From Alicyclobacillus pomorum DSM 14955 (GTDB lineage: Bacteria > Bacillota > Bacilli > Alicyclobacillales > Alicyclobacillaceae), in assembly GCF_000472905.1 (NCBI RefSeq), contig NZ_AXAR01000001.1:274476-328838 (forward strand): a DNA stretch of 54,363 nucleotides, written 5' to 3'. A model generated the notes under the pieces. That model had not been told where the DNA came from, ran no database searches, and worked only from the letters and a program-made list of their open reading frames with translations. Shown in pieces: positions 1-54,363 of the stretch. Each line of letters starts with the position of its first letter. Positions within the stretch are counted from its first letter, which is position 1. Both the position numbers and the translations under genes were made by a program.

Positions 1-1855
1 TGGTCAAGTGGATGGAGACTTCCTCCGTGCCTTTCGGTACGTCGAGCCAATGATCCCACTGCGGTACGCCGGTACGCGCGGTGGGAATCATCGGGTGCCA
101 GTCTGCCGGGGTCAATACGTACTTCACGCCGAGCGCGTCAAGCAGGGATCTTGGTTGACTCGTCATCCCATCCGCGGTCCACGTGAGCCCAATCGTGGCG
201 TCGTACCAACTGGCGTCGAGCGAGTCGTACCCGTTGAGCGCAGGGATCAGCACAGCGGCCGACTTGTCCTGCGCCAAATCGCCTGCGTCGAAGTCGGCGG
301 CCCGCAGGAAGGGCGTGCTCGGACCCAGTTGTTTTTGTAGGAACTGCACCGCCGGCGGAGGATCCGTGTACGAAGCGGTGGGTGACGTAAGGACGAAGGT
401 GGACAGATCCGCACTCTGCGACAGGCTATCCAACATCGCGAGACCGACGACGGCGAGGACTCGCGCGTGTGCCGTAAACCAAGCGAGCCTCACCTGAGAC
501 ACACCAAGCACTCCGAGTAAGCAGAGTGTCAAGGCGAGTGTGTACCACGACAGGTAGGTCAGCGGCACGGTGACCTTCGCGACGATGAGTCCCACGCCCG
601 CGATGGCACATCCTGCGGTAATGGCCACCCGCGTTCGATACTGTAGCTTTACATCGGACGATTGCAGTGCTGCCACGCCGACCGCGGAGAGCATGGCGAT
701 GCAAAAATCTGTGATGCCCACATAGCGGGCAGGCACGCGGAACATGTCAAAGCCCGGTACATGCACAAGCACATCGGCGAAGAACCCGTAAGAACCCAGC
801 GCGAAACACACAGACACCACAGCAATCACGACCAGCGCCAGGACCGCAGGGGATGTCCTCCATTGTGTCACCACTGCTGCGAACGCCACTATCAATGCGA
901 CCAACCCCGCGTAGCACGTGAACTCCCAAAACAGAGAGTTTCCGTAGACGTCAAGAAATGTCGTTCTCGAGAGCGGTGGACTGAGGTATCCGCCACCTGC
1001 GCCGAAGGGTGTCAGGAATTGCACCAGACCTTGCGGCATCATGGAGAGGTTGAGCAGAAACCCAGGTGTCACGTTGCCACGGCTTGAATAGGTCACCAGG
1101 TTGAGCGTTGGCAACCACTGTGCAGCGGCCAGCAACGCCGCGTACACCATGGCGGATATAACCGCTGCAGAGCGGCGCAGAGCCAGCTTCGTGGGCCGGA
1201 AGAGCCACGCCAACAACAAGTACAATCCGAGGAAAAGGTAGACGTAGAACGTCACTTGCGGATGACCGGCGTACGTCTCCATTGCGAGCGCCACGGCCAG
1301 CCCTGCCACGCGCGGCACCGTGACGGAGTCGAGGATGCAGAGGCACAGCCAAAATGAAATGGGCAACCAACAGACGGCGTCAAACATTTGCGTGTGGATT
1401 TGGTGTCCCAATAAAAAGCCACAGGTTAGAAAGGATGCGGCCGCGACAACGCCGCCCAACCGACTTTTCGACAAGTGATAAGCGGCTGCGTACGTTCCAA
1501 ACGCGGCCAGCCACTCGTGAAGCAGGTAGGAAACTTTGACGGCAGGCACCACTGGGATGAAGAGAAAGAGGACGTTGGGCAAGTAGAGAGGCCCGGATTG
1601 CCCTGCCGCCAGGAACGGCTGACCGGCGAAGTTGAACGGATTCCAGAGCGGCCAGTGGCCGTTTAGGTACAACCATGCCAGGAGCATGCGTTGTGGGATG
1701 TTGAGGCGCGCGAGATCGTCAAATCCATAAGCGCCTGAGGCACACCACGTTGGATATGCCACCAGCACCATGGTAGCAACCACTGCCAGAGCGACGGCGT
1801 GAAATCGCCAGCGTCCGGATTTCGGCAACTTGGAAGAAATGTAAGAGATCCACAT
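1..1855 (-). CDS. YfhO-family polytopic membrane protein (3' end beyond window)
   Basis: The reading frame is open from an ATG at 1855 to the left edge (618 complete codons), so the C-terminus is missing. The N-terminal half has the YfhO/GT-C layout: a first hydrophobic helix, then an extracytoplasmic loop with GHWPLWNPF, FAGQPFL and SGPLYLPN, then a long series of hydrophobic helices. The visible end contains LLDALGVKYVLTP, also typical of the family. B. subtilis YfhO has been linked to glycosylation of lipoteichoic acid. Here a membrane glycosyltransferase-type or transport role is inferred, and no substrate can be read. An AGGAGG lies 12 nt before the ATG, rather far, so the start could be slightly off. 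It is transcribed divergently from the ECF sigma gene. Family fairly sure, function not. Confidence 0.8.
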   Translation of the reverse strand, partial: MWISYISSKLPKSGRWRFHAVALAVVATMVLVAYPTWCASGAYGFDDLARLNIPQRMLLAWLYLNGHWPLWNPFNFAGQPFLAAGQSGPLYLPNVLFLFIPVVPAVKVSYLLHEWLAAFGTYAAAYHLSKSRLGGVVAAASFLTCGFLLGHQIHTQMFDAVCWLPISFWLCLCILDSVTVPRVAGLAVALAMETYAGHPQVTFYVYLFLGLYLLLAWLFRPTKLALRRSAAVISAMVYAALLAAAQWLPTLNLVTYSSRGNVTPGFLLNLSMMPQGLVQFLTPFGAGGGYLSPPLSRTTFLDVYGNSLFWEFTCYAGLVALIVAFAAVVTQWRTSPAVLALVVIAVVSVCFALGSYGFFADVLVHVPGFDMFRVPARYVGITDFCIAMLSAVGVAALQSSDVKLQYRTRVAITAGCAIAGVGLIVAKVTVPLTYLSWYTLALTLCLLGVLGVSQVRLAWFTAHARVLAVVGLAMLDSLSQSADLSTFVLTSPTASYTDPPPAVQFLQKQLGPSTPFLRAADFDAGDLAQDKSAAVLIPALNGYDSLDASWYDATIGLTWTADGMTSQPRSLLDALGVKYVLTPADWHPMIPTARTGVPQWDHWLDVPKGTEEVSIHLT

Positions 1856-2058
1856 CGAGCTATGTATCCTCCTCGCCGACTTTGGTAGAATTAGAATACC
1901 ATACATTTACTGGATGCCAGTGACCTGGGACTGTGCGACAAGTGTAACGAGTCGGCCAAGATTACGTCTTTATACATACGAACACTGATTGCGGGCATTG
2001 GACTACGCGACGTGCCGGTACCCAGACCAGATCACCTGGCAATGTAAGGAGAATCACC

Positions 2059-2610
2059 ATGCGGTGTCCCGATACCGGCTGCGGCGAACCGATTTGTGAA
2101 CACGGATGTTTGCGCACGCATGAGGTGCTCGTAAGAAACCTGGTTTATCATATCACGCGAAATCCGAATGAGGTGGATGACCTCGTTCAGGAAGTGTTGA
2201 TGAAAGCGTACAATTCCTTGTCGCTGTTTCGAGGCGGGAGTTTTCGTGCGTATTTGGCGCAGATCGCGCGGAACCACTGCTACGACTGGCTGCGGCGCAA
2301 AAGGACAAAGCGAGTGATCACGCCGTTGGAGCTGGTGTCTGATCTGTGGGCTGCCGATTTTGCAGGTCCAGAAGAGCAGTACTTGCAGAAGGAGACCTCG
2401 GCAGAATTGATGGAAGTGTTGGATGAACTCGGAGACCCGGATCGAGAAATTTTGCTGCTTCGCCACGTTCATCAGTTTGATTACGAGGAAATTGGTGCAG
2501 TACTGGGCATGAAAGCCGGTACGGTGCGCACCAGAATGTCGCGCGCCAGGCACAAAGTCATGGAAATGATGGAAAGGAGGGGGCAGGGTGGATCATCTCA
2601 GTTGGGATGA
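2059..2610 (+). CDS. ECF-type RNA polymerase sigma factor with Cys-rich N-terminus
   Basis: A 183-residue sigma-70 family protein. Region 2 (about residues 24-82) carries DDLVQEVLMKAY and a DWLRRKR end. Region 4 (about 115-170) contains a helix-turn-helix with YEEIGAVLGMKAGTVRTRMSRAR. It should recruit RNA polymerase to a small regulon in answer to an envelope signal. The first 17 residues contain four cysteines (3, 8, 13, 17) and His15, which ordinary ECF factors lack. The ATG is well supported by TAAGGAGA 7 nt upstream, so this extension is probably translated. The 3' end overlaps the next gene by 23 nt, the usual coupling of a sigma factor to its anti-sigma factor. The regulon is unknown. 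Confidence 0.88.
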   Translation: MRCPDTGCGEPICEHGCLRTHEVLVRNLVYHITRNPNEVDDLVQEVLMKAYNSLSLFRGGSFRAYLAQIARNHCYDWLRRKRTKRVITPLELVSDLWAADFAGPEEQYLQKETSAELMEVLDELGDPDREILLLRHVHQFDYEEIGAVLGMKAGTVRTRMSRARHKVMEMMERRGQGGSSQLG

Positions 2611-4168
2611 TGTATGGGCTTACGTGGACGGGGATCGCACTGCGAATGAATCCACTCTTGCTCACCTCCGCCTCTGCGTTGAGTGTTCCGAAAGATGGAA
2701 TCAGGCGTGGAACCTGCACGAGTCTCTCGTCACGGCTTTTACGGAGTCGGTACCGAACCCCTCTGAGGACGCCGTGGACCGGCTGTTGACCACGCTGCGA
2801 CCGCTGTCTGCCACGACTGCTGGGCCATCGCCACGCCGCCTTCTGAAGCGGTGGACGCTTCTGACCTCGGGGGTTGCTGCCGCAGCGGTCATCGCGATTG
2901 CCGCAGGGCTTGGACTACACGGCACAAGTGATACGGGGTGTGTGAACAGTGCGTCCAGTACTGTCGCGATGGGAGGGGATGGTGGGTCTGTCGCAAACGC
3001 CGCCCAGTCCTCGACACCGCCCACCTCCGCATCGACCCAGGCGCTGCAGAGCGCCGCGCAGGCACCGACAGCTACGTGGGGAAACAGCGTACATGACTCT
3101 GCCGATGAATGCGTTTCCGCCGTGATGCCTTCGATGCTTGCCGCGAACGATGCCGACGAGCGCGTGGCAAAAGCAGCAGTGCCACAGGTGGAAGAGCAGA
3201 CTGTGTTTCAGGGGCAAGTCGGCCAGAGTCCCAAACCATCACCGAATGCGACCGGTAGTTCATCCCTCAGTCCTGCAGCACTCATGGGGCCAGCGACTGT
3301 GGCAGGAGCTGTTCAGGTCCGTGTGGTCAATCCGGCAGGACAGCCGCTGCCGAATGTTCACGTCGCGCTGTTGACCAACGGACAGGTGCAAACGTCTGTC
3401 GTGACCGACGCCGAAGGCAAGACTCCTTCCGTGGACGTACAGGTACCGCAGGATCCGTTGCTGTTTGGGACGTTCACTGCACCGGCCTGGCCCCCGCAGG
3501 GCGTGATCACGGTGGTCGCGTGGAAGGATGGCTATCAGCCACAAGTCTACTACGGCCTCGGCGTGTTCGCGTTTGGCTCGACCACATACCACGTGCAATT
3601 GACCATGACACCAGCGACCACTGGCCGTGTGCGAATTTCTGGAGATGGAGCGCAGGGAGATTACGGTTTACGGATGTGGGATGGATTCGTATGCGGTGCA
3701 GAACGAATGGTGCAAAGCGCCGTCTCGACGGGTCAGGTGAATGAACGCGGAGCAGGGGATGCAGAGCTCGATTTCATCGTGAAAGACGAGGACGGGAAAC
3801 CTGTCGCACAGGCGGAAGTCGCAGTCATTGCAGGTGGACGGATCACGGGCTACGGAATCACGTCGGCATCCGGACGTGTGTCGGTGGATGCGTCTGGAAT
3901 TCCGGATTGGCGGACCGTGGATGGGACGCCCATTGCTGGGATTGCCGTCTTGAAGGACGGATTTGTTCCCGCTGTCGGACTCATGCAGCCTGTGCCGTCG
4001 GGGGCACGACGAGACATCCTCGTGCGTATGGAGTCCGTCGCCTGGCGCGCAGCGCACCATGGCACCGATGCAAATGCGCCAACGGAGGTGCCGGGGATGT
4101 GTACGCCTTCTCAGGCCGAAGCCGAGCAAGTATACAACCTCGCCGTATCTTCTGGGGACACCCGCTGA
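2588..4168 (+). CDS. Membrane anti-sigma factor (ZAS type) with large extracytoplasmic region
   Basis: A 526-residue protein starting at GTG, with GGAAAGGAGGGGG just upstream inside the sigma gene. The cytoplasmic part (1-88) has the zinc anti-sigma signature H26-x3-C30-x2-C33. One transmembrane helix spans about 91-111. The remaining ~415 residues should be outside the membrane: a Ser/Thr/Ala/Gln-rich linker to about 220, then at least two beta-rich segments resembling carboxypeptidase-regulatory-like (CNA-B/TonB-plug type) folds, around VQVRVVNPAGQPLPNVHVAL and VKDEDGKPVAQAEVAVI. By family it holds the upstream sigma factor until a signal arrives. The outer part is much larger than in a normal ZAS protein and may sense a wall or surface ligand (inference). 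Confidence 0.8.
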   Translation: MDHLSWDDVWAYVDGDRTANESTLAHLRLCVECSERWNQAWNLHESLVTAFTESVPNPSEDAVDRLLTTLRPLSATTAGPSPRRLLKRWTLLTSGVAAAAVIAIAAGLGLHGTSDTGCVNSASSTVAMGGDGGSVANAAQSSTPPTSASTQALQSAAQAPTATWGNSVHDSADECVSAVMPSMLAANDADERVAKAAVPQVEEQTVFQGQVGQSPKPSPNATGSSSLSPAALMGPATVAGAVQVRVVNPAGQPLPNVHVALLTNGQVQTSVVTDAEGKTPSVDVQVPQDPLLFGTFTAPAWPPQGVITVVAWKDGYQPQVYYGLGVFAFGSTTYHVQLTMTPATTGRVRISGDGAQGDYGLRMWDGFVCGAERMVQSAVSTGQVNERGAGDAELDFIVKDEDGKPVAQAEVAVIAGGRITGYGITSASGRVSVDASGIPDWRTVDGTPIAGIAVLKDGFVPAVGLMQPVPSGARRDILVRMESVAWRAAHHGTDANAPTEVPGMCTPSQAEAEQVYNLAVSSGDTR

Positions 4169-4208
4169 CCTGCGTTCCGGACCCGTTGCGTACGATACAA
4201 GATGCAGA

Positions 4209-4237
4209 CCCCGTATCCAACGGATTGTGATACGGGG
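4209..4237. terminator. Hairpin between convergent genes
   Basis: A perfect 9-bp inverted repeat (CCCCGTATC / GATACGGGG) with an 11-nt loop lies between the anti-sigma gene and sigK, which converge. There is no long T run on either side, so it is at best a weak or factor-assisted terminator. Confidence 0.4.
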
Positions 4238-4342
4238 ATTCATGGCTATTTCCCGAGCACTGGCAGCACAGAAATGAGCCATCTACTGTTTTGAAGCGCT
4301 CAGAAACGTGATTGTTTTCGAAAAGCCTTCCCGCGGTATATT

Positions 4343-5080
4343 TCAGTTGTCTTTGGCGTGTGGTCGGTACACAAACGGTTTTCGCTTTCGTCGACCTGCA
4401 TAAGACTGATGAAACATCTTCAGCAAGGCGCGCTTCTCTAACCTGGATACGTAGGACCTCGAGATACCCAGCGTGTCTGCGACTTCATTCTGGGTCCACT
4501 CTTTGCCATCCGCCAGGCCGAACCGAAGTTCTATGACGCGTCGCTCTCGTTCATCAAGGATGTTCATCAGTTTCATCATATTGGTAATTTCGATGCGCTT
4601 ACTAACCTCTTCCTCTGTGCCGTCGGCATCTGAGCCAAGCACGTCCCCGATGGTGATCTCGTTGCCTTCCTTGTCCGTACCTATGGGACTACTGAGCGAC
4701 ACATCTTTTCTCGTTTTTTTCAACGCGCGCAACTGCATCAGAATCTCATTCTGAATGCACCGTGCTGCGTACGTGGCAAACTTCGTGCCTTTGGTGGGCT
4801 GGAATGTCTCCACCGCTTTGATCAGGCCGACTGTGCCAATGGAAATGAGATCGTCGTGATCTATGCCCGACGAGTCAAACTTTTTTGCGACGTGTGCAAC
4901 GAGTCGGAGGTTGTGCTCAATCAGCGCTTGATATGCGTTGCGGTCCCCATGAAGCCAGCGTTCAAAGTATTCCGCTTCCTGTTTTTTATTTAAAGGTTGC
5001 GGGAATGACTGGTTGACATACCCTGTCACAAGTGCAACATCGCGCACGAGCGACGCTACTGCCAAGGTCAGTGAAAGCAA
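4343..5080 (-). CDS. sigK: Sporulation sigma factor sigma-K (pro-form), uninterrupted
   Basis: A 245-residue sigma-70 family protein closely matching sigma-K. Residues 1-20 are a hydrophobic pro-sequence, followed by FPQPLNKKQEAEYF as at the SpoIVFB cleavage zone. Region 2 carries EHNLRLVAHVAKKF, DLISIGTVGLIKAVETF and KFATYAARCIQNEILMQLR. Region 4 ends in NEVADTLGISRSYVSRLEKRA. It drives late mother-cell genes (coat, cortex, lysis). The gene is continuous, with no skin-type element. The start is TTG, with GGAGG 10 nt upstream inside an 11-bp inverted repeat described separately. It lies downstream of, and in the same direction as, the GH18 gene. Confidence 0.93.
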   Translation of the reverse strand: MLSLTLAVASLVRDVALVTGYVNQSFPQPLNKKQEAEYFERWLHGDRNAYQALIEHNLRLVAHVAKKFDSSGIDHDDLISIGTVGLIKAVETFQPTKGTKFATYAARCIQNEILMQLRALKKTRKDVSLSSPIGTDKEGNEITIGDVLGSDADGTEEEVSKRIEITNMMKLMNILDERERRVIELRFGLADGKEWTQNEVADTLGISRSYVSRLEKRALLKMFHQSYAGRRKRKPFVYRPHAKDN

Positions 5081-5090
5081 GGACAGAACA

Positions 5091-5142
5091 CCTCCGGGCC
5101 ATGTTGCAAGGCAGGATGTAATACCGTATGCTGGCCCGGAGG
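5091..5142 (-). promoter_or_regulatory. Inverted repeat that buries the sigK ribosome-binding site
   Basis: On the sigK strand CCTCCGGGCCA is followed, after a 30-nt spacer, by TGGCCCGGAGG: a perfect GC-rich 11-bp stem. The GGAGG of the 3' arm is the only good Shine-Dalgarno for the TTG start 10 nt further on. If the whole leader is transcribed, the site would be paired with CCUCC. A CATACGGT box resembling a sigma-E/K -10 lies just inside the loop, so transcription could also start inside it and leave out the 5' arm. Confidence 0.6.
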
Positions 5143-5253
5143 GAACGGTGTGTGCGCTTGTGGGGGGATGGTGTACCTGAAGTGGGTAAACCGTGGCGTA
5201 TCGTCATGACCATTGAATGAAAAGGCAACGCAAAGCGTGTAGTCTAGTCGTCC

Positions 5254-6303
5254 TTATCCTGATGATTCGAGGCTCTGTTTCTTATAGGCCTCGACGGCTT
5301 TCCACAGTTCGTCGTTTTCCAGCCCAATTCGCCAGATGGCAATCCCATGCAATCCGTACGCTTTGGCGAGGTTCATCTTATCGGTCAAACTCTGCTGATT
5401 CTCGTAGTAGAATACATAGTCTTTGTTGTTGCTCTGATACGTCGAATATGGTGCATCGTTCACAGTGTCGAAGTGTTCGGTGGCGTGGTACTTCTTGTTG
5501 ACTTTGTCTACGTTGACCAGGCCAACCGCGGTGCCTTTGGAATTCCCCCAAGTATACCCGTACGCGTTGATGCCAAGAAATATCTTGTCCCTCGGAATCA
5601 CGGCGGTCTCGTAGTCGAGGACCGACTTCACCCACCAGGTTGGTGCGACAGCCCCAGGATGGCTCCCCGGATAGGAGTAATCGTACGTCATCAAAACCAC
5701 CTGATCTGCGTTGTCTCCGATTCCTTTTTCCAGTTGGTCGTTTCCGATGGACGGAGAGATAGCGACAGACAAGGAAATACCTCGCTGCTGTGTCTTCTGG
5801 TGCAGTGATTTCAAGAAGTGGACATACGGCATTTCGTCGTTCGGGTGCAGCTGTTCAAAGTCCAACTGAATGCCCGCATAGCCATTCGTTAGAGCCAGTT
5901 TGATTAGATTGTCCTGCAATTTCTTCGATAATGATGCGTCGTGTAAGATATGTCCAATCATTTTCGGGTCAAAGGTTCCGTTTGTCAGATTCTCAACACA
6001 GGCATAACGTAGGATCCCGGTTGCCTTGGGGGCTGTACCTTTGAGGGACCCATCTTTTTGGACTTGAAATGCAACGTCCGACTCCATGTTAATATCGCTT
6101 TTATGCGCCATCATGTCGCGATAGGTATTCGTCTGACTTGCGTAGTCCACCGTGTACACCAACACGTTGGTTTGGTATGGCTTGGATGGATGGCCCGTTG
6201 ACTCACTGGTTTGATCCGGGCGTGCCTTGTTGGACAGCAGAAGTGCCGTGGCCAACACAGTGATGACGGACAGTGGGATGACAAACGATGGAGATTTTTT
6301 CAC
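5254..6303 (-). CDS. Glycoside hydrolase family 18, membrane-anchored, spore/cell-wall type
   Basis: The protein has an N-terminal hydrophobic anchor and then a GH18 barrel of the spore-germination (YaaH/SleL/YdhD-like) type. GYAGIQLDFEQL holds the family's acidic motif with the presumed catalytic Glu, and VVLMTYDYSYPGSHPGAVAP and a final GIAIWRIGLEND strand follow the family order. These enzymes cut N-acetylglucosaminyl bonds in cortex or wall peptidoglycan. I prefer GTG at 6303 (AAAGGTGAT upstream; the protein then begins MKKSPSFVIP, a clean signal anchor). An ATG at 6369 would add 22 residues. No LysM domain is present, unlike YaaH. Upstream of and co-directional with sigK. Confidence 0.85.
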   Translation of the reverse strand: MKKSPSFVIPLSVITVLATALLLSNKARPDQTSESTGHPSKPYQTNVLVYTVDYASQTNTYRDMMAHKSDINMESDVAFQVQKDGSLKGTAPKATGILRYACVENLTNGTFDPKMIGHILHDASLSKKLQDNLIKLALTNGYAGIQLDFEQLHPNDEMPYVHFLKSLHQKTQQRGISLSVAISPSIGNDQLEKGIGDNADQVVLMTYDYSYPGSHPGAVAPTWWVKSVLDYETAVIPRDKIFLGINAYGYTWGNSKGTAVGLVNVDKVNKKYHATEHFDTVNDAPYSTYQSNNKDYVFYYENQQSLTDKMNLAKAYGLHGIAIWRIGLENDELWKAVEAYKKQSLESSG

Positions 6304-6565
6304 GACATCACCTTTCCGCGTTGTTTCCGTATCGAGCACGCGCATGGCTTGTACTGCGAGTATCTCCATTCTCCTCGGAATCCTCAGTCCTGTCTAGGTT
6401 CTCCGCCTACCTGATTCTGGTGGAGCACGTGAAGTCTCGTAACGAAAATGTGGCAAAACCTTTACACATCTAAAAATCCGACAATAAAACAAGGAAATCG
6501 CCCGCTTGTGTCGAATAGTCACTATATCCGGCATGTAACGACGGCATGTCCAAAAATGGGATAAC

Positions 6566-7744
6566 GTGGTGATTTTATTGAGTAGACGGAAATGGATTGC
6601 AGGGACAGTGGCGGTTTGTGTGGCAACCGCTTCCATGACAACGGCGTATGCCGATTCCTTAACCCAGAAGAAAAATCAAGCGAAGCAACTAGAGTCGCAA
6701 GTCAACCAGATGCAACAGCAAATCGAGAAAGACAAACAGCAGGAGTCCACATACCAGAAGCAAATTGACTCGCTCACCGCTTCTCTCCGCACTGTGAGCG
6801 CTTCATTGAGCGAAAACCAGAAACAGTACTCCGAAATATTAGACAAAGTGAATGCGCTGGAAGCAAAAATTCAGCAGAATCAAGCGGATCTCACGCACTC
6901 AGAAAACGAATTGGCGGACCAACTGAAGTATATGTATGAAAGTGGGAGCCAAAGTTACATAGATGTGCTGTTTGGCGCTCAGTCCTTCTCTGACTTTCTA
7001 AGCCGCTTGAGTGAAATGGCCATGGTTGGTCAACAACAGCATGACATCGTCAATACCGTGGCGAACCTCCAACACGAGCTCGTGGCACAGCACAAATCGC
7101 TGGACGCAGACAAGAAGCAGCTGGAACAGCGTCGCGCCCAACTTTTACAGCTTCAATCGGTTGACAATTCTTTGAAACAAGCGAAATCTGCCGCGCTCCG
7201 CAACATCCAGAGTCGTGAGCAGAAGGACAAAAATTCGAAGTATACACTGGAAAGCCAGCTGAAAATGACACAGGCACAAATTCAACAAATTATCGCCGAA
7301 ACTGCGGCTGCTGAAACCAAGGTACAAAACCCGACTTATATCGCTCAGACAAAAAGCAGCTTTACCAACGTCAACGCGAATGCTCTCATCCATTATGCAG
7401 AGCAGTTCATCGGCCTGCCATACGTTTGGGGTGGAACCACACCCAACCCAGGCTTCGACTGTTCAGGCTTTACGCAGTACGTGTTCAACCATTTCGGCAT
7501 TTCGCTCAACCGCACCGCTGCCGAACAATTTGCCCAAGGGATTCCGGTTTCGCAGGGCAATTTACAACCGGGTGATTTGGTCTTCTTCAGCACGTACGCA
7601 CCCGGCGCAACGCACGTGGGGATTTACATCGGCAACGGGATGATGATCAATGCGGAAGACGCAGGATTGATGATTACATCGCTTTCTAACCCGTACTGGT
7701 CTTCGCGCTACATCGGCGCAAGGCGCGTCATGAACGCAGGCTGA
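6566..7744 (+). CDS. Secreted peptidoglycan DL-endopeptidase, coiled coil plus NlpC/P60 (CwlO/PcsB-like)
   Basis: A 392-residue exported protein. The signal peptide (about 1-29) ends in AYA before DS. Residues 31-255 are a long Gln/Lys-rich coiled coil of the CwlO/PcsB type. The C-terminal NlpC/P60 domain (about 270-390) has GLPYVWGG, the catalytic Cys299 in DCSG, and His350 in THVGIYIG. By family it cleaves the D-Glu/meso-DAP bond of stem peptides during growth, often under FtsEX control through the coiled coil. The start is uncertain: GTG at 6566 has only a weak upstream site and a TTG follows 15 nt later. Transcribed divergently from the GH18 gene. Confidence 0.88.
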   Translation: MVILLSRRKWIAGTVAVCVATASMTTAYADSLTQKKNQAKQLESQVNQMQQQIEKDKQQESTYQKQIDSLTASLRTVSASLSENQKQYSEILDKVNALEAKIQQNQADLTHSENELADQLKYMYESGSQSYIDVLFGAQSFSDFLSRLSEMAMVGQQQHDIVNTVANLQHELVAQHKSLDADKKQLEQRRAQLLQLQSVDNSLKQAKSAALRNIQSREQKDKNSKYTLESQLKMTQAQIQQIIAETAAAETKVQNPTYIAQTKSSFTNVNANALIHYAEQFIGLPYVWGGTTPNPGFDCSGFTQYVFNHFGISLNRTAAEQFAQGIPVSQGNLQPGDLVFFSTYAPGATHVGIYIGNGMMINAEDAGLMITSLSNPYWSSRYIGARRVMNAG

Positions 7745-7750
7745 AAACGA

Positions 7751-7780
7751 GGGTCAGGGCGCTTTGGCCCTGGCCCTTGT
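7751..7780 (+). terminator. Terminator after the NlpC/P60 gene
   Basis: GGGTCAGGGC / GCCCTGGCCC stem (one G-T pair), 6-nt loop, then a short T-rich TTGTTCT. It starts 6 nt after the stop codon. Confidence 0.65.
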
Positions 7781-7992
7781 TCTGGCGTTGCGCCAACCAT
7801 CAGCGCATCACCACGCTCCATCCCCGAACAATTTCTCTCTCTCTATCATCGTTCATACATCCAAGGGAAAACCTTTCACGAGATGCACGCTGCGTGGGCA
7901 TTCAGGTTTCTCATCCTCGTCACATATTACGATGAGCACAAGAGAACATCTCTTTTATAATAAAATCATTCCATGATACAGGAGACTCTGCG

Positions 7993-10014
7993 ATGAATGA
8001 GATGGGTAAACCTGAGAAGCCTCCCCGCGCGGGTAGAACGTCCTTCATATACGGGATGATCTTTCTCTCATTTGCTTCCCTGATTGCTCGAATGGGGTAT
8101 CTACAAATCACAAAAGGTGAGTACTACCGCGTGCAGGCGGCCAATTTCCAATACGTAAAGGTCCCTGTTCTACCTGTTCGGGGCAAGATCTACGACGCGA
8201 ACAACAATCTCCTCGCGTACGATGCACCTGTGTACAGCCTATATTTGACGAGAACCTCCATGATGAACCACAACACGTACGCTCAGTTGGCAGACAAATT
8301 GGCAGGGGTATTGGGAATTTCCAGAGGTAAGCTCCTGAGTACCATGACGGGCGATACGGCATACGCTTCCGTTCGCTTAGCGACGAAGTTAACAGAGAAA
8401 CAGTTGTCTTACATTCAGGAGCACAAATCCGTGCTGCCAGGCGTTGAAGTGGTTGCCGAGTCCCAGAGAGTGTACCCGTTTGGAGACCTGGCAGGGCAGG
8501 TGCTGGGGTACACCGGCAAGATCACAAAGGAAGACGAAGCCAAATACAAGCAATTAGGATATATCAATACGCAGATTGTGGGACGCGCCGGTCTCGAGTT
8601 GGAGTACGAACACCAATTGCAGGGATCCGTTGGTTATGAGTTTACAACCGTGAACCAGACCGACGGCAGTGTGACGTCGCTCGGATTCTCACCGCAGCCC
8701 AAGCCTGGGGACAACCTCAGGTTGACCATCGACGGAAGACTTCAGGCGGAGACGCAAAACGAGATCATCAACATGATCAATCAGTCCAAGTACAAAGATG
8801 AGATTGACGATGCGTCGGCTGTGGCCATTGACGTAAAGACCGGCGGTGTTCTCGCGATGGTGAGCTACCCATACGTCGATCCGAACTGGTTCGCGGACGG
8901 AGTTTCAGCGGCAAAGCACGCGACGTATTTGAGCACGACGTCGGCTCAAATGAATCACGCCATTCAGAGCCCGATGTACCCAGGATCCACGGTCAAACCG
9001 GCGAATCTGATTACCGGACTTCAGCTTGGCGCCATCAGCCCAAGTACTGTCATTCAGGACCATATGATCACGCGAGTGGGCCAAGCGACTTTGAGTGACG
9101 ACGGCATGTCTCATGGATGGGTGGATCCCATTAAGGCGATTGGTGTGTCGTGTGACACGTTTTTCTATGAACTGGGTCTCAACATGGGCAAGTGGTTCGG
9201 AGGCGTCAGCAACTACCAGCACTGGCTCAATACCAGTTTCGCGCAGGGCATCACCAACCTGTTCAAGGGCGAATGGGACTTTGGGTTAGGCCAAATCACG
9301 GGCATTGATTTGCCATACGAGGAACAAGGCACTTTCTATGTGGAAGATTCGAGACAGCAAATGGCGCGCGTACCGTTCCATTTGCAGCAAGCGGAAGATA
9401 CCCTGAAAAAGACGGGGCAATATCCGATGTATGGATCGCCCGTTGACTTGGCGTTCGCAGGCATTGGGCAGTCGCAGCAGTTTACGCCCATTCAACTCGC
9501 TCAGTACGTCGCGACGATTGCAAACAATGGGAAGCGGTTAAAACCGCACGTCGTGCAAGAAATCATTCCGCAGGACGGATCGAAACCCACCGTCATTCAA
9601 CCCGTCGTGGAAAATGTCGTGAAGGCCAATCCAGAGTATTTCAAGATTGCTCAGGAAGGGATGTACGCAGCATTGTACAGTCCAGGCGGCACTGCGTACG
9701 GCGTGTTTAACAACGATTCCTACAAGGCCGCAGGCAAGACGGGCACCGCGGAAATTACCGTTCACGGGAAAAAAGTCGACAACTCTGTCTTCATCGCATA
9801 TGCCCCGTACGACAACCCACAAATTGCTGTAGCCGTCATGGTGCCTGGTGCCGGATACGGTGCCGAATCGGCAGCACCTGTGGCTGAAAAGATGTTCAAC
9901 ACGTACTTTCAGGAACGCCACGAGTTCTTTCCGAAAAACCAGTGGCTGGACACGAAAGTGCCGGCGGATTGGACAAAGAGCCCAGCCTACACAATTCCAG
10001 AATCCAAAAAATGA
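7993..10014 (+). CDS. Class B penicillin-binding protein, PBP2/MrdA type
   Basis: A 673-residue transpeptidase. One N-terminal membrane helix (about 17-34) is followed by the dimerisation domain beginning PVRGKIYDANNNLLA (about 61-230). The transpeptidase domain has all three motifs: S332-T-V-K335, S386-C-D388 and K582-T-G. The SCD form and the length fit the elongation-type PBP2 rather than the division PBP. It cross-links peptidoglycan outside the membrane, normally with RodA. No PASTA domains are seen and no rodA or mreCD lies nearby, so it stands alone. The ATG has GGAG 8 nt before it, and a strong terminator follows directly. Confidence 0.9.
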   Translation: MNEMGKPEKPPRAGRTSFIYGMIFLSFASLIARMGYLQITKGEYYRVQAANFQYVKVPVLPVRGKIYDANNNLLAYDAPVYSLYLTRTSMMNHNTYAQLADKLAGVLGISRGKLLSTMTGDTAYASVRLATKLTEKQLSYIQEHKSVLPGVEVVAESQRVYPFGDLAGQVLGYTGKITKEDEAKYKQLGYINTQIVGRAGLELEYEHQLQGSVGYEFTTVNQTDGSVTSLGFSPQPKPGDNLRLTIDGRLQAETQNEIINMINQSKYKDEIDDASAVAIDVKTGGVLAMVSYPYVDPNWFADGVSAAKHATYLSTTSAQMNHAIQSPMYPGSTVKPANLITGLQLGAISPSTVIQDHMITRVGQATLSDDGMSHGWVDPIKAIGVSCDTFFYELGLNMGKWFGGVSNYQHWLNTSFAQGITNLFKGEWDFGLGQITGIDLPYEEQGTFYVEDSRQQMARVPFHLQQAEDTLKKTGQYPMYGSPVDLAFAGIGQSQQFTPIQLAQYVATIANNGKRLKPHVVQEIIPQDGSKPTVIQPVVENVVKANPEYFKIAQEGMYAALYSPGGTAYGVFNNDSYKAAGKTGTAEITVHGKKVDNSVFIAYAPYDNPQIAVAVMVPGAGYGAESAAPVAEKMFNTYFQERHEFFPKNQWLDTKVPADWTKSPAYTIPESKK

Positions 10015-10038
10015 GAGTGGTTGCCACTCTCATTTTTT
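10011..10038 (+). terminator. Rho-independent terminator overlapping the PBP stop codon
   Basis: ATGAGAGTGG-TTG-CCACTCTCAT followed by TTTTTT: perfect 10-bp stem. The stop TGA of the PBP gene lies in the 5' arm. Confidence 0.9.
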
Positions 10039-10068
10039 GTTGTGACGGGTGTCACGTGAACGGATTTG

Positions 10069-10785
10069 TCACAGAAGCGGCAACAATCCGTCGGCAATGA
10101 CGCGGTGTCCGGCATCATTGGGGTGAACTGGCAGTTGACCACCGCGCACGCCGTCTTCTAATCGACCTGTACGGTAACCGGCAATGAGTGCTGCTTCGCG
10201 TCCCGCGAACCATTTGTGGGCAGGGGCGACGATGGCGCCCGTACGGGAGGCAACGGTGGCTGTGACATGGTTGAGGGCACGAATGGCTTCTGCCGCCAAA
10301 GGGCTGTTCGGGAATGGATTGTACTGTGTACACAGAATGACTTTGGCTTTGCTGATTTTGCGGATGGCGCCTACGAGTTGTCCCGTACGTACTCCGTAGC
10401 TGCGAAGAGCCTGAGGAACGACACTCCGAGGCGCACCTTCGAGCAGCGCGAGGCCTGTAAAGGCGATATCGTCGCCGCCAATCCAGATGGAGATGGTGTT
10501 GGCACGCGACAAGTAGTCCGTGGGATTTTCCAATACAGCGGATTGCAGTGCCGAACTGGTCCAACCTGGATTGGCCAGTACTGCGCCAACAGCGGGAATG
10601 TTTCGGTGGCGCAGCATGGATACCAGTCGAAGTGGATATGCAAACGTTGGCGCTGTCGCACGTTGACCTGCCGTGATGGAGTCTCCAAGTGCCGTGTATA
10701 GAAACAAGCGACTGTCACCTCGCTGCGCTAGAAGTGTTTTCCCTCTAGTTAACGCAGCCATCGTCAACGACGAAACGGTGTACAC
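10069..10785 (-). CDS. SGNH/GDSL-family hydrolase
   Basis: A 238-residue protein with the SGNH blocks in order: block I ALGDSITAG with the nucleophilic Ser, block III IWIGGDDIAF (Asp where Asn is usual), and block V PVHPNDAGH with the catalytic Asp and His. Such enzymes act as esterases or lipases, some on acetylated wall polymers or lysophospholipids. No signal peptide is obvious, so the protein may be cytoplasmic. The start is unsure: GTG at 10785 falls in a perfect 10-bp palindrome (GGTGTACACC, 10778-10787) without a good ribosome site, and an ATG lies 8 codons further in. The 5' end faces the Cys-rich mini-gene. Confidence 0.78.
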   Translation of the reverse strand: MYTVSSLTMAALTRGKTLLAQRGDSRLFLYTALGDSITAGQRATAPTFAYPLRLVSMLRHRNIPAVGAVLANPGWTSSALQSAVLENPTDYLSRANTISIWIGGDDIAFTGLALLEGAPRSVVPQALRSYGVRTGQLVGAIRKISKAKVILCTQYNPFPNSPLAAEAIRALNHVTATVASRTGAIVAPAHKWFAGREAALIAGYRTGRLEDGVRGGQLPVHPNDAGHRVIADGLLPLL

Positions 10786-10923
10786 CTAATGTGTGGTACG
10801 AGGCACATAGACGCACAGGGATGTACCCAGCGGGTGTCCGATATGTGGGAACACCTACACCTAACCAAGTGCAAAGCGGCCTATGGTAGACTAAGGTCAA
10901 CAGTTGGGAGAGGGAGATACTGC

Positions 10924-11118
10924 ATGACAAAGGACTACCACTGTTGTGCGACCTGTCGGCATTTTGAAATGTCGCGCGTGGATGGGCGCCCACAGCCACG
11001 TTGTCGGCGCCTTGGGTACGAGACGAAAACGTTTTACAAGTTTCACTGCTGGGATCCGCGGCCAGACATCGCGCAAAAGGTGGCGGAGGCGAATAAGACG
11101 CCCAATTCGCCATCGTGA
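10924..11118 (+). CDS. Small Cys-rich protein, probably metal-binding, function unknown
   Basis: A 64-residue protein. ATG at 10924 is preceded by GGGAGAGGGAG. The frame is open further upstream, but no earlier start has a ribosome site. It shows CCATCRHF, PRCRRLGYET and FHCWDP, i.e. cysteines 7, 8, 11, 27 and 42, a pattern suggesting a small zinc or Fe-S site. I do not recognise a named family. Its stop codon is one base from the stop codon of the convergent RNase Z gene, so the two transcripts must overlap or end inside each other. Possibly a zinc-ribbon-like accessory protein (inference). Confidence 0.7.
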   Translation: MTKDYHCCATCRHFEMSRVDGRPQPRCRRLGYETKTFYKFHCWDPRPDIAQKVAEANKTPNSPS

Positions 11119-11119
11119 A

Positions 11120-12031
11120 TTAGAACGCATATGTCCAGAAATCTGTTGCCACGTAGGTGTTGGGGTGTACAGCGCGAGCTTCGTCGAGCAAGTGGGTCAC
11201 ATCGTCTTGGTAGCGAGCGCTGATGTGTGTCAAAATGAGCGCGTGTGTACCTGCCTCGTGTGCCATTTTGGCCGCATCTAAAGCTGTGGAGTGCCCATAC
11301 TGATGTGCCAGTGGAGCCAAGTCACTGTGAAATGTGGACTCGTGTACAAGCACGTCTGCATCTTGGGCCAACGTTCGTACAGATGCGCACGGCCGCGTGT
11401 CTCCGAGAATCGCCAGTGTGCGACCGGGAATGGGCGGATCCAGAAATTCACGTCCGTCGAGGACAGTGCCGTTCTCTAAGACGACGCGTCCCCCAGCTTT
11501 CAGCGTGCCGTAGATGGGACCCGGTGGTACACCCAGTGCTTTCAGAGCATCGCTCCGCAGCGCTCCGGGCTTGTCTCGTTCAGTCACTCGGTATCCGTAT
11601 GAAGGGACGACGTGGTCAAGCAGCTCGCAACGGACTTCAAAGCGTTCATCCGACCAGACGACGCCTGGGCGTACTTCAACCCACTCCACGGGATAGGTCA
11701 GGTGCGTTGAACTGATGGACAGCGCGCATTCAACAAAAGACCGAAGACCCGGCGGCCCGTATACCTGAAGAGGCGATGGTGCGCCGTGAAAAGAGCGACT
11801 GGAGAGCAGTCCAGGTAACCCGAAGATGTGGTCACCGTGGAGGTGTGTGATGAACACCTTCTCCAACCGATGCAGTTTGACGGGCGCTCGTAAAATTTGG
11901 TGTTGGGTTCCTTCCCCGCAGTCAAACAGCCATTCTGTGCCCCTTTCCTGTAGAAGTTGCAGGGCGATGGCACTGACGTTTCGAGACTTCGCAGGCAGAC
12001 CTGCACCGGTACCGAGGAACAACAGCTCCAT
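11120..12031 (-). CDS. rnz: Ribonuclease Z (tRNA 3' endonuclease)
   Basis: A 303-residue metallo-beta-lactamase fold protein matching RNase Z along its length. It begins MELLFLGTGAGLPAKSRNVS and has the zinc motif H63-L-H65-G-D67-H68, then FGLPGLLSSRSF, the histidine in LDHVVPSYGYR, GDTRPC and LVHESTF, and a final LILTHISARY. It removes 3' trailers from tRNA precursors that lack an encoded CCA. Length is normal for the bacterial short form. The gene converges with the Cys-rich mini-gene with one base between stop codons, and no terminator hairpin is visible there. Confidence 0.95.
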   Translation of the reverse strand: MELLFLGTGAGLPAKSRNVSAIALQLLQERGTEWLFDCGEGTQHQILRAPVKLHRLEKVFITHLHGDHIFGLPGLLSSRSFHGAPSPLQVYGPPGLRSFVECALSISSTHLTYPVEWVEVRPGVVWSDERFEVRCELLDHVVPSYGYRVTERDKPGALRSDALKALGVPPGPIYGTLKAGGRVVLENGTVLDGREFLDPPIPGRTLAILGDTRPCASVRTLAQDADVLVHESTFHSDLAPLAHQYGHSTALDAAKMAHEAGTHALILTHISARYQDDVTHLLDEARAVHPNTYVATDFWTYAF

Positions 12032-12110
12032 ATCAATGACCCCCTCGGGGATGGAATTGATCTGATATCCACAGTCTACTCGAATCGGACGTTTGAAGGG
12101 GGAAGACAGT

Positions 12111-13076
12111 TTGCCGAAGCCGACCGTTTACCTCACCCGGCGATTGCCACAAGCCATCATACAAATGCTCGAAGCAGAGACCTGCCTCACGGTTCATTCC
12201 TCCAGTGAGGTCCCCGTGCCTCGTAGTTCGTTGCTGCAAGGCGTGCGCGGTGTGCATGGCATCTTGAGCATGCTGACCGACAGGATTGATGAACAGGTCA
12301 TGGACGCAGCAGGGCCGTCGCTTCAGGTGATTTCAAACATGGCGGTGGGTTTTGACAACATCGACGTGAGTGCCGCAAAATCGCGCGGAGTTGTGGTCAC
12401 GAATACGCCGGATGTCTTGACGGAAACCACGGCGGATTTGGCGTTTGGATTGTTGCTTGCAACGGCCCGCCGCATTCCCGAAGCGGATGGATTCGTTCGC
12501 AACGGTCTCTGGCAGTCGTGGAGCCCATTCTTGCTGGCCGGACAAGACGTGTACGGGACCACGCTCGGAATCGTCGGCCTGGGGCGCATTGGCGAAGCTG
12601 TGGCCCGCCGCGCACGTGGCTTTGGGATGAATGTCTTGTACTATAGCCGAAGCCAAAAGCCAGAAGCCGAACGCAATTACGGGTGTCGCTACACAGATCT
12701 GCCGACGTTGCTGTCTGTCTCCGATTACGTCGTCGTTGTGGTCAGCCTCTCGGAAGAGACGCACGGCATGATTGGAGAACGCGAACTGTCCTACATGAAG
12801 CCAACCGCCGTGCTGATCAACGTGGCGCGGGGGCCTGTGGTGGATGAACACGCATTATATCGCGCCTTGAAAGAGCGACGGATTTGGGCGGCCGGCCTTG
12901 ACGTGTTCAGTGAAGAGCCGCTATCAAAGGACCACCCTCTGACGACGCTGGACAACGTCGTGTTGTTACCCCACATCGGGTCTGCGACCGTTCAGACGCG
13001 GATGAAAATGGCTCGCTTGGCTGCCGAGAACCTCCTCGCGGTTCTGCGCCGTGAACCGCCGCTCACCCCCGTTTGA
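12111..13076 (+). CDS. D-2-hydroxyacid dehydrogenase (glyoxylate/hydroxypyruvate reductase-like)
   Basis: A 321-residue NAD(P)-dependent dehydrogenase. The Rossmann motif is GIVGLGRIGEAVARRARGFG, and the catalytic triad is Arg in NVARGPVVDE, Glu in FSEEPL and His in LLPHIGSAT. Substrate-domain motifs SNMAVGFDNIDV and TPDVLTETTADLAFGLLLA resemble GhrB/GyaR enzymes that reduce glyoxylate or hydroxypyruvate. The best start is TTG at 12111, with GAAGGGGGA 7 nt before it; a TTG at 12093 in the same frame lies inside that site. It converges with iadA, with a 10-nt gap. The exact substrate cannot be told. Confidence 0.85.
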   Translation: MPKPTVYLTRRLPQAIIQMLEAETCLTVHSSSEVPVPRSSLLQGVRGVHGILSMLTDRIDEQVMDAAGPSLQVISNMAVGFDNIDVSAAKSRGVVVTNTPDVLTETTADLAFGLLLATARRIPEADGFVRNGLWQSWSPFLLAGQDVYGTTLGIVGLGRIGEAVARRARGFGMNVLYYSRSQKPEAERNYGCRYTDLPTLLSVSDYVVVVVSLSEETHGMIGERELSYMKPTAVLINVARGPVVDEHALYRALKERRIWAAGLDVFSEEPLSKDHPLTTLDNVVLLPHIGSATVQTRMKMARLAAENLLAVLRREPPLTPV

Positions 13077-13086
13077 CGCTCGCACG

Positions 13087-14424
13087 TTAGCAGCAGTAAC
13101 CGCGGCGGCTGCGTTTTTGGCGTTCTGTCGCGTCTGGAAAATCGTCTGGATCATCCTCGTTTGGTGAGATGTTTGCCCGCCCACGACCCTTATCGACCTT
13201 GCCGGTTTCCGCCTTTGCCCCGGGGGACCCTGGAACGCGATCCGCGTGTTCGAAGGTGCCAAAAACAATCGGATTTCCGTCTTGGACCACCTGTCGCCCC
13301 TTGGCAAACACATGTCTGATTTGGAACTGTTCGTCTGCGAGGAACAGGTCCGCGTCCATTCCCTCTCGAATGGCCCCTTTTTGACCTAGCTTCAGCACGC
13401 GCGCGACGTTGCGCGTGACAATCCGGACGGCGACCTCTACGGGCACTTCTTCCTGGACAATGACATCTCGTGTCTCCTCCCATAACGTGGCTATCGATCC
13501 GATGCCCATCGCAACCAGCTTCCCGCGGTCGTCAAAGATGGGGGAGCTACCGTTGCTGTCCGAACTCATGGTGATGAGTCCCTGATGTACGCCAGCATCC
13601 AACAGCATGCGAATGGCTTTCGACGGCTTTACGGAAATGTGGTCGTGTTCGTCCGGGCGGATGCCAGAGGTGACGTCGACATATCCGCCTTGCTTGCCGT
13701 AGGTGATAGCCTCCTGGAGCAGGTCAGGATTGCGGTTGAGATGCGTTGGGGTAAACACAGACATCGGCAGATCTGTCTTCTTCAGAACGTCAAACAGGAT
13801 GGCGAGTTTGCTGTCGTCGTCTCCGACGTGAATGTGCAAGACGCCAGCTTTGCCGGCGAGCAGTCCGCCAACGCGGGCTTCACTGGCGAGTTCAGCGATG
13901 TCATGTTCACTGGGATGGCTAGAACGGGAGTCGGAAATGGCAATTTCGCCGACGCCGATGACCTTGTCAATGAGTACGATGTCGCTGCGCGGGGTGCCCG
14001 TGATGGTCCGCGTGGGCACTTGGTAAGCGCCGCAGTATATGTAGGTGGTGACGCCTTCGAAATCGAGCCCGTTCGCTTTCGCGAGCAGTTCACGCGTGGA
14101 TCGAGTGATGCCGTCAGTGCCGAGGACACCCACCAGGGTGGTGACACCAGCCGTTGTGATGTGGCTGAGCGAAATCTCAGGCGTGCGGTAGTGAAAACCG
14201 CCTTCGCCACCGCCTCCGGACATGTGGACGTGCTGATCTATCAGTCCGGGGAACAGATACAAGCCTTTCCCGTCCACAATGTCCAGGTTCGGAATGTTGC
14301 CGTGGAACGAGAGGTCTTCCCCAACCGCGAGGATTTGCCCGCCGCCCAACAAGACGTCGCGGACACCGAGGGGCTGCGGTGCGTAGATGTTTGCATGTTG
14401 AATCAGCGTTAACGTCGAATTCAT
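13087..14424 (-). CDS. iadA: Isoaspartyl dipeptidase (beta-aspartyl-peptidase) with C-terminal extension
   Basis: Amidohydrolase-fold zinc enzyme that splits isoaspartyl (beta-Asp) dipeptides left over from damaged proteins. Visible marks: GLIDQHVHMSGGGGEGGFHYRTPE, GVTTLVGVLGTDG, the lysine region in GVGEIAISDSRSSHPS, HIHVGDD, TPTHLNR, and TMSSDSNGS with the catalytic Asp. The known enzyme ends near FGTFE at about residue 391. Here about 54 more residues follow, charged and Gly/Pro-rich, ending RRGYCC. CAGGAGGT lies upstream of the ATG. The tail is unlike the catalytic part; it may be a linker or metal-binding addition, or a read-through caused by an indel. Confidence 0.9.
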   Translation of the reverse strand: MNSTLTLIQHANIYAPQPLGVRDVLLGGGQILAVGEDLSFHGNIPNLDIVDGKGLYLFPGLIDQHVHMSGGGGEGGFHYRTPEISLSHITTAGVTTLVGVLGTDGITRSTRELLAKANGLDFEGVTTYIYCGAYQVPTRTITGTPRSDIVLIDKVIGVGEIAISDSRSSHPSEHDIAELASEARVGGLLAGKAGVLHIHVGDDDSKLAILFDVLKKTDLPMSVFTPTHLNRNPDLLQEAITYGKQGGYVDVTSGIRPDEHDHISVKPSKAIRMLLDAGVHQGLITMSSDSNGSSPIFDDRGKLVAMGIGSIATLWEETRDVIVQEEVPVEVAVRIVTRNVARVLKLGQKGAIREGMDADLFLADEQFQIRHVFAKGRQVVQDGNPIVFGTFEHADRVPGSPGAKAETGKVDKGRGRANISPNEDDPDDFPDATERQKRSRRGYCC

Positions 14425-14433
14425 GAGGACCTC

Positions 14434-14458
14434 CTGGACTCTACTGGTTCAGGTCCAG
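14434..14458 (-). promoter_or_regulatory. Inverted repeat in the iadA leader
   Basis: CTGGAC and GTCCAG (6-bp arms, 13-nt spacer) lie just upstream of the iadA ribosome site; the left arm touches that site. It could be an operator or an mRNA hairpin. Short, so only a candidate. Confidence 0.35.
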
Positions 14459-15157
14459 TGTTTCCTATCTCCGTGCCCTACAAACCCGCGCGGGCCGGAG
14501 AGATGTTTGCGTACGAGGACAAGGGCGATGGTAATATAGGGGAATATTGTTACAATAAAAGAATAAAGCCCCGAAGGGCCATGAAGATTGAATGGGCCTA
14601 TGCCGTAAGTCGAGGGAGAAATTCATTTCTCTGCGACCAGCGAATGGCTTGAACGTCGTACTGTTGAAAGGCTTTCACAGACTCCTCGCTTTGATGCCAG
14701 GCATTCCGACAAACAAAATAGATAGCATAGGATGGGTGGGCTCATATAAAAGGCGCTCAGGCTTGTCCCTGCGTCGATGCGCTTCACGCCTCTCGAGATA
14801 ATCACTCAGTCAAACGACAATCGAACTAAGAGTGATAATTTCGATAATTTAACCGGTGTTATCGAATATGCAGTCCGCTACGGTGACCCTGCCCGCGCAT
14901 TATCTTGAGTCAACCCTTGTTGTCCGCTGTTCAACCGATTACTGAATGAGGTCATGTGTATAAATGCCGGGATATTATATTTCCGTTGTAATTTTATATG
15001 TTTTTCAAAGAAACGTCGAGATTCGAAGAAGTTAGCCTCAAACTCCCCGTATCCACCCGCGGACGTGGGCTAAGTGTATAGTAGTAGGCGGAACAGTTGA
15101 GACGTGACTCGTTGTTGGCAGTGTCGCAACACTGAATATCGTAGGAGGAATGTCATT
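14459..15157. other. Gene-free stretch with promoter-like and hairpin elements
   Basis: About 700 bp without a credible gene: the only ORFs over 60 codons lack ribosome sites. Seen here: an extended -10 (TTGTTACAAT) near 14546-14555; small stable hairpins just after it (GCCC-CGAA-GGGC and GAGAAA-TTCA-TTTCTC); a perfect 8-bp inverted repeat TTCGATAA / TTATCGAA at 14840-14866 with an 11-nt loop; and an AT-rich part near 14960-15010. This could be a structured leader or a small RNA. I match it to no known riboswitch class, and no T run ends it clearly. Confidence 0.4.
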
Positions 15158-15775
15158 TTGCAGACGCCAAGTCCCTTTTTTGCGCTTCTAAATCGCTTGC
15201 GGTCCACCGCGAGATGGAGTGGCATGACGGCGGTCCAACCGGAAGACGTGGCGCAACATACGTTCGGAGTGGTACTCATTGCGCACGCCTTGTGCGAAAT
15301 CGATAAACACGTGTTTCATCAGAACCCCCCTACAGAAGAAGTGCTCGTGGCGGCGCTGTACCACGATGCGACGGAGAGTATTCTCACCGACGTCGTGGCC
15401 CCAGTGAAGAAGTACAGCCCAGTCATTGAACGCGCGTTCGCGCAACTGGAAGCCATTGCGGAAGAACAAATTCTAGATACGTTGCCCGCTTCCTTAAAGG
15501 GGGGGTATGCCCGTGCGTTTGATAGGGAGCGCGAGGCGGTGCGGAACTACGTGCACGCAGCGGACAAACTGGACGCCCTCTGCAAGTGCAAGCAGGAACT
15601 GCGCCGAGGCAACCAAGACTTCGCCATTGCCCATGACCAAATTGCTCAAGCATGCCGTAAGTACGCTGAGACCATGCCTGCGGTGGGGTACTTTATGGAT
15701 GTGTTTCTACCCGCGTTTGAGCGGAGCGTGGACGAATACAGGTATCTGCAGGAGCGAACATTAGGCGACGACTAG
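15158..15775 (+). CDS. HD-domain 5'-deoxynucleotidase, YfbR-like
   Basis: A 205-residue HD-family phosphohydrolase. Order as in YfbR: FFALLNRLRSTARWSGM, VAQHTFGV (His34), ALYHDATES (His69-Asp70) and HAADKLDALCKCKQE (last metal Asp), then YFMDVFLPAFERSVDEYRY. YfbR dephosphorylates deoxynucleoside 5'-monophosphates in nucleotide salvage. Start TTG at 15158 with AGGAGG 9 nt upstream. An in-frame GTG-type extension to 15104 has no ribosome site and spans the likely leader. No operon partner: the next gene, sodA, is on the other strand. Confidence 0.87.
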   Translation: MQTPSPFFALLNRLRSTARWSGMTAVQPEDVAQHTFGVVLIAHALCEIDKHVFHQNPPTEEVLVAALYHDATESILTDVVAPVKKYSPVIERAFAQLEAIAEEQILDTLPASLKGGYARAFDREREAVRNYVHAADKLDALCKCKQELRRGNQDFAIAHDQIAQACRKYAETMPAVGYFMDVFLPAFERSVDEYRYLQERTLGDD

Positions 15776-15830
15776 GTGAGAGGGGGCCTTCTCGACGGAC
15801 AGGCTGAACCGTGCAATGCGATATGGAAAC

Positions 15831-15864
15831 AAAAACCGGGGAGGTTCTGCGACCTCCCCGGTTT
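15831..15864 (-). terminator. Terminator of sodA (possibly bidirectional)
   Basis: AAACCGGGGAGGT / ACCTCCCCGGTTT, perfect 13-bp stem with 6-nt loop, ending in a T run on the sodA strand. It may also stop the YfbR-like transcript from the other side. Confidence 0.85.
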
Positions 15865-15876
15865 GACGCGAACGAT

Positions 15877-16485
15877 TTACTTCGCAGCTTCGTAGCGCTT
15901 GTTGACTTCCGCCCAGTTCACCACGTTCCAGAACGCAGCGATGTAGTCCGGGCGCTTGTTTTGATACTTGAGGTAGTAGGCGTGTTCCCAGACGTCCAAT
16001 CCCAAGATGGGCGTTTTACCTTCCATGATGGGGTTGTCCTGGTTCGGTGTGCTGGTGATAGCGAGCTTGCCGTTGTCCACGACCAGCCATGCCCAACCGC
16101 TTCCGAAGCGGCCCGTAGCAGCTTTGGTGAACTCGGCCTTGAAGTTTTCGAAGCTGCCGAACGTGGAGTTAATTGCGTCCGCCAGCGCACCGGTCGGTTG
16201 ACCGCCGCCGTTCGGGCTCATGATTTCCCAGAACAGCGTGTGGTTCGCGTGACCGCCGCCGTTGTTGCGGACAGCCGTGCGGATTTTCTCCGGAACGGAA
16301 TCCAACGATGCCAGCAATTCTTCCAACGGTTTGTTCTGCAGGTCCGCATGTCCTTCCAAAGCTGCATTCAAGTTGTTCACATATGTAGCGTGGTGTCTAT
16401 CGTGGTGAATCTGCATGGTTTGCTCGTCGATATGAGGTTCGAGAGCGTTGTACGCGTACGGAAGTGGCGGCAATTCGTGTGCCAT
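15877..16485 (-). CDS. sodA: Superoxide dismutase, Mn/Fe family
   Basis: A 202-residue enzyme converting superoxide to peroxide and oxygen in the cytoplasm. It has the start [20 protein letters not shown], the metal histidine in [17 protein letters not shown], the second in [13 protein letters not shown], and the C-terminal signature [14 protein letters not shown] with Asp and His ligands. Mn versus Fe is not decided by sequence alone, though the Gly/Gln pattern near the active site looks like the Mn enzymes of Bacilli. Start ATG 16485, with GGGAGGG 6 nt before it; an in-frame ATG at 16500 overlaps that site and is rejected. Confidence 0.95.
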
Positions 16486-16625
16486 GACAATCCCTCCCAT
16501 AGATTGAGTCTTGCAACGGTCTTACCATCTCTCATCTTAGCGCATTCGCCGACGGTTTTCCAGTTTTCACAAGGGGTTGCATGAAGGACAACTGGTGAGC
16601 GGCATGGCCCTGGATGCGCGGGGGA

Positions 16626-17711
16626 TTATCGATGATCCGCACCTACAGCGTCCACAATGCAACGAAAACCATCAGCTTTCAATAATTGGTCGAGTCCGTC
16701 TACCAGTTCTTTGACCAATCGAGGCCCTTTGTAGATAAAACCGGTGTACACCTGCACCAGGCTGGCACCGGCACGGATTTTTTCATACGCGTCCTCTGCC
16801 GAGAACACGCCTCCACTTCCGATAATCGGGATCCGTCCAGCAGTCTCCTGATAGAGCAGGGACACCACTTCTGTCGAGCGCTTCCGAAGTGGCCGACCAC
16901 TGAGTCCTCCTGTTTCACGTTGCAATGGCGACAACAGGCCATCTCTCCCGATGGTGGTGTTGGTTGCAATCAATCCGTCAATGCCGATGTCAATCATACG
17001 CCTTGCGAGCGACCGCAGGGTGGTGTCCGGTAAATCTGGGGCGAGCTTGACGAGGATGGGCACCCAGTGTGGGACAACTTTGTCGAGGTGAGCTTGGTAC
17101 TGTTTGTCGCGCGCCTCTTTGACAGCTTGAAGTAACGGGATCAGCCAATCTTCCGACTGCAGGTCGCGCAGACCAGGTGTATTCGGCGAGCTGACGTTCA
17201 CGGTCATGTAGTCGGCCACGCGGTACAATCTGTCCACCAATTGGACGTAGTCATCGACTGCTTGAGCGTTGGGCGTGGTCTTGTTTTTCCCGATGTTGAC
17301 GCCAATCACGCCAGGTAGCTTGCGCCGCAACAAATTGCGGCCTAATGCATCAGCGCCTTGATTATTGAAGCCCATGCGATTGACCAGTGCTTCGTCTTCG
17401 ACGAGCCGAAACAACCGAGGCGATGGGTTTCCAGGTTGTGGTTTCGGGGTCACGGTTCCTACTTCAATAAAAGAGAACCCACACCGAAGAAGTCCATTGA
17501 CAGCGATTCCGTCCTTGTCGAGCCCAGCAGCCAAGCCAATGGGATGTGGGAAGGAAAGGTTCCACAACTGTTGTTTGAGCGCCTGTGGCGCAGTGAATTT
17601 CGGGGCCGCCAGCGCGGCGAAGCGTGGAGCCAGGGAGAGCCCTCGCAAGACGAGATGATGAGCTGTTTCCGGTGACATTCGAAACAGCAGTGGGCGAATC
17701 AAGCGGTACAC
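16626..17711 (-). CDS. pyrD: Dihydroorotate dehydrogenase, quinone-type (class 2)
   Basis: A 361-residue FMN enzyme oxidising dihydroorotate to orotate in pyrimidine synthesis. The N-terminal helix MYRLIRPLLFRMSPETAHH is the membrane/quinone-entry part that marks class 2. The barrel shows GLAAGLDKDG, EVGTVTPKPQPGNP, RMGFNNQGAD, VNIGKNK, the catalytic Ser in NVSSPNTPGL, KLAPD, ATNTT and IIGSGGVFSAEDAYEKI. Class 2 enzymes feed electrons to the respiratory quinone, whereas Bacillus species mostly use the class 1B PyrD/PyrK pair. It stands alone, away from other pyr genes. Confidence 0.95.
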   Translation of the reverse strand: MYRLIRPLLFRMSPETAHHLVLRGLSLAPRFAALAAPKFTAPQALKQQLWNLSFPHPIGLAAGLDKDGIAVNGLLRCGFSFIEVGTVTPKPQPGNPSPRLFRLVEDEALVNRMGFNNQGADALGRNLLRRKLPGVIGVNIGKNKTTPNAQAVDDYVQLVDRLYRVADYMTVNVSSPNTPGLRDLQSEDWLIPLLQAVKEARDKQYQAHLDKVVPHWVPILVKLAPDLPDTTLRSLARRMIDIGIDGLIATNTTIGRDGLLSPLQRETGGLSGRPLRKRSTEVVSLLYQETAGRIPIIGSGGVFSAEDAYEKIRAGASLVQVYTGFIYKGPRLVKELVDGLDQLLKADGFRCIVDAVGADHR

Positions 17712-17996
17712 GAAAAAACCTCCAATAATTTACTTCGCGGCATCTCAAATTTGCCATCCAGTGTAACACGATAGAGAGCGCCTGGGAAAGGCAGCGCTGA
17801 AAACCTTCCAGGTCGAACGAAAAGTATACAATCTGCAGCAGAAAACTTCCCTTCGGATGGAAATATTTCATGGTTCCGTAATTCACGAAAGTTATTTTAT
17901 TTATTAGAAATGTACTTTATAATAAAATTCGATATCTCGCATATCTTGCAGAGAAGTATCTGATTATTCACACTATTTATTGAAGGGAGAGACGGT

Positions 17997-19601
17997 ATGG
18001 AAGGAACGTTTAAGAAGAAGTTGAGCCTGCTCGATTTGACGTTCCTGGGGCTTGGTTCCATCATCGGGTCTGGTTGGCTGATGGCGTCCATGAACGGAGC
18101 GAAGTACGCTGGCTCTATTGCATGGCTGGCCTGGGTGGGCGGTGCCATCGCGGTCTTATTAATCGGTCTGGTATACGGAGAATTGGCAGCGGCACTGCCC
18201 CGTGCTGGCGGATTTGTTCGATATCCGGAATACACGCACGGATCACTGGTTGGCTTTTTGTCAGGTATGGCATCATTGCTCGCGTATTCTAGCGTGGCTG
18301 GGATTGAAGTTGAGGCGGTCGTCAGCCATGCATCCTACTACTGGCCCGCTCTGATGGGCAGCAGCGGTCCATCTCTCACCGGTCGCACCATTGAAATCGT
18401 ACTTCTCCTTTTGTTCTTCCTGTTGAACTATTGGAGCGTGAACGTGTTCGGTAAGATTAATACCATTATCACGTTCTTCAAATTCGTGGTTCCGTCTGTG
18501 ACCATCATCACTTTGTTCTTCTTCTTCAAGGGAGCCAACTTCGCGGCGGTGGGCGCCGCTCCAGGTGGTGCGGAAGGCGTGTTCACGGCCATCGCTGGCG
18601 GGGGGATTGTCTTCGCGTTCCTCGGATTCCGCCAGGCGGTCGACTTTGGCGCTGAAGCGAAGAATCCCCAACGCGATATTCCACGCGCCATCATTATGGC
18701 TGTTGCACTCGGTACCATTGTGTACATCCTGCTTCAAGTGACGTTCCTTGGCGCTGTTCCGAGTAACGCGCTGGCCAATGGCTGGGGGCACGTTGCTGAC
18801 TTCATGCCGAAGTCCGCAAACTACCCGTTTGTCTGGATTGCGGGTTCGCTCGGTTTGAGTTGGTTGTCGACCCTTCTGTTGGTTGACGCTGTCATCTCAC
18901 CTGCTGGGACTGGTAACATCTACCTTTCGGGTACTGGTCGCGTACTCTACGCATGGGCCAAAAACCGCCACTTCTATTCCTGGTTTGCGAAGGTTGACCC
19001 ACGTACAGGCGTTCCTCGCGCTGCCCTTTGGTTGAGCTTCCTGTTGGCGGTTGCTTGGATTTTGCCGCCCAGTACGGACACTTGGTCAAAGCTCGTAGAT
19101 GCTGTCACATCTGCAACGGTCATGACGTACATGATTGGTCCTATTTCCATGACCTCGATGCGTAAGACCATGCCAAATATGAAACGCCCATTTACGCTCA
19201 AGGGCGGTTCCGTTTTGAGCCCGCTGGCGTTTATCGCGGCCACCTGTATCATTTACTGGGCAGGTTGGACAACCGACAGCATGCTGATTGGTTTAACGCT
19301 GGGCGCTTTGGTTTTGTACTTCGCATTTATCGACAAAGACGATTCCACTCGTGCAAGCCTGAAGCAGGCTTGGAAGTCCGGCGCATGGCTCGTCGTCTAC
19401 TACATCTTTATCCTGGTGATGTCGTACATCGGCTCGTTTGGTCCGATGAAATCCCCGTGGATACCAGGTCAATGGGATACCGTGGTCGTGGTCATCGGTG
19501 CCATCATTCTGTTCTACTGGGGCGTCAACTCGGCGCTGCCGAAACCGTCGTTCGAGACGGACACGGAGGGCGAGGCACCGCCGGAATTTGTGCAAGCCTG
19601 A
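17997..19601 (+). CDS. APC-superfamily amino acid permease (first of a tandem pair)
   Basis: A 534-residue membrane protein with about 12 hydrophobic helices. Helix 1 has LTFLGLGSIIGSGWLMAS, the unwound GSG substrate motif of APC carriers. LPRAGGFVRYPEYTHGSLVG, LLNYWSVNVFGKINTIITFFK and QAVDFGAEAKNPQRDIPRAI follow in family order. It is likely a proton-coupled amino acid importer of the kind found in acid-living bacteria and archaea; an aspartate-type (YveA-like) substrate is only a guess. ATG with GAAGGGAGAG upstream. The leader is AT-rich with a TATAAT at 17918-17923 but a poor -35. The neighbour at 19875 is a clear paralogue. Confidence 0.85.
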   Translation: MEGTFKKKLSLLDLTFLGLGSIIGSGWLMASMNGAKYAGSIAWLAWVGGAIAVLLIGLVYGELAAALPRAGGFVRYPEYTHGSLVGFLSGMASLLAYSSVAGIEVEAVVSHASYYWPALMGSSGPSLTGRTIEIVLLLLFFLLNYWSVNVFGKINTIITFFKFVVPSVTIITLFFFFKGANFAAVGAAPGGAEGVFTAIAGGGIVFAFLGFRQAVDFGAEAKNPQRDIPRAIIMAVALGTIVYILLQVTFLGAVPSNALANGWGHVADFMPKSANYPFVWIAGSLGLSWLSTLLLVDAVISPAGTGNIYLSGTGRVLYAWAKNRHFYSWFAKVDPRTGVPRAALWLSFLLAVAWILPPSTDTWSKLVDAVTSATVMTYMIGPISMTSMRKTMPNMKRPFTLKGGSVLSPLAFIAATCIIYWAGWTTDSMLIGLTLGALVLYFAFIDKDDSTRASLKQAWKSGAWLVVYYIFILVMSYIGSFGPMKSPWIPGQWDTVVVVIGAIILFYWGVNSALPKPSFETDTEGEAPPEFVQA

Positions 19602-19628
19602 TTTGACACTTGCATAACCACCCAGCAT

Positions 19629-19664
19629 AGTCAAGGGACGGCAGACGCCGTCCCTTGACTTGTT
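19629..19664 (+). terminator. Terminator between the two permease genes
   Basis: AGTCAAGGGACGGC / GCCGTCCCTTGACT: perfect 14-bp stem with a 4-nt loop, then TGTTCT. It shows that the two paralogues are separate units. Confidence 0.85.
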
Positions 19665-19782
19665 CTAAGAAGAAGGTGCAGGAAAAACCTAGACTCGCAG
19701 ACGTCGGTGGTCTCAGGATTCGGCTTTGGAATCTAGGTATCGAATGGAAAAATTTTTATAGTTACTCTATTGCACAAAATAT

Positions 19783-19810
19783 TTGATTTATCTGAAATAT
19801 GAATTATAAT
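19783..19810 (+). promoter_or_regulatory. Promoter of the second permease gene
   Basis: TTGATT, 16-bp spacer, TATAAT, in a very AT-rich stretch 65 bp before the start codon. Confidence 0.55.
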
Positions 19811-19874
19811 GTGTTCTAGCGTCCGGTGGGCGCAACAATACATCAATAGGTTTAACTTCGAAAGGAGAAAATTT

Positions 19875-21485
19875 ATGGAGGGACAAGGGAAGTTTAGAAA
19901 ACAACTTACGCTCGTAGACCTCACTTTCCTGGGCCTGGGGTCAATCATCGGCTCTGGTTGGTTGTTCGCGTCAGCGAAAGTCGCGAACACAGCCGGGCCG
20001 GCCGCGTGGATTTCGTGGTTGATTGGTGCAGTGGCAGTGATCCTGCTTGGTCTCGTGTACGCCGAGCTTGGTGGGTCCATTCCTCGAGCCGGCGGCACGG
20101 TGCGGTACCCAGTTTATTCTCACGGGCCTCTTATTGGTTATCTCATGGGATTTGCATCGCTCATCGCATTTTCCAGTGTTGCCGGCATTGAGGTAGAAGC
20201 AGCACGTCAATACTTGGGAGGTTGGGTGCCCGGACTCACGGCCGACCCGACGACCGGTCATCCTACCGTACTGGGATGGTTTGTTCAACTGGCCTTCCTC
20301 GTCATTTTCTTCTTGTTAAACTACTGGAGTGTCAAGGTGTTTGGGAAGGCAAACACCATTATCACGGCGTTCAAGTTCATTGTGCCTATTATTACGGTCA
20401 TTGTACTTCTGACGAGTTTTCACGGTGCAAACTTCTCTGTGAAAGGATTTGCTCCGTTCGGCTTCAGTGGTATTGAAACTGCCGTTTCCACGGCCGGTAT
20501 TGTATTTGCCTTTCTAGGATTTCAACAAGCAGTGGGCTTCTCAAGCGAGGCGAAAAATCCTCAACGGACGGTTCCCGTCGCTATCATTCTCGCCGTGTTG
20601 CTGTCTGCAGGCCTGTACATTCTGTTGCAGCTGGCTTTCGTAGGTGGTATCCCGACCAGCGACCTGGCAGGTGGATGGGGAACTGTCAAACAGAAGTTCA
20701 ACCTGCCGTTCCGGGACATCGCCCTTGTGCTGGGATTTGGCTGGCTTGCCGGTTTGATTACGTTTGATGCCATTGTCTCACCGAATGGTACAGGCAACAT
20801 CTACTTGTCCGCCACCTCGCGCGTCATCTTTGGTTGGGCGCGGAACGGTACCTTCTTCAAAGTGTTTGGCAAAGTGGACGAGAGGACGGGGGTTCCCCGT
20901 GCGGCACTGTGGCTCGGATTTTTTGCCTCTCTGTTCTGGACGTTGCCGTTCCCATCTTGGGATGCAATGGTTAGCGTGGTGTCGAGCGCCACTGTGTTGA
21001 CCTACATTGTCGGCCCGATTTCAGCCCACGCATTCCGTTACAATGCACCTGACCTGGCGCGGCCGTTCTACTTGAAGGGCATGGGAATCATCAGCCCACT
21101 GGCATTCATTATCGCGTCTGAGATCATCTATTGGACGGGTTGGAAAACCGACTCCTGGCTTTTAGGGTCCATGTTGGTCATGTTCGTTCTGTACCTGATT
21201 TTCAGCAAATCCGTGCCGAAAGGACAAGTCAGTCTCGCACAGCAAGTGAAGTCTTCTTGGTGGCTGATTGTGTATTTCGCCATCATGATTGTTCTGTCGT
21301 ACTTCGGTACATTCGAAGGCACGGGTGCCATCAGAGGTCCGTGGGATCAAATCGTTGTTGCACTGATTTCGGTCGTGGTCTACTACTGGGGCGTGAAAAC
21401 CGCATTGCCAAGAGCAGTGTTTGACGTTGAACATGTCGAGGGCGGCGACGTGATTGCTGCACCAGGGTCGACTGCATCGGTGTAA
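19875..21485 (+). CDS. APC-superfamily amino acid permease (second of the pair)
   Basis: A 536-residue paralogue of the preceding permease. The same signatures recur: LTFLGLGSIIGSGWLFASAK, IPRAGGTVRYPVYSHGPLIG, LLNYWSVKVFGKANTIITAF, EAKNPQRTVPVAII and GTGNIYLSATSRVIFGWARNG. About 12 helices. Start ATG 19875 with AAAGGAG 8 nt upstream; an upstream in-frame ATG at 19809 lies next to the -10 box and is rejected. It has its own promoter and terminator, so the pair can be expressed under different conditions. Differences between copies cluster in loops and at the C-terminus, suggesting divergence in regulation or specificity. Confidence 0.85.
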   Translation: MEGQGKFRKQLTLVDLTFLGLGSIIGSGWLFASAKVANTAGPAAWISWLIGAVAVILLGLVYAELGGSIPRAGGTVRYPVYSHGPLIGYLMGFASLIAFSSVAGIEVEAARQYLGGWVPGLTADPTTGHPTVLGWFVQLAFLVIFFLLNYWSVKVFGKANTIITAFKFIVPIITVIVLLTSFHGANFSVKGFAPFGFSGIETAVSTAGIVFAFLGFQQAVGFSSEAKNPQRTVPVAIILAVLLSAGLYILLQLAFVGGIPTSDLAGGWGTVKQKFNLPFRDIALVLGFGWLAGLITFDAIVSPNGTGNIYLSATSRVIFGWARNGTFFKVFGKVDERTGVPRAALWLGFFASLFWTLPFPSWDAMVSVVSSATVLTYIVGPISAHAFRYNAPDLARPFYLKGMGIISPLAFIIASEIIYWTGWKTDSWLLGSMLVMFVLYLIFSKSVPKGQVSLAQQVKSSWWLIVYFAIMIVLSYFGTFEGTGAIRGPWDQIVVALISVVVYYWGVKTALPRAVFDVEHVEGGDVIAAPGSTASV

Positions 21486-21506
21486 ACTTCCGTTTGACCA
21501 TCACAA

Positions 21507-21542
21507 ACGGCGCTGAGCCTCATGCTCAGTGCCGTCTTTTTG
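21507..21542 (+). terminator. Rho-independent terminator
   Basis: ACGGCGCTGAGC / GCTCAGTGCCGT (one G-T pair), 5-nt loop, then CTTTTTG, after the second permease gene. Confidence 0.88.
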
Positions 21543-21731
21543 TGTAGCTTGCGCCGATGACGCACCTTATCGAAGACAATCAGCGCCTGGCTATGGAGGT
21601 ATGAAGGCCCGAATTGCGTGCAGTCTGCGGAAATTTAACGGAAGTGTCAGTGAGTTTCATATACTCTTGTCACAGAGACGCGTCGTGCCTCGTCAAACGG
21701 ATGAGGCGCTGGCAACGGAGGTGACGATGTC

Positions 21732-22271
21732 TTGACAGAGCAGTCTTCTGCCAGCCCGGACGAGTTACGGACGCTTGAACAGTGGATGGAGCAGTACGGC
21801 AGAGATGTGATGAGCACTGCGTACGCCTACGTAAAGAACTATCACCAGGCGCAAGACATCGCCCAGGAAGTTTTTCTTAGAGCCTACACCAAGCGGGATA
21901 CGTTCCGCGGAGAAAGCAGCCTTCGCACGTGGTTGTTGGCCATTACGGCCAATCGCTGCAAGGACTATCTCAGGTCCTGGTCCAAGCGCTACGAAGTCCA
22001 GGATGAGACAGTGTATCACAAAGAAGTTTCAGCGGCCGATACTGAAGGAGAAGTGGTGGCGAAACTGCAACGTGATGCCTTGTGGAACGCGGTCCACCAT
22101 TTGCCGGACAAGTTTCGCGAAGTGATTTCTCTCTATTACATACAGGGTTTGAGCAGTCAGGAGGTCGCCAAGGTGTTGTGCACCACGGAGCAGAACGTTC
22201 GCACGCGATTGCACCGCGGTCGTTTGCTCTTGAAAGAGCGCCTGGCAGAAGGAGGGGAGTCTCGTGCATGA
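21732..22271 (+). CDS. ECF-type RNA polymerase sigma factor (second)
   Basis: A 179-residue SigW/SigM-like factor. Region 2 (about 20-90): AYVKNYHQAQDIAQEVFLRAY and FRGESSLRTWLLAITANRCKDYLR. Region 4 (about 120-172): LPDKFREVISLYYIQGLSSQEVAKVL and TTEQNVRTRLHRGRLLLKERL. Start TTG with GGAGGTGA 7 nt upstream. It overlaps the next gene by 8 nt, so the two are translationally coupled. A GGAAATTTAAC about 80 bp upstream faintly resembles an ECF -35 element and might mean self-activation, but the -10 is not clear. Likely tied to envelope stress by family. Confidence 0.88.
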   Translation: MTEQSSASPDELRTLEQWMEQYGRDVMSTAYAYVKNYHQAQDIAQEVFLRAYTKRDTFRGESSLRTWLLAITANRCKDYLRSWSKRYEVQDETVYHKEVSAADTEGEVVAKLQRDALWNAVHHLPDKFREVISLYYIQGLSSQEVAKVLCTTEQNVRTRLHRGRLLLKERLAEGGESRA

Positions 22272-23226
22272 CGATGACCGCGAATTACGGGAACAGTTTG
22301 CGGAGATCAGTCAAGTTCCGCTGCCTGAGTCTGTAAAACAGGACATTCTACGCAAAGCCGCGGACATGAGGCCCCCTCGCCGACATCGCATGTGGCTTCG
22401 CTCTTTGTTGTCAGGTACTGCGGCCGTCACCGCAGCTGGTGTGCTGGTCTGGGGAGCTTGGTCGTACGGAGGAGGACCCAACGGCACGTCGTCCCACCGG
22501 GCCGATGATGGGAGGACGTTGAATCCGAGCAGTCCCTTCGTTGCGTTGAAAGTGGCCCCTATCAGCGTCGGCTTCGTCACAACTGACAAAGCGTTGAACA
22601 AAGGGATGGTCGAAGCGACCTTGACGAACATGAGTACAGACGTCATCCAGCCCGAGGACGTGGTCGGATTGCTCGTGTTTGAATCCGGAGATCAACCGGA
22701 TTGGCTCGTGGACGCGCGGTGGGCTGCTTTTGTCGATCCGCCGAAACAGCCCTTGAGGCCTGGCGAGTCGTTGACTTGGACGTTCCGCCCGCTTGGCGTT
22801 CCCATGGATGCAAACGGACATTTCCAGGGAAAACCGAAGCTGATGTTTTTGGAACGTGGATTCGTGGAGATGGCCAACGCAGACGTGACGTGGCAAAAGG
22901 CACCGATATCTATATCCGATGTGAGCGTGACGCCCCGATTTCAGTGGGCGAGTGGCAAGTCTTTCGCTGTCAACGCGACGTTGCGGAACACGAGTTCGAC
23001 GCCCATCCGCATCAATGACGTGAAGGCCATCGTCTGGTTTTCTACCTTGCAGTCGGACGATTGGACACAGCCGGGCGCCGTCCGCTTTATGAATCGCTTG
23101 ACCAACGAAGCTTCCCCGGTCGTCCTTGCACCAGGTGCGGCGACTACGGTACATTTTTACCTGATTGGTCCAGCGTCTTTGGACTTGTCCAAGACGCCGG
23201 TTCATTTGTCGCTGATATGGGGATGA
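22264..23226 (+). CDS. Putative anti-sigma/regulatory membrane protein paired with the ECF factor
   Basis: A 320-residue protein with a short cytoplasmic head (1-44, Asp/Glu-rich, no Cys/His pair), one membrane helix (about 46-67) and a ~250-residue outer part. The outer part has two beta-rich segments alike in theme: FVTTDKALNKGMVEATLTNM and RFQWASGKSFAVNATLRNTS. Both look like immunoglobulin-like strands, with LAPGAATTVHF near the end. Position and overlap with the sigma gene suggest an anti-sigma factor, but the zinc signature is absent, so this rests on context. GTG start with GGAGGGGAG 5 nt before it. No catalytic motif seen. Confidence 0.65.
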   Translation: MHDDDRELREQFAEISQVPLPESVKQDILRKAADMRPPRRHRMWLRSLLSGTAAVTAAGVLVWGAWSYGGGPNGTSSHRADDGRTLNPSSPFVALKVAPISVGFVTTDKALNKGMVEATLTNMSTDVIQPEDVVGLLVFESGDQPDWLVDARWAAFVDPPKQPLRPGESLTWTFRPLGVPMDANGHFQGKPKLMFLERGFVEMANADVTWQKAPISISDVSVTPRFQWASGKSFAVNATLRNTSSTPIRINDVKAIVWFSTLQSDDWTQPGAVRFMNRLTNEASPVVLAPGAATTVHFYLIGPASLDLSKTPVHLSLIWG

Positions 23227-23253
23227 TACGCGGGAAAGCGGAGGAAGATAGCA

Positions 23254-23529
23254 ATGACGACGCGATTCAGTCTGGCTGAACTAGCCAACATGTTGCACAC
23301 CACCGTGGAAGCCGTTCGCGCCGCTGTCGATGACCTGTCGAAACGCGGAGAATTAACGGCGGAATCGTTCGAATACGGTTATCGCAATTGGCGGATTGCT
23401 CCGAGCGATACGAAGAAAATTCAAGCGTGGATTGTTCAGAAGGTGGAAAGTGGAGAATTGGAAATTCGGCCACCCGTCCGCAAAATCCGCCGCAAAGAGG
23501 TACTGCCGTCAAACGGTTCGGACACTTGA
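23254..23529 (+). CDS. Small protein with helix-turn-helix-like N-terminus, unknown function
   Basis: A 91-residue basic protein, ATG with GCGGAGGAAG upstream. Residues 5-35 (FSLAELANMLHTTVEAVRAA and the helix after it) look like a winged-helix or MerR-like DNA-binding element that senses no visible ligand. The tail is rich in Lys/Arg (VRKIRRKEV). It follows the putative anti-sigma gene by 27 bp and may be co-transcribed with the sigma pair. I do not recognise a named family; DNA binding is inferred. Confidence 0.6.
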   Translation: MTTRFSLAELANMLHTTVEAVRAAVDDLSKRGELTAESFEYGYRNWRIAPSDTKKIQAWIVQKVESGELEIRPPVRKIRRKEVLPSNGSDT

Positions 23530-23628
23530 ATGCTGCTGTCCGCATCTACCGTTTGCGTGCATCACGTCTGTGATTTACACTGAGGACGGGCTTCAAGAAG
23601 ATTCATGTAACAGAAGGGAGCTACTGCG

Positions 23629-24744
23629 GTGATTATTGGCGTTCCGAAGGAAATTAAAGACAACGAGTACCGCGTTGCCATCACGCCTGCTGGTGTTCAC
23701 GCACTGGTTGCTGCTGGACATCAGGTGATTGTGGAAACGTCTGCGGGCGAGGGAAGCGGCTTTTCGGACGACGTGTATGTGGCTGCGGGGGCACAAATTG
23801 CGAGTACCGCAGAAGACACGTGGAACAAGTCGGATCTCATTATGAAAGTAAAGGAACCTCTACTCACGGAATACAAGTATTTTCGGTCTGATCTGACATT
23901 GTTCACATATCTTCACTTAGCTCCAGAACCGGAGCTCACGAAGGCGTTGTTGGACTCTGGTATGACGGCCATTGCGTACGAAACGGTTCAACTCGCCGAT
24001 GGCTCTCTACCTTTGTTAACGCCGATGAGTGAAGTCGCTGGCCGCATGTCGATTCAGATTGGCGCGCATTTCCTGGAACAAGCGCACGGCGGCAGGGGAG
24101 AATTGCTCGGGGGAGTACCAGGGGTTCCACCTGCTCGCGTGGTCATTGTCGGCGGTGGTATAGTCGGTACAAACGCAGCTCGAATCGCGCTGGGATTTGG
24201 TGCCGATGTGACCATCCTCGATACCAACGTCAACCGTTTGCGCTATCTTTACGACGTCTTCGGACCTCGCTTGCGTACGGTTGTGTCGAATGGCTACAAT
24301 CTTCAGGCGCACATTGAAGGCTGTGACCTGCTGATTGGTGCCGTTTTGATTCCGGGTGCGAGGGCGCCGAAGATTGTTACGTCCGACATGGTAAAGAGCA
24401 TGAACAAGGGCGCTGTGATTGTAGACCCGGCGATTGACCAGGGTGGATCCATTGAGACCATCGACCGGATCACCACGCACAGCAATCCTACGTATGAGAA
24501 ATACGGCGTGATTCACTATGCCGTCGCCAACATGCCAGGCGCTGTGCCCCGTACGTCCACATTGGCTTTGACCAACGTCACAATTCCATACGCAGTTCAG
24601 TTGGCGAACTACGGTGTGCGTGAGGCGGTTCGCAAGAACGCAGCACTCGCGAAGGGCGTCAATACCATCGCAGGAAAGCTGACGTACGAAGCGGTTGCGA
24701 AAGATCAAGGTCTGCCTTACACACCGCTTTCCGACGTCATTTAG
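23629..24744 (+). CDS. ald: Alanine dehydrogenase
   Basis: A 371-residue NAD-linked enzyme that interconverts alanine and pyruvate plus ammonia. It starts at GTG (AAGGGAGC upstream) with MIIGVPKEIKDNEYRVAITP. It has the pyruvate-site lysine in IMKVKEP and the histidine in YLHLAPEP, the Rossmann motif VVIVGGGIVGTNAARIALG, and VDPAIDQGGSIET. Length matches the family (about 370-378). In sporulating Bacilli it feeds alanine carbon to the TCA cycle during sporulation and helps with germination. Single gene followed by a strong terminator. Confidence 0.95.
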   Translation: MIIGVPKEIKDNEYRVAITPAGVHALVAAGHQVIVETSAGEGSGFSDDVYVAAGAQIASTAEDTWNKSDLIMKVKEPLLTEYKYFRSDLTLFTYLHLAPEPELTKALLDSGMTAIAYETVQLADGSLPLLTPMSEVAGRMSIQIGAHFLEQAHGGRGELLGGVPGVPPARVVIVGGGIVGTNAARIALGFGADVTILDTNVNRLRYLYDVFGPRLRTVVSNGYNLQAHIEGCDLLIGAVLIPGARAPKIVTSDMVKSMNKGAVIVDPAIDQGGSIETIDRITTHSNPTYEKYGVIHYAVANMPGAVPRTSTLALTNVTIPYAVQLANYGVREAVRKNAALAKGVNTIAGKLTYEAVAKDQGLPYTPLSDVI

Positions 24745-24763
24745 ACATCATTCATAGATCCAG

Positions 24764-24808
24764 AACCTGTACGATTCCTGTTATACTAGGGACGTACAGG
24801 TTTTTTTA
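24764..24808 (+). terminator. Rho-independent terminator of ald
   Basis: AACCTGTACG / CGTACAGGTT, 10-bp stem with a 19-nt loop, followed by seven T. The loop contains TTATACT. Confidence 0.85.
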
Positions 24809-24856
24809 TCTTCACGTGTGTAACACTTTGACTGATGGATCAATGGGGTGAAGCAG

Positions 24857-25228
24857 ATGGAACGAATCAAGGGTGTTGCCCTTGTTGTATTGTTACCCCT
24901 TCTGTTAACGGCTTGTGGCCAGAGCGGGGAGAGCGATTCAGTGCCAAGTAACGCACAAAAGATCAACGTCGTCGCTTCCGATTGGAAGTGGACGTTGGAC
25001 AAGACGACGGTAAAGGCCGGCGTGCCGGTGGATTTCCACGTGCAATCGCCGGAAGGCGTACACGGCTTCGAAGTTGTTGGTACGAAGATTAACGTGACGG
25101 TGGCAGAAGGCAAAAACGCCATCGATAAGGTGTGGACATTTGACAAACCCGGCACGTATACCATCGCGTGCAGCCAGTATTGTGGGTCTGGGCACAGCAA
25201 CATGTTCACTCAATTTAAGGTTCAGTAG
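24857..25228 (+). CDS. Free-standing CuA-domain lipoprotein (cytochrome c oxidase subunit II-like)
   Basis: A 123-residue lipoprotein: signal peptide with lipobox LLTAC (Cys20), then one cupredoxin domain. The full CuA ligand set is present: His69 in GVHGF, then C105-SQY-C109-GSG-H113-SN-M116. The domain resembles the soluble part of ba3-type oxidase subunit II (GVHGFEVVGTKINVTV, GTYTIACSQYCGSGH). True subunit II proteins have one or two membrane helices and sit beside subunit I; here neither is seen. It should sit on the outer face of the membrane and carry electrons or copper. ATG chosen because GGGGTGA lies 5 nt upstream; a GTG 9 nt earlier is in frame. Confidence 0.85.
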   Translation: MERIKGVALVVLLPLLLTACGQSGESDSVPSNAQKINVVASDWKWTLDKTTVKAGVPVDFHVQSPEGVHGFEVVGTKINVTVAEGKNAIDKVWTFDKPGTYTIACSQYCGSGHSNMFTQFKVQ

Positions 25229-25320
25229 GACCTGACAAACGCGCTGATTGTGACAGTTTATGGACAGCGATTGCGGAATAAGATACCCTGAAGGGGATAG
25301 TGACGCGCAAGGAGGGATGG

Positions 25321-25632
25321 ATGATGGTCACCGAGGAACTGGTACGCGGCATTCTGACCGACGTGTTGGATCCCGAAATTCAAATTGACATTGTCAATCT
25401 CGGCATGGTCTACGGAATTGAGATCTCCGAAGACGGCAAACACGTGAAAGTCATTATGACGTTGACAACGATGGGATGCCCCGCGTTTGACGATATCCAA
25501 GCGCAAGTGATTGAGAAAGTGGAAAGCTTGCCTGGTGTGGAAAAGGCAGAAGTTGAGCTCACGTTTGATCCGCCTTGGGACAAAGAAATGATGTCTGAAG
25601 AGGCGAAACTTGTTTTCAAATACCTGTTCTAA
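25321..25632 (+). CDS. MIP18/DUF59-family protein, SufT/PaaD-like Fe-S assembly factor
   Basis: A 103-residue protein of the MIP18 family: EELVRGILTDVLDPEIQIDI, VNLGMVYGIEI, the conserved Cys in TTMGCPAFDDIQ, and VELTFDPPWDKEMMSEEAK. Members help maturation of Fe-S proteins (SufT, PaaD, CIA2). Its place directly before the suf operon supports this. GGAGG is 5 nt before ATG 25321 (and 8 nt before an ATG one codon later). A long hairpin separates it from sufC, so it is probably a separate transcript. Confidence 0.88.
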   Translation: MMVTEELVRGILTDVLDPEIQIDIVNLGMVYGIEISEDGKHVKVIMTLTTMGCPAFDDIQAQVIEKVESLPGVEKAEVELTFDPPWDKEMMSEEAKLVFKYLF

Positions 25633-25682
25633 TGAGCAAGTCGGTCCTCTAAGCCCGATGTTCACGAGAACCGTCTACAGGC

Positions 25683-25727
25683 AGAGACCCAAGTCGCCAT
25701 CGAGAACAGATGGGAACTTGGGTCTCT
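25683..25727 (+). terminator. Long hairpin after the MIP18-family gene
   Basis: AGAGACCCAAGT / ACTTGGGTCTCT, 12-bp perfect stem with an inner CCATC/GATGG pairing. The T tract is poor (CCCGTATT), so it may be a weak terminator. Confidence 0.5.
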
Positions 25728-25750
25728 CCCGTATTGGCACCCGATACTGT

Positions 25751-25778
25751 TTGCAATTTGGCGGCAGTGTGTTAATCT
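25751..25778 (+). promoter_or_regulatory. Likely suf operon promoter
   Basis: TTGCAA, 16-bp spacer, TAATCT. The predicted start at about 25785 is a few bases before the palindrome at 25790-25804 and about 60 nt before the sufC ATG. Confidence 0.5.
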
Positions 25779-25789
25779 AAATAAAAAGG

Positions 25790-25804
25790 TGACTAATGTA
25801 GTCA
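25790..25804 (+). promoter_or_regulatory. IscR type-1-like palindrome at the suf transcription start
   Basis: TGACTA-ATG-TAGTCA, perfect 6-bp arms with a 3-bp centre. The published E. coli IscR type-1 core is YGACTR-WWW-YAGTCR; this matches at 14 of 15 positions. Placed at the presumed start site it would block RNA polymerase. The likely binder is the Rrf2/IscR-like protein encoded at 31544. Confidence 0.6.
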
Positions 25805-25845
25805 ACATTACGACAGAGATTCACGCTGGGAAAGGTTGGTCAGAC

Positions 25846-26631
25846 ATGGCATCCCCACATTTGAAAATTGACGGACTGAAAGTCTCTATCGAAGATAAGC
25901 AAATTGTCCGAGGTTTGGACCTCGAAGTTAAAGGCGGAGAGATTCACGCCATCATGGGACCGAACGGAACCGGAAAGAGTACATTGGCATCTGCGCTAAT
26001 GGGCCATCCGGCGTATGACGTGACAGGCGGCACTGTCACTTTGGATGGACAAGACTTGCTGGAAATGTCCGTCGATGAACGTGCTCGCGCCGGATTGTTC
26101 CTGGCCATGCAGTACCCTGCTGAAGTTCCGGGTGTATCCAACGCCAATTTCATACGTACGGCATTAAACGCGCGACTTGGGGAAGGCAACGAAGTGCCGG
26201 TCATTAAGTTCCATCGGCAACTTCAGGAGAAGATGAAGTCACTGAACATCGACCCTGTGTTCGCTGAACGGTATTTAAATGAAGGGTTTTCGGGCGGAGA
26301 AAAGAAGCGCAATGAGATTTTGCAAATGAGCATGTTGAACCCGCGCATTGTCATTCTCGACGAGATTGACTCGGGTCTCGACATCGACGCATTGAAAATC
26401 GTGGCGAAAGCCGTGAACGATTTGCGTTCTCCAGAAGTTGGATTCCTGATTATCACGCACTATCAGCGGTTGCTCGAGTACATTGTTCCGGACTACGTGC
26501 ACGTGATGATGCAGGGTCGCATCGTTCGTTCAGGTGGCCGTGAATTGGCTGAAAAGTTGGAAGCCCAAGGCTACGATTGGTTGAAACAGGAACTTGGCAT
26601 TGAAGATGAAACTGTCGGGGCGGAAGCGTAA
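25846..26631 (+). CDS. sufC: Fe-S cluster assembly ATPase SufC
   Basis: A 261-residue ABC-type ATPase that powers the SufBCD scaffold. Walker A GPNGTGKST, Q-loop region AMQYPAEVPGVS, signature GFSGGEKKRNEILQMSML, Walker B RIVILDEIDSGLD, and switch His in IITHYQRLL. The SufC-type FSGGEKKR signature is diagnostic. Start ATG 25846 (AAAGGTTGG upstream). A GTG at 25789 in frame would start in the operator with almost no leader and add 19 unconserved residues, so I reject it. First gene of sufCDSUB. Confidence 0.95.
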   Translation: MASPHLKIDGLKVSIEDKQIVRGLDLEVKGGEIHAIMGPNGTGKSTLASALMGHPAYDVTGGTVTLDGQDLLEMSVDERARAGLFLAMQYPAEVPGVSNANFIRTALNARLGEGNEVPVIKFHRQLQEKMKSLNIDPVFAERYLNEGFSGGEKKRNEILQMSMLNPRIVILDEIDSGLDIDALKIVAKAVNDLRSPEVGFLIITHYQRLLEYIVPDYVHVMMQGRIVRSGGRELAEKLEAQGYDWLKQELGIEDETVGAEA

Positions 26632-26644
26632 GGAGGACGGATCC

Positions 26645-29578
<2,934 letters not shown>

Positions 29579-29672
29579 GACCGCTTCGGCGGTGCCGGAC
29601 AGACGGATTCGATACAGAAGTTGGATTTGAGAACATCCGCAAGACCACCGACATAAAGGAGGTAGAACGCAC

Positions 29673-31070
29673 ATGGCAAAGCCGTTGCCCGAGATTGAAG
29701 AGTATCAATACGGTTTTCGCGACAAGGATGTATCTGTCGTCAAGTTCCAGAAGGGGCTGTCGCGGAAAGTTGTTGAAGAGATTTCCATGATGAAGAACGA
29801 ACCGGGGTGGATGACCGATTTTCGCCTGCGTTCTCTAGACATTTTTTACGAAAAAGCGATGCCGAATTGGGGCGGAGACCTGTCGGATCTGAATTTTGAC
29901 GACATCACGTACTACGTCAAACCGTCGGAAAAGCAGGGAAAGACGTGGGATGAGGTGCCTGAGGAGATCAAGAAGACGTTTGACCGACTCGGCATCCCCG
30001 AAGCGGAACAGAAGTTCCTGGCCGGCGTATCCGCTCAGTACGAGTCCGAAGTAGTGTACCATTCGATGCGTGAAGATCTGGAGAAGCTCGGCATTCTCTT
30101 CATGGACACCGACACAGCCCTACGCGAACACCCGGAGATCTTCAAGGAGTATTTTGGCACGGTCATTCCGCCAGAAGACAACAAGTTTGCAGCGTTGAAC
30201 AGCGCGGTTTGGAGCGGCGGCAGTTTCATCTACGTGCCGAAAGGCGTGAAGTGCGAAATTCCGTTGCAGGCGTACTTCCGCATTAACTCCGAGAATATGG
30301 GACAGTTTGAACGTACGCTGATTATTTGCGACGAAGATAGCCAAGTGCACTATGTCGAAGGATGTACCGCGCCAATATACAGCACGAACTCGCTTCACAG
30401 TGCAGTCGTTGAAATCATCGTGAAAGACCGAGCTACGTGTCGCTACACCACCATCCAGAACTGGGCGCCGAACATTTACAACCTGGTGACGAAACGTGCC
30501 GTAGCGTACAAGGACGCGACCATGGAGTGGATTGACGGCAATATCGGATCCAAGTTGACCATGAAATACCCATCTGTCTACATGCAGGGCGAAGGTGCCA
30601 AGGCGATGGTGCTCTCCATCGCTGTCGCGGGCCGCGGTCAGCATCAGGATGCCGGTGCAAAAGTCGTTCACAATGCACCCAATACGTCTTCGACCATTGT
30701 TTCCAAATCCATCAGTAAGCACGGCGGTAAGACGACCTACCGCGGTTTGGCTAGCTTCGGTCCGAATGCACGCAACGCGAAAGCCAATATCAAGTGCGAT
30801 ACGTTGATTCTGGACGACGACTCCACGTCAGACACGATTCCATATAACGAAATCATGAACGACGACGTGGTTCTGGAACACGAGGCCAGCGTGTCCAAAG
30901 TCAGCGAAGAACAGCTGTTCTACTTGATGAGCCGGGGCATCTCGGAAGAAGATGCAACGCGCATGATTGTCATGGGCTTCATCGAGCCGTTCACCCGCGA
31001 GCTGCCAATGGAATACGCTGTGGAGATGAACCGCTTGATCAAGTTTGAAATGGAAGGTTCCATCGGTTAA
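29673..31070 (+). CDS. sufB: Fe-S cluster assembly scaffold SufB
   Basis: A 465-residue SufB. The characteristic start region [20 protein letters not shown] is followed by [54 protein letters not shown] with the cluster-related Cys, [35 protein letters not shown] and [21 protein letters not shown]. It holds the nascent cluster in the SufBC2D complex. ATG with AAAGGAGG 9 nt upstream; a 94-nt gap after sufU contains a small GACCGC/GCGGT hairpin but no terminator, so it should be in the same operon. Confidence 0.95.
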
Positions 31071-31185
31071 GTTCACCACGGTGAAGGGTGTTTTGGATTC
31101 GATTTCGAATGTCGGAGTGGGGCCGGAAGGTGGCGGATGAGTGTGTCTGCCGGCCCACTTCGGCGGTGTAGAAGGTGTCGTTGAA

Positions 31186-31491
31186 ATGGCATGGATTAAA
31201 GTAGCAAATGTAACCGACGTTCCGGTGGGGCACATGCTGTACGTGGACTTGGAGGATGATCCCGTGGCCATCTACCACGCGGAGGATGGCTTTTACGCGA
31301 CATCTGACACGTGTACGCACGCAGCAGAGTCTCTGTCGCAAGGACGGCTGGATGGGCATATTGTCGCGTGTCCGAAGCACGGAGGAAAGTTCGACATTCG
31401 AACCGGAGCGGCTGTCGCCTTTCCGTGTGTGTACGCGCTGCAGACGTACCCGGTAGAGGTGCGTGACGGCGAGGTTTGGATTGACTTTTAG
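31186..31491 (+). CDS. Rieske-type [2Fe-2S] ferredoxin
   Basis: A 101-residue single-domain Rieske protein with Cys43-T-His45 and Cys62-P-K-His65 as cluster ligands (CTHAAESL and ACPKHGGKF). Such proteins serve as electron donors to dioxygenases, or occur inside suf operons with an unproven redox role. No membrane helix. The ribosome site is weak (GAAGGTG), so the start is moderately sure. Between sufB and this gene lies a bulged GTGGGGCCGG/CCGGCCCAC hairpin (31116-31159) that might lower read-through. Confidence 0.88.
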   Translation: MAWIKVANVTDVPVGHMLYVDLEDDPVAIYHAEDGFYATSDTCTHAAESLSQGRLDGHIVACPKHGGKFDIRTGAAVAFPCVYALQTYPVEVRDGEVWIDF

Positions 31492-31543
31492 TTCCGCAAG
31501 TTGAGATTGCCATCCGCAGCAGGTATGTCAGGAGGGAAGGCCC

Positions 31544-31993
31544 GTGAAGGTATCGAAGAAAACGGAATACGGGTTGCGAGCTATGGTCGCCATTGCCCTG
31601 ATGGCCGGGGAAGACCAGCCGGTCCCTCTTCCGACCGTTGCTGAACAGGAGCAAATCCCGGAACAATTCTTAGACCAGATTGTTGCAAAGCTTCGGAAGG
31701 CCGGTTTCGTCAAAAGCACTCGGGGCGTCAATGGAGGATATACGCTCAGTCGTCCGGCGGATCAGATCAGCATCGGGTCCTTAGTGCGCGTGTTGGAAGG
31801 ATCATTGGCGCCCATTGGGTGCGTCAGTGAAGACATGTCGGACATGAGTCAATTCTGTGGGCGGATTCCGGTCTGCCACACGAGAAGTGTCTGGCTCCGC
31901 GTCATGGACGCCGTGACCAAGGCGCTAGATTCCATTACCTTGGCCGATGTCATGCACGACGACGTGCTCCTCGATGAGGCGACCGGAGGATAA
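31544..31993 (+). CDS. Rrf2/IscR-family transcription regulator with cluster cysteines
   Basis: A 149-residue winged-helix regulator: MKVSKKTEYGLRAMVAIALM, recognition helix around EQIPEQFLDQIVAKLRKAGF, and wing STRGVNGGYTLSRP. Cys93, Cys105 and Cys111 lie where IscR proteins bind a [2Fe-2S] cluster, so it can sense cluster status. SD AGGAGGGAAGG is 4-8 nt before the GTG start. Lying at the end of the suf cluster, it is the best candidate to bind the palindrome at 25790-25804. The spacing Cx11C differs from E. coli IscR (Cx5Cx5C). Confidence 0.9.
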   Translation: MKVSKKTEYGLRAMVAIALMAGEDQPVPLPTVAEQEQIPEQFLDQIVAKLRKAGFVKSTRGVNGGYTLSRPADQISIGSLVRVLEGSLAPIGCVSEDMSDMSQFCGRIPVCHTRSVWLRVMDAVTKALDSITLADVMHDDVLLDEATGG

Positions 31994-32075
31994 CGTAGGT
32001 CGGACAGGGGTTCCTCGAGGGCCTGATGTGTAGCACATGGATTGCGAGATGCAAGCAACATTTCGCCCTGCTACA

Positions 32076-32103
32076 CCACTCTCCTGGAATTTTGTAAATC
32101 GCT
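32076..32103 (+). repeat. Intergenic repeat, copy A
   Basis: Runs from CCACTCT to TTTTGTAAATCGCT. Copies B (33800) and C (36438) end in TTTTGCAAATCGCT. A and B match at 21 of 28 positions and share TGCT just upstream. An AGCGA..TGCAA-like sequence about 35-40 bp before the motif forms an imperfect inverted partner in A and B. Confidence 0.5.
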
Positions 32104-32111
32104 CAGAGACA

Positions 32112-32153
32112 AAACAGGACAGTCGAGGGAAGACCTCAACCGTCCTGTTTCTT
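32112..32153. terminator. Terminator between the Rrf2 gene and the convergent small gene
   Basis: AAACAGGAC / GTCCTGTTT with an inner GAGG/CCTC pair. T-rich on the plus side, A-rich before the stem, so it can work in both directions. Confidence 0.65.
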
Positions 32154-32168
32154 CATGTGGAAGGGGTA

Positions 32169-32456
32169 TTATTCTTGTGCAAAACCGAGGTCTATCTTTG
32201 GCAACGCTTGTATGTTGCGAACGGCTTGATCACGTCTCGCGCACGCCTCTAGATACTTCTCGAAAATACCGCGCAACTTCTCGTGCTGTTCCAGCAGGTT
32301 TTCGTCGACGAGCAAATGGTGCTCCACGTTGTCATATGACACGTGGTGACTGGGATTGTATCCGAGATTGCGGATTTCGTTCAGCAGTTCTGACAGAAGG
32401 TCATTGACCAGAAAGTGCGATTGAGTCCATTCTTCAGACATCTGCCTGAGATCCAT
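32169..32456 (-). CDS. Hypothetical small helical protein
   Basis: A 95-residue acidic, probably all-helical protein. ATG 32456 has GGAAAGGAT 9 nt upstream; the frame is open for 50 more codons without a good start. It shows HHVSYDNVEHHLLVDENLLE and several histidines, no Cys and no membrane helix. I do not recognise it. It is divergent from ahpC, and the two promoters overlap in their -10 boxes, which suggests linked expression and perhaps a redox-related role (inference only). Confidence 0.6.
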   Translation of the reverse strand: MDLRQMSEEWTQSHFLVNDLLSELLNEIRNLGYNPSHHVSYDNVEHHLLVDENLLEQHEKLRGIFEKYLEACARRDQAVRNIQALPKIDLGFAQE

Positions 32457-32556
32457 ATAGGGCCATCCTTTCCGAACTTGTCGTACTCCCGCGGCCTTCC
32501 AAGCGCCCACATCAGAGATGGGTACAAGTATTGGAATGTACAGCCTTGGAGAGAAT

Positions 32557-32585
32557 TTGAAAGTCCCTGTAACCAATAGTATAAT
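32557..32585 (+). promoter_or_regulatory. ahpC promoter
   Basis: TTGAAA, 17-bp spacer, TATAAT; start near 32592, about 40 nt before the ahpC ATG. No perfect PerR box is seen next to it. Confidence 0.8.
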
Positions 32586-32606
32586 CCAAGATGGGTTCAC
32601 AGCCAA
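32578..32606 (-). promoter_or_regulatory. Divergent promoter overlapping the ahpC -10
   Basis: On the minus strand TTGGCT (32601-32606), 17-bp spacer, TATACT (32578-32583). Its -10 shares four bases with the ahpC -10, so polymerase can bind only one way at a time. Confidence 0.55.
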
Positions 32607-32633
32607 GGAAGCAAGATTCGAGGAGGGATTTCA

Positions 32634-33173
32634 ATGCCGTTAGTGGGATATCCAGCTCCAGACTTCGATATGCTCAGCACGAAGAACTTGAAGACGCTTG
32701 ACGAACGTGTCAAACTGTCCGACTACAGAGGAAAGTGGTTGGTGATGTTCTTCTATCCAGCAGACTTCACGTTCGTCTGCCCGACAGAAATCATCGCCAT
32801 GAATGATCGGCTGCAGGAGTTCAAGGACTTGGACGCAGAAGTGCTCGGCGTGAGCTGCGACTCCGTACATAGCCACAAGGCGTGGATTGAAACTCCGAAA
32901 GAAAAGAACGGGCTCGGTGGACTGGACTATCCGCTCGCTGCGGACTTCACCAAGGAAGTGGCGCGCAAGTACGACGTCCTGATTGAGAGTGAAGGTGTTG
33001 CGCTGCGCGGACTGTTCATTATTGATCCCGAGGGCATCCTCCGTTACCAGGTTGTCCACGACCTGAACATCGGTCGCAGTGTGGACGAAACGCTCCGCGT
33101 TCTCGAAGCGCTGCAGGCAGGCGGAATGTGCCCGGCAAACTGGAAGCCTGGCGACAAGCTGTTGCAGAAGTAA
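32634..33173 (+). CDS. ahpC: 2-Cys peroxiredoxin (AhpC/Prx1 type)
   Basis: A 179-residue peroxidase reducing hydrogen peroxide and organic peroxides. Peroxidatic Cys49 in DFTFVCPTE and resolving Cys166 in GGMCPANWKPG; conserved VLGVSCDSVHSHKAW with an additional Cys, and ALRGLFIIDPEGILR. The C-terminal stretch after the resolving Cys is short, and the usual YF helix of sensitive peroxiredoxins is absent. SD AGGAGGG 7 nt before ATG. No ahpF follows; instead a TlpA-like thioredoxin does, which could be the reductant. Confidence 0.93.
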   Translation: MPLVGYPAPDFDMLSTKNLKTLDERVKLSDYRGKWLVMFFYPADFTFVCPTEIIAMNDRLQEFKDLDAEVLGVSCDSVHSHKAWIETPKEKNGLGGLDYPLAADFTKEVARKYDVLIESEGVALRGLFIIDPEGILRYQVVHDLNIGRSVDETLRVLEALQAGGMCPANWKPGDKLLQK

Positions 33174-33189
33174 TTGACTGGTCTTAAGG

Positions 33190-33222
33190 ACACCCGCTGT
33201 GAGGAGTGCAGCGGGTGTTTTC
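33190..33222 (+). terminator. Terminator after ahpC
   Basis: ACACCCGCTG / CAGCGGGTGT with 9-nt loop, then TTTTCC. Confidence 0.8.
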
Positions 33223-33259
33223 CATAAGCACGTGCGAATCCGAAGGGAGTGTCAAGCAT

Positions 33260-33718
33260 ATGCCTATGCGATTGGGAACGCCTATGCCGTCACTGGAGGG
33301 CGTCACGGAGTGGTGGAACTCGGATGGCGAGCCGAAATTAGATCCAAACAAGGTCACACTCATCCACTTTTGGGCGGTCTCTTGCCACATTTGTCATGAA
33401 ACGATGAATGACGTCATTGCGATTAAGGACAAATACGCCAAGGACGGCTTGCAGGTTGTGGCGCTTCACATGCCGCGCATGGAGGAAGACACCAACATTG
33501 AACGTGTGAAGCACGATGTAGAGGAATACAACATTCGGCAGCCACTCGGCTTGGACCATCAACACACCGTCGCGAATCGCTTTGAAAATGAGTACGTACC
33601 CGCGTTCTTCATATTCGGCAAGGATGGAACCCTCAAGTTTCGCGCCGCCGGCGACAAAGGGTTTCAAAAAGTGGAGCCGAAAATTCGCGAGGCACTTGGA
33701 CTTCCGCCGGAAGAATAA
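33260..33718 (+). CDS. TlpA/ResA-like thioredoxin-fold protein
   Basis: A 152-residue protein with active site W38-AVS-C42-HI-C45 and the cis-Pro region NEYVPAFFIFGKDG. The insertion VVALHMPRMEEDTNIERVKHDV is typical of TlpA-like members. No signal peptide or anchor, so it should be cytoplasmic, unlike ResA. The CHIC dipeptide is uncommon and would give a more oxidising couple than CGPC. ATG 33260 with AAGGGAG 10 nt upstream; an ATG two codons later is possible. Between ahpC and fadR with terminators on both sides. Confidence 0.85.
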   Translation: MPMRLGTPMPSLEGVTEWWNSDGEPKLDPNKVTLIHFWAVSCHICHETMNDVIAIKDKYAKDGLQVVALHMPRMEEDTNIERVKHDVEEYNIRQPLGLDHQHTVANRFENEYVPAFFIFGKDGTLKFRAAGDKGFQKVEPKIREALGLPPEE

Positions 33719-33727
33719 AATACCGAC

Positions 33728-33758
33728 AAGCCGCTCACGCCGTGGGCGGCTTTTATTT
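33728..33758 (+). terminator. Terminator after the TlpA-like gene
   Basis: AAGCCGCTCAC / GTGGGCGGCTT (one G-T pair), 3-nt loop, then TTATTT. Confidence 0.8.
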
Positions 33759-33799
33759 CAGCGATGTGCAAAACGCAGGCGACACCTCGTCGTGCTGAA

Positions 33800-33827
33800 C
33801 CACTCTAGAGAACTTTTGCAAATCGCT
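33800..33827 (+). repeat. Intergenic repeat, copy B
   Basis: CCACTCT...TTTTGCAAATCGCT. Upstream at 33761-33774 lies AGCGATGTGCAAAA, the inverted partner of the last 14 bases at 13 of 14 positions, so copy B is bounded by near-perfect inverted repeats about 67 bp apart end to end. It sits just before the fadR promoter. Confidence 0.55.
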
Positions 33828-33859
33828 TTATTTATTTTAGCAACATTCAAAACTCAGCG

Positions 33860-33889
33860 TTGACACGTTTCTTACGTACGGGCTACAAT
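33860..33889 (+). promoter_or_regulatory. fadR-etfBA promoter
   Basis: TTGACA, 18-bp spacer, TACAAT. Predicted start about 33896, which puts the FadR box at about +5 to +25. Confidence 0.85.
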
Positions 33890-33900
33890 GGCGATAGAGA

Positions 33901-33920
33901 ATGAATGAAAATTCATTCAT
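33901..33920 (+). promoter_or_regulatory. FadR operator
   Basis: ATGAATGA-AAAT-TCATTCAT: 8-bp perfect arms, 4-bp spacer. It matches the B. subtilis FadR box (TGAATGA, 4-bp spacer, TCATTCA). It lies between the -10 box and the fadR ribosome site, so fadR should repress itself and etfBA until long-chain acyl-CoA releases it. Confidence 0.85.
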
Positions 33921-33934
33921 AAGGGGGGAGGGGC

Positions 33935-34564
33935 ATCGCTACACGACGCGACGAAGCGAAGTACGAGGCGATTCTCGACGCAGCAGTCAAGGTGATGGCG
34001 GAATCAGGATACCACCACTCCCAGATCTCTCGCATTGCGAAGGCGGCTGGGGTGGCGGACGGTACTGTCTACCTGTACTTCAAGAACAAGGAAGACGTCC
34101 TCGTCTCTTTGCTGCGGAGAGCCATTGGGCAAATCGTGGAGCGTAGTCAATCCGCGCTGGCTCATGCGAAGACTGCTCCCGACAAGTTGCGCGCGTTGGT
34201 CTCCCTCTACTTCCAGGAACTTGGGTCTCACCCGGACCTTGCCATGGTTACACAAGTTCACCTACGTCAGGTGGATACAAACATTCGGCGCCACATCGGC
34301 GACATCCTGAAACCGTTTTACAACATGCTGGACGAGATTGTTCAGCAAGGCATTGAAGAAGGGGTTTTTCGCGAAACCGTCAACAGGCGGATTGCGAGGC
34401 GCATGATCTTCGGTACCATGGACGAAACGGTCACCGCATGGGTGTTGCCTGGCGGCAAATACGACCTGCACGCTTTGGCAGACGACGTCGTTGACGTGTT
34501 GCTGCATGGTCTGTGTAAAAACGAGGCATCACGCAGCATTGAAGGAGAGGAGTGCGTTCCATGA
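33935..34564 (+). CDS. fadR: TetR-family fatty acid degradation regulator FadR, apparent ATC start
   Basis: A TetR-type repressor close to B. subtilis FadR: N-terminal DNA-binding domain with AILDAAVKVMAESGYHHSQI, SRIAKAAGVADGTVYLYFKNKEDVLVSL, and C-terminal RRMIFGTMDETVTAWVLPG for acyl-CoA binding. The homologous N-terminus begins about 20 residues before the first ATG/GTG/TTG in this frame (GTG at 33992). Between the in-frame TAA at 33920 and that GTG the only plausible start is ATC at 33935, right after AAGGGGGGAGGGGC. A start at 33992 would delete the first helix of the DNA-binding domain. Alternatively a one-base indel in the G run hides the real start. Last codons overlap etfB (ATGA). 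Confidence 0.85.
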   Translation: MATRRDEAKYEAILDAAVKVMAESGYHHSQISRIAKAAGVADGTVYLYFKNKEDVLVSLLRRAIGQIVERSQSALAHAKTAPDKLRALVSLYFQELGSHPDLAMVTQVHLRQVDTNIRRHIGDILKPFYNMLDEIVQQGIEEGVFRETVNRRIARRMIFGTMDETVTAWVLPGGKYDLHALADDVVDVLLHGLCKNEASRSIEGEECVP

Positions 34565-35331
34565 ATATTCTGGTTTGTTTGAAACAAACGTTTGACACGG
34601 AAGAGCGCATTGTGATTGAAAACGGGAAAATCAAAGAAGATGGCGTGAAATTCGTCATCAATCCATATGACGAGTACGCAGTGGAAGAAGCGATTCGACT
34701 CCGCGATGAATTGGGCGGACAAGTCACCGTCATCTCTGTTGGGCCGGAACGCGCGGAAGAAGCGTTGCGCACGGCATTGGCCATGGGGGCGGACGAAGCA
34801 ATTCTCGCAGATGATCCGGCTCTGTTTGGGGACGAGTTTACGGCTGCGAAAGTGCTTGCGGCCATCGTCAAGCAGCATCCGTTTGACCTGATTATCGCAG
34901 GCAATCAGGCGGTCGACGACGGTTCTGGTCAGGTCGCCGTGCGCCTGGCAGAGGAACTGGGCATCCCGCACATCTCCACATTGACCAAGCTTGAGGTGAA
35001 CGGCGACAAGGTCACGGGTCACCGGGACGCGGAAGGTGACGAGGAGATTGTGGAAGCGACACTACCAGTACTCGTTACGGCGCAGCAAGGGTTGAATGAA
35101 CCGCGCTATCCGTCCTTGATTGGCATCCGCAAAGCGAGCAAGAAACCGCTATCAAAGGTGACGTTGTCGGATCTTGGATTGTCGGCGGAAGACATCCAGC
35201 CGAAGACCACCATCACCGAAACGTTCCTGCCAGCGCCGAAGACTGCCGGGAAAATTCTGAGTGGCGATTTGGCGGATCAGGTGAAAGAACTGGTGTCGGC
35301 CCTCAAGACGACAGAAAAGGTTATCGGGTAA
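34561..35331 (+). CDS. etfB: Electron transfer flavoprotein beta subunit
   Basis: A 256-residue EtfB with MNILVCLKQTFDTEERIV, INPYDEYAVEEAIRLRDE, VGPERAEEALRTALAMGADEAI, the AMP-binding loop AGNQAVDDGSGQVAVRLAEELG, and LPVLVTAQQGLNEPRYPSLIGI with the dehydrogenase recognition loop that follows. With EtfA it takes electrons from acyl-CoA dehydrogenases (such as that at 51043) to the quinone pool. Start ATG 34561 overlaps the fadR stop; GGAGAGGAG upstream. FadR-controlled by position. Confidence 0.95.
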   Translation: MNILVCLKQTFDTEERIVIENGKIKEDGVKFVINPYDEYAVEEAIRLRDELGGQVTVISVGPERAEEALRTALAMGADEAILADDPALFGDEFTAAKVLAAIVKQHPFDLIIAGNQAVDDGSGQVAVRLAEELGIPHISTLTKLEVNGDKVTGHRDAEGDEEIVEATLPVLVTAQQGLNEPRYPSLIGIRKASKKPLSKVTLSDLGLSAEDIQPKTTITETFLPAPKTAGKILSGDLADQVKELVSALKTTEKVIG

Positions 35332-35353
35332 TCGAGATACGGAGGGGAAACAC

Positions 35354-36331
35354 ATGGCGAAAAACGTACTGATTCTCGCCGACATACGGCGGCAGAAGTT
35401 GCGCAATGTCACTTTCGAAATGCTGGCGGCGGCCAATACCGTTGCGGAAGGTGGGACCGTCTCCGTGGCCGTCCTCGGCAGTGGTGTTGAGTCTCTGGTT
35501 GGAGGCTTGGGCGACGCGGGCGCCGACACGGTGTATCTGGTGGATGCCCCAGAACTGGCAAACTACACGCCGAATGCGTACAAGAAGGCATTTATGGAAG
35601 CCGTGCGCGATGCGAATCCAGATATTATCTTCATGGCGCACTCCGCTGTAGGGAAAGACCTAGCTCCTGTGATTGCCACGCGGCTCGGTGCCGGGCAGGT
35701 CTCCGACATTGTGGCATTGGAAGGCAGCGGCGACAACCTGACGTTTACCCGTCCGATTTATGCGGGGAAAGCGTTCACCAAAGTCCAGGTCACGGAAGGT
35801 AAGGTCATCGCGACCGTTCGTCCGAACAACTTGCCCCCTGCCGAAGGTAGCTTCGGAAAAGCAGGAACTGTCAAGAATCTGGCAGTTTCCTTCGAAGCAC
35901 AGGACTTGTCCACGATGGTGAAGGAAATCATTCAAAAGGCGAGCACGGGCGTCGACCTGTCGGAAGCGAAGATTATCGTGTCCGGTGGTCGCGGTGTCAA
36001 GAGCGCCGACGGCTTCAAGCCGTTGCAGGAACTGGCAGACGTACTCGGTGCGGCGGTCGGGGCGTCGCGTGGCGCATGTGACGCGGGGTACTGCGACTAT
36101 GCGCTGCAAATCGGCCAGACTGGCAAGGTTGTCACGCCCGATTTGTACATCGCCTGCGGTATCTCTGGTGCCATTCAGCACTTGGCTGGGATGTCCAACT
36201 CGAAAGTCATCGTGGCCATCAACAAAGATCCAGAAGCGCCGATTTTCCAGATTGCAGATTACGGCATTGTTGGCGACTTGTTCGAAGTGGTACCGATGCT
36301 TACGGTGGAAGTGAAGAAGGCGCTAGCATAG
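35354..36331 (+). CDS. etfA: Electron transfer flavoprotein alpha subunit
   Basis: A 325-residue EtfA. The N-terminal adenine-nucleotide hydrolase-like part (1-190) is followed by the FAD-binding domain with IIVSGGRGVKSADGFKPLQE, GAAVGASRGACDAGYCDYALQIGQTGKVVTPDLYIACGISGAIQHL and VAINKDPEAPIFQIADYGIVGD. It binds FAD and completes the ETF heterodimer. ATG with GGAGGGG 7 nt upstream, 22 nt after etfB. Ends the fadR-etfB-etfA unit with a clear terminator. Confidence 0.95.
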   Translation: MAKNVLILADIRRQKLRNVTFEMLAAANTVAEGGTVSVAVLGSGVESLVGGLGDAGADTVYLVDAPELANYTPNAYKKAFMEAVRDANPDIIFMAHSAVGKDLAPVIATRLGAGQVSDIVALEGSGDNLTFTRPIYAGKAFTKVQVTEGKVIATVRPNNLPPAEGSFGKAGTVKNLAVSFEAQDLSTMVKEIIQKASTGVDLSEAKIIVSGGRGVKSADGFKPLQELADVLGAAVGASRGACDAGYCDYALQIGQTGKVVTPDLYIACGISGAIQHLAGMSNSKVIVAINKDPEAPIFQIADYGIVGDLFEVVPMLTVEVKKALA

Positions 36332-36371
36332 TCGCTGTCACACGAGGTCAGTCGGGAAGAGGAAAGAGCAG

Positions 36372-36408
36372 AACCGCCCCACCAGCAGTGCGTTGGTTGG
36401 GGCGGTTT
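36372..36408 (+). terminator. Terminator of the fadR-etfBA operon
   Basis: AACCGCCCCACCA / TGGTTGGGGCGGTT with one bulged base, then TTCATG. Confidence 0.75.
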
Positions 36409-36437
36409 CATGTGCTCATGTGAGCCACTTGTAAATT

Positions 36438-36468
36438 CCACGAATTCGTCGATATTTTGCAAATCGCT
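36438..36468 (+). repeat. Intergenic repeat, copy C
   Basis: CCACGAATTCG...TTTTGCAAATCGCT. The last 14 bases are identical to copy B. The left half is more diverged, and no inverted partner was found. It lies between the etfA terminator and the small membrane protein gene. Confidence 0.45.
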
Positions 36469-36475
36469 GATGGAA

Positions 36476-36616
36476 TTACTGACTGATACCGATGTTGAAC
36501 GTTTGAGAAGGTGCCAGTGCAACCGACGTCGGGCGTGCGTCCTTCGGTTGGATGTAGAAGGTCAAAAAGGCTACAACGACGGCGATAATGACGAAGACTA
36601 CCAGAGTCGCTCTCAT
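36476..36616 (-). CDS. Single-pass membrane miniprotein, unknown function
   Basis: A 46-residue protein: MRATLVVFVIIAVVVAFLTF forms one membrane helix, then a short polar tail (YIQPKDARPTSVAL and on). ATG 36616 has AAAGGAG 9 nt upstream, and a TGC-TACAAT extended -10 lies at 36669-36674 on this strand, so expression is likely. No family recognised. The helix starts at residue 4, so the tail should face outside (N-in) or act as a small membrane regulator. Too short for confident annotation from sequence alone. Confidence 0.6.
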   Translation of the reverse strand: MRATLVVFVIIAVVVAFLTFYIQPKDARPTSVALAPSQTFNIGISQ

Positions 36617-36803
36617 GTACGTAAACTCCTTTCCACGGGTTGGGACGTGTCGGCCAATCGCTCCATCTATTGTAGCAAAAAGCAACATCCATCGCACAAT
36701 CGCGGGTAGACTTGATGTCGTGGCGCGCCAACCAGTACACTGGGGGTACCTACGAAAGGTTGAGCAGACGCGATGAATCGGTCGCCAGAACGAGGGATGA
36801 AAA

Positions 36804-37118
36804 ATGCAAAAGTATGATCCGCTAGACTGGATTCACCAGTGGGACAATTACGAAATGATGCTGTATGCACGAGACGAGGCGGAGGGCGATCCCGGTATCT
36901 TCATGCAGGTGTCGCGCAAAACGAACGTCGGCGGTGCGGAAGAGTGGGAAATCGTCTACGACAGAAAGCTCGATGAGCTGTTTGCGGTGGACGCAGAGCC
37001 GGGCACGGATGAATGGCAGGAAAAGATCCTCCGAACGTACCTGAACGACCATCCGAGTCTCGTTGCGGACGAAAAGCGGTACCTGGAGCAGTTTGAAAAC
37101 GGGGCGTCTGACACGTAA
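36804..37118 (+). CDS. Conserved hypothetical protein, acidic
   Basis: A 104-residue acidic soluble protein starting MQKYDPLDWIHQWDNYEMML, with RDEAEGDPGIFMQVSRK in the first half and many Trp/Tyr/Asp residues; no Cys, no membrane helix. GAGGGATG lies upstream of the ATG, and a TTGATG-18-TACACT promoter at 36712-36741. Unknown function. It may be co-transcribed with the YqkK-like gene 40 bp on and the sigma-54 activator. Confidence 0.65.
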   Translation: MQKYDPLDWIHQWDNYEMMLYARDEAEGDPGIFMQVSRKTNVGGAEEWEIVYDRKLDELFAVDAEPGTDEWQEKILRTYLNDHPSLVADEKRYLEQFENGASDT

Positions 37119-37157
37119 GGAAATCCGAAGTTGCAACTTGTGGAGAGGGTGAGGAGA

Positions 37158-37547
37158 GTGGCCAAGAAACGAAAAACCACTCGCACGGCTGACGAGATCC
37201 AGGATAAACCGGACTACGCGGCAGACTGGTTCCGACCCAAACCAAAGCCAGAAAAGTCGAAGGTGGACGATGCGGCGAAACTCAGTGTGGAAGATCGGCT
37301 GTCTGGCGGGACCGTCGCCAAATTAGCGGAACTCAAAGCCAAAATGGAGTCGGATGCGCAAGCACATGAGGAAGGCCAGGCCGGGAAAAGGGCCGCACGG
37401 AAACATTCTTCGCCAGCGCGTCCAGCTGACCCGGACGATGAATCCAAATCGTTTGCAGAACTGTTTGATCCGCAAGAGGAAGAGACGGACAACTTCGAGG
37501 ACCTTTTGAATGAATCGAAGCTCGACTGGCGGTCGTTTAAGGAATGA
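37158..37547 (+). CDS. YqkK-like protein (DUF3886)
   Basis: A 129-residue highly charged, probably disordered/helical protein. It resembles B. subtilis YqkK at both ends: MAKKRKTTRT at the start, SVEDRLSGGTVAKLAELKAK in the middle, and NFEDLLNESKLDWRSFKE at the end. Function unknown in the family. Start GTG 37158, with GGAGAGGG 8 nt upstream. The stop overlaps the start of the next gene by 4 nt, so it is translated with the TyrR-like activator. Confidence 0.7.
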   Translation: MAKKRKTTRTADEIQDKPDYAADWFRPKPKPEKSKVDDAAKLSVEDRLSGGTVAKLAELKAKMESDAQAHEEGQAGKRAARKHSSPARPADPDDESKSFAELFDPQEEETDNFEDLLNESKLDWRSFKE

Positions 37548-38800
37548 GTGGACACACAGTGATCCGCTGGTGCGTCGTGACAGAGGACAGGATTGGCATG
37601 GTCCGCGACATCGTGGGTGCCATCGCTTGTCTAAACGGGGATGTGGAAGCGATGGAAGTGGTCGCGAAGGTGCTCTACATTCGCTTTCGCGTTCCGCACG
37701 AAGCCATCCACCCGGTCCGCGAGCGCGTACTGGGAGTGTCCGGTGTACAGAGCGTCATGGACGTGGAGAAGTTGCCTTTTGAGGCAGACGAGGCTCGGCT
37801 CGTGTTGCGCGTCATGAATCAGGAAGACGCGCAGTCGGACCTTTCATTTGCCAACCTCGTGTACCAAAGCAAGGGCATGGAGCAGGTGGTGCAGATGGCC
37901 AAAGCCGCCGCGCACAGCCCGCTGCCTGTGTTGATCTGCGGAGAGAGTGGTACAGGCAAGGAATTGATTGCACGAGCCGTGCACAACGCCTCGGGGCGGC
38001 GCGGACGCCGATTTGTGCCTGTCAACTGCGCTGCAATTCCTGACGCGCTCATGGAAAGTGAAATGTTCGGCTATGTCGACGGCGCGTTTTCAGGCGCGGC
38101 GAAGGGAGGCCGTCCTGGGCTGTTTGAAGTCGCTGACGGAGGCACGCTGTTCCTGGATGAGGTCGGGGAGCTAAATCCGACCGTGCAGGCGAAATTGTTG
38201 CGCGCCCTCAACGACGGTGAAATTCGCCGTGTGGGAGCCACCACAGCCGTGCACGTGGATGTCCGCATCATCGCTGCGACGAACCGCGACATTCACCAAT
38301 TGGTCAAGACCGGACAGTTTCGCGAGGACCTCTTTTATCGCTTGCACGTGATCCCCTTGTTCATCCCGCCGCTCCGTGAACGACGTGAAGATATCCTCCC
38401 ACTGGCCCGTCACTTCCTGGAGAAGATGTCGAGAAAATTGGATCGTACTCTTTCCCTCACAGCAGCTGCCGAACAGCGCCTCTTGACGTATGATTTTCCC
38501 GGCAACGTCCGAGAACTTCAAAACCTCATGGAACGGGCGAGTTACCTTGTGACGGACGAACCCATGGATGTTCCACACCTCTGGCTGCAGCCTCCATCTG
38601 AGACCAAACTCCAAGTCGTCAACCATACAGGAACCCTGAAGGAACAAGTTCGGCAGTTCGAACAGCGCGTGATTGAGCAAGCCGTGCGAGAGTGTGGCAG
38701 TCTGCGTGCTGCCGCCAAGCGGCTCGGCGTGACACATACGACGTTGTCCAACAAACAGAAGCGATTCAAGCCAGATGGAAACCGGCCTCGGAGTGGCTAA
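37544..38800 (+). CDS. TyrR-like sigma-54-dependent activator with N-terminal ACT domain
   Basis: A 418-residue regulator. An ACT-type domain (about 5-78) for small ligands, typically amino acids, is followed directly by an AAA+ domain without the PAS domain of E. coli TyrR. Walker A GESGTGKE (133-140), GAFSGA loop (180-185, Ser for Thr in GAFTGA), Walker B TLFLDE (201-206), and sensor/arginine-finger region LFYRLHVIPLFIPPLRERREDI. The C-terminal helix-turn-helix is TyrR-type (AAKRLGVTHTTLSNK). GAFTGA-like loops contact sigma-54, so it should activate -24/-12 promoters. A perfect one lies 106 bp after its stop, before methionine gamma-lyase. Confidence 0.88.
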   Translation: MSGHTVIRWCVVTEDRIGMVRDIVGAIACLNGDVEAMEVVAKVLYIRFRVPHEAIHPVRERVLGVSGVQSVMDVEKLPFEADEARLVLRVMNQEDAQSDLSFANLVYQSKGMEQVVQMAKAAAHSPLPVLICGESGTGKELIARAVHNASGRRGRRFVPVNCAAIPDALMESEMFGYVDGAFSGAAKGGRPGLFEVADGGTLFLDEVGELNPTVQAKLLRALNDGEIRRVGATTAVHVDVRIIAATNRDIHQLVKTGQFREDLFYRLHVIPLFIPPLRERREDILPLARHFLEKMSRKLDRTLSLTAAAEQRLLTYDFPGNVRELQNLMERASYLVTDEPMDVPHLWLQPPSETKLQVVNHTGTLKEQVRQFEQRVIEQAVRECGSLRAAAKRLGVTHTTLSNKQKRFKPDGNRPRSG

Positions 38801-38905
38801 AAAAGTTTCCACGCTGGTCAAATGATTCGCCAGTCTCCCTTTTGGAGTGCCGATGCCTACTCGTGTATATCCCGCCGAAAGCGCATTTCCACAACGATTT
38901 TTCGG

Positions 38906-38922
38906 TTGGCACGCCACTTGCA
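38906..38922 (+). promoter_or_regulatory. Sigma-54 (-24/-12) promoter of the methionine gamma-lyase gene
   Basis: TTGGCACG-CCAC-TTGCA: GG at 38908-38909 and GC at 38920-38921, exact TGGCAC-N5-TTGC spacing. Start expected near 38933, giving a leader of about 43 nt before the ATG at 38977. The activator is encoded immediately upstream. Confidence 0.88.
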
Positions 38923-38976
38923 TGTACCGTGGTGAAGAACGGCATACACCGAGTTGTGTACAAGGGGGATGTGGTC

Positions 38977-40191
38977 ATGCGCGAGAAGCTACTCACGAAG
39001 TTGGTGCATCTACCGGATTGCGACGGTCACGCGGAATTGCTCGGGAGCGTCACACCGCCGCTGTTCCAGACCTCCACGTTTGTCTTTGATTCTGCAGAAC
39101 AAGGCGGGCGTCGGTTCGCTGGGGGTGAAAGCGGATACATTTATACCCGTCTGCGAAATCCGACGGTGCGGTTGTGGGAAGAAGCGGTGGCAGAGTTGGA
39201 GGGCGCCGAGGAAGGACTTGCATTCGCCACGGGGATGGCGGCTATCTCCGCCGTGCTGATGGGGCTCGTCAGCAGTGGGGATCACGTGGTGGTTTCACGC
39301 GGGATCTACGGGTGTACGTACGGGCTGCTGACGATGCTGGAGCGGAAGTTTGGCGTCACACACACCCTGGCTGGGCTTGCGGACGAGGCAGCCGTCAAAT
39401 CCGCCGCCCAACCGAACACCAAGGTGATGTACGTGGAGACACCGGCCAATCCAACCATGGAACTGGTGGACATCGCTGCGTGCGCCCGGGTGGCGCACGA
39501 AATCGGAGCGATGCTCGTCGTGGATAACACGTTTGCTACACCGGTTTTACAGAGGCCGTTGGAGCTCGGCGCCGATATTGTTGTGCACAGCGCAACGAAG
39601 TACCTCGGCGGTCACGGAGACGTGGTATTGGGCATTGCGTGCGGACGAAAGGACGTACTCGACGAGATCCGGGTGACGACGCAGAAGGACATGGGTGGAA
39701 CGGCGGCACCTTTTGACGCCTGGTTGGTACTGCGCGGCATGAAGACGTTGGCGTTACGCATGCGGCAGCACGTGGAAAACGCGATGGTGATTGCAGACAA
39801 ACTATCGAAGCACGAAGCGGTCTCTGCCGTATACTTTCCTGGCTTGCTCAATTTTCCGCAGCGAGAACTGTACTTGCGGCAAATGTCCGGGCCCGGGGGT
39901 GTGATAGGCTTTATCGTCCGCGGTGGCGTGGAAGCGGGCGTCCGATTCATGAATGCGTTGCGACTGTGCAAACGCGCAGTATCGCTCGGAGAGGTCCACA
40001 CCCTGGTGCAACATCCGGCCAGTATGACGCATTCGCCCGTTCCCGCCGAGCTTCGGTACCAGATGGGCATTGACGACGGCCTGATACGCCTTGCTGTCGG
40101 AATCGAAGATGGAGAAGACATCTGGTCAGACTTGAACCAGGCACTCGTGTGCTCGCAGCAGCCGGTTCGCGCTTCATCGACGATGGCATGA
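38977..40191 (+). CDS. megL: Methionine gamma-lyase
   Basis: A 404-residue PLP enzyme of the Cys/Met metabolism family. PLP Lys208 in VVHSATKYLGGHGD; YIYTRLRNPT; Cys113 in YGCTYG, the cysteine that marks methionine gamma-lyases; and RFMNALRLCKRAVSLGEVHT with HPASMTHSPV, nearly identical in pattern to the Pseudomonas enzyme. It splits methionine to methanethiol, ammonia and 2-oxobutyrate. ATG 38977, with AAGGGGGAT 6 nt upstream; the frame is open upstream into the activator gene but unconserved. Driven by the sigma-54 promoter at 38906. Cystathionine gamma-lyase activity cannot be excluded. Confidence 0.88.
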   Translation: MREKLLTKLVHLPDCDGHAELLGSVTPPLFQTSTFVFDSAEQGGRRFAGGESGYIYTRLRNPTVRLWEEAVAELEGAEEGLAFATGMAAISAVLMGLVSSGDHVVVSRGIYGCTYGLLTMLERKFGVTHTLAGLADEAAVKSAAQPNTKVMYVETPANPTMELVDIAACARVAHEIGAMLVVDNTFATPVLQRPLELGADIVVHSATKYLGGHGDVVLGIACGRKDVLDEIRVTTQKDMGGTAAPFDAWLVLRGMKTLALRMRQHVENAMVIADKLSKHEAVSAVYFPGLLNFPQRELYLRQMSGPGGVIGFIVRGGVEAGVRFMNALRLCKRAVSLGEVHTLVQHPASMTHSPVPAELRYQMGIDDGLIRLAVGIEDGEDIWSDLNQALVCSQQPVRASSTMA

Positions 40192-40335
40192 GGTGACACC
40201 TGCGCGCATATCGTAAAGATGCGGTTGGCGGAATTGTTTGCATTCTGCTGAATCTAAACGCTGGAGAACTCATCCAAGAAAAGAAATCTTCTCCGGAGTT
40301 CTCACATTGCAAGAAAGTGGGAAGGAGGAACGACC

Positions 40336-40473
40336 ATGCACAAGAACGTGTGGCTCACTGTCCCCACGCAGGGGCGGATTCGCTCTGTCTTTGGGACTGT
40401 CGGCGTGCGTCCGCGCGCAACAACTGCATGGCGTGTCCCGCGGCGGCGTGTTGGGCAGGAAGCTCGACCGTAA
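40336..40473 (+). pseudogene. Possible frameshifted small lipoprotein gene
   Basis: ATG 40336 has GGAGG exactly 7 nt upstream. Its frame gives a 45-residue Arg-rich peptide (MHKNVWLTVPTQ...). Removing one G from the GGGG run at about 40372 joins it to a frame reading GGFALSLGLSACVRAQQ, which completes a lipoprotein signal peptide with lipobox LSAC and runs to 40516. A third frame then reads GSSTVTENPAAGNGPVARN, also protein-like. This suggests a small lipoprotein gene broken by one or two indels, either real or sequencing errors. Confidence 0.4.
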
Positions 40474-40525
40474 CCGAAAACCCTGCCGCGGGCAATGGGC
40501 CCGTGGCGAGAAATAGACTCATTTC

Positions 40526-40552
40526 AGCCATGGCGAGCCCATGGCTTTTATG
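40526..40552 (+). terminator. Rho-independent terminator upstream of the ABC transporter
   Basis: AGCCATGG-CGAGC-CCATGGCT followed by TTTATGTTT. It ends the megL/mini-ORF transcript or acts as an attenuator for the ABC genes. Confidence 0.75.
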
Positions 40553-40663
40553 TTTGACGGCATGCCCTGCAGCCGACAGACAGAAAGTTCGCCAGTCTCT
40601 CAACCATTGAATTTCAATGACGTAACGCGTCTGTCCTACCAGGGCAGGGTTGGAGGGAGATCT

Positions 40664-41578
40664 TTGGATACACAAACCGATGTACAGTCACAGGTTGCGG
40701 AGGTAGGGCAGGTTCACGCTGCTCAACCGGCCTGGATCCCAACGGGCCCGCCGGTCATCCACTGCAAGCACGTGTACAAACGATTCTACGAAAACGCGGA
40801 GCCGGGTGATGACGTCGTTCGGCGCGGCTGGTTGAAGCAGCGCAAGCGCGAGGTCACGGCGGTCCATGACGTGACGTTTGACGTCTCCAAAGGCGAAGTG
40901 CTCGGGATTTTGGGTGCGAACGGATCCGGCAAATCCACCTTGATTCGACTCATTTCCACCCTGTTGTTTCCAGATGAAGGCGTGGTGGAAGTATTTGGTC
41001 TGGACGTCGTCAAACACCCACACGAGATTCGCCGCCGAATTAACCGAGTGTCCGTGGAAGCGTCCTTTTTCAAGAAGCTGTCGGCGATGGAAAACTTGAT
41101 GTTTGCCGGGCGTTTGTACGGATTGCAGCCCGCTGAAATCAGAAAACGGGCTGGCGCGATTTTGGAGCGGCTCGGCTTCACACAGAGCAAGATGACGGCG
41201 TCTCTAGAAAATATGTCGCGTGGGCAACAACAGAAGGTCTCCATTGCGAGGGCGTTCATGACCAGTCCTGAACTGCTGTTGCTTGACGAACCGACAACCG
41301 GCCTCGATCCGAAATCTCGACGCGACGTCCAGGACTTCGTGGAAGAGATCATTGTTGAGCGACAGACCACCATCATCCTGACCACGCACGACATGCCGGA
41401 AGCAGAGCGGTTGTGCGACAGGGTGGCGATTTTGGACGGTGGGCGATTGGTGGCGTTGGATACACCGGAGGCTTTGAAGCGGCTCGCTGGACCGAACGTA
41501 AAGACGTTTGAAGACGTGTTCTTCGCCTTTGTGGGGAAGGACTGGAAGGAAGTGATGGCAGATGAGGACCCTGCCTAA
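40664..41578 (+). CDS. ABC-2 type exporter, ATP-binding protein
   Basis: A 304-residue DrrA/CcmA-like ATPase. Walker A GILGANGSGKST, Q-loop NRVSVEASFFKKLSA, signature NMSRGQQQKVSIARAF (Arg for the second Gly), Walker B LLLLDEPTTGLD, switch His in LTTHDMPEAE. The ~30 residues before the domain (MDTQTDVQSQVAEVGQVHAA) are an unconserved leader. TTG start at 40664 with GGAGGGAG 5 nt upstream. The end overlaps the permease gene by 17 nt. Substrate unknown; family members export drugs, lipids or polysaccharides. Confidence 0.88.
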   Translation: MDTQTDVQSQVAEVGQVHAAQPAWIPTGPPVIHCKHVYKRFYENAEPGDDVVRRGWLKQRKREVTAVHDVTFDVSKGEVLGILGANGSGKSTLIRLISTLLFPDEGVVEVFGLDVVKHPHEIRRRINRVSVEASFFKKLSAMENLMFAGRLYGLQPAEIRKRAGAILERLGFTQSKMTASLENMSRGQQQKVSIARAFMTSPELLLLDEPTTGLDPKSRRDVQDFVEEIIVERQTTIILTTHDMPEAERLCDRVAILDGGRLVALDTPEALKRLAGPNVKTFEDVFFAFVGKDWKEVMADEDPA

Positions 41579-42386
41579 TCCGAGTCCGGTTGCGGAAGTT
41601 CGAACCATGTACGCATTTGTCGAGCGCAATTTTCGCCTGGCGAAGAGGTACCTGTCGTGGGAAGTTGTACACATTTTCTATAGCATTATCAACGCGATGA
41701 CCATCGGTCTGATTGGATTTACATCGCCGGCCAAAGATAGAGCGGAGACCACCTTGTACCTGGTCATCGGTGCACTGTTGTGGGGATATCTGTCGATTCT
41801 CTTCGACGAAGTCGCCAATTCCATCAGCTACGAGCGGTGGGAGGGCACCATCGAATACACGTTTATGGCCCCCATCCGGCGACTGACACACTTGCTGGGA
41901 ACGTGTTTATACGGTGTGGCGTACGGCATGGTTCGGACACTGATTGTCCTCGCGGCCATTGCCTGGTTTTTTCACTTGCCACTCTCGCACGCCAATGTTC
42001 TCGGTGCGATTCTGGTGCTGGTTGTCTCCAGTTTGAGTTTCATGGGACTCGGGCTCATTGCGGCAGTTTTGCCGCTGCTGTCGACGGAACGCGGCGCTCA
42101 GGCCACCCACATCATCCAGGGTGTCATTCTGCTCATCTCCGGCATTTACTACCCGGTGAGCGTGTTGCCGCACTGGGTACAGTGGCTGTCGTGGTTGTCA
42201 CCGGCGACGTATGCCTTGAGCATGTCGCGTGCGGCGCTTCTAAACAACGCGGGACTATCCACGTTGTGGCTTTCCTTGCTGGAACTTACGGCCATCGGCG
42301 TGATTCTGGTGCCGATTGGACTCGGCATTTTCGTCGCAGCGGAGCGATTCGCGATGAGAACGGGACGTCTGAAGCGCAACGGTTGA
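41562..42386 (+). CDS. ABC-2 type exporter, permease
   Basis: A 274-residue membrane protein with six predicted helices: about 36-55, 65-83, 115-138, 147-172, 184-200 and 235-260. It carries the ABC-2 pattern YERWEGTIEYTFMAPIRRLTHLLG, then QGVILLISGIYYPVSVLPHWVQWLSWLSPATYALS. It forms the channel for the upstream ATPase, with which it is translationally coupled. No substrate clue in the neighbours. Confidence 0.88.
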   Translation: MRTLPNPSPVAEVRTMYAFVERNFRLAKRYLSWEVVHIFYSIINAMTIGLIGFTSPAKDRAETTLYLVIGALLWGYLSILFDEVANSISYERWEGTIEYTFMAPIRRLTHLLGTCLYGVAYGMVRTLIVLAAIAWFFHLPLSHANVLGAILVLVVSSLSFMGLGLIAAVLPLLSTERGAQATHIIQGVILLISGIYYPVSVLPHWVQWLSWLSPATYALSMSRAALLNNAGLSTLWLSLLELTAIGVILVPIGLGIFVAAERFAMRTGRLKRNG

Positions 42387-42417
42387 TGACGCTCCCGCGG
42401 TTGTGGGCCATTACCCA

Positions 42418-42447
42418 TTGACCTTGATGTCGACGCACAGGTACAAT
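42418..42447 (+). promoter_or_regulatory. Promoter of a short transcript before hutH
   Basis: TTGACC, 18-bp spacer, TACAAT. One arm of a perfect 10-bp inverted repeat (TGTCGACGCA, 42428-42437) fills the spacer; the other (TGCGTCGACA) is at 42494-42503. Confidence 0.65.
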
Positions 42448-42453
42448 GGTCGC

Positions 42454-42586
42454 ACACACAAGTGTGACTGTTCTGTCAGGGAGTAGATGACCTTGCGTCG
42501 ACAATCGTACCGACAAAGGTATGGCATCCATATTCATACACGCATGCTACGAGGGTGACCGGAGTATCCGGTCACCCTTTCTTATG
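42454..42586 (+). ncRNA. Candidate small RNA or mini-peptide transcript
   Basis: Between a good promoter and a strong terminator (below) about 130 nt are transcribed. They begin with a CACAC-ACAA-GTGTG hairpin and include a 22-codon ORF (ATG 42487, GGGAG upstream) ending inside the terminator. This could be a small RNA, a leader peptide attenuating hutH, or both. No known family matched. Confidence 0.45.
42553..42583 (+). terminator. Rho-independent terminator upstream of hutH
   Basis: GGGTGACCGGA-GTA-TCCGGTCACCC, perfect 11-bp stem, then TTTCTT. Confidence 0.88.
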
Positions 42587-42668
42587 CTAAAGCACTAGCA
42601 CGATGTGGTGATATGCAATGTACCAACGAGCGATAGAAGAGCGATACACAGATGGGGGATGGAATGGA

Positions 42669-44168
42669 GTGAAAAAAGAAGTGTTGCTGAACGGGGAGCA
42701 TTTGACCCGGTCCGAGTGGCTCAGCGTGGTACGTCATCGCGTTCCGTGCAAAGTCACCGACGAGGCATGGCAGAAAGTACACGCGAGTCGTTGCAAAATT
42801 GAGGAACAGGTGCAACAAGGGAAGATTGTTTACGGAGTGACCACCGGATTTGGAAAGCTGAGTGATGTTGTCATTGACCAGAGCGACGTAGAGCAACTGC
42901 AGGTCAACCTGTTGCGGTCTCACGCTGTGGGAGTCGGGGAGCCGTTTCCCACGGAGGTTGTCCGGGGAATGCTTTTGCTGCGTGCAAACGCGTTGGCCAA
43001 AGGGTATTCCGGGATCCGACCGCAGACGTTACAGTTGCTGGTTGATTTGCTGAACAAGGGCATTCATCCGGTGATTCCCTCACAGGGTTCCCTCGGAGCC
43101 AGTGGCGATCTCGCCCCTTTGGCCCACATGGCCCTCGTCCTGATTGGGGAGGGGAAGGCCGAGTATCAAGGTCGTATTCTGCCAGGAGGCGAAGCACTGC
43201 GCGCTGCTGGGCTGCAGCCGGTGCGGCTGGAGGCGAAAGAGGGACTGGCCCTGATCAACGGCACGCAGGCCATGACCAGCGTTGGGTTGCTCGCCCTGTC
43301 TGAGGCAGAGCGCGTTGGGTTGGCAGCGGATGCCGCGCTGTGTCTGACCATGGAAGCTCTGCGCGGCGTCATTTCCGCTTTCCATCCGGACCTCCTGCAC
43401 ACCCGCCCTCACCCGGAGCAAGAGCAGGTAGCGAATCGGGTGCGTACGTGGCTTGCTGACAGCCGCAGAGTGACTCGTCAAGGGGAACTCCGCGTACAAG
43501 ACGCGTATTCCCTCCGCTGCGCGCCGCAGGTCCACGGCGCGTCCTGGCAGGCTTTCGGCCACGTGGAGCGCATTCTCGAGGTGGAGATGAACTCGGCGAC
43601 GGATAACCCCATCATCTTGCCCTCCGGAGACATCTTGTCGGGCGGACAGTTTCACGGGCAACCGGTGGCCATTGCCATGGACTTCTTGAAGATTGGTGTG
43701 TCGGAGTGGGCGAACATATCCGAGCGCCGCATCGAGCGGCTGGTCAACCCACAGTTGAGCGGACTGTCTCCGTTTCTCTCGAATGACCCTGGGCTACAGT
43801 CTGGCCTCATGATTGTCCAATACGTGGCCGCGGCTCTCGTGAGTGAGAACAAGGTTCTCGCACATCCAGCGAGCGTCGACTCCATTCCGTCTTCCGCCAA
43901 TCAGGAGGATCACGTGAGCATGGGCACCATCGCGGCCCGCCAGTTGCGACAAATGGTTCACAACGCGGTGAGGGTCATTGCGATGGAGATGATCTGCGCA
44001 TCCCAAGCCATTTACCTCGAGCAAGCAGAAAGTGAAGTGTCGTCGAAGTCGCGCGAAAGGCTGGCGTGGATTCGCAGCATGGTTCCGCCACTTCGCGAGG
44101 ATGCCTCGGTGAGTGAGGAGATTGAAAAACTGGCACATGCGCTACTGACAGACGATGTTTGGATGTAA
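42669..44168 (+). CDS. hutH: Histidine ammonia-lyase
   Basis: A 499-residue lyase that converts histidine to urocanate and ammonia. The Ala-Ser-Gly that forms the MIO cofactor is at 144-146 in GSLGASGDLAPLAH. Also IVYGVTTGFGKLSDV with the catalytic Tyr, QVNLLRSHAVGVGEPFP, GELRVQDAYSLRCAPQVHGA, MNSATDNPII and PASVDSIPSSANQEDHVSMG. Start GTG 42669 (GGGGGAT upstream) gives the normal length; ATG 42618 would add 17 unconserved residues. No hutU, hutI or hutG nearby, so this is an isolated first step. It converges with the ligase gene, with a 25-nt gap. Confidence 0.95.
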   Translation: MKKEVLLNGEHLTRSEWLSVVRHRVPCKVTDEAWQKVHASRCKIEEQVQQGKIVYGVTTGFGKLSDVVIDQSDVEQLQVNLLRSHAVGVGEPFPTEVVRGMLLLRANALAKGYSGIRPQTLQLLVDLLNKGIHPVIPSQGSLGASGDLAPLAHMALVLIGEGKAEYQGRILPGGEALRAAGLQPVRLEAKEGLALINGTQAMTSVGLLALSEAERVGLAADAALCLTMEALRGVISAFHPDLLHTRPHPEQEQVANRVRTWLADSRRVTRQGELRVQDAYSLRCAPQVHGASWQAFGHVERILEVEMNSATDNPIILPSGDILSGGQFHGQPVAIAMDFLKIGVSEWANISERRIERLVNPQLSGLSPFLSNDPGLQSGLMIVQYVAAALVSENKVLAHPASVDSIPSSANQEDHVSMGTIAARQLRQMVHNAVRVIAMEMICASQAIYLEQAESEVSSKSRERLAWIRSMVPPLREDASVSEEIEKLAHALLTDDVWM

Positions 44169-44193
44169 TCGCCGCTCGATGCTTACGGTGTGG

Positions 44194-45711
44194 TCACACT
44201 TCAGCTCCGGCAAACTCCTGCCGTAGTTGGTACTTCAACACCTTCCCCGATGCGTTGCGGGGGATGGGTCTGAGCAGCAACTTACGAGGAATTTTGTAAT
44301 CCGCAATGAGTGGCTGACAGTGCTCTCGTAGTCCCTTCAGTGTGAGTGTAGCGCCAGGGTGGAGGTGAACAATCGCTGTCACCGTCTCCCCGTAGTCCGG
44401 GTGAGGCACTCCAATCACGGCGCAATCTGCCACGCTGGGGTGCGTGAGGACGGCGTTCTCCACTTCGACGGAGTACACATTCATGCCGCCCGTGATGATC
44501 ATGTCCTTCTTTCTATCCACCAGGGTGATGAGGCCGTGTTCGTCCACAGTGGCTAAATCTCCCGTGAGCAGCCAACCGTCCCGGATGGCCTGGCGGGTGG
44601 CTTCAGGGTTGTTCCAATACCCCTTCATGAGCGTTTCTCCCCGTAGCACGAGTTCGCCGACCTCACCTGGCGCCACGTCCTTAAACGCTGGATTCACCAC
44701 GCGCGCCTCCGTATTTAGAATGGGACGGCCAGCGGCTCCGGGGTGCCGACGGAGCTCTTCGCCGCCCAGAAACACGCCGCCGGGCCCCATTTCCGTCAGC
44801 CCCGCGAGGTTGTACAGCACCAGATGGGGGAGGGCTTCGGAGAGCGCTGTCACAGTCGAAGGTGGCATCGGGGCCGCACCGAACATCCCCACCCGCCAAG
44901 CGGAGAGATCCAATTGTTGCAACAGTGGCTCGCGAAGCATGAACTGGTACATCGTCGGCACTCCGAAAAACGCGGTAATCCGGTGTGACGCCAACATTTT
45001 CAGTACCTTGGTCGGGTGAAATTCTCGCAGCACCACATGAGTAGCGGCCATATACGTGCCACCCATCAAGAACAGGTCCAGTTCTGCAGAGTGATACAGT
45101 GGGGCCACATGAAGTAGACTGTCCCCTTCTCGCAAGCCGACGCCGATGGAAATATTCAATCCCGTCCAAATCACTCTGTGGTGGTCTAGCAGTACGCCCT
45201 TGGGACGGCCAGTGGTCCCAGAGGTGTAGAGGATCTGTGCATCGTCCTCCTCTCGAACGAGGACTTCGGGCGGTTCCGGATTTTCACACAGGAGCGCCGT
45301 GGACAGGTTCGGCCTATCGTCATGTGGAGACAGGCAAAAGCTTTGAACGTCGGTGGATTCGGTAGCCGACTGTACAACAGTGACAAGGCTCGGGTCGTAC
45401 AGAATCAAACGCGCGCCGCTGTCCTCGAGTTGATAGGCCAATTCGGGCGCGGTCAGGCGGACATTGGTGGGAACCACAATCGTCCCCAGCTTCAGCAGGG
45501 CGTAGTAGGCGATGATGAAATGGTCACTGTTGGGCGACATCAAGGCCACCCGGTCGCCTTTGTGGACGCCGAGGCGGGCGATGGCGTGGGCGGCTCGGTT
45601 GACGGTCGCGTCTAAATCCGCATACGTGTACCGCTTGTCTTCAAACACCAATGCTGTCCTATCCGGTACCCGACGCGCATTGCGCTCGAGAATTTGACCA
45701 ATGCTTGGCAT
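44194..45711 (-). CDS. Fatty acyl-CoA synthetase (AMP-dependent ligase)
   Basis: A 505-residue ANL-family enzyme: AMP-binding P-loop ILYTSGTTGRPKG, VAPLYHSAEL, FGAAPMPP, YNLAGLTEMGPGG, LTGDLATVDEHG, hinge DRKKDMIITGGMNVY and the C-terminal catalytic Lys in NASGKVLKYQLR. It activates a carboxylic acid, probably a fatty acid, to acyl-AMP and acyl-CoA. It lies 60 bp downstream of a second ligase in the same direction and faces the beta-oxidation operon. Chain-length preference is not readable. Confidence 0.9.
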   Translation of the reverse strand: MPSIGQILERNARRVPDRTALVFEDKRYTYADLDATVNRAAHAIARLGVHKGDRVALMSPNSDHFIIAYYALLKLGTIVVPTNVRLTAPELAYQLEDSGARLILYDPSLVTVVQSATESTDVQSFCLSPHDDRPNLSTALLCENPEPPEVLVREEDDAQILYTSGTTGRPKGVLLDHHRVIWTGLNISIGVGLREGDSLLHVAPLYHSAELDLFLMGGTYMAATHVVLREFHPTKVLKMLASHRITAFFGVPTMYQFMLREPLLQQLDLSAWRVGMFGAAPMPPSTVTALSEALPHLVLYNLAGLTEMGPGGVFLGGEELRRHPGAAGRPILNTEARVVNPAFKDVAPGEVGELVLRGETLMKGYWNNPEATRQAIRDGWLLTGDLATVDEHGLITLVDRKKDMIITGGMNVYSVEVENAVLTHPSVADCAVIGVPHPDYGETVTAIVHLHPGATLTLKGLREHCQPLIADYKIPRKLLLRPIPRNASGKVLKYQLRQEFAGAEV

Positions 45712-45771
45712 ACGTTGGCCTCCCTTTGGACTGCGTGGAGCGTCTTTCGGTCCGTCAGTGGTTGAAAGATA

Positions 45772-47382
45772 TTACGGATTCACCTGTAGGTAGTCTCGGT
45801 ATTGCTCTCGCAGACTTCGCTTCATAAACTTTCCTACCGAAGTCTTAGGAATCTCTTGAAGAAAAATGACGTCGTCCGGAAGCCACCACTTGGCGAATTT
45901 CCCTGCAATGAAGCTGAGGAGGTCCTGTTTGTCGACGGTCTGACCTTCCTTGAGCACGACAAAGGCCAGTGGACGTTCGTCCCACTTGGGATGCGGAACG
46001 CCCACCACGGCTGCCTCAAAGACTGCTGGGTGGGCCATCAGCGCGTTTTCCAGGTCCACGGAGGAAATCCACTCGCCACCGCTCTTGACCAGGTCCTTGG
46101 CCCGATCCACCAAGCGGACGAACCCTTCGCTGTCCACGGTGGCCACGTCACCCGTGTGCAGCCAGCCGTAGACAAACGTGTCCTTGGTGCGCTCGTCGTT
46201 GTGGTAGCCATCCGCAATCCAAGGTCCTCGCAGCAGCAGCTCACCCATTTGCTGACCATCCCAGGGGACGTCTTCGCGACCGTTGTGCAGGCGCATCTCA
46301 AGCCCTGGAACCAACAGGCCTTGGGTGGCCCGAATGGCTAAACGCTCATCTTCTGGTTGTGCCTGTTGATAGCTTTTGAGCCGGGAGAAGGTGGCCAGGG
46401 GGCTCGTTTCCGTCATGCCGTAGGCGTGGACAAACGGGATTCCGTGCTGTTCCTCATACGCCCGAATGAGCGCCGGCGGTGCAGAAGATCCACCGCACAA
46501 TGCCATGCGCAGCGGTACTTTGCGCGGGTGTGCATCCAATTCCTTGAGCACGCCCAGCCAAACCGTGGGGACCCCAGCGGCAAAAGTCACGCCTTCCTCC
46601 GTCATGAGGTCGAGTAGAATGGCTGGCGTCGGCGCCGGTCCGGGCAGAACGATGTCGGCGCCGAACCACACGGCGGCAAATGGCAAGCCCCAGGCGTTGG
46701 CGTGGAACATTGGGACAATCGGGAGCACTGTGTCGTTCTCGGACAAACCGGCGGTATTGGCAAGCCCCAGCGCCATGCTGTGGAGGTAAATGCCCCGATG
46801 GGAGTAGGTGACCCCCTTGGGGTTGCCCGTGGTTGCCGAGGTGTAGCACATGCCCATGGGGGCGTTTTCGTCCAGGTCTGTTGGATAAACAAAGTCATGA
46901 TTTGTGTCGGCGAGGAGTGCTTCATAACTGTAGGCTGGCTGCAGCGGACTCGCGGAGATATCCACCGTATCTTCCAGAATCACGTAAGCGCGGACGCTGC
47001 TCAGCTGGTCGCGGATGGGTTCGAGCAAAGGCAGCAACCCGGCATCCACCAGCAGAACCTTGTCCTCTGCGTGGTTGACGATGTACGCAATTTGATCCGG
47101 GGCCAGGCGGATGTTGATGGTGTGCAGCACGGCTCCCATGCATGGGATGGCGAAATAGGCTTCTAAATGTCGGTGGTCGTTCCAGGCAAACGTACCGACT
47201 TTGTCTCCAGGTTGCACGCCCAACTGCGCTAGGGCTGCGGATAGGCGGCGAGTACGGTCGCCAAACTCCGCATAGGTGTAGCGGAAAAGACCATCGCGTG
47301 TGCGGGATATGATGTGCTTTTTCGGATAGTAGGTTTGGGCGTATTCAAATAGGTGTCGTAGTAATAGCGGTGTGTTCATCAT
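45772..47382 (-). CDS. Medium/long-chain acyl-CoA synthetase (AlkK-like)
   Basis: A 536-residue ANL-family ligase of the AlkK/FadD3-like branch. P-loop [19 protein letters not shown] (Ala for the usual Gly), [73 protein letters not shown] and catalytic Lys in [14 protein letters not shown]. It activates fatty acids to CoA esters. Two adjacent ATG codons at 47382/47379 follow a GAGGAGG. A cre-like site lies 31-45 bp before the start. Likely co-transcribed with the ligase at 44194. Confidence 0.9.
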
Positions 47383-47412
47383 GGGACCATGCCTCCTCAG
47401 AAGAGCCGTTCA

Positions 47413-47427
47413 GGAAAACGCTTTCAA
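47413..47427 (-). promoter_or_regulatory. Candidate cre (CcpA) site before the ligase genes
   Basis: On the minus strand TTGAAAGCGTTTTCC matches the cre consensus WTGNAANCGNWNNCW at 14 of 15 positions. It lies in the leader of the acyl-CoA ligase gene, where CcpA would act as a roadblock when sugar is present. Confidence 0.5.
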
Positions 47428-47597
47428 AAACTGTGGAAGATGGCGCTTGTCCATCTTGCCGATGCTTTTTTTGGTTAGCAATCATACCATAATTCTGAGT
47501 ATTTCATCTATACTATATCCGAGGCCGGCTAGTAGGTCTACGGGTTCCAAGAAGCACGTAGGATGCAGCGAGAAGAACGACAGGAGGAGGGACCGCA

Positions 47598-48725
47598 GTG
47601 TTGCTCACAGGCGTCAAAGTGGTTGATTTCACCCCTTTGCTGCCGGGGCCATACGCCAGCTTGCGACTGGCTGACCTCGGTGCGGAAGTGGTCAAGGTGG
47701 AGCCGCCCGGAGGAGATCCGGCTCGTTACATAGGGCTCAACAGCGCGGGGGCCGGCGTTGTCTTTTTGGCAAACAACCGCAACAAGACCAGTGTTGTGTT
47801 GGATTTGAAAACGGCTTCCGGCCAATCCGAAGCGATGGCGTTGGTAGAGAGTGCGGATGTGGTTCTGGAAGGATTCCGCCCAGGCGTGGCGGATCGCCTC
47901 GGCATCGGGTATGAGGCCGTTCGTCGTGTGAATCCGCGGATTGTGTACTGTTCTCTCACCGGGTACGGGCAAATGAGTCCGCTGGCGGATATGGCCGGTC
48001 ACGACCTGAACTACATGGCTACGAGCGGCATGTTAGCGCAGTTTCGCGATGCAGAGGGTCGACCGGTGGTTCCCAAGGTACAGTTGGCAGATCTCCTCGG
48101 TGGTGTGGTGGCGTCTGAAGCCATTCTCGCGGCGTTGCTGCATCGAGAGCGGACTGGGGAGGGGCGGTACCTCGATGTTGCCATGACCGACGCTCTGATG
48201 GGACTGCTCACGATGCACGCGCTCATTGACGCAGTGAATGGGTACCCATGGGGTGTTCAGGAACTAGGGGGCGGGCTGGTCTGTTACAACCTATACAGGA
48301 CACGGGATGGACGGATGGTTTCCTTGGGGGCTCTTGAGCCGAAGTTTTGGGAGGCGTTCTGTGCAGGCGTCAAGCGTCCTGACTGGGTGCAAGCCCAGTT
48401 CACACCGGCGACTTTGGAGAATCCGGTGTTTCGCGAAGTCACGGACCTATTTGCACAGCGCAGCCTTGCGGAATGGACCCAGTTTGGACAGCAGGTGGAC
48501 TGCTGCCTGCAACCGGTGTTGGAAGTGAATGAGGCTTTTGCCAGCGACTATGCAAAGGCCAGAGGCATGGTTTGGGACGCAGAGACGCCCACCTGGGGAA
48601 CCCTCCGCCAAGTGCACACCCACGCTGGTGGAAGTCGGGAGCCCGGGCAGCGTCCGCGCTGCTCAGAACCTCCACGGTTGGACAGTCACCGCGAAGTGAC
48701 AAAGTTGGATGTCACGCAAAGCTAA
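47598..48725 (+). CDS. Alpha-methylacyl-CoA racemase-type enzyme (CaiB/BaiF family)
   Basis: A 375-residue class III CoA-transferase-fold protein. The active-site set is that of alpha-methylacyl-CoA racemases: His135 in AGHDLNY, Asp165 in LADLLGG and Glu247 in GALEPKFW, matching the His/Asp/Glu of the M. tuberculosis enzyme. The N-terminal LPGPYASLRLADLGAEVVKVE fits the fold. It would swap 2R and 2S methyl-branched acyl-CoAs, since only the S form can be oxidised. GTG start with AGGAGGAGGG 7 nt upstream. First gene of the beta-oxidation operon. A CoA-transferase role is a less likely alternative. Confidence 0.85.
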   Translation: MLLTGVKVVDFTPLLPGPYASLRLADLGAEVVKVEPPGGDPARYIGLNSAGAGVVFLANNRNKTSVVLDLKTASGQSEAMALVESADVVLEGFRPGVADRLGIGYEAVRRVNPRIVYCSLTGYGQMSPLADMAGHDLNYMATSGMLAQFRDAEGRPVVPKVQLADLLGGVVASEAILAALLHRERTGEGRYLDVAMTDALMGLLTMHALIDAVNGYPWGVQELGGGLVCYNLYRTRDGRMVSLGALEPKFWEAFCAGVKRPDWVQAQFTPATLENPVFREVTDLFAQRSLAEWTQFGQQVDCCLQPVLEVNEAFASDYAKARGMVWDAETPTWGTLRQVHTHAGGSREPGQRPRCSEPPRLDSHREVTKLDVTQS

Positions 48726-48920
48726 GTCCATGGTTGTGCTGTACCAAACGACCGGTTGGTTCGAGGATTGTCAACAGTGCTCTAGTATGGCTGACGAAAG
48801 ACCCGGACTTGAATCCGGGCGTGCGGTGTTCGTCGGTTCCCTGTGAAAGCGGATTCTTGCTTTCGCCTGGGGGTTCCGGGCTAGAAAACACGTGGAGCAC
48901 GCATGGAGGAGGTAGACACT

Positions 48921-50108
48921 TTGTTTGAAGCCGTGATTGTGGATGCAGTACGCACACCGATAGGCCGGCGCAATGGGGGTTTAGCTCTGGTGCACCCGGT
49001 GGACCTTTTGGCGGGTTTGCTTCGACAATTGCTGGACAGAAACTGTCTGGAACCAGCTCTGGTAGACGACGTCATTGTCGGATGTGTGGATCAGATTGGT
49101 GAACAGGCTGCCAACATCGCACGCAACGCCTGGCTTTCGGCGGGACTGCCAGAGTCGGTGCCGGCTGTGACCCTGGACCGACAGTGTGGATCCAGCCTGC
49201 AAGCACTGCACTTTGCTGCCCAGGGCGTCATGTCAGGAGCATACGACATTGCCATTGCAGCCGGTGTTGAGTCGATGACGCGGGTACCGATGTTGAGTAC
49301 AGTCGGCGTGCACGGTTTTCCCATGACGCAGGCCATGCAGGAGCGGTACCGGATGGATCAGTGGAATCGGCACTTCTTCGACCAGGCTTTGGGTGCGGAA
49401 ATGATTGCGAAGCAGTGGGGGTTGACCCGAGAAGAGCTGGACCGATTCGGACTGCGCAGTCACCGACTGGCTGCCGCGGCTCGAGAGCGGGGCAGCTTTT
49501 TGCGGGAAATTGTGCCGGTTCAGGTACCCGCGGCGGAGGGGGCACAGGAATTTCGGGTGTTTTCCCAGGACGAAGGCGTTCGGCCAGACACCAGTCTGGA
49601 AAAGATGGCTGGATTGGCGCCGGCCTTCCCTGACCTCGAGCTCATCACCGCGGGGAACGCCAGTCAGATTTCGGACGGCGCCAGTGGCGTATTAGTGATG
49701 CGCAGAGAGGTGGCGGACAGGCTCGGGTTGCGTGCGCGAGCTCGGTTTGTCTCCTTTGCCGTGGTCGGTGTGGATCCAGTGACCATGTTGACCGGGCCAA
49801 TTCCTGCGACCCAAAAGGCCTTGGACAGGGCCGGTATGAAAGTCGAGGACATTGACTTGTTCGAGGTGAACGAGGCCTTCGCTTCGGTCGTACTGGCCTG
49901 GCAGAAGGAGATTGGCGCGTCTTTTGACAAGGTCAACGTACACGGCGGCGCCATTGCCTTGGGACATCCGCTTGGGGCGACGGGTACGCGTATTACGTCC
50001 ACGCTGTTAGGCGCCTTGGAAGAGCGAGATGCCCGCTTTGGATTGATAGCCATTTGCGAAGGCGGCGGCATGGCCAATGCCACGATTCTCGAGCGAATTT
50101 CACAGTAA
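48921..50108 (+). CDS. Acetyl-CoA acyltransferase (thiolase)
   Basis: A 395-residue thiolase for the last step of beta-oxidation. Nucleophilic Cys89 in DRQCGSSLQAL, FEVNEAFASV, catalytic His in GGAIALGHPLGATG, and catalytic Cys in ICEGGGMANATI. TTG at 48921 with GGAGGAGG 8 nt upstream is the best start; an in-frame ATG at 48903 contains that site. The 195-bp gap before it holds two strong hairpins (CCCGGA/TCCGGG near 48806 and GAAAGC/GCTTTC near 48846), so the gene may have its own or attenuated expression. Confidence 0.92.
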   Translation: MFEAVIVDAVRTPIGRRNGGLALVHPVDLLAGLLRQLLDRNCLEPALVDDVIVGCVDQIGEQAANIARNAWLSAGLPESVPAVTLDRQCGSSLQALHFAAQGVMSGAYDIAIAAGVESMTRVPMLSTVGVHGFPMTQAMQERYRMDQWNRHFFDQALGAEMIAKQWGLTREELDRFGLRSHRLAAAARERGSFLREIVPVQVPAAEGAQEFRVFSQDEGVRPDTSLEKMAGLAPAFPDLELITAGNASQISDGASGVLVMRREVADRLGLRARARFVSFAVVGVDPVTMLTGPIPATQKALDRAGMKVEDIDLFEVNEAFASVVLAWQKEIGASFDKVNVHGGAIALGHPLGATGTRITSTLLGALEERDARFGLIAICEGGGMANATILERISQ

Positions 50109-50188
50109 ACACGAACGCTGATGGATGATCCCGCGATGGCCGTGTCAGCCGAACATGAAAAGAAACGGAGATAGAGGGAGCGAGAGGT

Positions 50189-50950
50189 ATGGAACTGCAG
50201 AACAAAACGTTTGTCGTGACCGGTGGCGGATCCGGTTTGGGCGCCGCGACGGCTCGCGTGTTTGCTGAAGCTGGGGCCCACGTGGTTGTGTTTGACGTAC
50301 AGGAAGAGGCAGGCCAGCGTGTAGCTGAGGAAATCGGAGGGCGATATGTACGCGTCGACGTGACGTCGGATGAGGATGTGAAACATGGCGTCGCCGAAGC
50401 GGCTGCCGCCTATGGTGGACTGCACGGAGCAGTGAACTGTGCGGGCATCGGGGTGGCGGCCAAGGTGCTCGGCAAGCAGGGCCCCCATTCGCTGGACGCC
50501 TTTTCCCGCGTGATCCAAGTGAACCTGATTGGCACCTTCAACGTGATTCGGTGGGTGGCAGCTGTCGCCGCCGAGGGGCAACCCAATGCGGACGGAGAAC
50601 GTGGAGTCATTGTCAACACCGCCTCTGTGGCCGCTTTCGAGGGACAAATCGGGCAGGCTGCTTACTCGGCTTCCAAAGGTGGCGTCGTCGGCATGACGCT
50701 GCCCATCGCCAGGGAACTGGCGCAGTACGGCATCCGCGTGGTCGCCATTGCACCGGGCATTTTTGATACCCCCATGCTCGGACAGCTTCCGGAAGCGGTC
50801 CGCCAATCACTGGGTGCCCAGGTTCCGTTTCCTTCTCGACTGGGTCAACCGCGAGAATATGGGTTGTTGGCACGGCACATCGTGGAGAACCCCATGATCA
50901 ACGGTGAGGTCATCCGCTTGGACGGGGCCATCCGGATGGCTCCGCGTTGA
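50189..50950 (+). CDS. Short-chain dehydrogenase, HSD10-like 3-hydroxyacyl-CoA dehydrogenase
   Basis: A 253-residue SDR: cofactor motif TGGGSGLG (11-18), acidic VVVFDVQ (NAD preference), NCAG, catalytic Ser in [11 protein letters not shown], and AYSASKGGV with Tyr and Lys. [20 protein letters not shown] and [20 protein letters not shown] closely follow type 2 3-hydroxyacyl-CoA dehydrogenase (HSD17B10), which oxidises straight and 2-methyl-branched 3-hydroxyacyl-CoAs. AGGGAGCGAGAGG upstream of ATG. It supplies the third beta-oxidation step in this operon. Confidence 0.9.
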
Positions 50951-51042
50951 CGACTCTGGAAGCGAGTATGTAGAGGAAAGGCTGCGATTCTGCCGGGGCC
51001 GACTCCATACGAGGGCCCCGGCCCGTGGTAAAGGAGAGGACC

Positions 51043-52191
51043 ATGTTGCGACACTTGTACCTCACAGCGGAGCACGAGCTGTTCCGGCGTTCGCTGCGCC
51101 GATTTCTCGAGAAGGAAGCGAAACCCTTCTTTGAACAGTGGGAGCGAGAACGGAAGATCCCAAAAGCATTCTGGAGGAAAATGGGGGAGCAAGGATTTCT
51201 CTGTCCAATGGTTCCGGAGGAATACGGGGGCGCCGGCGTCGACTTCGGGTATTCGGTCGTGGTGAACGAGGAACTCGAGCGCATCGGTTCCGGTATGGTT
51301 GGCATCGGTCTACACAACGACATTGTGGTACCGTACTTGGTGAGCTACGGCAGTGAGGAACAGAAGCAACGGTGGTTACCGAAATGTGTGACAGGCGAAA
51401 CCATCACCGCGATTGCTATGACGGAGCCAGGAGCTGGGTCGGACCTGGCTGGCGTCCGCACGACGGCCATCCGCGACGGAGACGCGTACATCTTGAACGG
51501 CCAAAAGACATTTATCACGAATGGCATCCAGGCGGGATTGGTCGTGGTTGTCTGCAAGACGGATCCGAACGCTCATCCTCCCCACAACGGGATGAGTCTG
51601 CTGGTGGTGGAGGAAGGGACGCCCGGGTTTACGCGTGGCCGCCAGTTGGAGAAAATCGGTCAACACAGCCAGGATACCGCAGAGTTATTTTTTGACGACT
51701 GCCGCGTTCCCGCGTCCAACCTACTGGGACAGGAAGGCATGGGATTCCATTATCTGATGGAAAAGCTGCAACAGGAGCGCTTGCTCGTGGCGATTGCAGC
51801 CCAGGTGGCCATGGAAGAATCACTTTGTATCACCAAGGACTATGTGCAACAGCGCAAAGCGTTTGGCCAACCCATCAGCAAGTTTCAGAACACCCGCTTC
51901 AAAATGGCGGAAATGGCGACACAGGTGGCCGTGAGCCGCGCCTTTCTCGACCAGTTGATTGCCCGACATATCGCCGGAGAGGACATTGTCACTGAGGTGT
52001 CCATGGCCAAGTGGTGGTCCACAGACGTGGCCAAGCACGTGATTGCTGAATGCTTGCAGTTGCACGGGGGCTACGGCTACATGGAAGAATACGAAATCGC
52101 CCGTCGGTACCGGGACATCGCAGTCATGTCCATCTATGCCGGCACGAACGAGATCATGAAAACCATCATCGCCAAGAACTTGGGCTTGTAG
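51043..52191 (+). CDS. Acyl-CoA dehydrogenase, long-chain (LCAD)-like
   Basis: A 382-residue flavoprotein: MTEPGAGSDLAGVRTTA and FITNGIQAGLVVVVCKT for FAD, KIGQHSQDTAELFFDDCRVP, ERLLVAIAAQVAMEESL, YVQQRKAFGQPISKFQNTRFKMAEM, QLHGGYGYMEEYEIARRYRD and IYAGTNEIMKTII. It introduces the first double bond and passes electrons to EtfAB. The position that holds the catalytic Glu in short/medium-chain enzymes (YEGT) is Ala here (YAGT), as in LCAD-type enzymes where the base comes from another helix. ATG 51043 follows AAAGGAGAGG. Last gene before a terminator. Confidence 0.92.
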   Translation: MLRHLYLTAEHELFRRSLRRFLEKEAKPFFEQWERERKIPKAFWRKMGEQGFLCPMVPEEYGGAGVDFGYSVVVNEELERIGSGMVGIGLHNDIVVPYLVSYGSEEQKQRWLPKCVTGETITAIAMTEPGAGSDLAGVRTTAIRDGDAYILNGQKTFITNGIQAGLVVVVCKTDPNAHPPHNGMSLLVVEEGTPGFTRGRQLEKIGQHSQDTAELFFDDCRVPASNLLGQEGMGFHYLMEKLQQERLLVAIAAQVAMEESLCITKDYVQQRKAFGQPISKFQNTRFKMAEMATQVAVSRAFLDQLIARHIAGEDIVTEVSMAKWWSTDVAKHVIAECLQLHGGYGYMEEYEIARRYRDIAVMSIYAGTNEIMKTIIAKNLGL

Positions 52192-52245
52192 GGGAAATCA
52201 TTGTGTACCAACCTCTACAGGCGGGTTTGCCGTGGAACCACCGGG

Positions 52246-52270
52246 GAGCGGACCTTAGTCCGCTCTTTCG
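52246..52270 (+). terminator. Terminator of the beta-oxidation operon
   Basis: GAGCGGAC-CTTA-GTCCGCTC then TTTC. The convergent lyase gene ends inside this hairpin. Confidence 0.7.
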
Positions 52271-53775
52271 TCGTGTGGTAGCGGGGGCAAGCCCTGACCT
52301 TGAAGGGAAGCGGAATTGCGCTGCGGATGGGGAACACCGTACCCATGGCCTGCACCTGCATTCGCACCGCCATTTCGAAATCTCGGCACGGTCTCGGATA
52401 ATCGGAACACATCCAGCGCGTGTTCGAGCGCTTCCGGTGGAATGCCCAATTGGATGCCTGCCTCTTTCAACCCGATGTTCTGCGCGAGGGCGTGCTTGAC
52501 GACCTTCGACGCTGTATCGTATCCGACTTCCGTGTTGAGGGCCGTTGCCAGTGACAACGTATGTTCGGCATACGCCTTGCACCGCTGTTCGTCTGCCCGA
52601 ATTCCGTTCACACACTTGTCCGTGAAGACGTTCACAGCATTCGTGAGGATTTGGATTTCGTGCAGGAAATTGGCCGCCATGATGGGCATCATCACGTTCA
52701 GTTCGAGTTGTCCACCGCCTCCGGCCTGGGCCACTGTGGTATCGCACCCGATGACTTGATATGCCACCATGTTGAGCATCTCGGCCATGACAGGGTTGAC
52801 CTTTCCGGGCATAATGGATGACCCCGGCTGCACCGCAGGCAGCTCAATTTCCGCGAGTCCAGTTCTGGGACCGGAAGACAACAGCCGTAGGTCATTGGCG
52901 ATTCTCTGCAATGCCAGCGCCAAATTGCGCAGGGTCCCACTCACCCACACGACTTCGTCCGGGTTCTGGTTGAACGTAAATGGATTGTCCGCCGGTCGGA
53001 ACGCTAGACCCGTGTACGCCGCAACGAACTCCACCGCCGTTTGCGAAAAGCCGGGCGGGGTGTTAATCCCCGTTCCTACAGCGTTGCCCCCGAAGCCAAT
53101 CGACAGTAAGTTGCTTGCCGCAGCCTCCAACCACTTTCGGTGCCTGCGGATGTTCTCCGCGTACGCTGAAAATTCATCGCCAAGCCGCATCGGTACGGCG
53201 TCCTGGAGGTGCGTCCGGCCTGCCTTCACTACGTTTCGGAATTCGGCTCCTTTGGCTGATAACGCTTGCTCGAGCCGAGCGAGGGCAGGGTCCAGCTGAT
53301 GTGCGAGCAGTTCCATGCCCGCGATGTTCATGGCGACGTGGATGGTGTCGTTGGTAGACTGAGACATGTTGACGTCGTCATTCGGGTGTACCAGGGTGGT
53401 GTCACCTAACGCGCCGCCCAGCCATTCGGCAGCTCTCGACGCAATCACTTCGTTCGCGTTCATGTTCTGGGAGGTCCCTGCACCAGCCTGATAGATGTCT
53501 ACCACAAACCACTCATTCAATTTGCCAGCTATCACTTCTTCCGCTGCTGCACAAATGGCTTGTGCTTTACGGGGATCCATGACGCCCAGTTGTTCGTGTG
53601 CCTTGGCCGCCGCCCACTTCACAATACCCTGTGCGCGAATGAATGCGTGTGGCAACCGCAATCCGCTGATGGGGAAGTTGTCGACAGCGCGCGCGGTTTG
53701 CGCACCGAAGTATGCGTTTGCGGGTATTTGCAACTCGCCCAGCGAGTCTCGAACGATTCGGGTTGAGTTCATCAT
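52255..53775 (-). CDS. Fumarase/aspartase-superfamily lyase
   Basis: A 506-residue class II fumarase/aspartase-type protein with RIVRDSLGELQIPANAYFGA, YQAGAGTSQNMNANEV, HPNDDVNMSQSTND, GRTHLQDAVPMRLG, GGNAVGTGIN, and the signature GSSIMPGKVNPVMAEM with the catalytic Ser loop. Some features suit fumarase (HPNDDVN), others aspartase (AGAGTS, QDAVP). The usual PTA after SQS-ND is replaced by TIHVAM, so the substrate is open: fumarate hydration or aspartate deamination. After SETVPRF about 40 Gly/Pro/Asn-rich residues follow that the family lacks, ending in the opposite operon's terminator. Start ATG 53775 or 53772, AAGGGAAG upstream. Confidence 0.82.
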   Translation of the reverse strand: MMNSTRIVRDSLGELQIPANAYFGAQTARAVDNFPISGLRLPHAFIRAQGIVKWAAAKAHEQLGVMDPRKAQAICAAAEEVIAGKLNEWFVVDIYQAGAGTSQNMNANEVIASRAAEWLGGALGDTTLVHPNDDVNMSQSTNDTIHVAMNIAGMELLAHQLDPALARLEQALSAKGAEFRNVVKAGRTHLQDAVPMRLGDEFSAYAENIRRHRKWLEAAASNLLSIGFGGNAVGTGINTPPGFSQTAVEFVAAYTGLAFRPADNPFTFNQNPDEVVWVSGTLRNLALALQRIANDLRLLSSGPRTGLAEIELPAVQPGSSIMPGKVNPVMAEMLNMVAYQVIGCDTTVAQAGGGGQLELNVMMPIMAANFLHEIQILTNAVNVFTDKCVNGIRADEQRCKAYAEHTLSLATALNTEVGYDTASKVVKHALAQNIGLKEAGIQLGIPPEALEHALDVFRLSETVPRFRNGGANAGAGHGYGVPHPQRNSASLQGQGLPPLPHDERAD

Positions 53776-53875
53776 GAACGTCGCTTCCCTTCGATATCCG
53801 AGTTGTATGGCAACGTTTTCCTTACCTCTTCCAGTATAGCTCACGCAGGCTTGGGTATTCACCGAACGCAATCAG

Positions 53876-53904
53876 TTGAATACCCCATGGGGGTACTGTA
53901 CAAT
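53876..53904 (+). promoter_or_regulatory. copZ promoter with CsoR operator in the spacer
   Basis: TTGAAT, 17-bp spacer, TACAAT. The spacer region holds TACCCC-ATG-GGGGTA (53881-53895), matching known CsoR boxes. Apo-CsoR would block the promoter and Cu(I) would free it. Confidence 0.85.
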
Positions 53905-53958
53905 AAGTCCAAGTCACCACCGGACATCGTGACGACCTGAATGAGAGGAGTTCATGTG

Positions 53959-54165
53959 ATGCAGAGCCAAATCTATCGAGTCAAAGGGATGTCGTGCGCT
54001 CACTGCAAGCAGGCCGTAGAGAGCGCGCTCGAAGATGTTCCAGGCGTACGAAGCGCCTTGGCCAATGTCGAGACCGGTGAAGTTGTCGTCGAATCGGATA
54101 CCCCGGTGGCTGTCGACGTCATTCGCGCAGCCATTGAAGAAGCCGGATATGAGTTCGTGGTCTAA
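53959..54165 (+). CDS. copZ: Copper chaperone CopZ (HMA domain)
   Basis: A 68-residue heavy-metal-associated domain: YRVKGMSCAHCKQAVESAL with the Cu(I)-binding Cys-x2-Cys, then VPGVRSALANVETGEVVVE and AIEEAGYEFVV. It carries Cu(I) to an export ATPase or to CsoR. ATG 53959 with GAGAGGAG 8 nt upstream; an ATG at 53941 lies in front of that site. The CsoR-type promoter above fits copper control. No copA or csoR gene is inside the window. Confidence 0.93.
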   Translation: MQSQIYRVKGMSCAHCKQAVESALEDVPGVRSALANVETGEVVVESDTPVAVDVIRAAIEEAGYEFVV

Positions 54166-54199
54166 TCCATCCGAATGGGCATGAACGAGGCCATCGCGA

Positions 54200-54228
54200 G
54201 GACCTGCCAACTGCAGGTCCGTCTTTAT
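54200..54228 (+). terminator. Terminator after copZ
   Basis: GGACCTGC-CAACT-GCAGGTCC then GTCTTTAT. Confidence 0.75.
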
Positions 54229-54343
54229 GTATGCCGCGGATGGAGTTGGATAGATATTCCCGTGCGGATTCGGTAAGATGGACGTGGTAATTGCTACATC
54301 GATGACGCTGGACACGTCGAGTAGCACCAAGGAGGATACGCGA

Positions 54344-54363
54344 ATGTTACTCGTTCATAGTGT
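54344..54363 (+). CDS. Start of a gene cut by the right edge
   Basis: AAGGAGG is followed 9 nt later by ATG and the codons for MLLVHS before the window ends. Too short to identify. Confidence 0.5.

Follow-up and report, generated by a model that had tools for sequence, protein, structure and literature searches.

CuA centres are established electron-transfer sites, known as a fixed part of oxidases, of the related nitric oxide reductases and of nitrous oxide reductase. The available sections of a paper on Bacillus denitrification likewise treat CuA in oxidase-type, NOR-type and nitrous oxide reductase proteins (PMC3475470). The closest described lipoprotein with a CuA site is CtaC of the Bacillus subtilis caa3 oxidase (PMC9145763) which, unlike the protein presented below, spans the membrane, carries a cytochrome c domain and serves as an oxidase subunit, according to the accessible parts of two articles (PMC9145763, PMC13068155). 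PCuAC, CtaK (YtkA) and Sco are further extracytoplasmic copper proteins and some of them are lipoproteins (accessible parts of PMC9145763 and PMC13068155); the available sections of PMC9145763 review how Sco assembles CuA together with PCuAC or CtaK, and also cover the lipoprotein nature of CtaC. CupA of Streptococcus pneumoniae is another membrane-anchored cupredoxin fold with a binuclear copper site, but it acts inside the cell, where it supplies the exporter CopA with Cu(I), and uses its own two-site ligand set (available portion of PMC7558416). In its accessible part, a description of the Parageobacillus lipoproteome lists CtaC, QoxA, a c-551, Sco and CtaK, with no CuA protein that stands alone among them (PMC13068155). 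Here we describe a CuA domain freed from its enzyme, a family which is new in that we found no description of a stand-alone CuA lipoprotein family in the open-access literature.

The gene is located in a window of 54,363 nucleotides, the whole stretch of DNA analysed (C1:274476-328838 of Alicyclobacillus pomorum DSM 14955; Table 1). Its product is a lipoprotein with all of the CuA side-chain ligands, for which copper binding is predicted from the sequence. The N-terminus reads MERIKG, with a possible alternative GTG start at 24848 (9 bases upstream), the signal peptide ends in LTAC20 and a single cupredoxin domain follows, with no helix predicted after the lipobox. The translated frame places C20, H61, H69, C105, C109, H113 and M116 at these numbers and contains the His ... 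CxxxCxxxHxxM ligand set of a CuA domain. Across 18 aligned members, including this protein, residues C20, W45, H69, C105, C109, H113 and M116 are invariant, and Gln107 stands at what we take to be the place of the backbone-carbonyl ligand, as in ba3. Since the best phmmer matches among solved structures are also subunit II CuA domains (2lln, 2.4e-16; 2cua from the Thermus ba3 oxidase, 2.8e-16), the ligand match is not a matter of chance. The export lipobox sets the protein apart from CupA by description and not by sequence.

Table 1. Coordinates of the CuA lipoprotein gene, its key residues and its neighbours in the window.
Feature	Coordinates	Strand	Remarks
Stand-alone CuA lipoprotein gene	24857..25228	+	123 aa
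Lipobox cysteine C20 (LTAC), predicted lipid anchor	24914..24916	+	Invariant in 18/18 aligned members
His69, CuA ligand	25061..25063	+	
CuA loop CSQYCGSGHSNM: Cys105, Cys109, His113, Met116	25169..25204	+	
ald, alanine dehydrogenase, upstream neighbour	23629..24744	+	PF01262, PF05222
Terminator-like hairpin into T run	24762..24804	+	Between ald and the CuA gene
sufT-like FeS_assembly_P gene	25324..25632	+	PF01883; 95 bp downstream of the CuA gene
suf genes: sufC, sufD, sufS, sufU-like, sufB	25789..31070	+	sufU-like by reading only

The protein scores 27.1 bits against Cupredoxin_1 in Pfam (cut-off 27), in an alignment that stops at column 113 of 130, shortly after the first of the CuA cysteines, and leaves the CuA loop unmatched. 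The scores against COX2 (PF00116; 20.5 bits versus 22) and TIGR02866 (41.8 versus 147.7) are below the cut-offs, and none of the NCBIfam models listed reaches its own. A model built with AlphaFold2 from 11 sequences has block pLDDT values of 96-98 over residues 31-123 and matches 2cua_A (Foldseek E 4.9e-10; VIA Z 13.6, rmsd 1.9 Å over 94 residues, 37% identity). This predicted structure has the cupredoxin fold of CuA domains. Its matches to nitrous oxide reductase and to other subunit II chains (Z 11-13) show a common fold for the model and not a common function, and Cupredoxin_1 of Bacillus anthracis (4hcf), likewise a Bacilli cupredoxin of similar size, gives Z 12.0 at 17% identity.

Several identities were considered and rejected. 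A cytochrome c oxidase subunit II would be expected to pass the family cut-offs, to have a transmembrane helix or hairpin and to be paired with subunit I, and nitrous oxide reductase joins a beta-propeller to its CuA domain; this protein has one domain in 123 residues and none of those features. Sco proteins have a thioredoxin fold with CXXXC...H in place of the cupredoxin fold predicted here. The PCuAC motif H(M)X10MX21HXM, as given in the available part of PMC9145763, is absent, methionine occurring at positions 1 and 116 only. The initial annotation had described a short lipoprotein with a complete CuA ligand set and no membrane helices, flanked by ald and a SufT-like gene and nearest in pattern to ba3-type subunit II. 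The 123-residue translation and the 18-member alignment bear out the ligand set, the prediction of no helix beyond the lipobox agrees with the second point, and the Pfam matches in Table 1 confirm the flanks; the likeness to ba3 is upheld by the fold match to 2cua and by a tree in which ba3 rows stand beside the lipoproteins (below).

A protein search matched 38 of 61 related genomes. The CuA lipoprotein itself is carried by 25 genomes of the two nearest families and by one elsewhere in the class (G057), the remaining matches being oxidase subunits or weak. Named carriers are Alicyclobacillus contaminans, macrosporangiidus, herbarius, shizuokensis, kakegawensis and suci, and Paenibacillus lutrae. 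A broader profile, run over an even sample of 398 Bacilli genomes, gives lipoprotein-type matches in at least 110 of them (judged by match range, not all being fetched), with 20 families among the matches listed. Of 61 HMM-selected loci, L178 proved to be an oxidase subunit and the sequence of L201 was masked; all ligands are retained in the remaining 59, with an exact CxxxCxxxHxxM in 55 (the broken copy L207 among them) and a loop two residues longer in four. A lipobox lies within the matched stretch at 57 of the 61 loci, L201 included, and in the full frame of L203 and L211, and the hydrophobicity limit outside the signal peptide is exceeded only by the true oxidase subunit L178.

When 124 CuA domains were placed in a tree, the 85 from lipoproteins grouped in one clade (99/90; 98% of 200 bootstrap trees), with 8 ba3 rows as its neighbours (100/98 for the two combined) and with aa3 and caa3 standing apart. 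Given 92 alignment columns, a midpoint root and a long-branch warning from the program (for L204 and L205 among others), the inner branching is weak. The A. pomorum protein, with its lipobox and single CuA domain, falls inside the lipoprotein clade. Compared with the CuA domain of Thermus ba3 subunit II (2cua, 1ehk), it shares the cupredoxin fold and the order and spacing of the ligands, but has a lipid anchor in place of a transmembrane helix, no subunit I, and a separate place in the tree. The middle residue of CxxxC also differs: 75 of 89 lipoprotein rows have V or I there and 7 have Q (this protein among them), whereas all 41 subunit II rows have E or Q, a count from which 7 rows of the subunit II list were dropped as lipoproteins or a chance frame and in which some rows repeat a genome. 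The protein matched 53 plasmid records, all at less than 60% identity, and where one of the 20 listed records had an annotated gene, it was named subunit II or cytochrome B5. A copper-island member (see below) used as a plasmid query gave no match. Two partial matches in viral contigs (residues 16-45, outside the CuA loop) were set aside.

We then compared the protein with the respiratory genes of its own genome, in which four subunit I (PF00115) and four subunit II (PF00116) matches form four adjacent pairs. All four COX1 matches lie outside the window, which contains no subunit I. One pair, at C1:186.8-188.6 kb on the same contig, is of the CuA type with its own subunit II; the subunit II genes of the other three have, by reading, no cysteine motif. 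The CuA-type subunit II, CtaC, is a protein of 222 residues that lacks both a heme c motif and a fused cytochrome c domain; nothing else in the genome matched the lipoprotein. There is no orphan subunit I, since each of the four found is paired with another subunit II, and an orphan oxidase partner is rejected on this basis. The initial annotation had presented the protein as lacking an oxidase and had suggested an electron carrier to a distant one, to be sought as a subunit I without its own subunit II. It was right that no subunit I is nearby, but a CuA-type CtaCD oxidase does exist about 112 kb away; the electron carrier is still a live proposal, as is the copper-protein role suggested alongside it, but the oxidase in need of a subunit II has dropped out. 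An inactive duplicate of an oxidase subunit, its other concern, is rejected by the tree and by ligand conservation: CtaC is only 33% identical and the lipoproteins are a separate clade. One multicopper oxidase domain is matched four times, at two places in the genome, which also has four Sco matches above cut-off, two of which are adjacent fragments. The Sco match at G000:C4:37315-37711 (L122) is split over two frames and is possibly a frameshifted gene.

The best reading of these data, to which we give a probability of about 0.45, is a lipid-tethered CuA electron carrier for extracytoplasmic copper oxidases. It builds on the lipobox, the conserved ligand set, the predicted CuA fold, the lack of a transmembrane part and of an orphan partner, and the separate clade. 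A CuA site that is kept in full is best explained by electron transfer. The one-domain protein, tethered by lipid on the outer face of the membrane, would be a mobile one-electron carrier and would correspond, as a copper protein, to the small cytochrome c lipoprotein of Bacilli. The copper loading, redox activity and partners that we infer are these: two copper ions would be bound as a mixed-valence CuA site, electrons would be taken from the bc complex and cytochrome c pool, or from another extracytoplasmic reductant where this is missing, and they would be passed to membrane-attached copper oxidases. In A. pomorum the acceptor may be the CtaCD oxidase, whose subunit II has no fused cytochrome c domain; in other genomes, ba3 oxidases or lipid-anchored multicopper oxidases may take its place. 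Candidate components of such a chain are encoded in the A. pomorum genome: QcrB, a QcrC-like protein that bears a heme c motif, a small cytochrome c whose lipobox was recognised by reading, and the CtaC without a heme c motif.

The company kept by the gene in other genomes was assessed in 55 genomes of the two nearest families (25 carriers and 30 non-carriers), with statistics that ignore kinship. Cytochrome c (PF13442) was found in 19/25 carriers versus 7/30 non-carriers (Fisher 1.3e-4) and QcrB in 16/25 versus 7/30 (p 0.003). CuA-type subunit II was only weakly associated (18/25 versus 14/30, p 0.10), in a count that leaves out one region of G050 and in which one carrier (G014) and seven motif-less non-carriers were judged from the match range or the lack of a match. 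Multicopper oxidases, as a class, showed no association (PF07732, 18/25 versus 18/30, p 0.4) and are not supported as a general partner. The cytochrome c, QcrB and PF07732 results keep their direction in genomes at least 90% complete. Two carriers (G021 and G027, the latter 72% complete) have a CuA-type CtaC and no cytochrome c by PF13442.

Neighbours were read by eye, from sequence starts, at 88 lipoprotein loci. Outside the suf loci described below most are unrelated housekeeping genes, with no recurrent operon partner among the loci read beyond a few copper enzymes. Two loci in different families (L195 and L199) immediately adjoin the subunit II and I genes of a ba3-type oxidase. In three lineages the neighbour is a laccase-type oxidase in which a lipobox was read: L054 (A. 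suci) and L055 are convergent with a 457-residue protein in which a blue-copper-like domain is joined to a two-domain laccase with HWHG and HCH motifs, L197 is divergent from such an oxidase, and the third lineage is that of the copper island (L180 and L185). As a rough guide, 0.06 adjacent multicopper oxidases would be expected and 3 were seen, and 0.02 ba3 pairs would be expected and 2 were seen, on an estimate that assumes 40 lineages, 4000 genes per genome and copy numbers, all chosen after seeing the data. Among members with a longer loop, L174 has a ba3 pair about 2 kb away, L209 adjoins a cytochrome c lipoprotein, and L204 adjoins a multicopper-oxidase gene read in two frames and has a nitrate reductase gene in its vicinity.

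Both the association with cytochrome c and the presence of ba3 or multicopper-oxidase genes next to some copies agree with a carrier that serves several acceptors, and the cytochrome c lipoprotein beside L209 also speaks for it. Against an electron carrier, A. suci (G035) and G036 keep the protein where QcrB, cytochrome c (PF13442) and a CuA oxidase were not detected; G044 and G048 have cytochrome c, but neither a CuA nor a multicopper oxidase was found in them, and no one partner co-occurs with the protein everywhere. A bolder version of the proposal, which we regard as doubtful, is that these proteins are an unrecognised class of mobile CuA carrier which, instead of or beside cytochrome c, would wire the outer face of the membrane to several copper oxidases, and which in species like A. 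suci, with no cytochrome c or bc complex detected, would feed a laccase-type lipoprotein.

Copper handling is a close and credible rival, ranked below the electron carrier, and one protein may do both. An outer-surface lipoprotein of this kind would capture Cu(I) and either buffer it or deliver it to cuproenzymes or to detoxification; the recipients would be the multicopper oxidase and the CuA and CuB sites of oxidases, in a role comparable to those of PCuAC, CtaK and CupA. In one genus, L180 and L185 (G299 and G217) are flanked by a CueO-like multicopper oxidase on one side and CopA-CopZ-CsoR on the other, accompanied by DUF1541 and DUF326 genes, and a third genome of the genus (G395) has the island with a broken copy of the gene. 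This copy (L207, ~5046-5303) has one TAG inside and is situated between the multicopper oxidase and copA. Two further lineages also have a multicopper oxidase beside the lipoprotein gene, copper enzymes make up most of the special neighbours outside suf, and in A. suci the protein is present without any detected electron partner. On the other side, a real copper-resistance island is confined to one genus, and most of the 88 loci have unrelated neighbours. Moreover, we know of no copper chaperone that keeps an intact six-ligand CuA site.

Linkage to the suf genes also bears on copper handling. Within its own family the gene adjoins sufT and the suf genes in 13 of 17 carrying relatives, mostly just upstream as in the window, and ald precedes it in 12 of these 13. 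The gap to the sufT match is 21-147 bp, with no T-run terminator, at 13 of 14 loci checked (window included), the exception being L052 (613 bp and a possible T-run terminator). A scan of the window likewise found no terminator between the two genes, and a promoter scan found none. The hairpin upstream of the gene is stable (-23.2 kcal/mol, z -5.5, 0/200 shuffles as good) and, by a crude test, a comparable structure precedes the gene at 5/13 loci; the terminator pattern scan missed this hairpin and gave one site inside the gene (24868-24884; 0.7 expected by chance). The CuA lipoprotein gene is probably the first gene of the suf transcript. In B. subtilis, Cu(I) stress targets Fe-S enzymes, as reported in the accessible part of PMC4554457, and the suf linkage, the copper island and the A. 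suci case together fit copper handling. The presence of the family in 20 families of the sample would mean either a missing electron carrier of Gram-positive respiration or a new use of CuA in copper homeostasis. The order of the genes ahead of ald (21732-23529) is conserved as well: a sigma-70 family factor, a protein without a Pfam family and a small unknown protein are found in 10, 11 and 13 of 13 syntenic relatives, respectively. A CopZ-like heavy-metal-associated protein (PF00403; 53941-54165) is encoded near the end of the window, about 29 kb from the CuA gene.

A helper of cytochrome c oxidase, acting as an assembly template or as a loosely bound extra electron-entry domain of CtaC/CtaD or ba3, is unlikely. 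The ba3 pairs at L195, L199 and L174 and the kinship to ba3 subunit II would suit such a role, but G035, G036, G044 and G048 (91-99% complete) have no CuA motif in the subunit II regions examined, G003, G006, G018 and G024 have a CuA subunit II without the lipoprotein, and the A. pomorum genome offers no orphan subunit I. Cell-surface sensing of redox state, copper or nitric oxide, or a site that no longer binds copper, is very improbable, given that the ligands are conserved across 20 families and the protein has no signalling domain, even if most loci are single genes without a recurring partner and L174 and L204 are, by reading, near apparent two-component systems.

The members with the longer loop (CxxxC-x5-HxxM; L204, L205, L209 and L174) may represent a different copper site, and some are near genes for nitrate reductase, a multicopper oxidase, cytochrome c or an apparent two-component system. 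One genome (G009) has two copies of the lipoprotein gene (L048 and L067), one of them in two frames, and each lies within about 3-8 kb of what appear by eye to be cydAB and cydDC genes.
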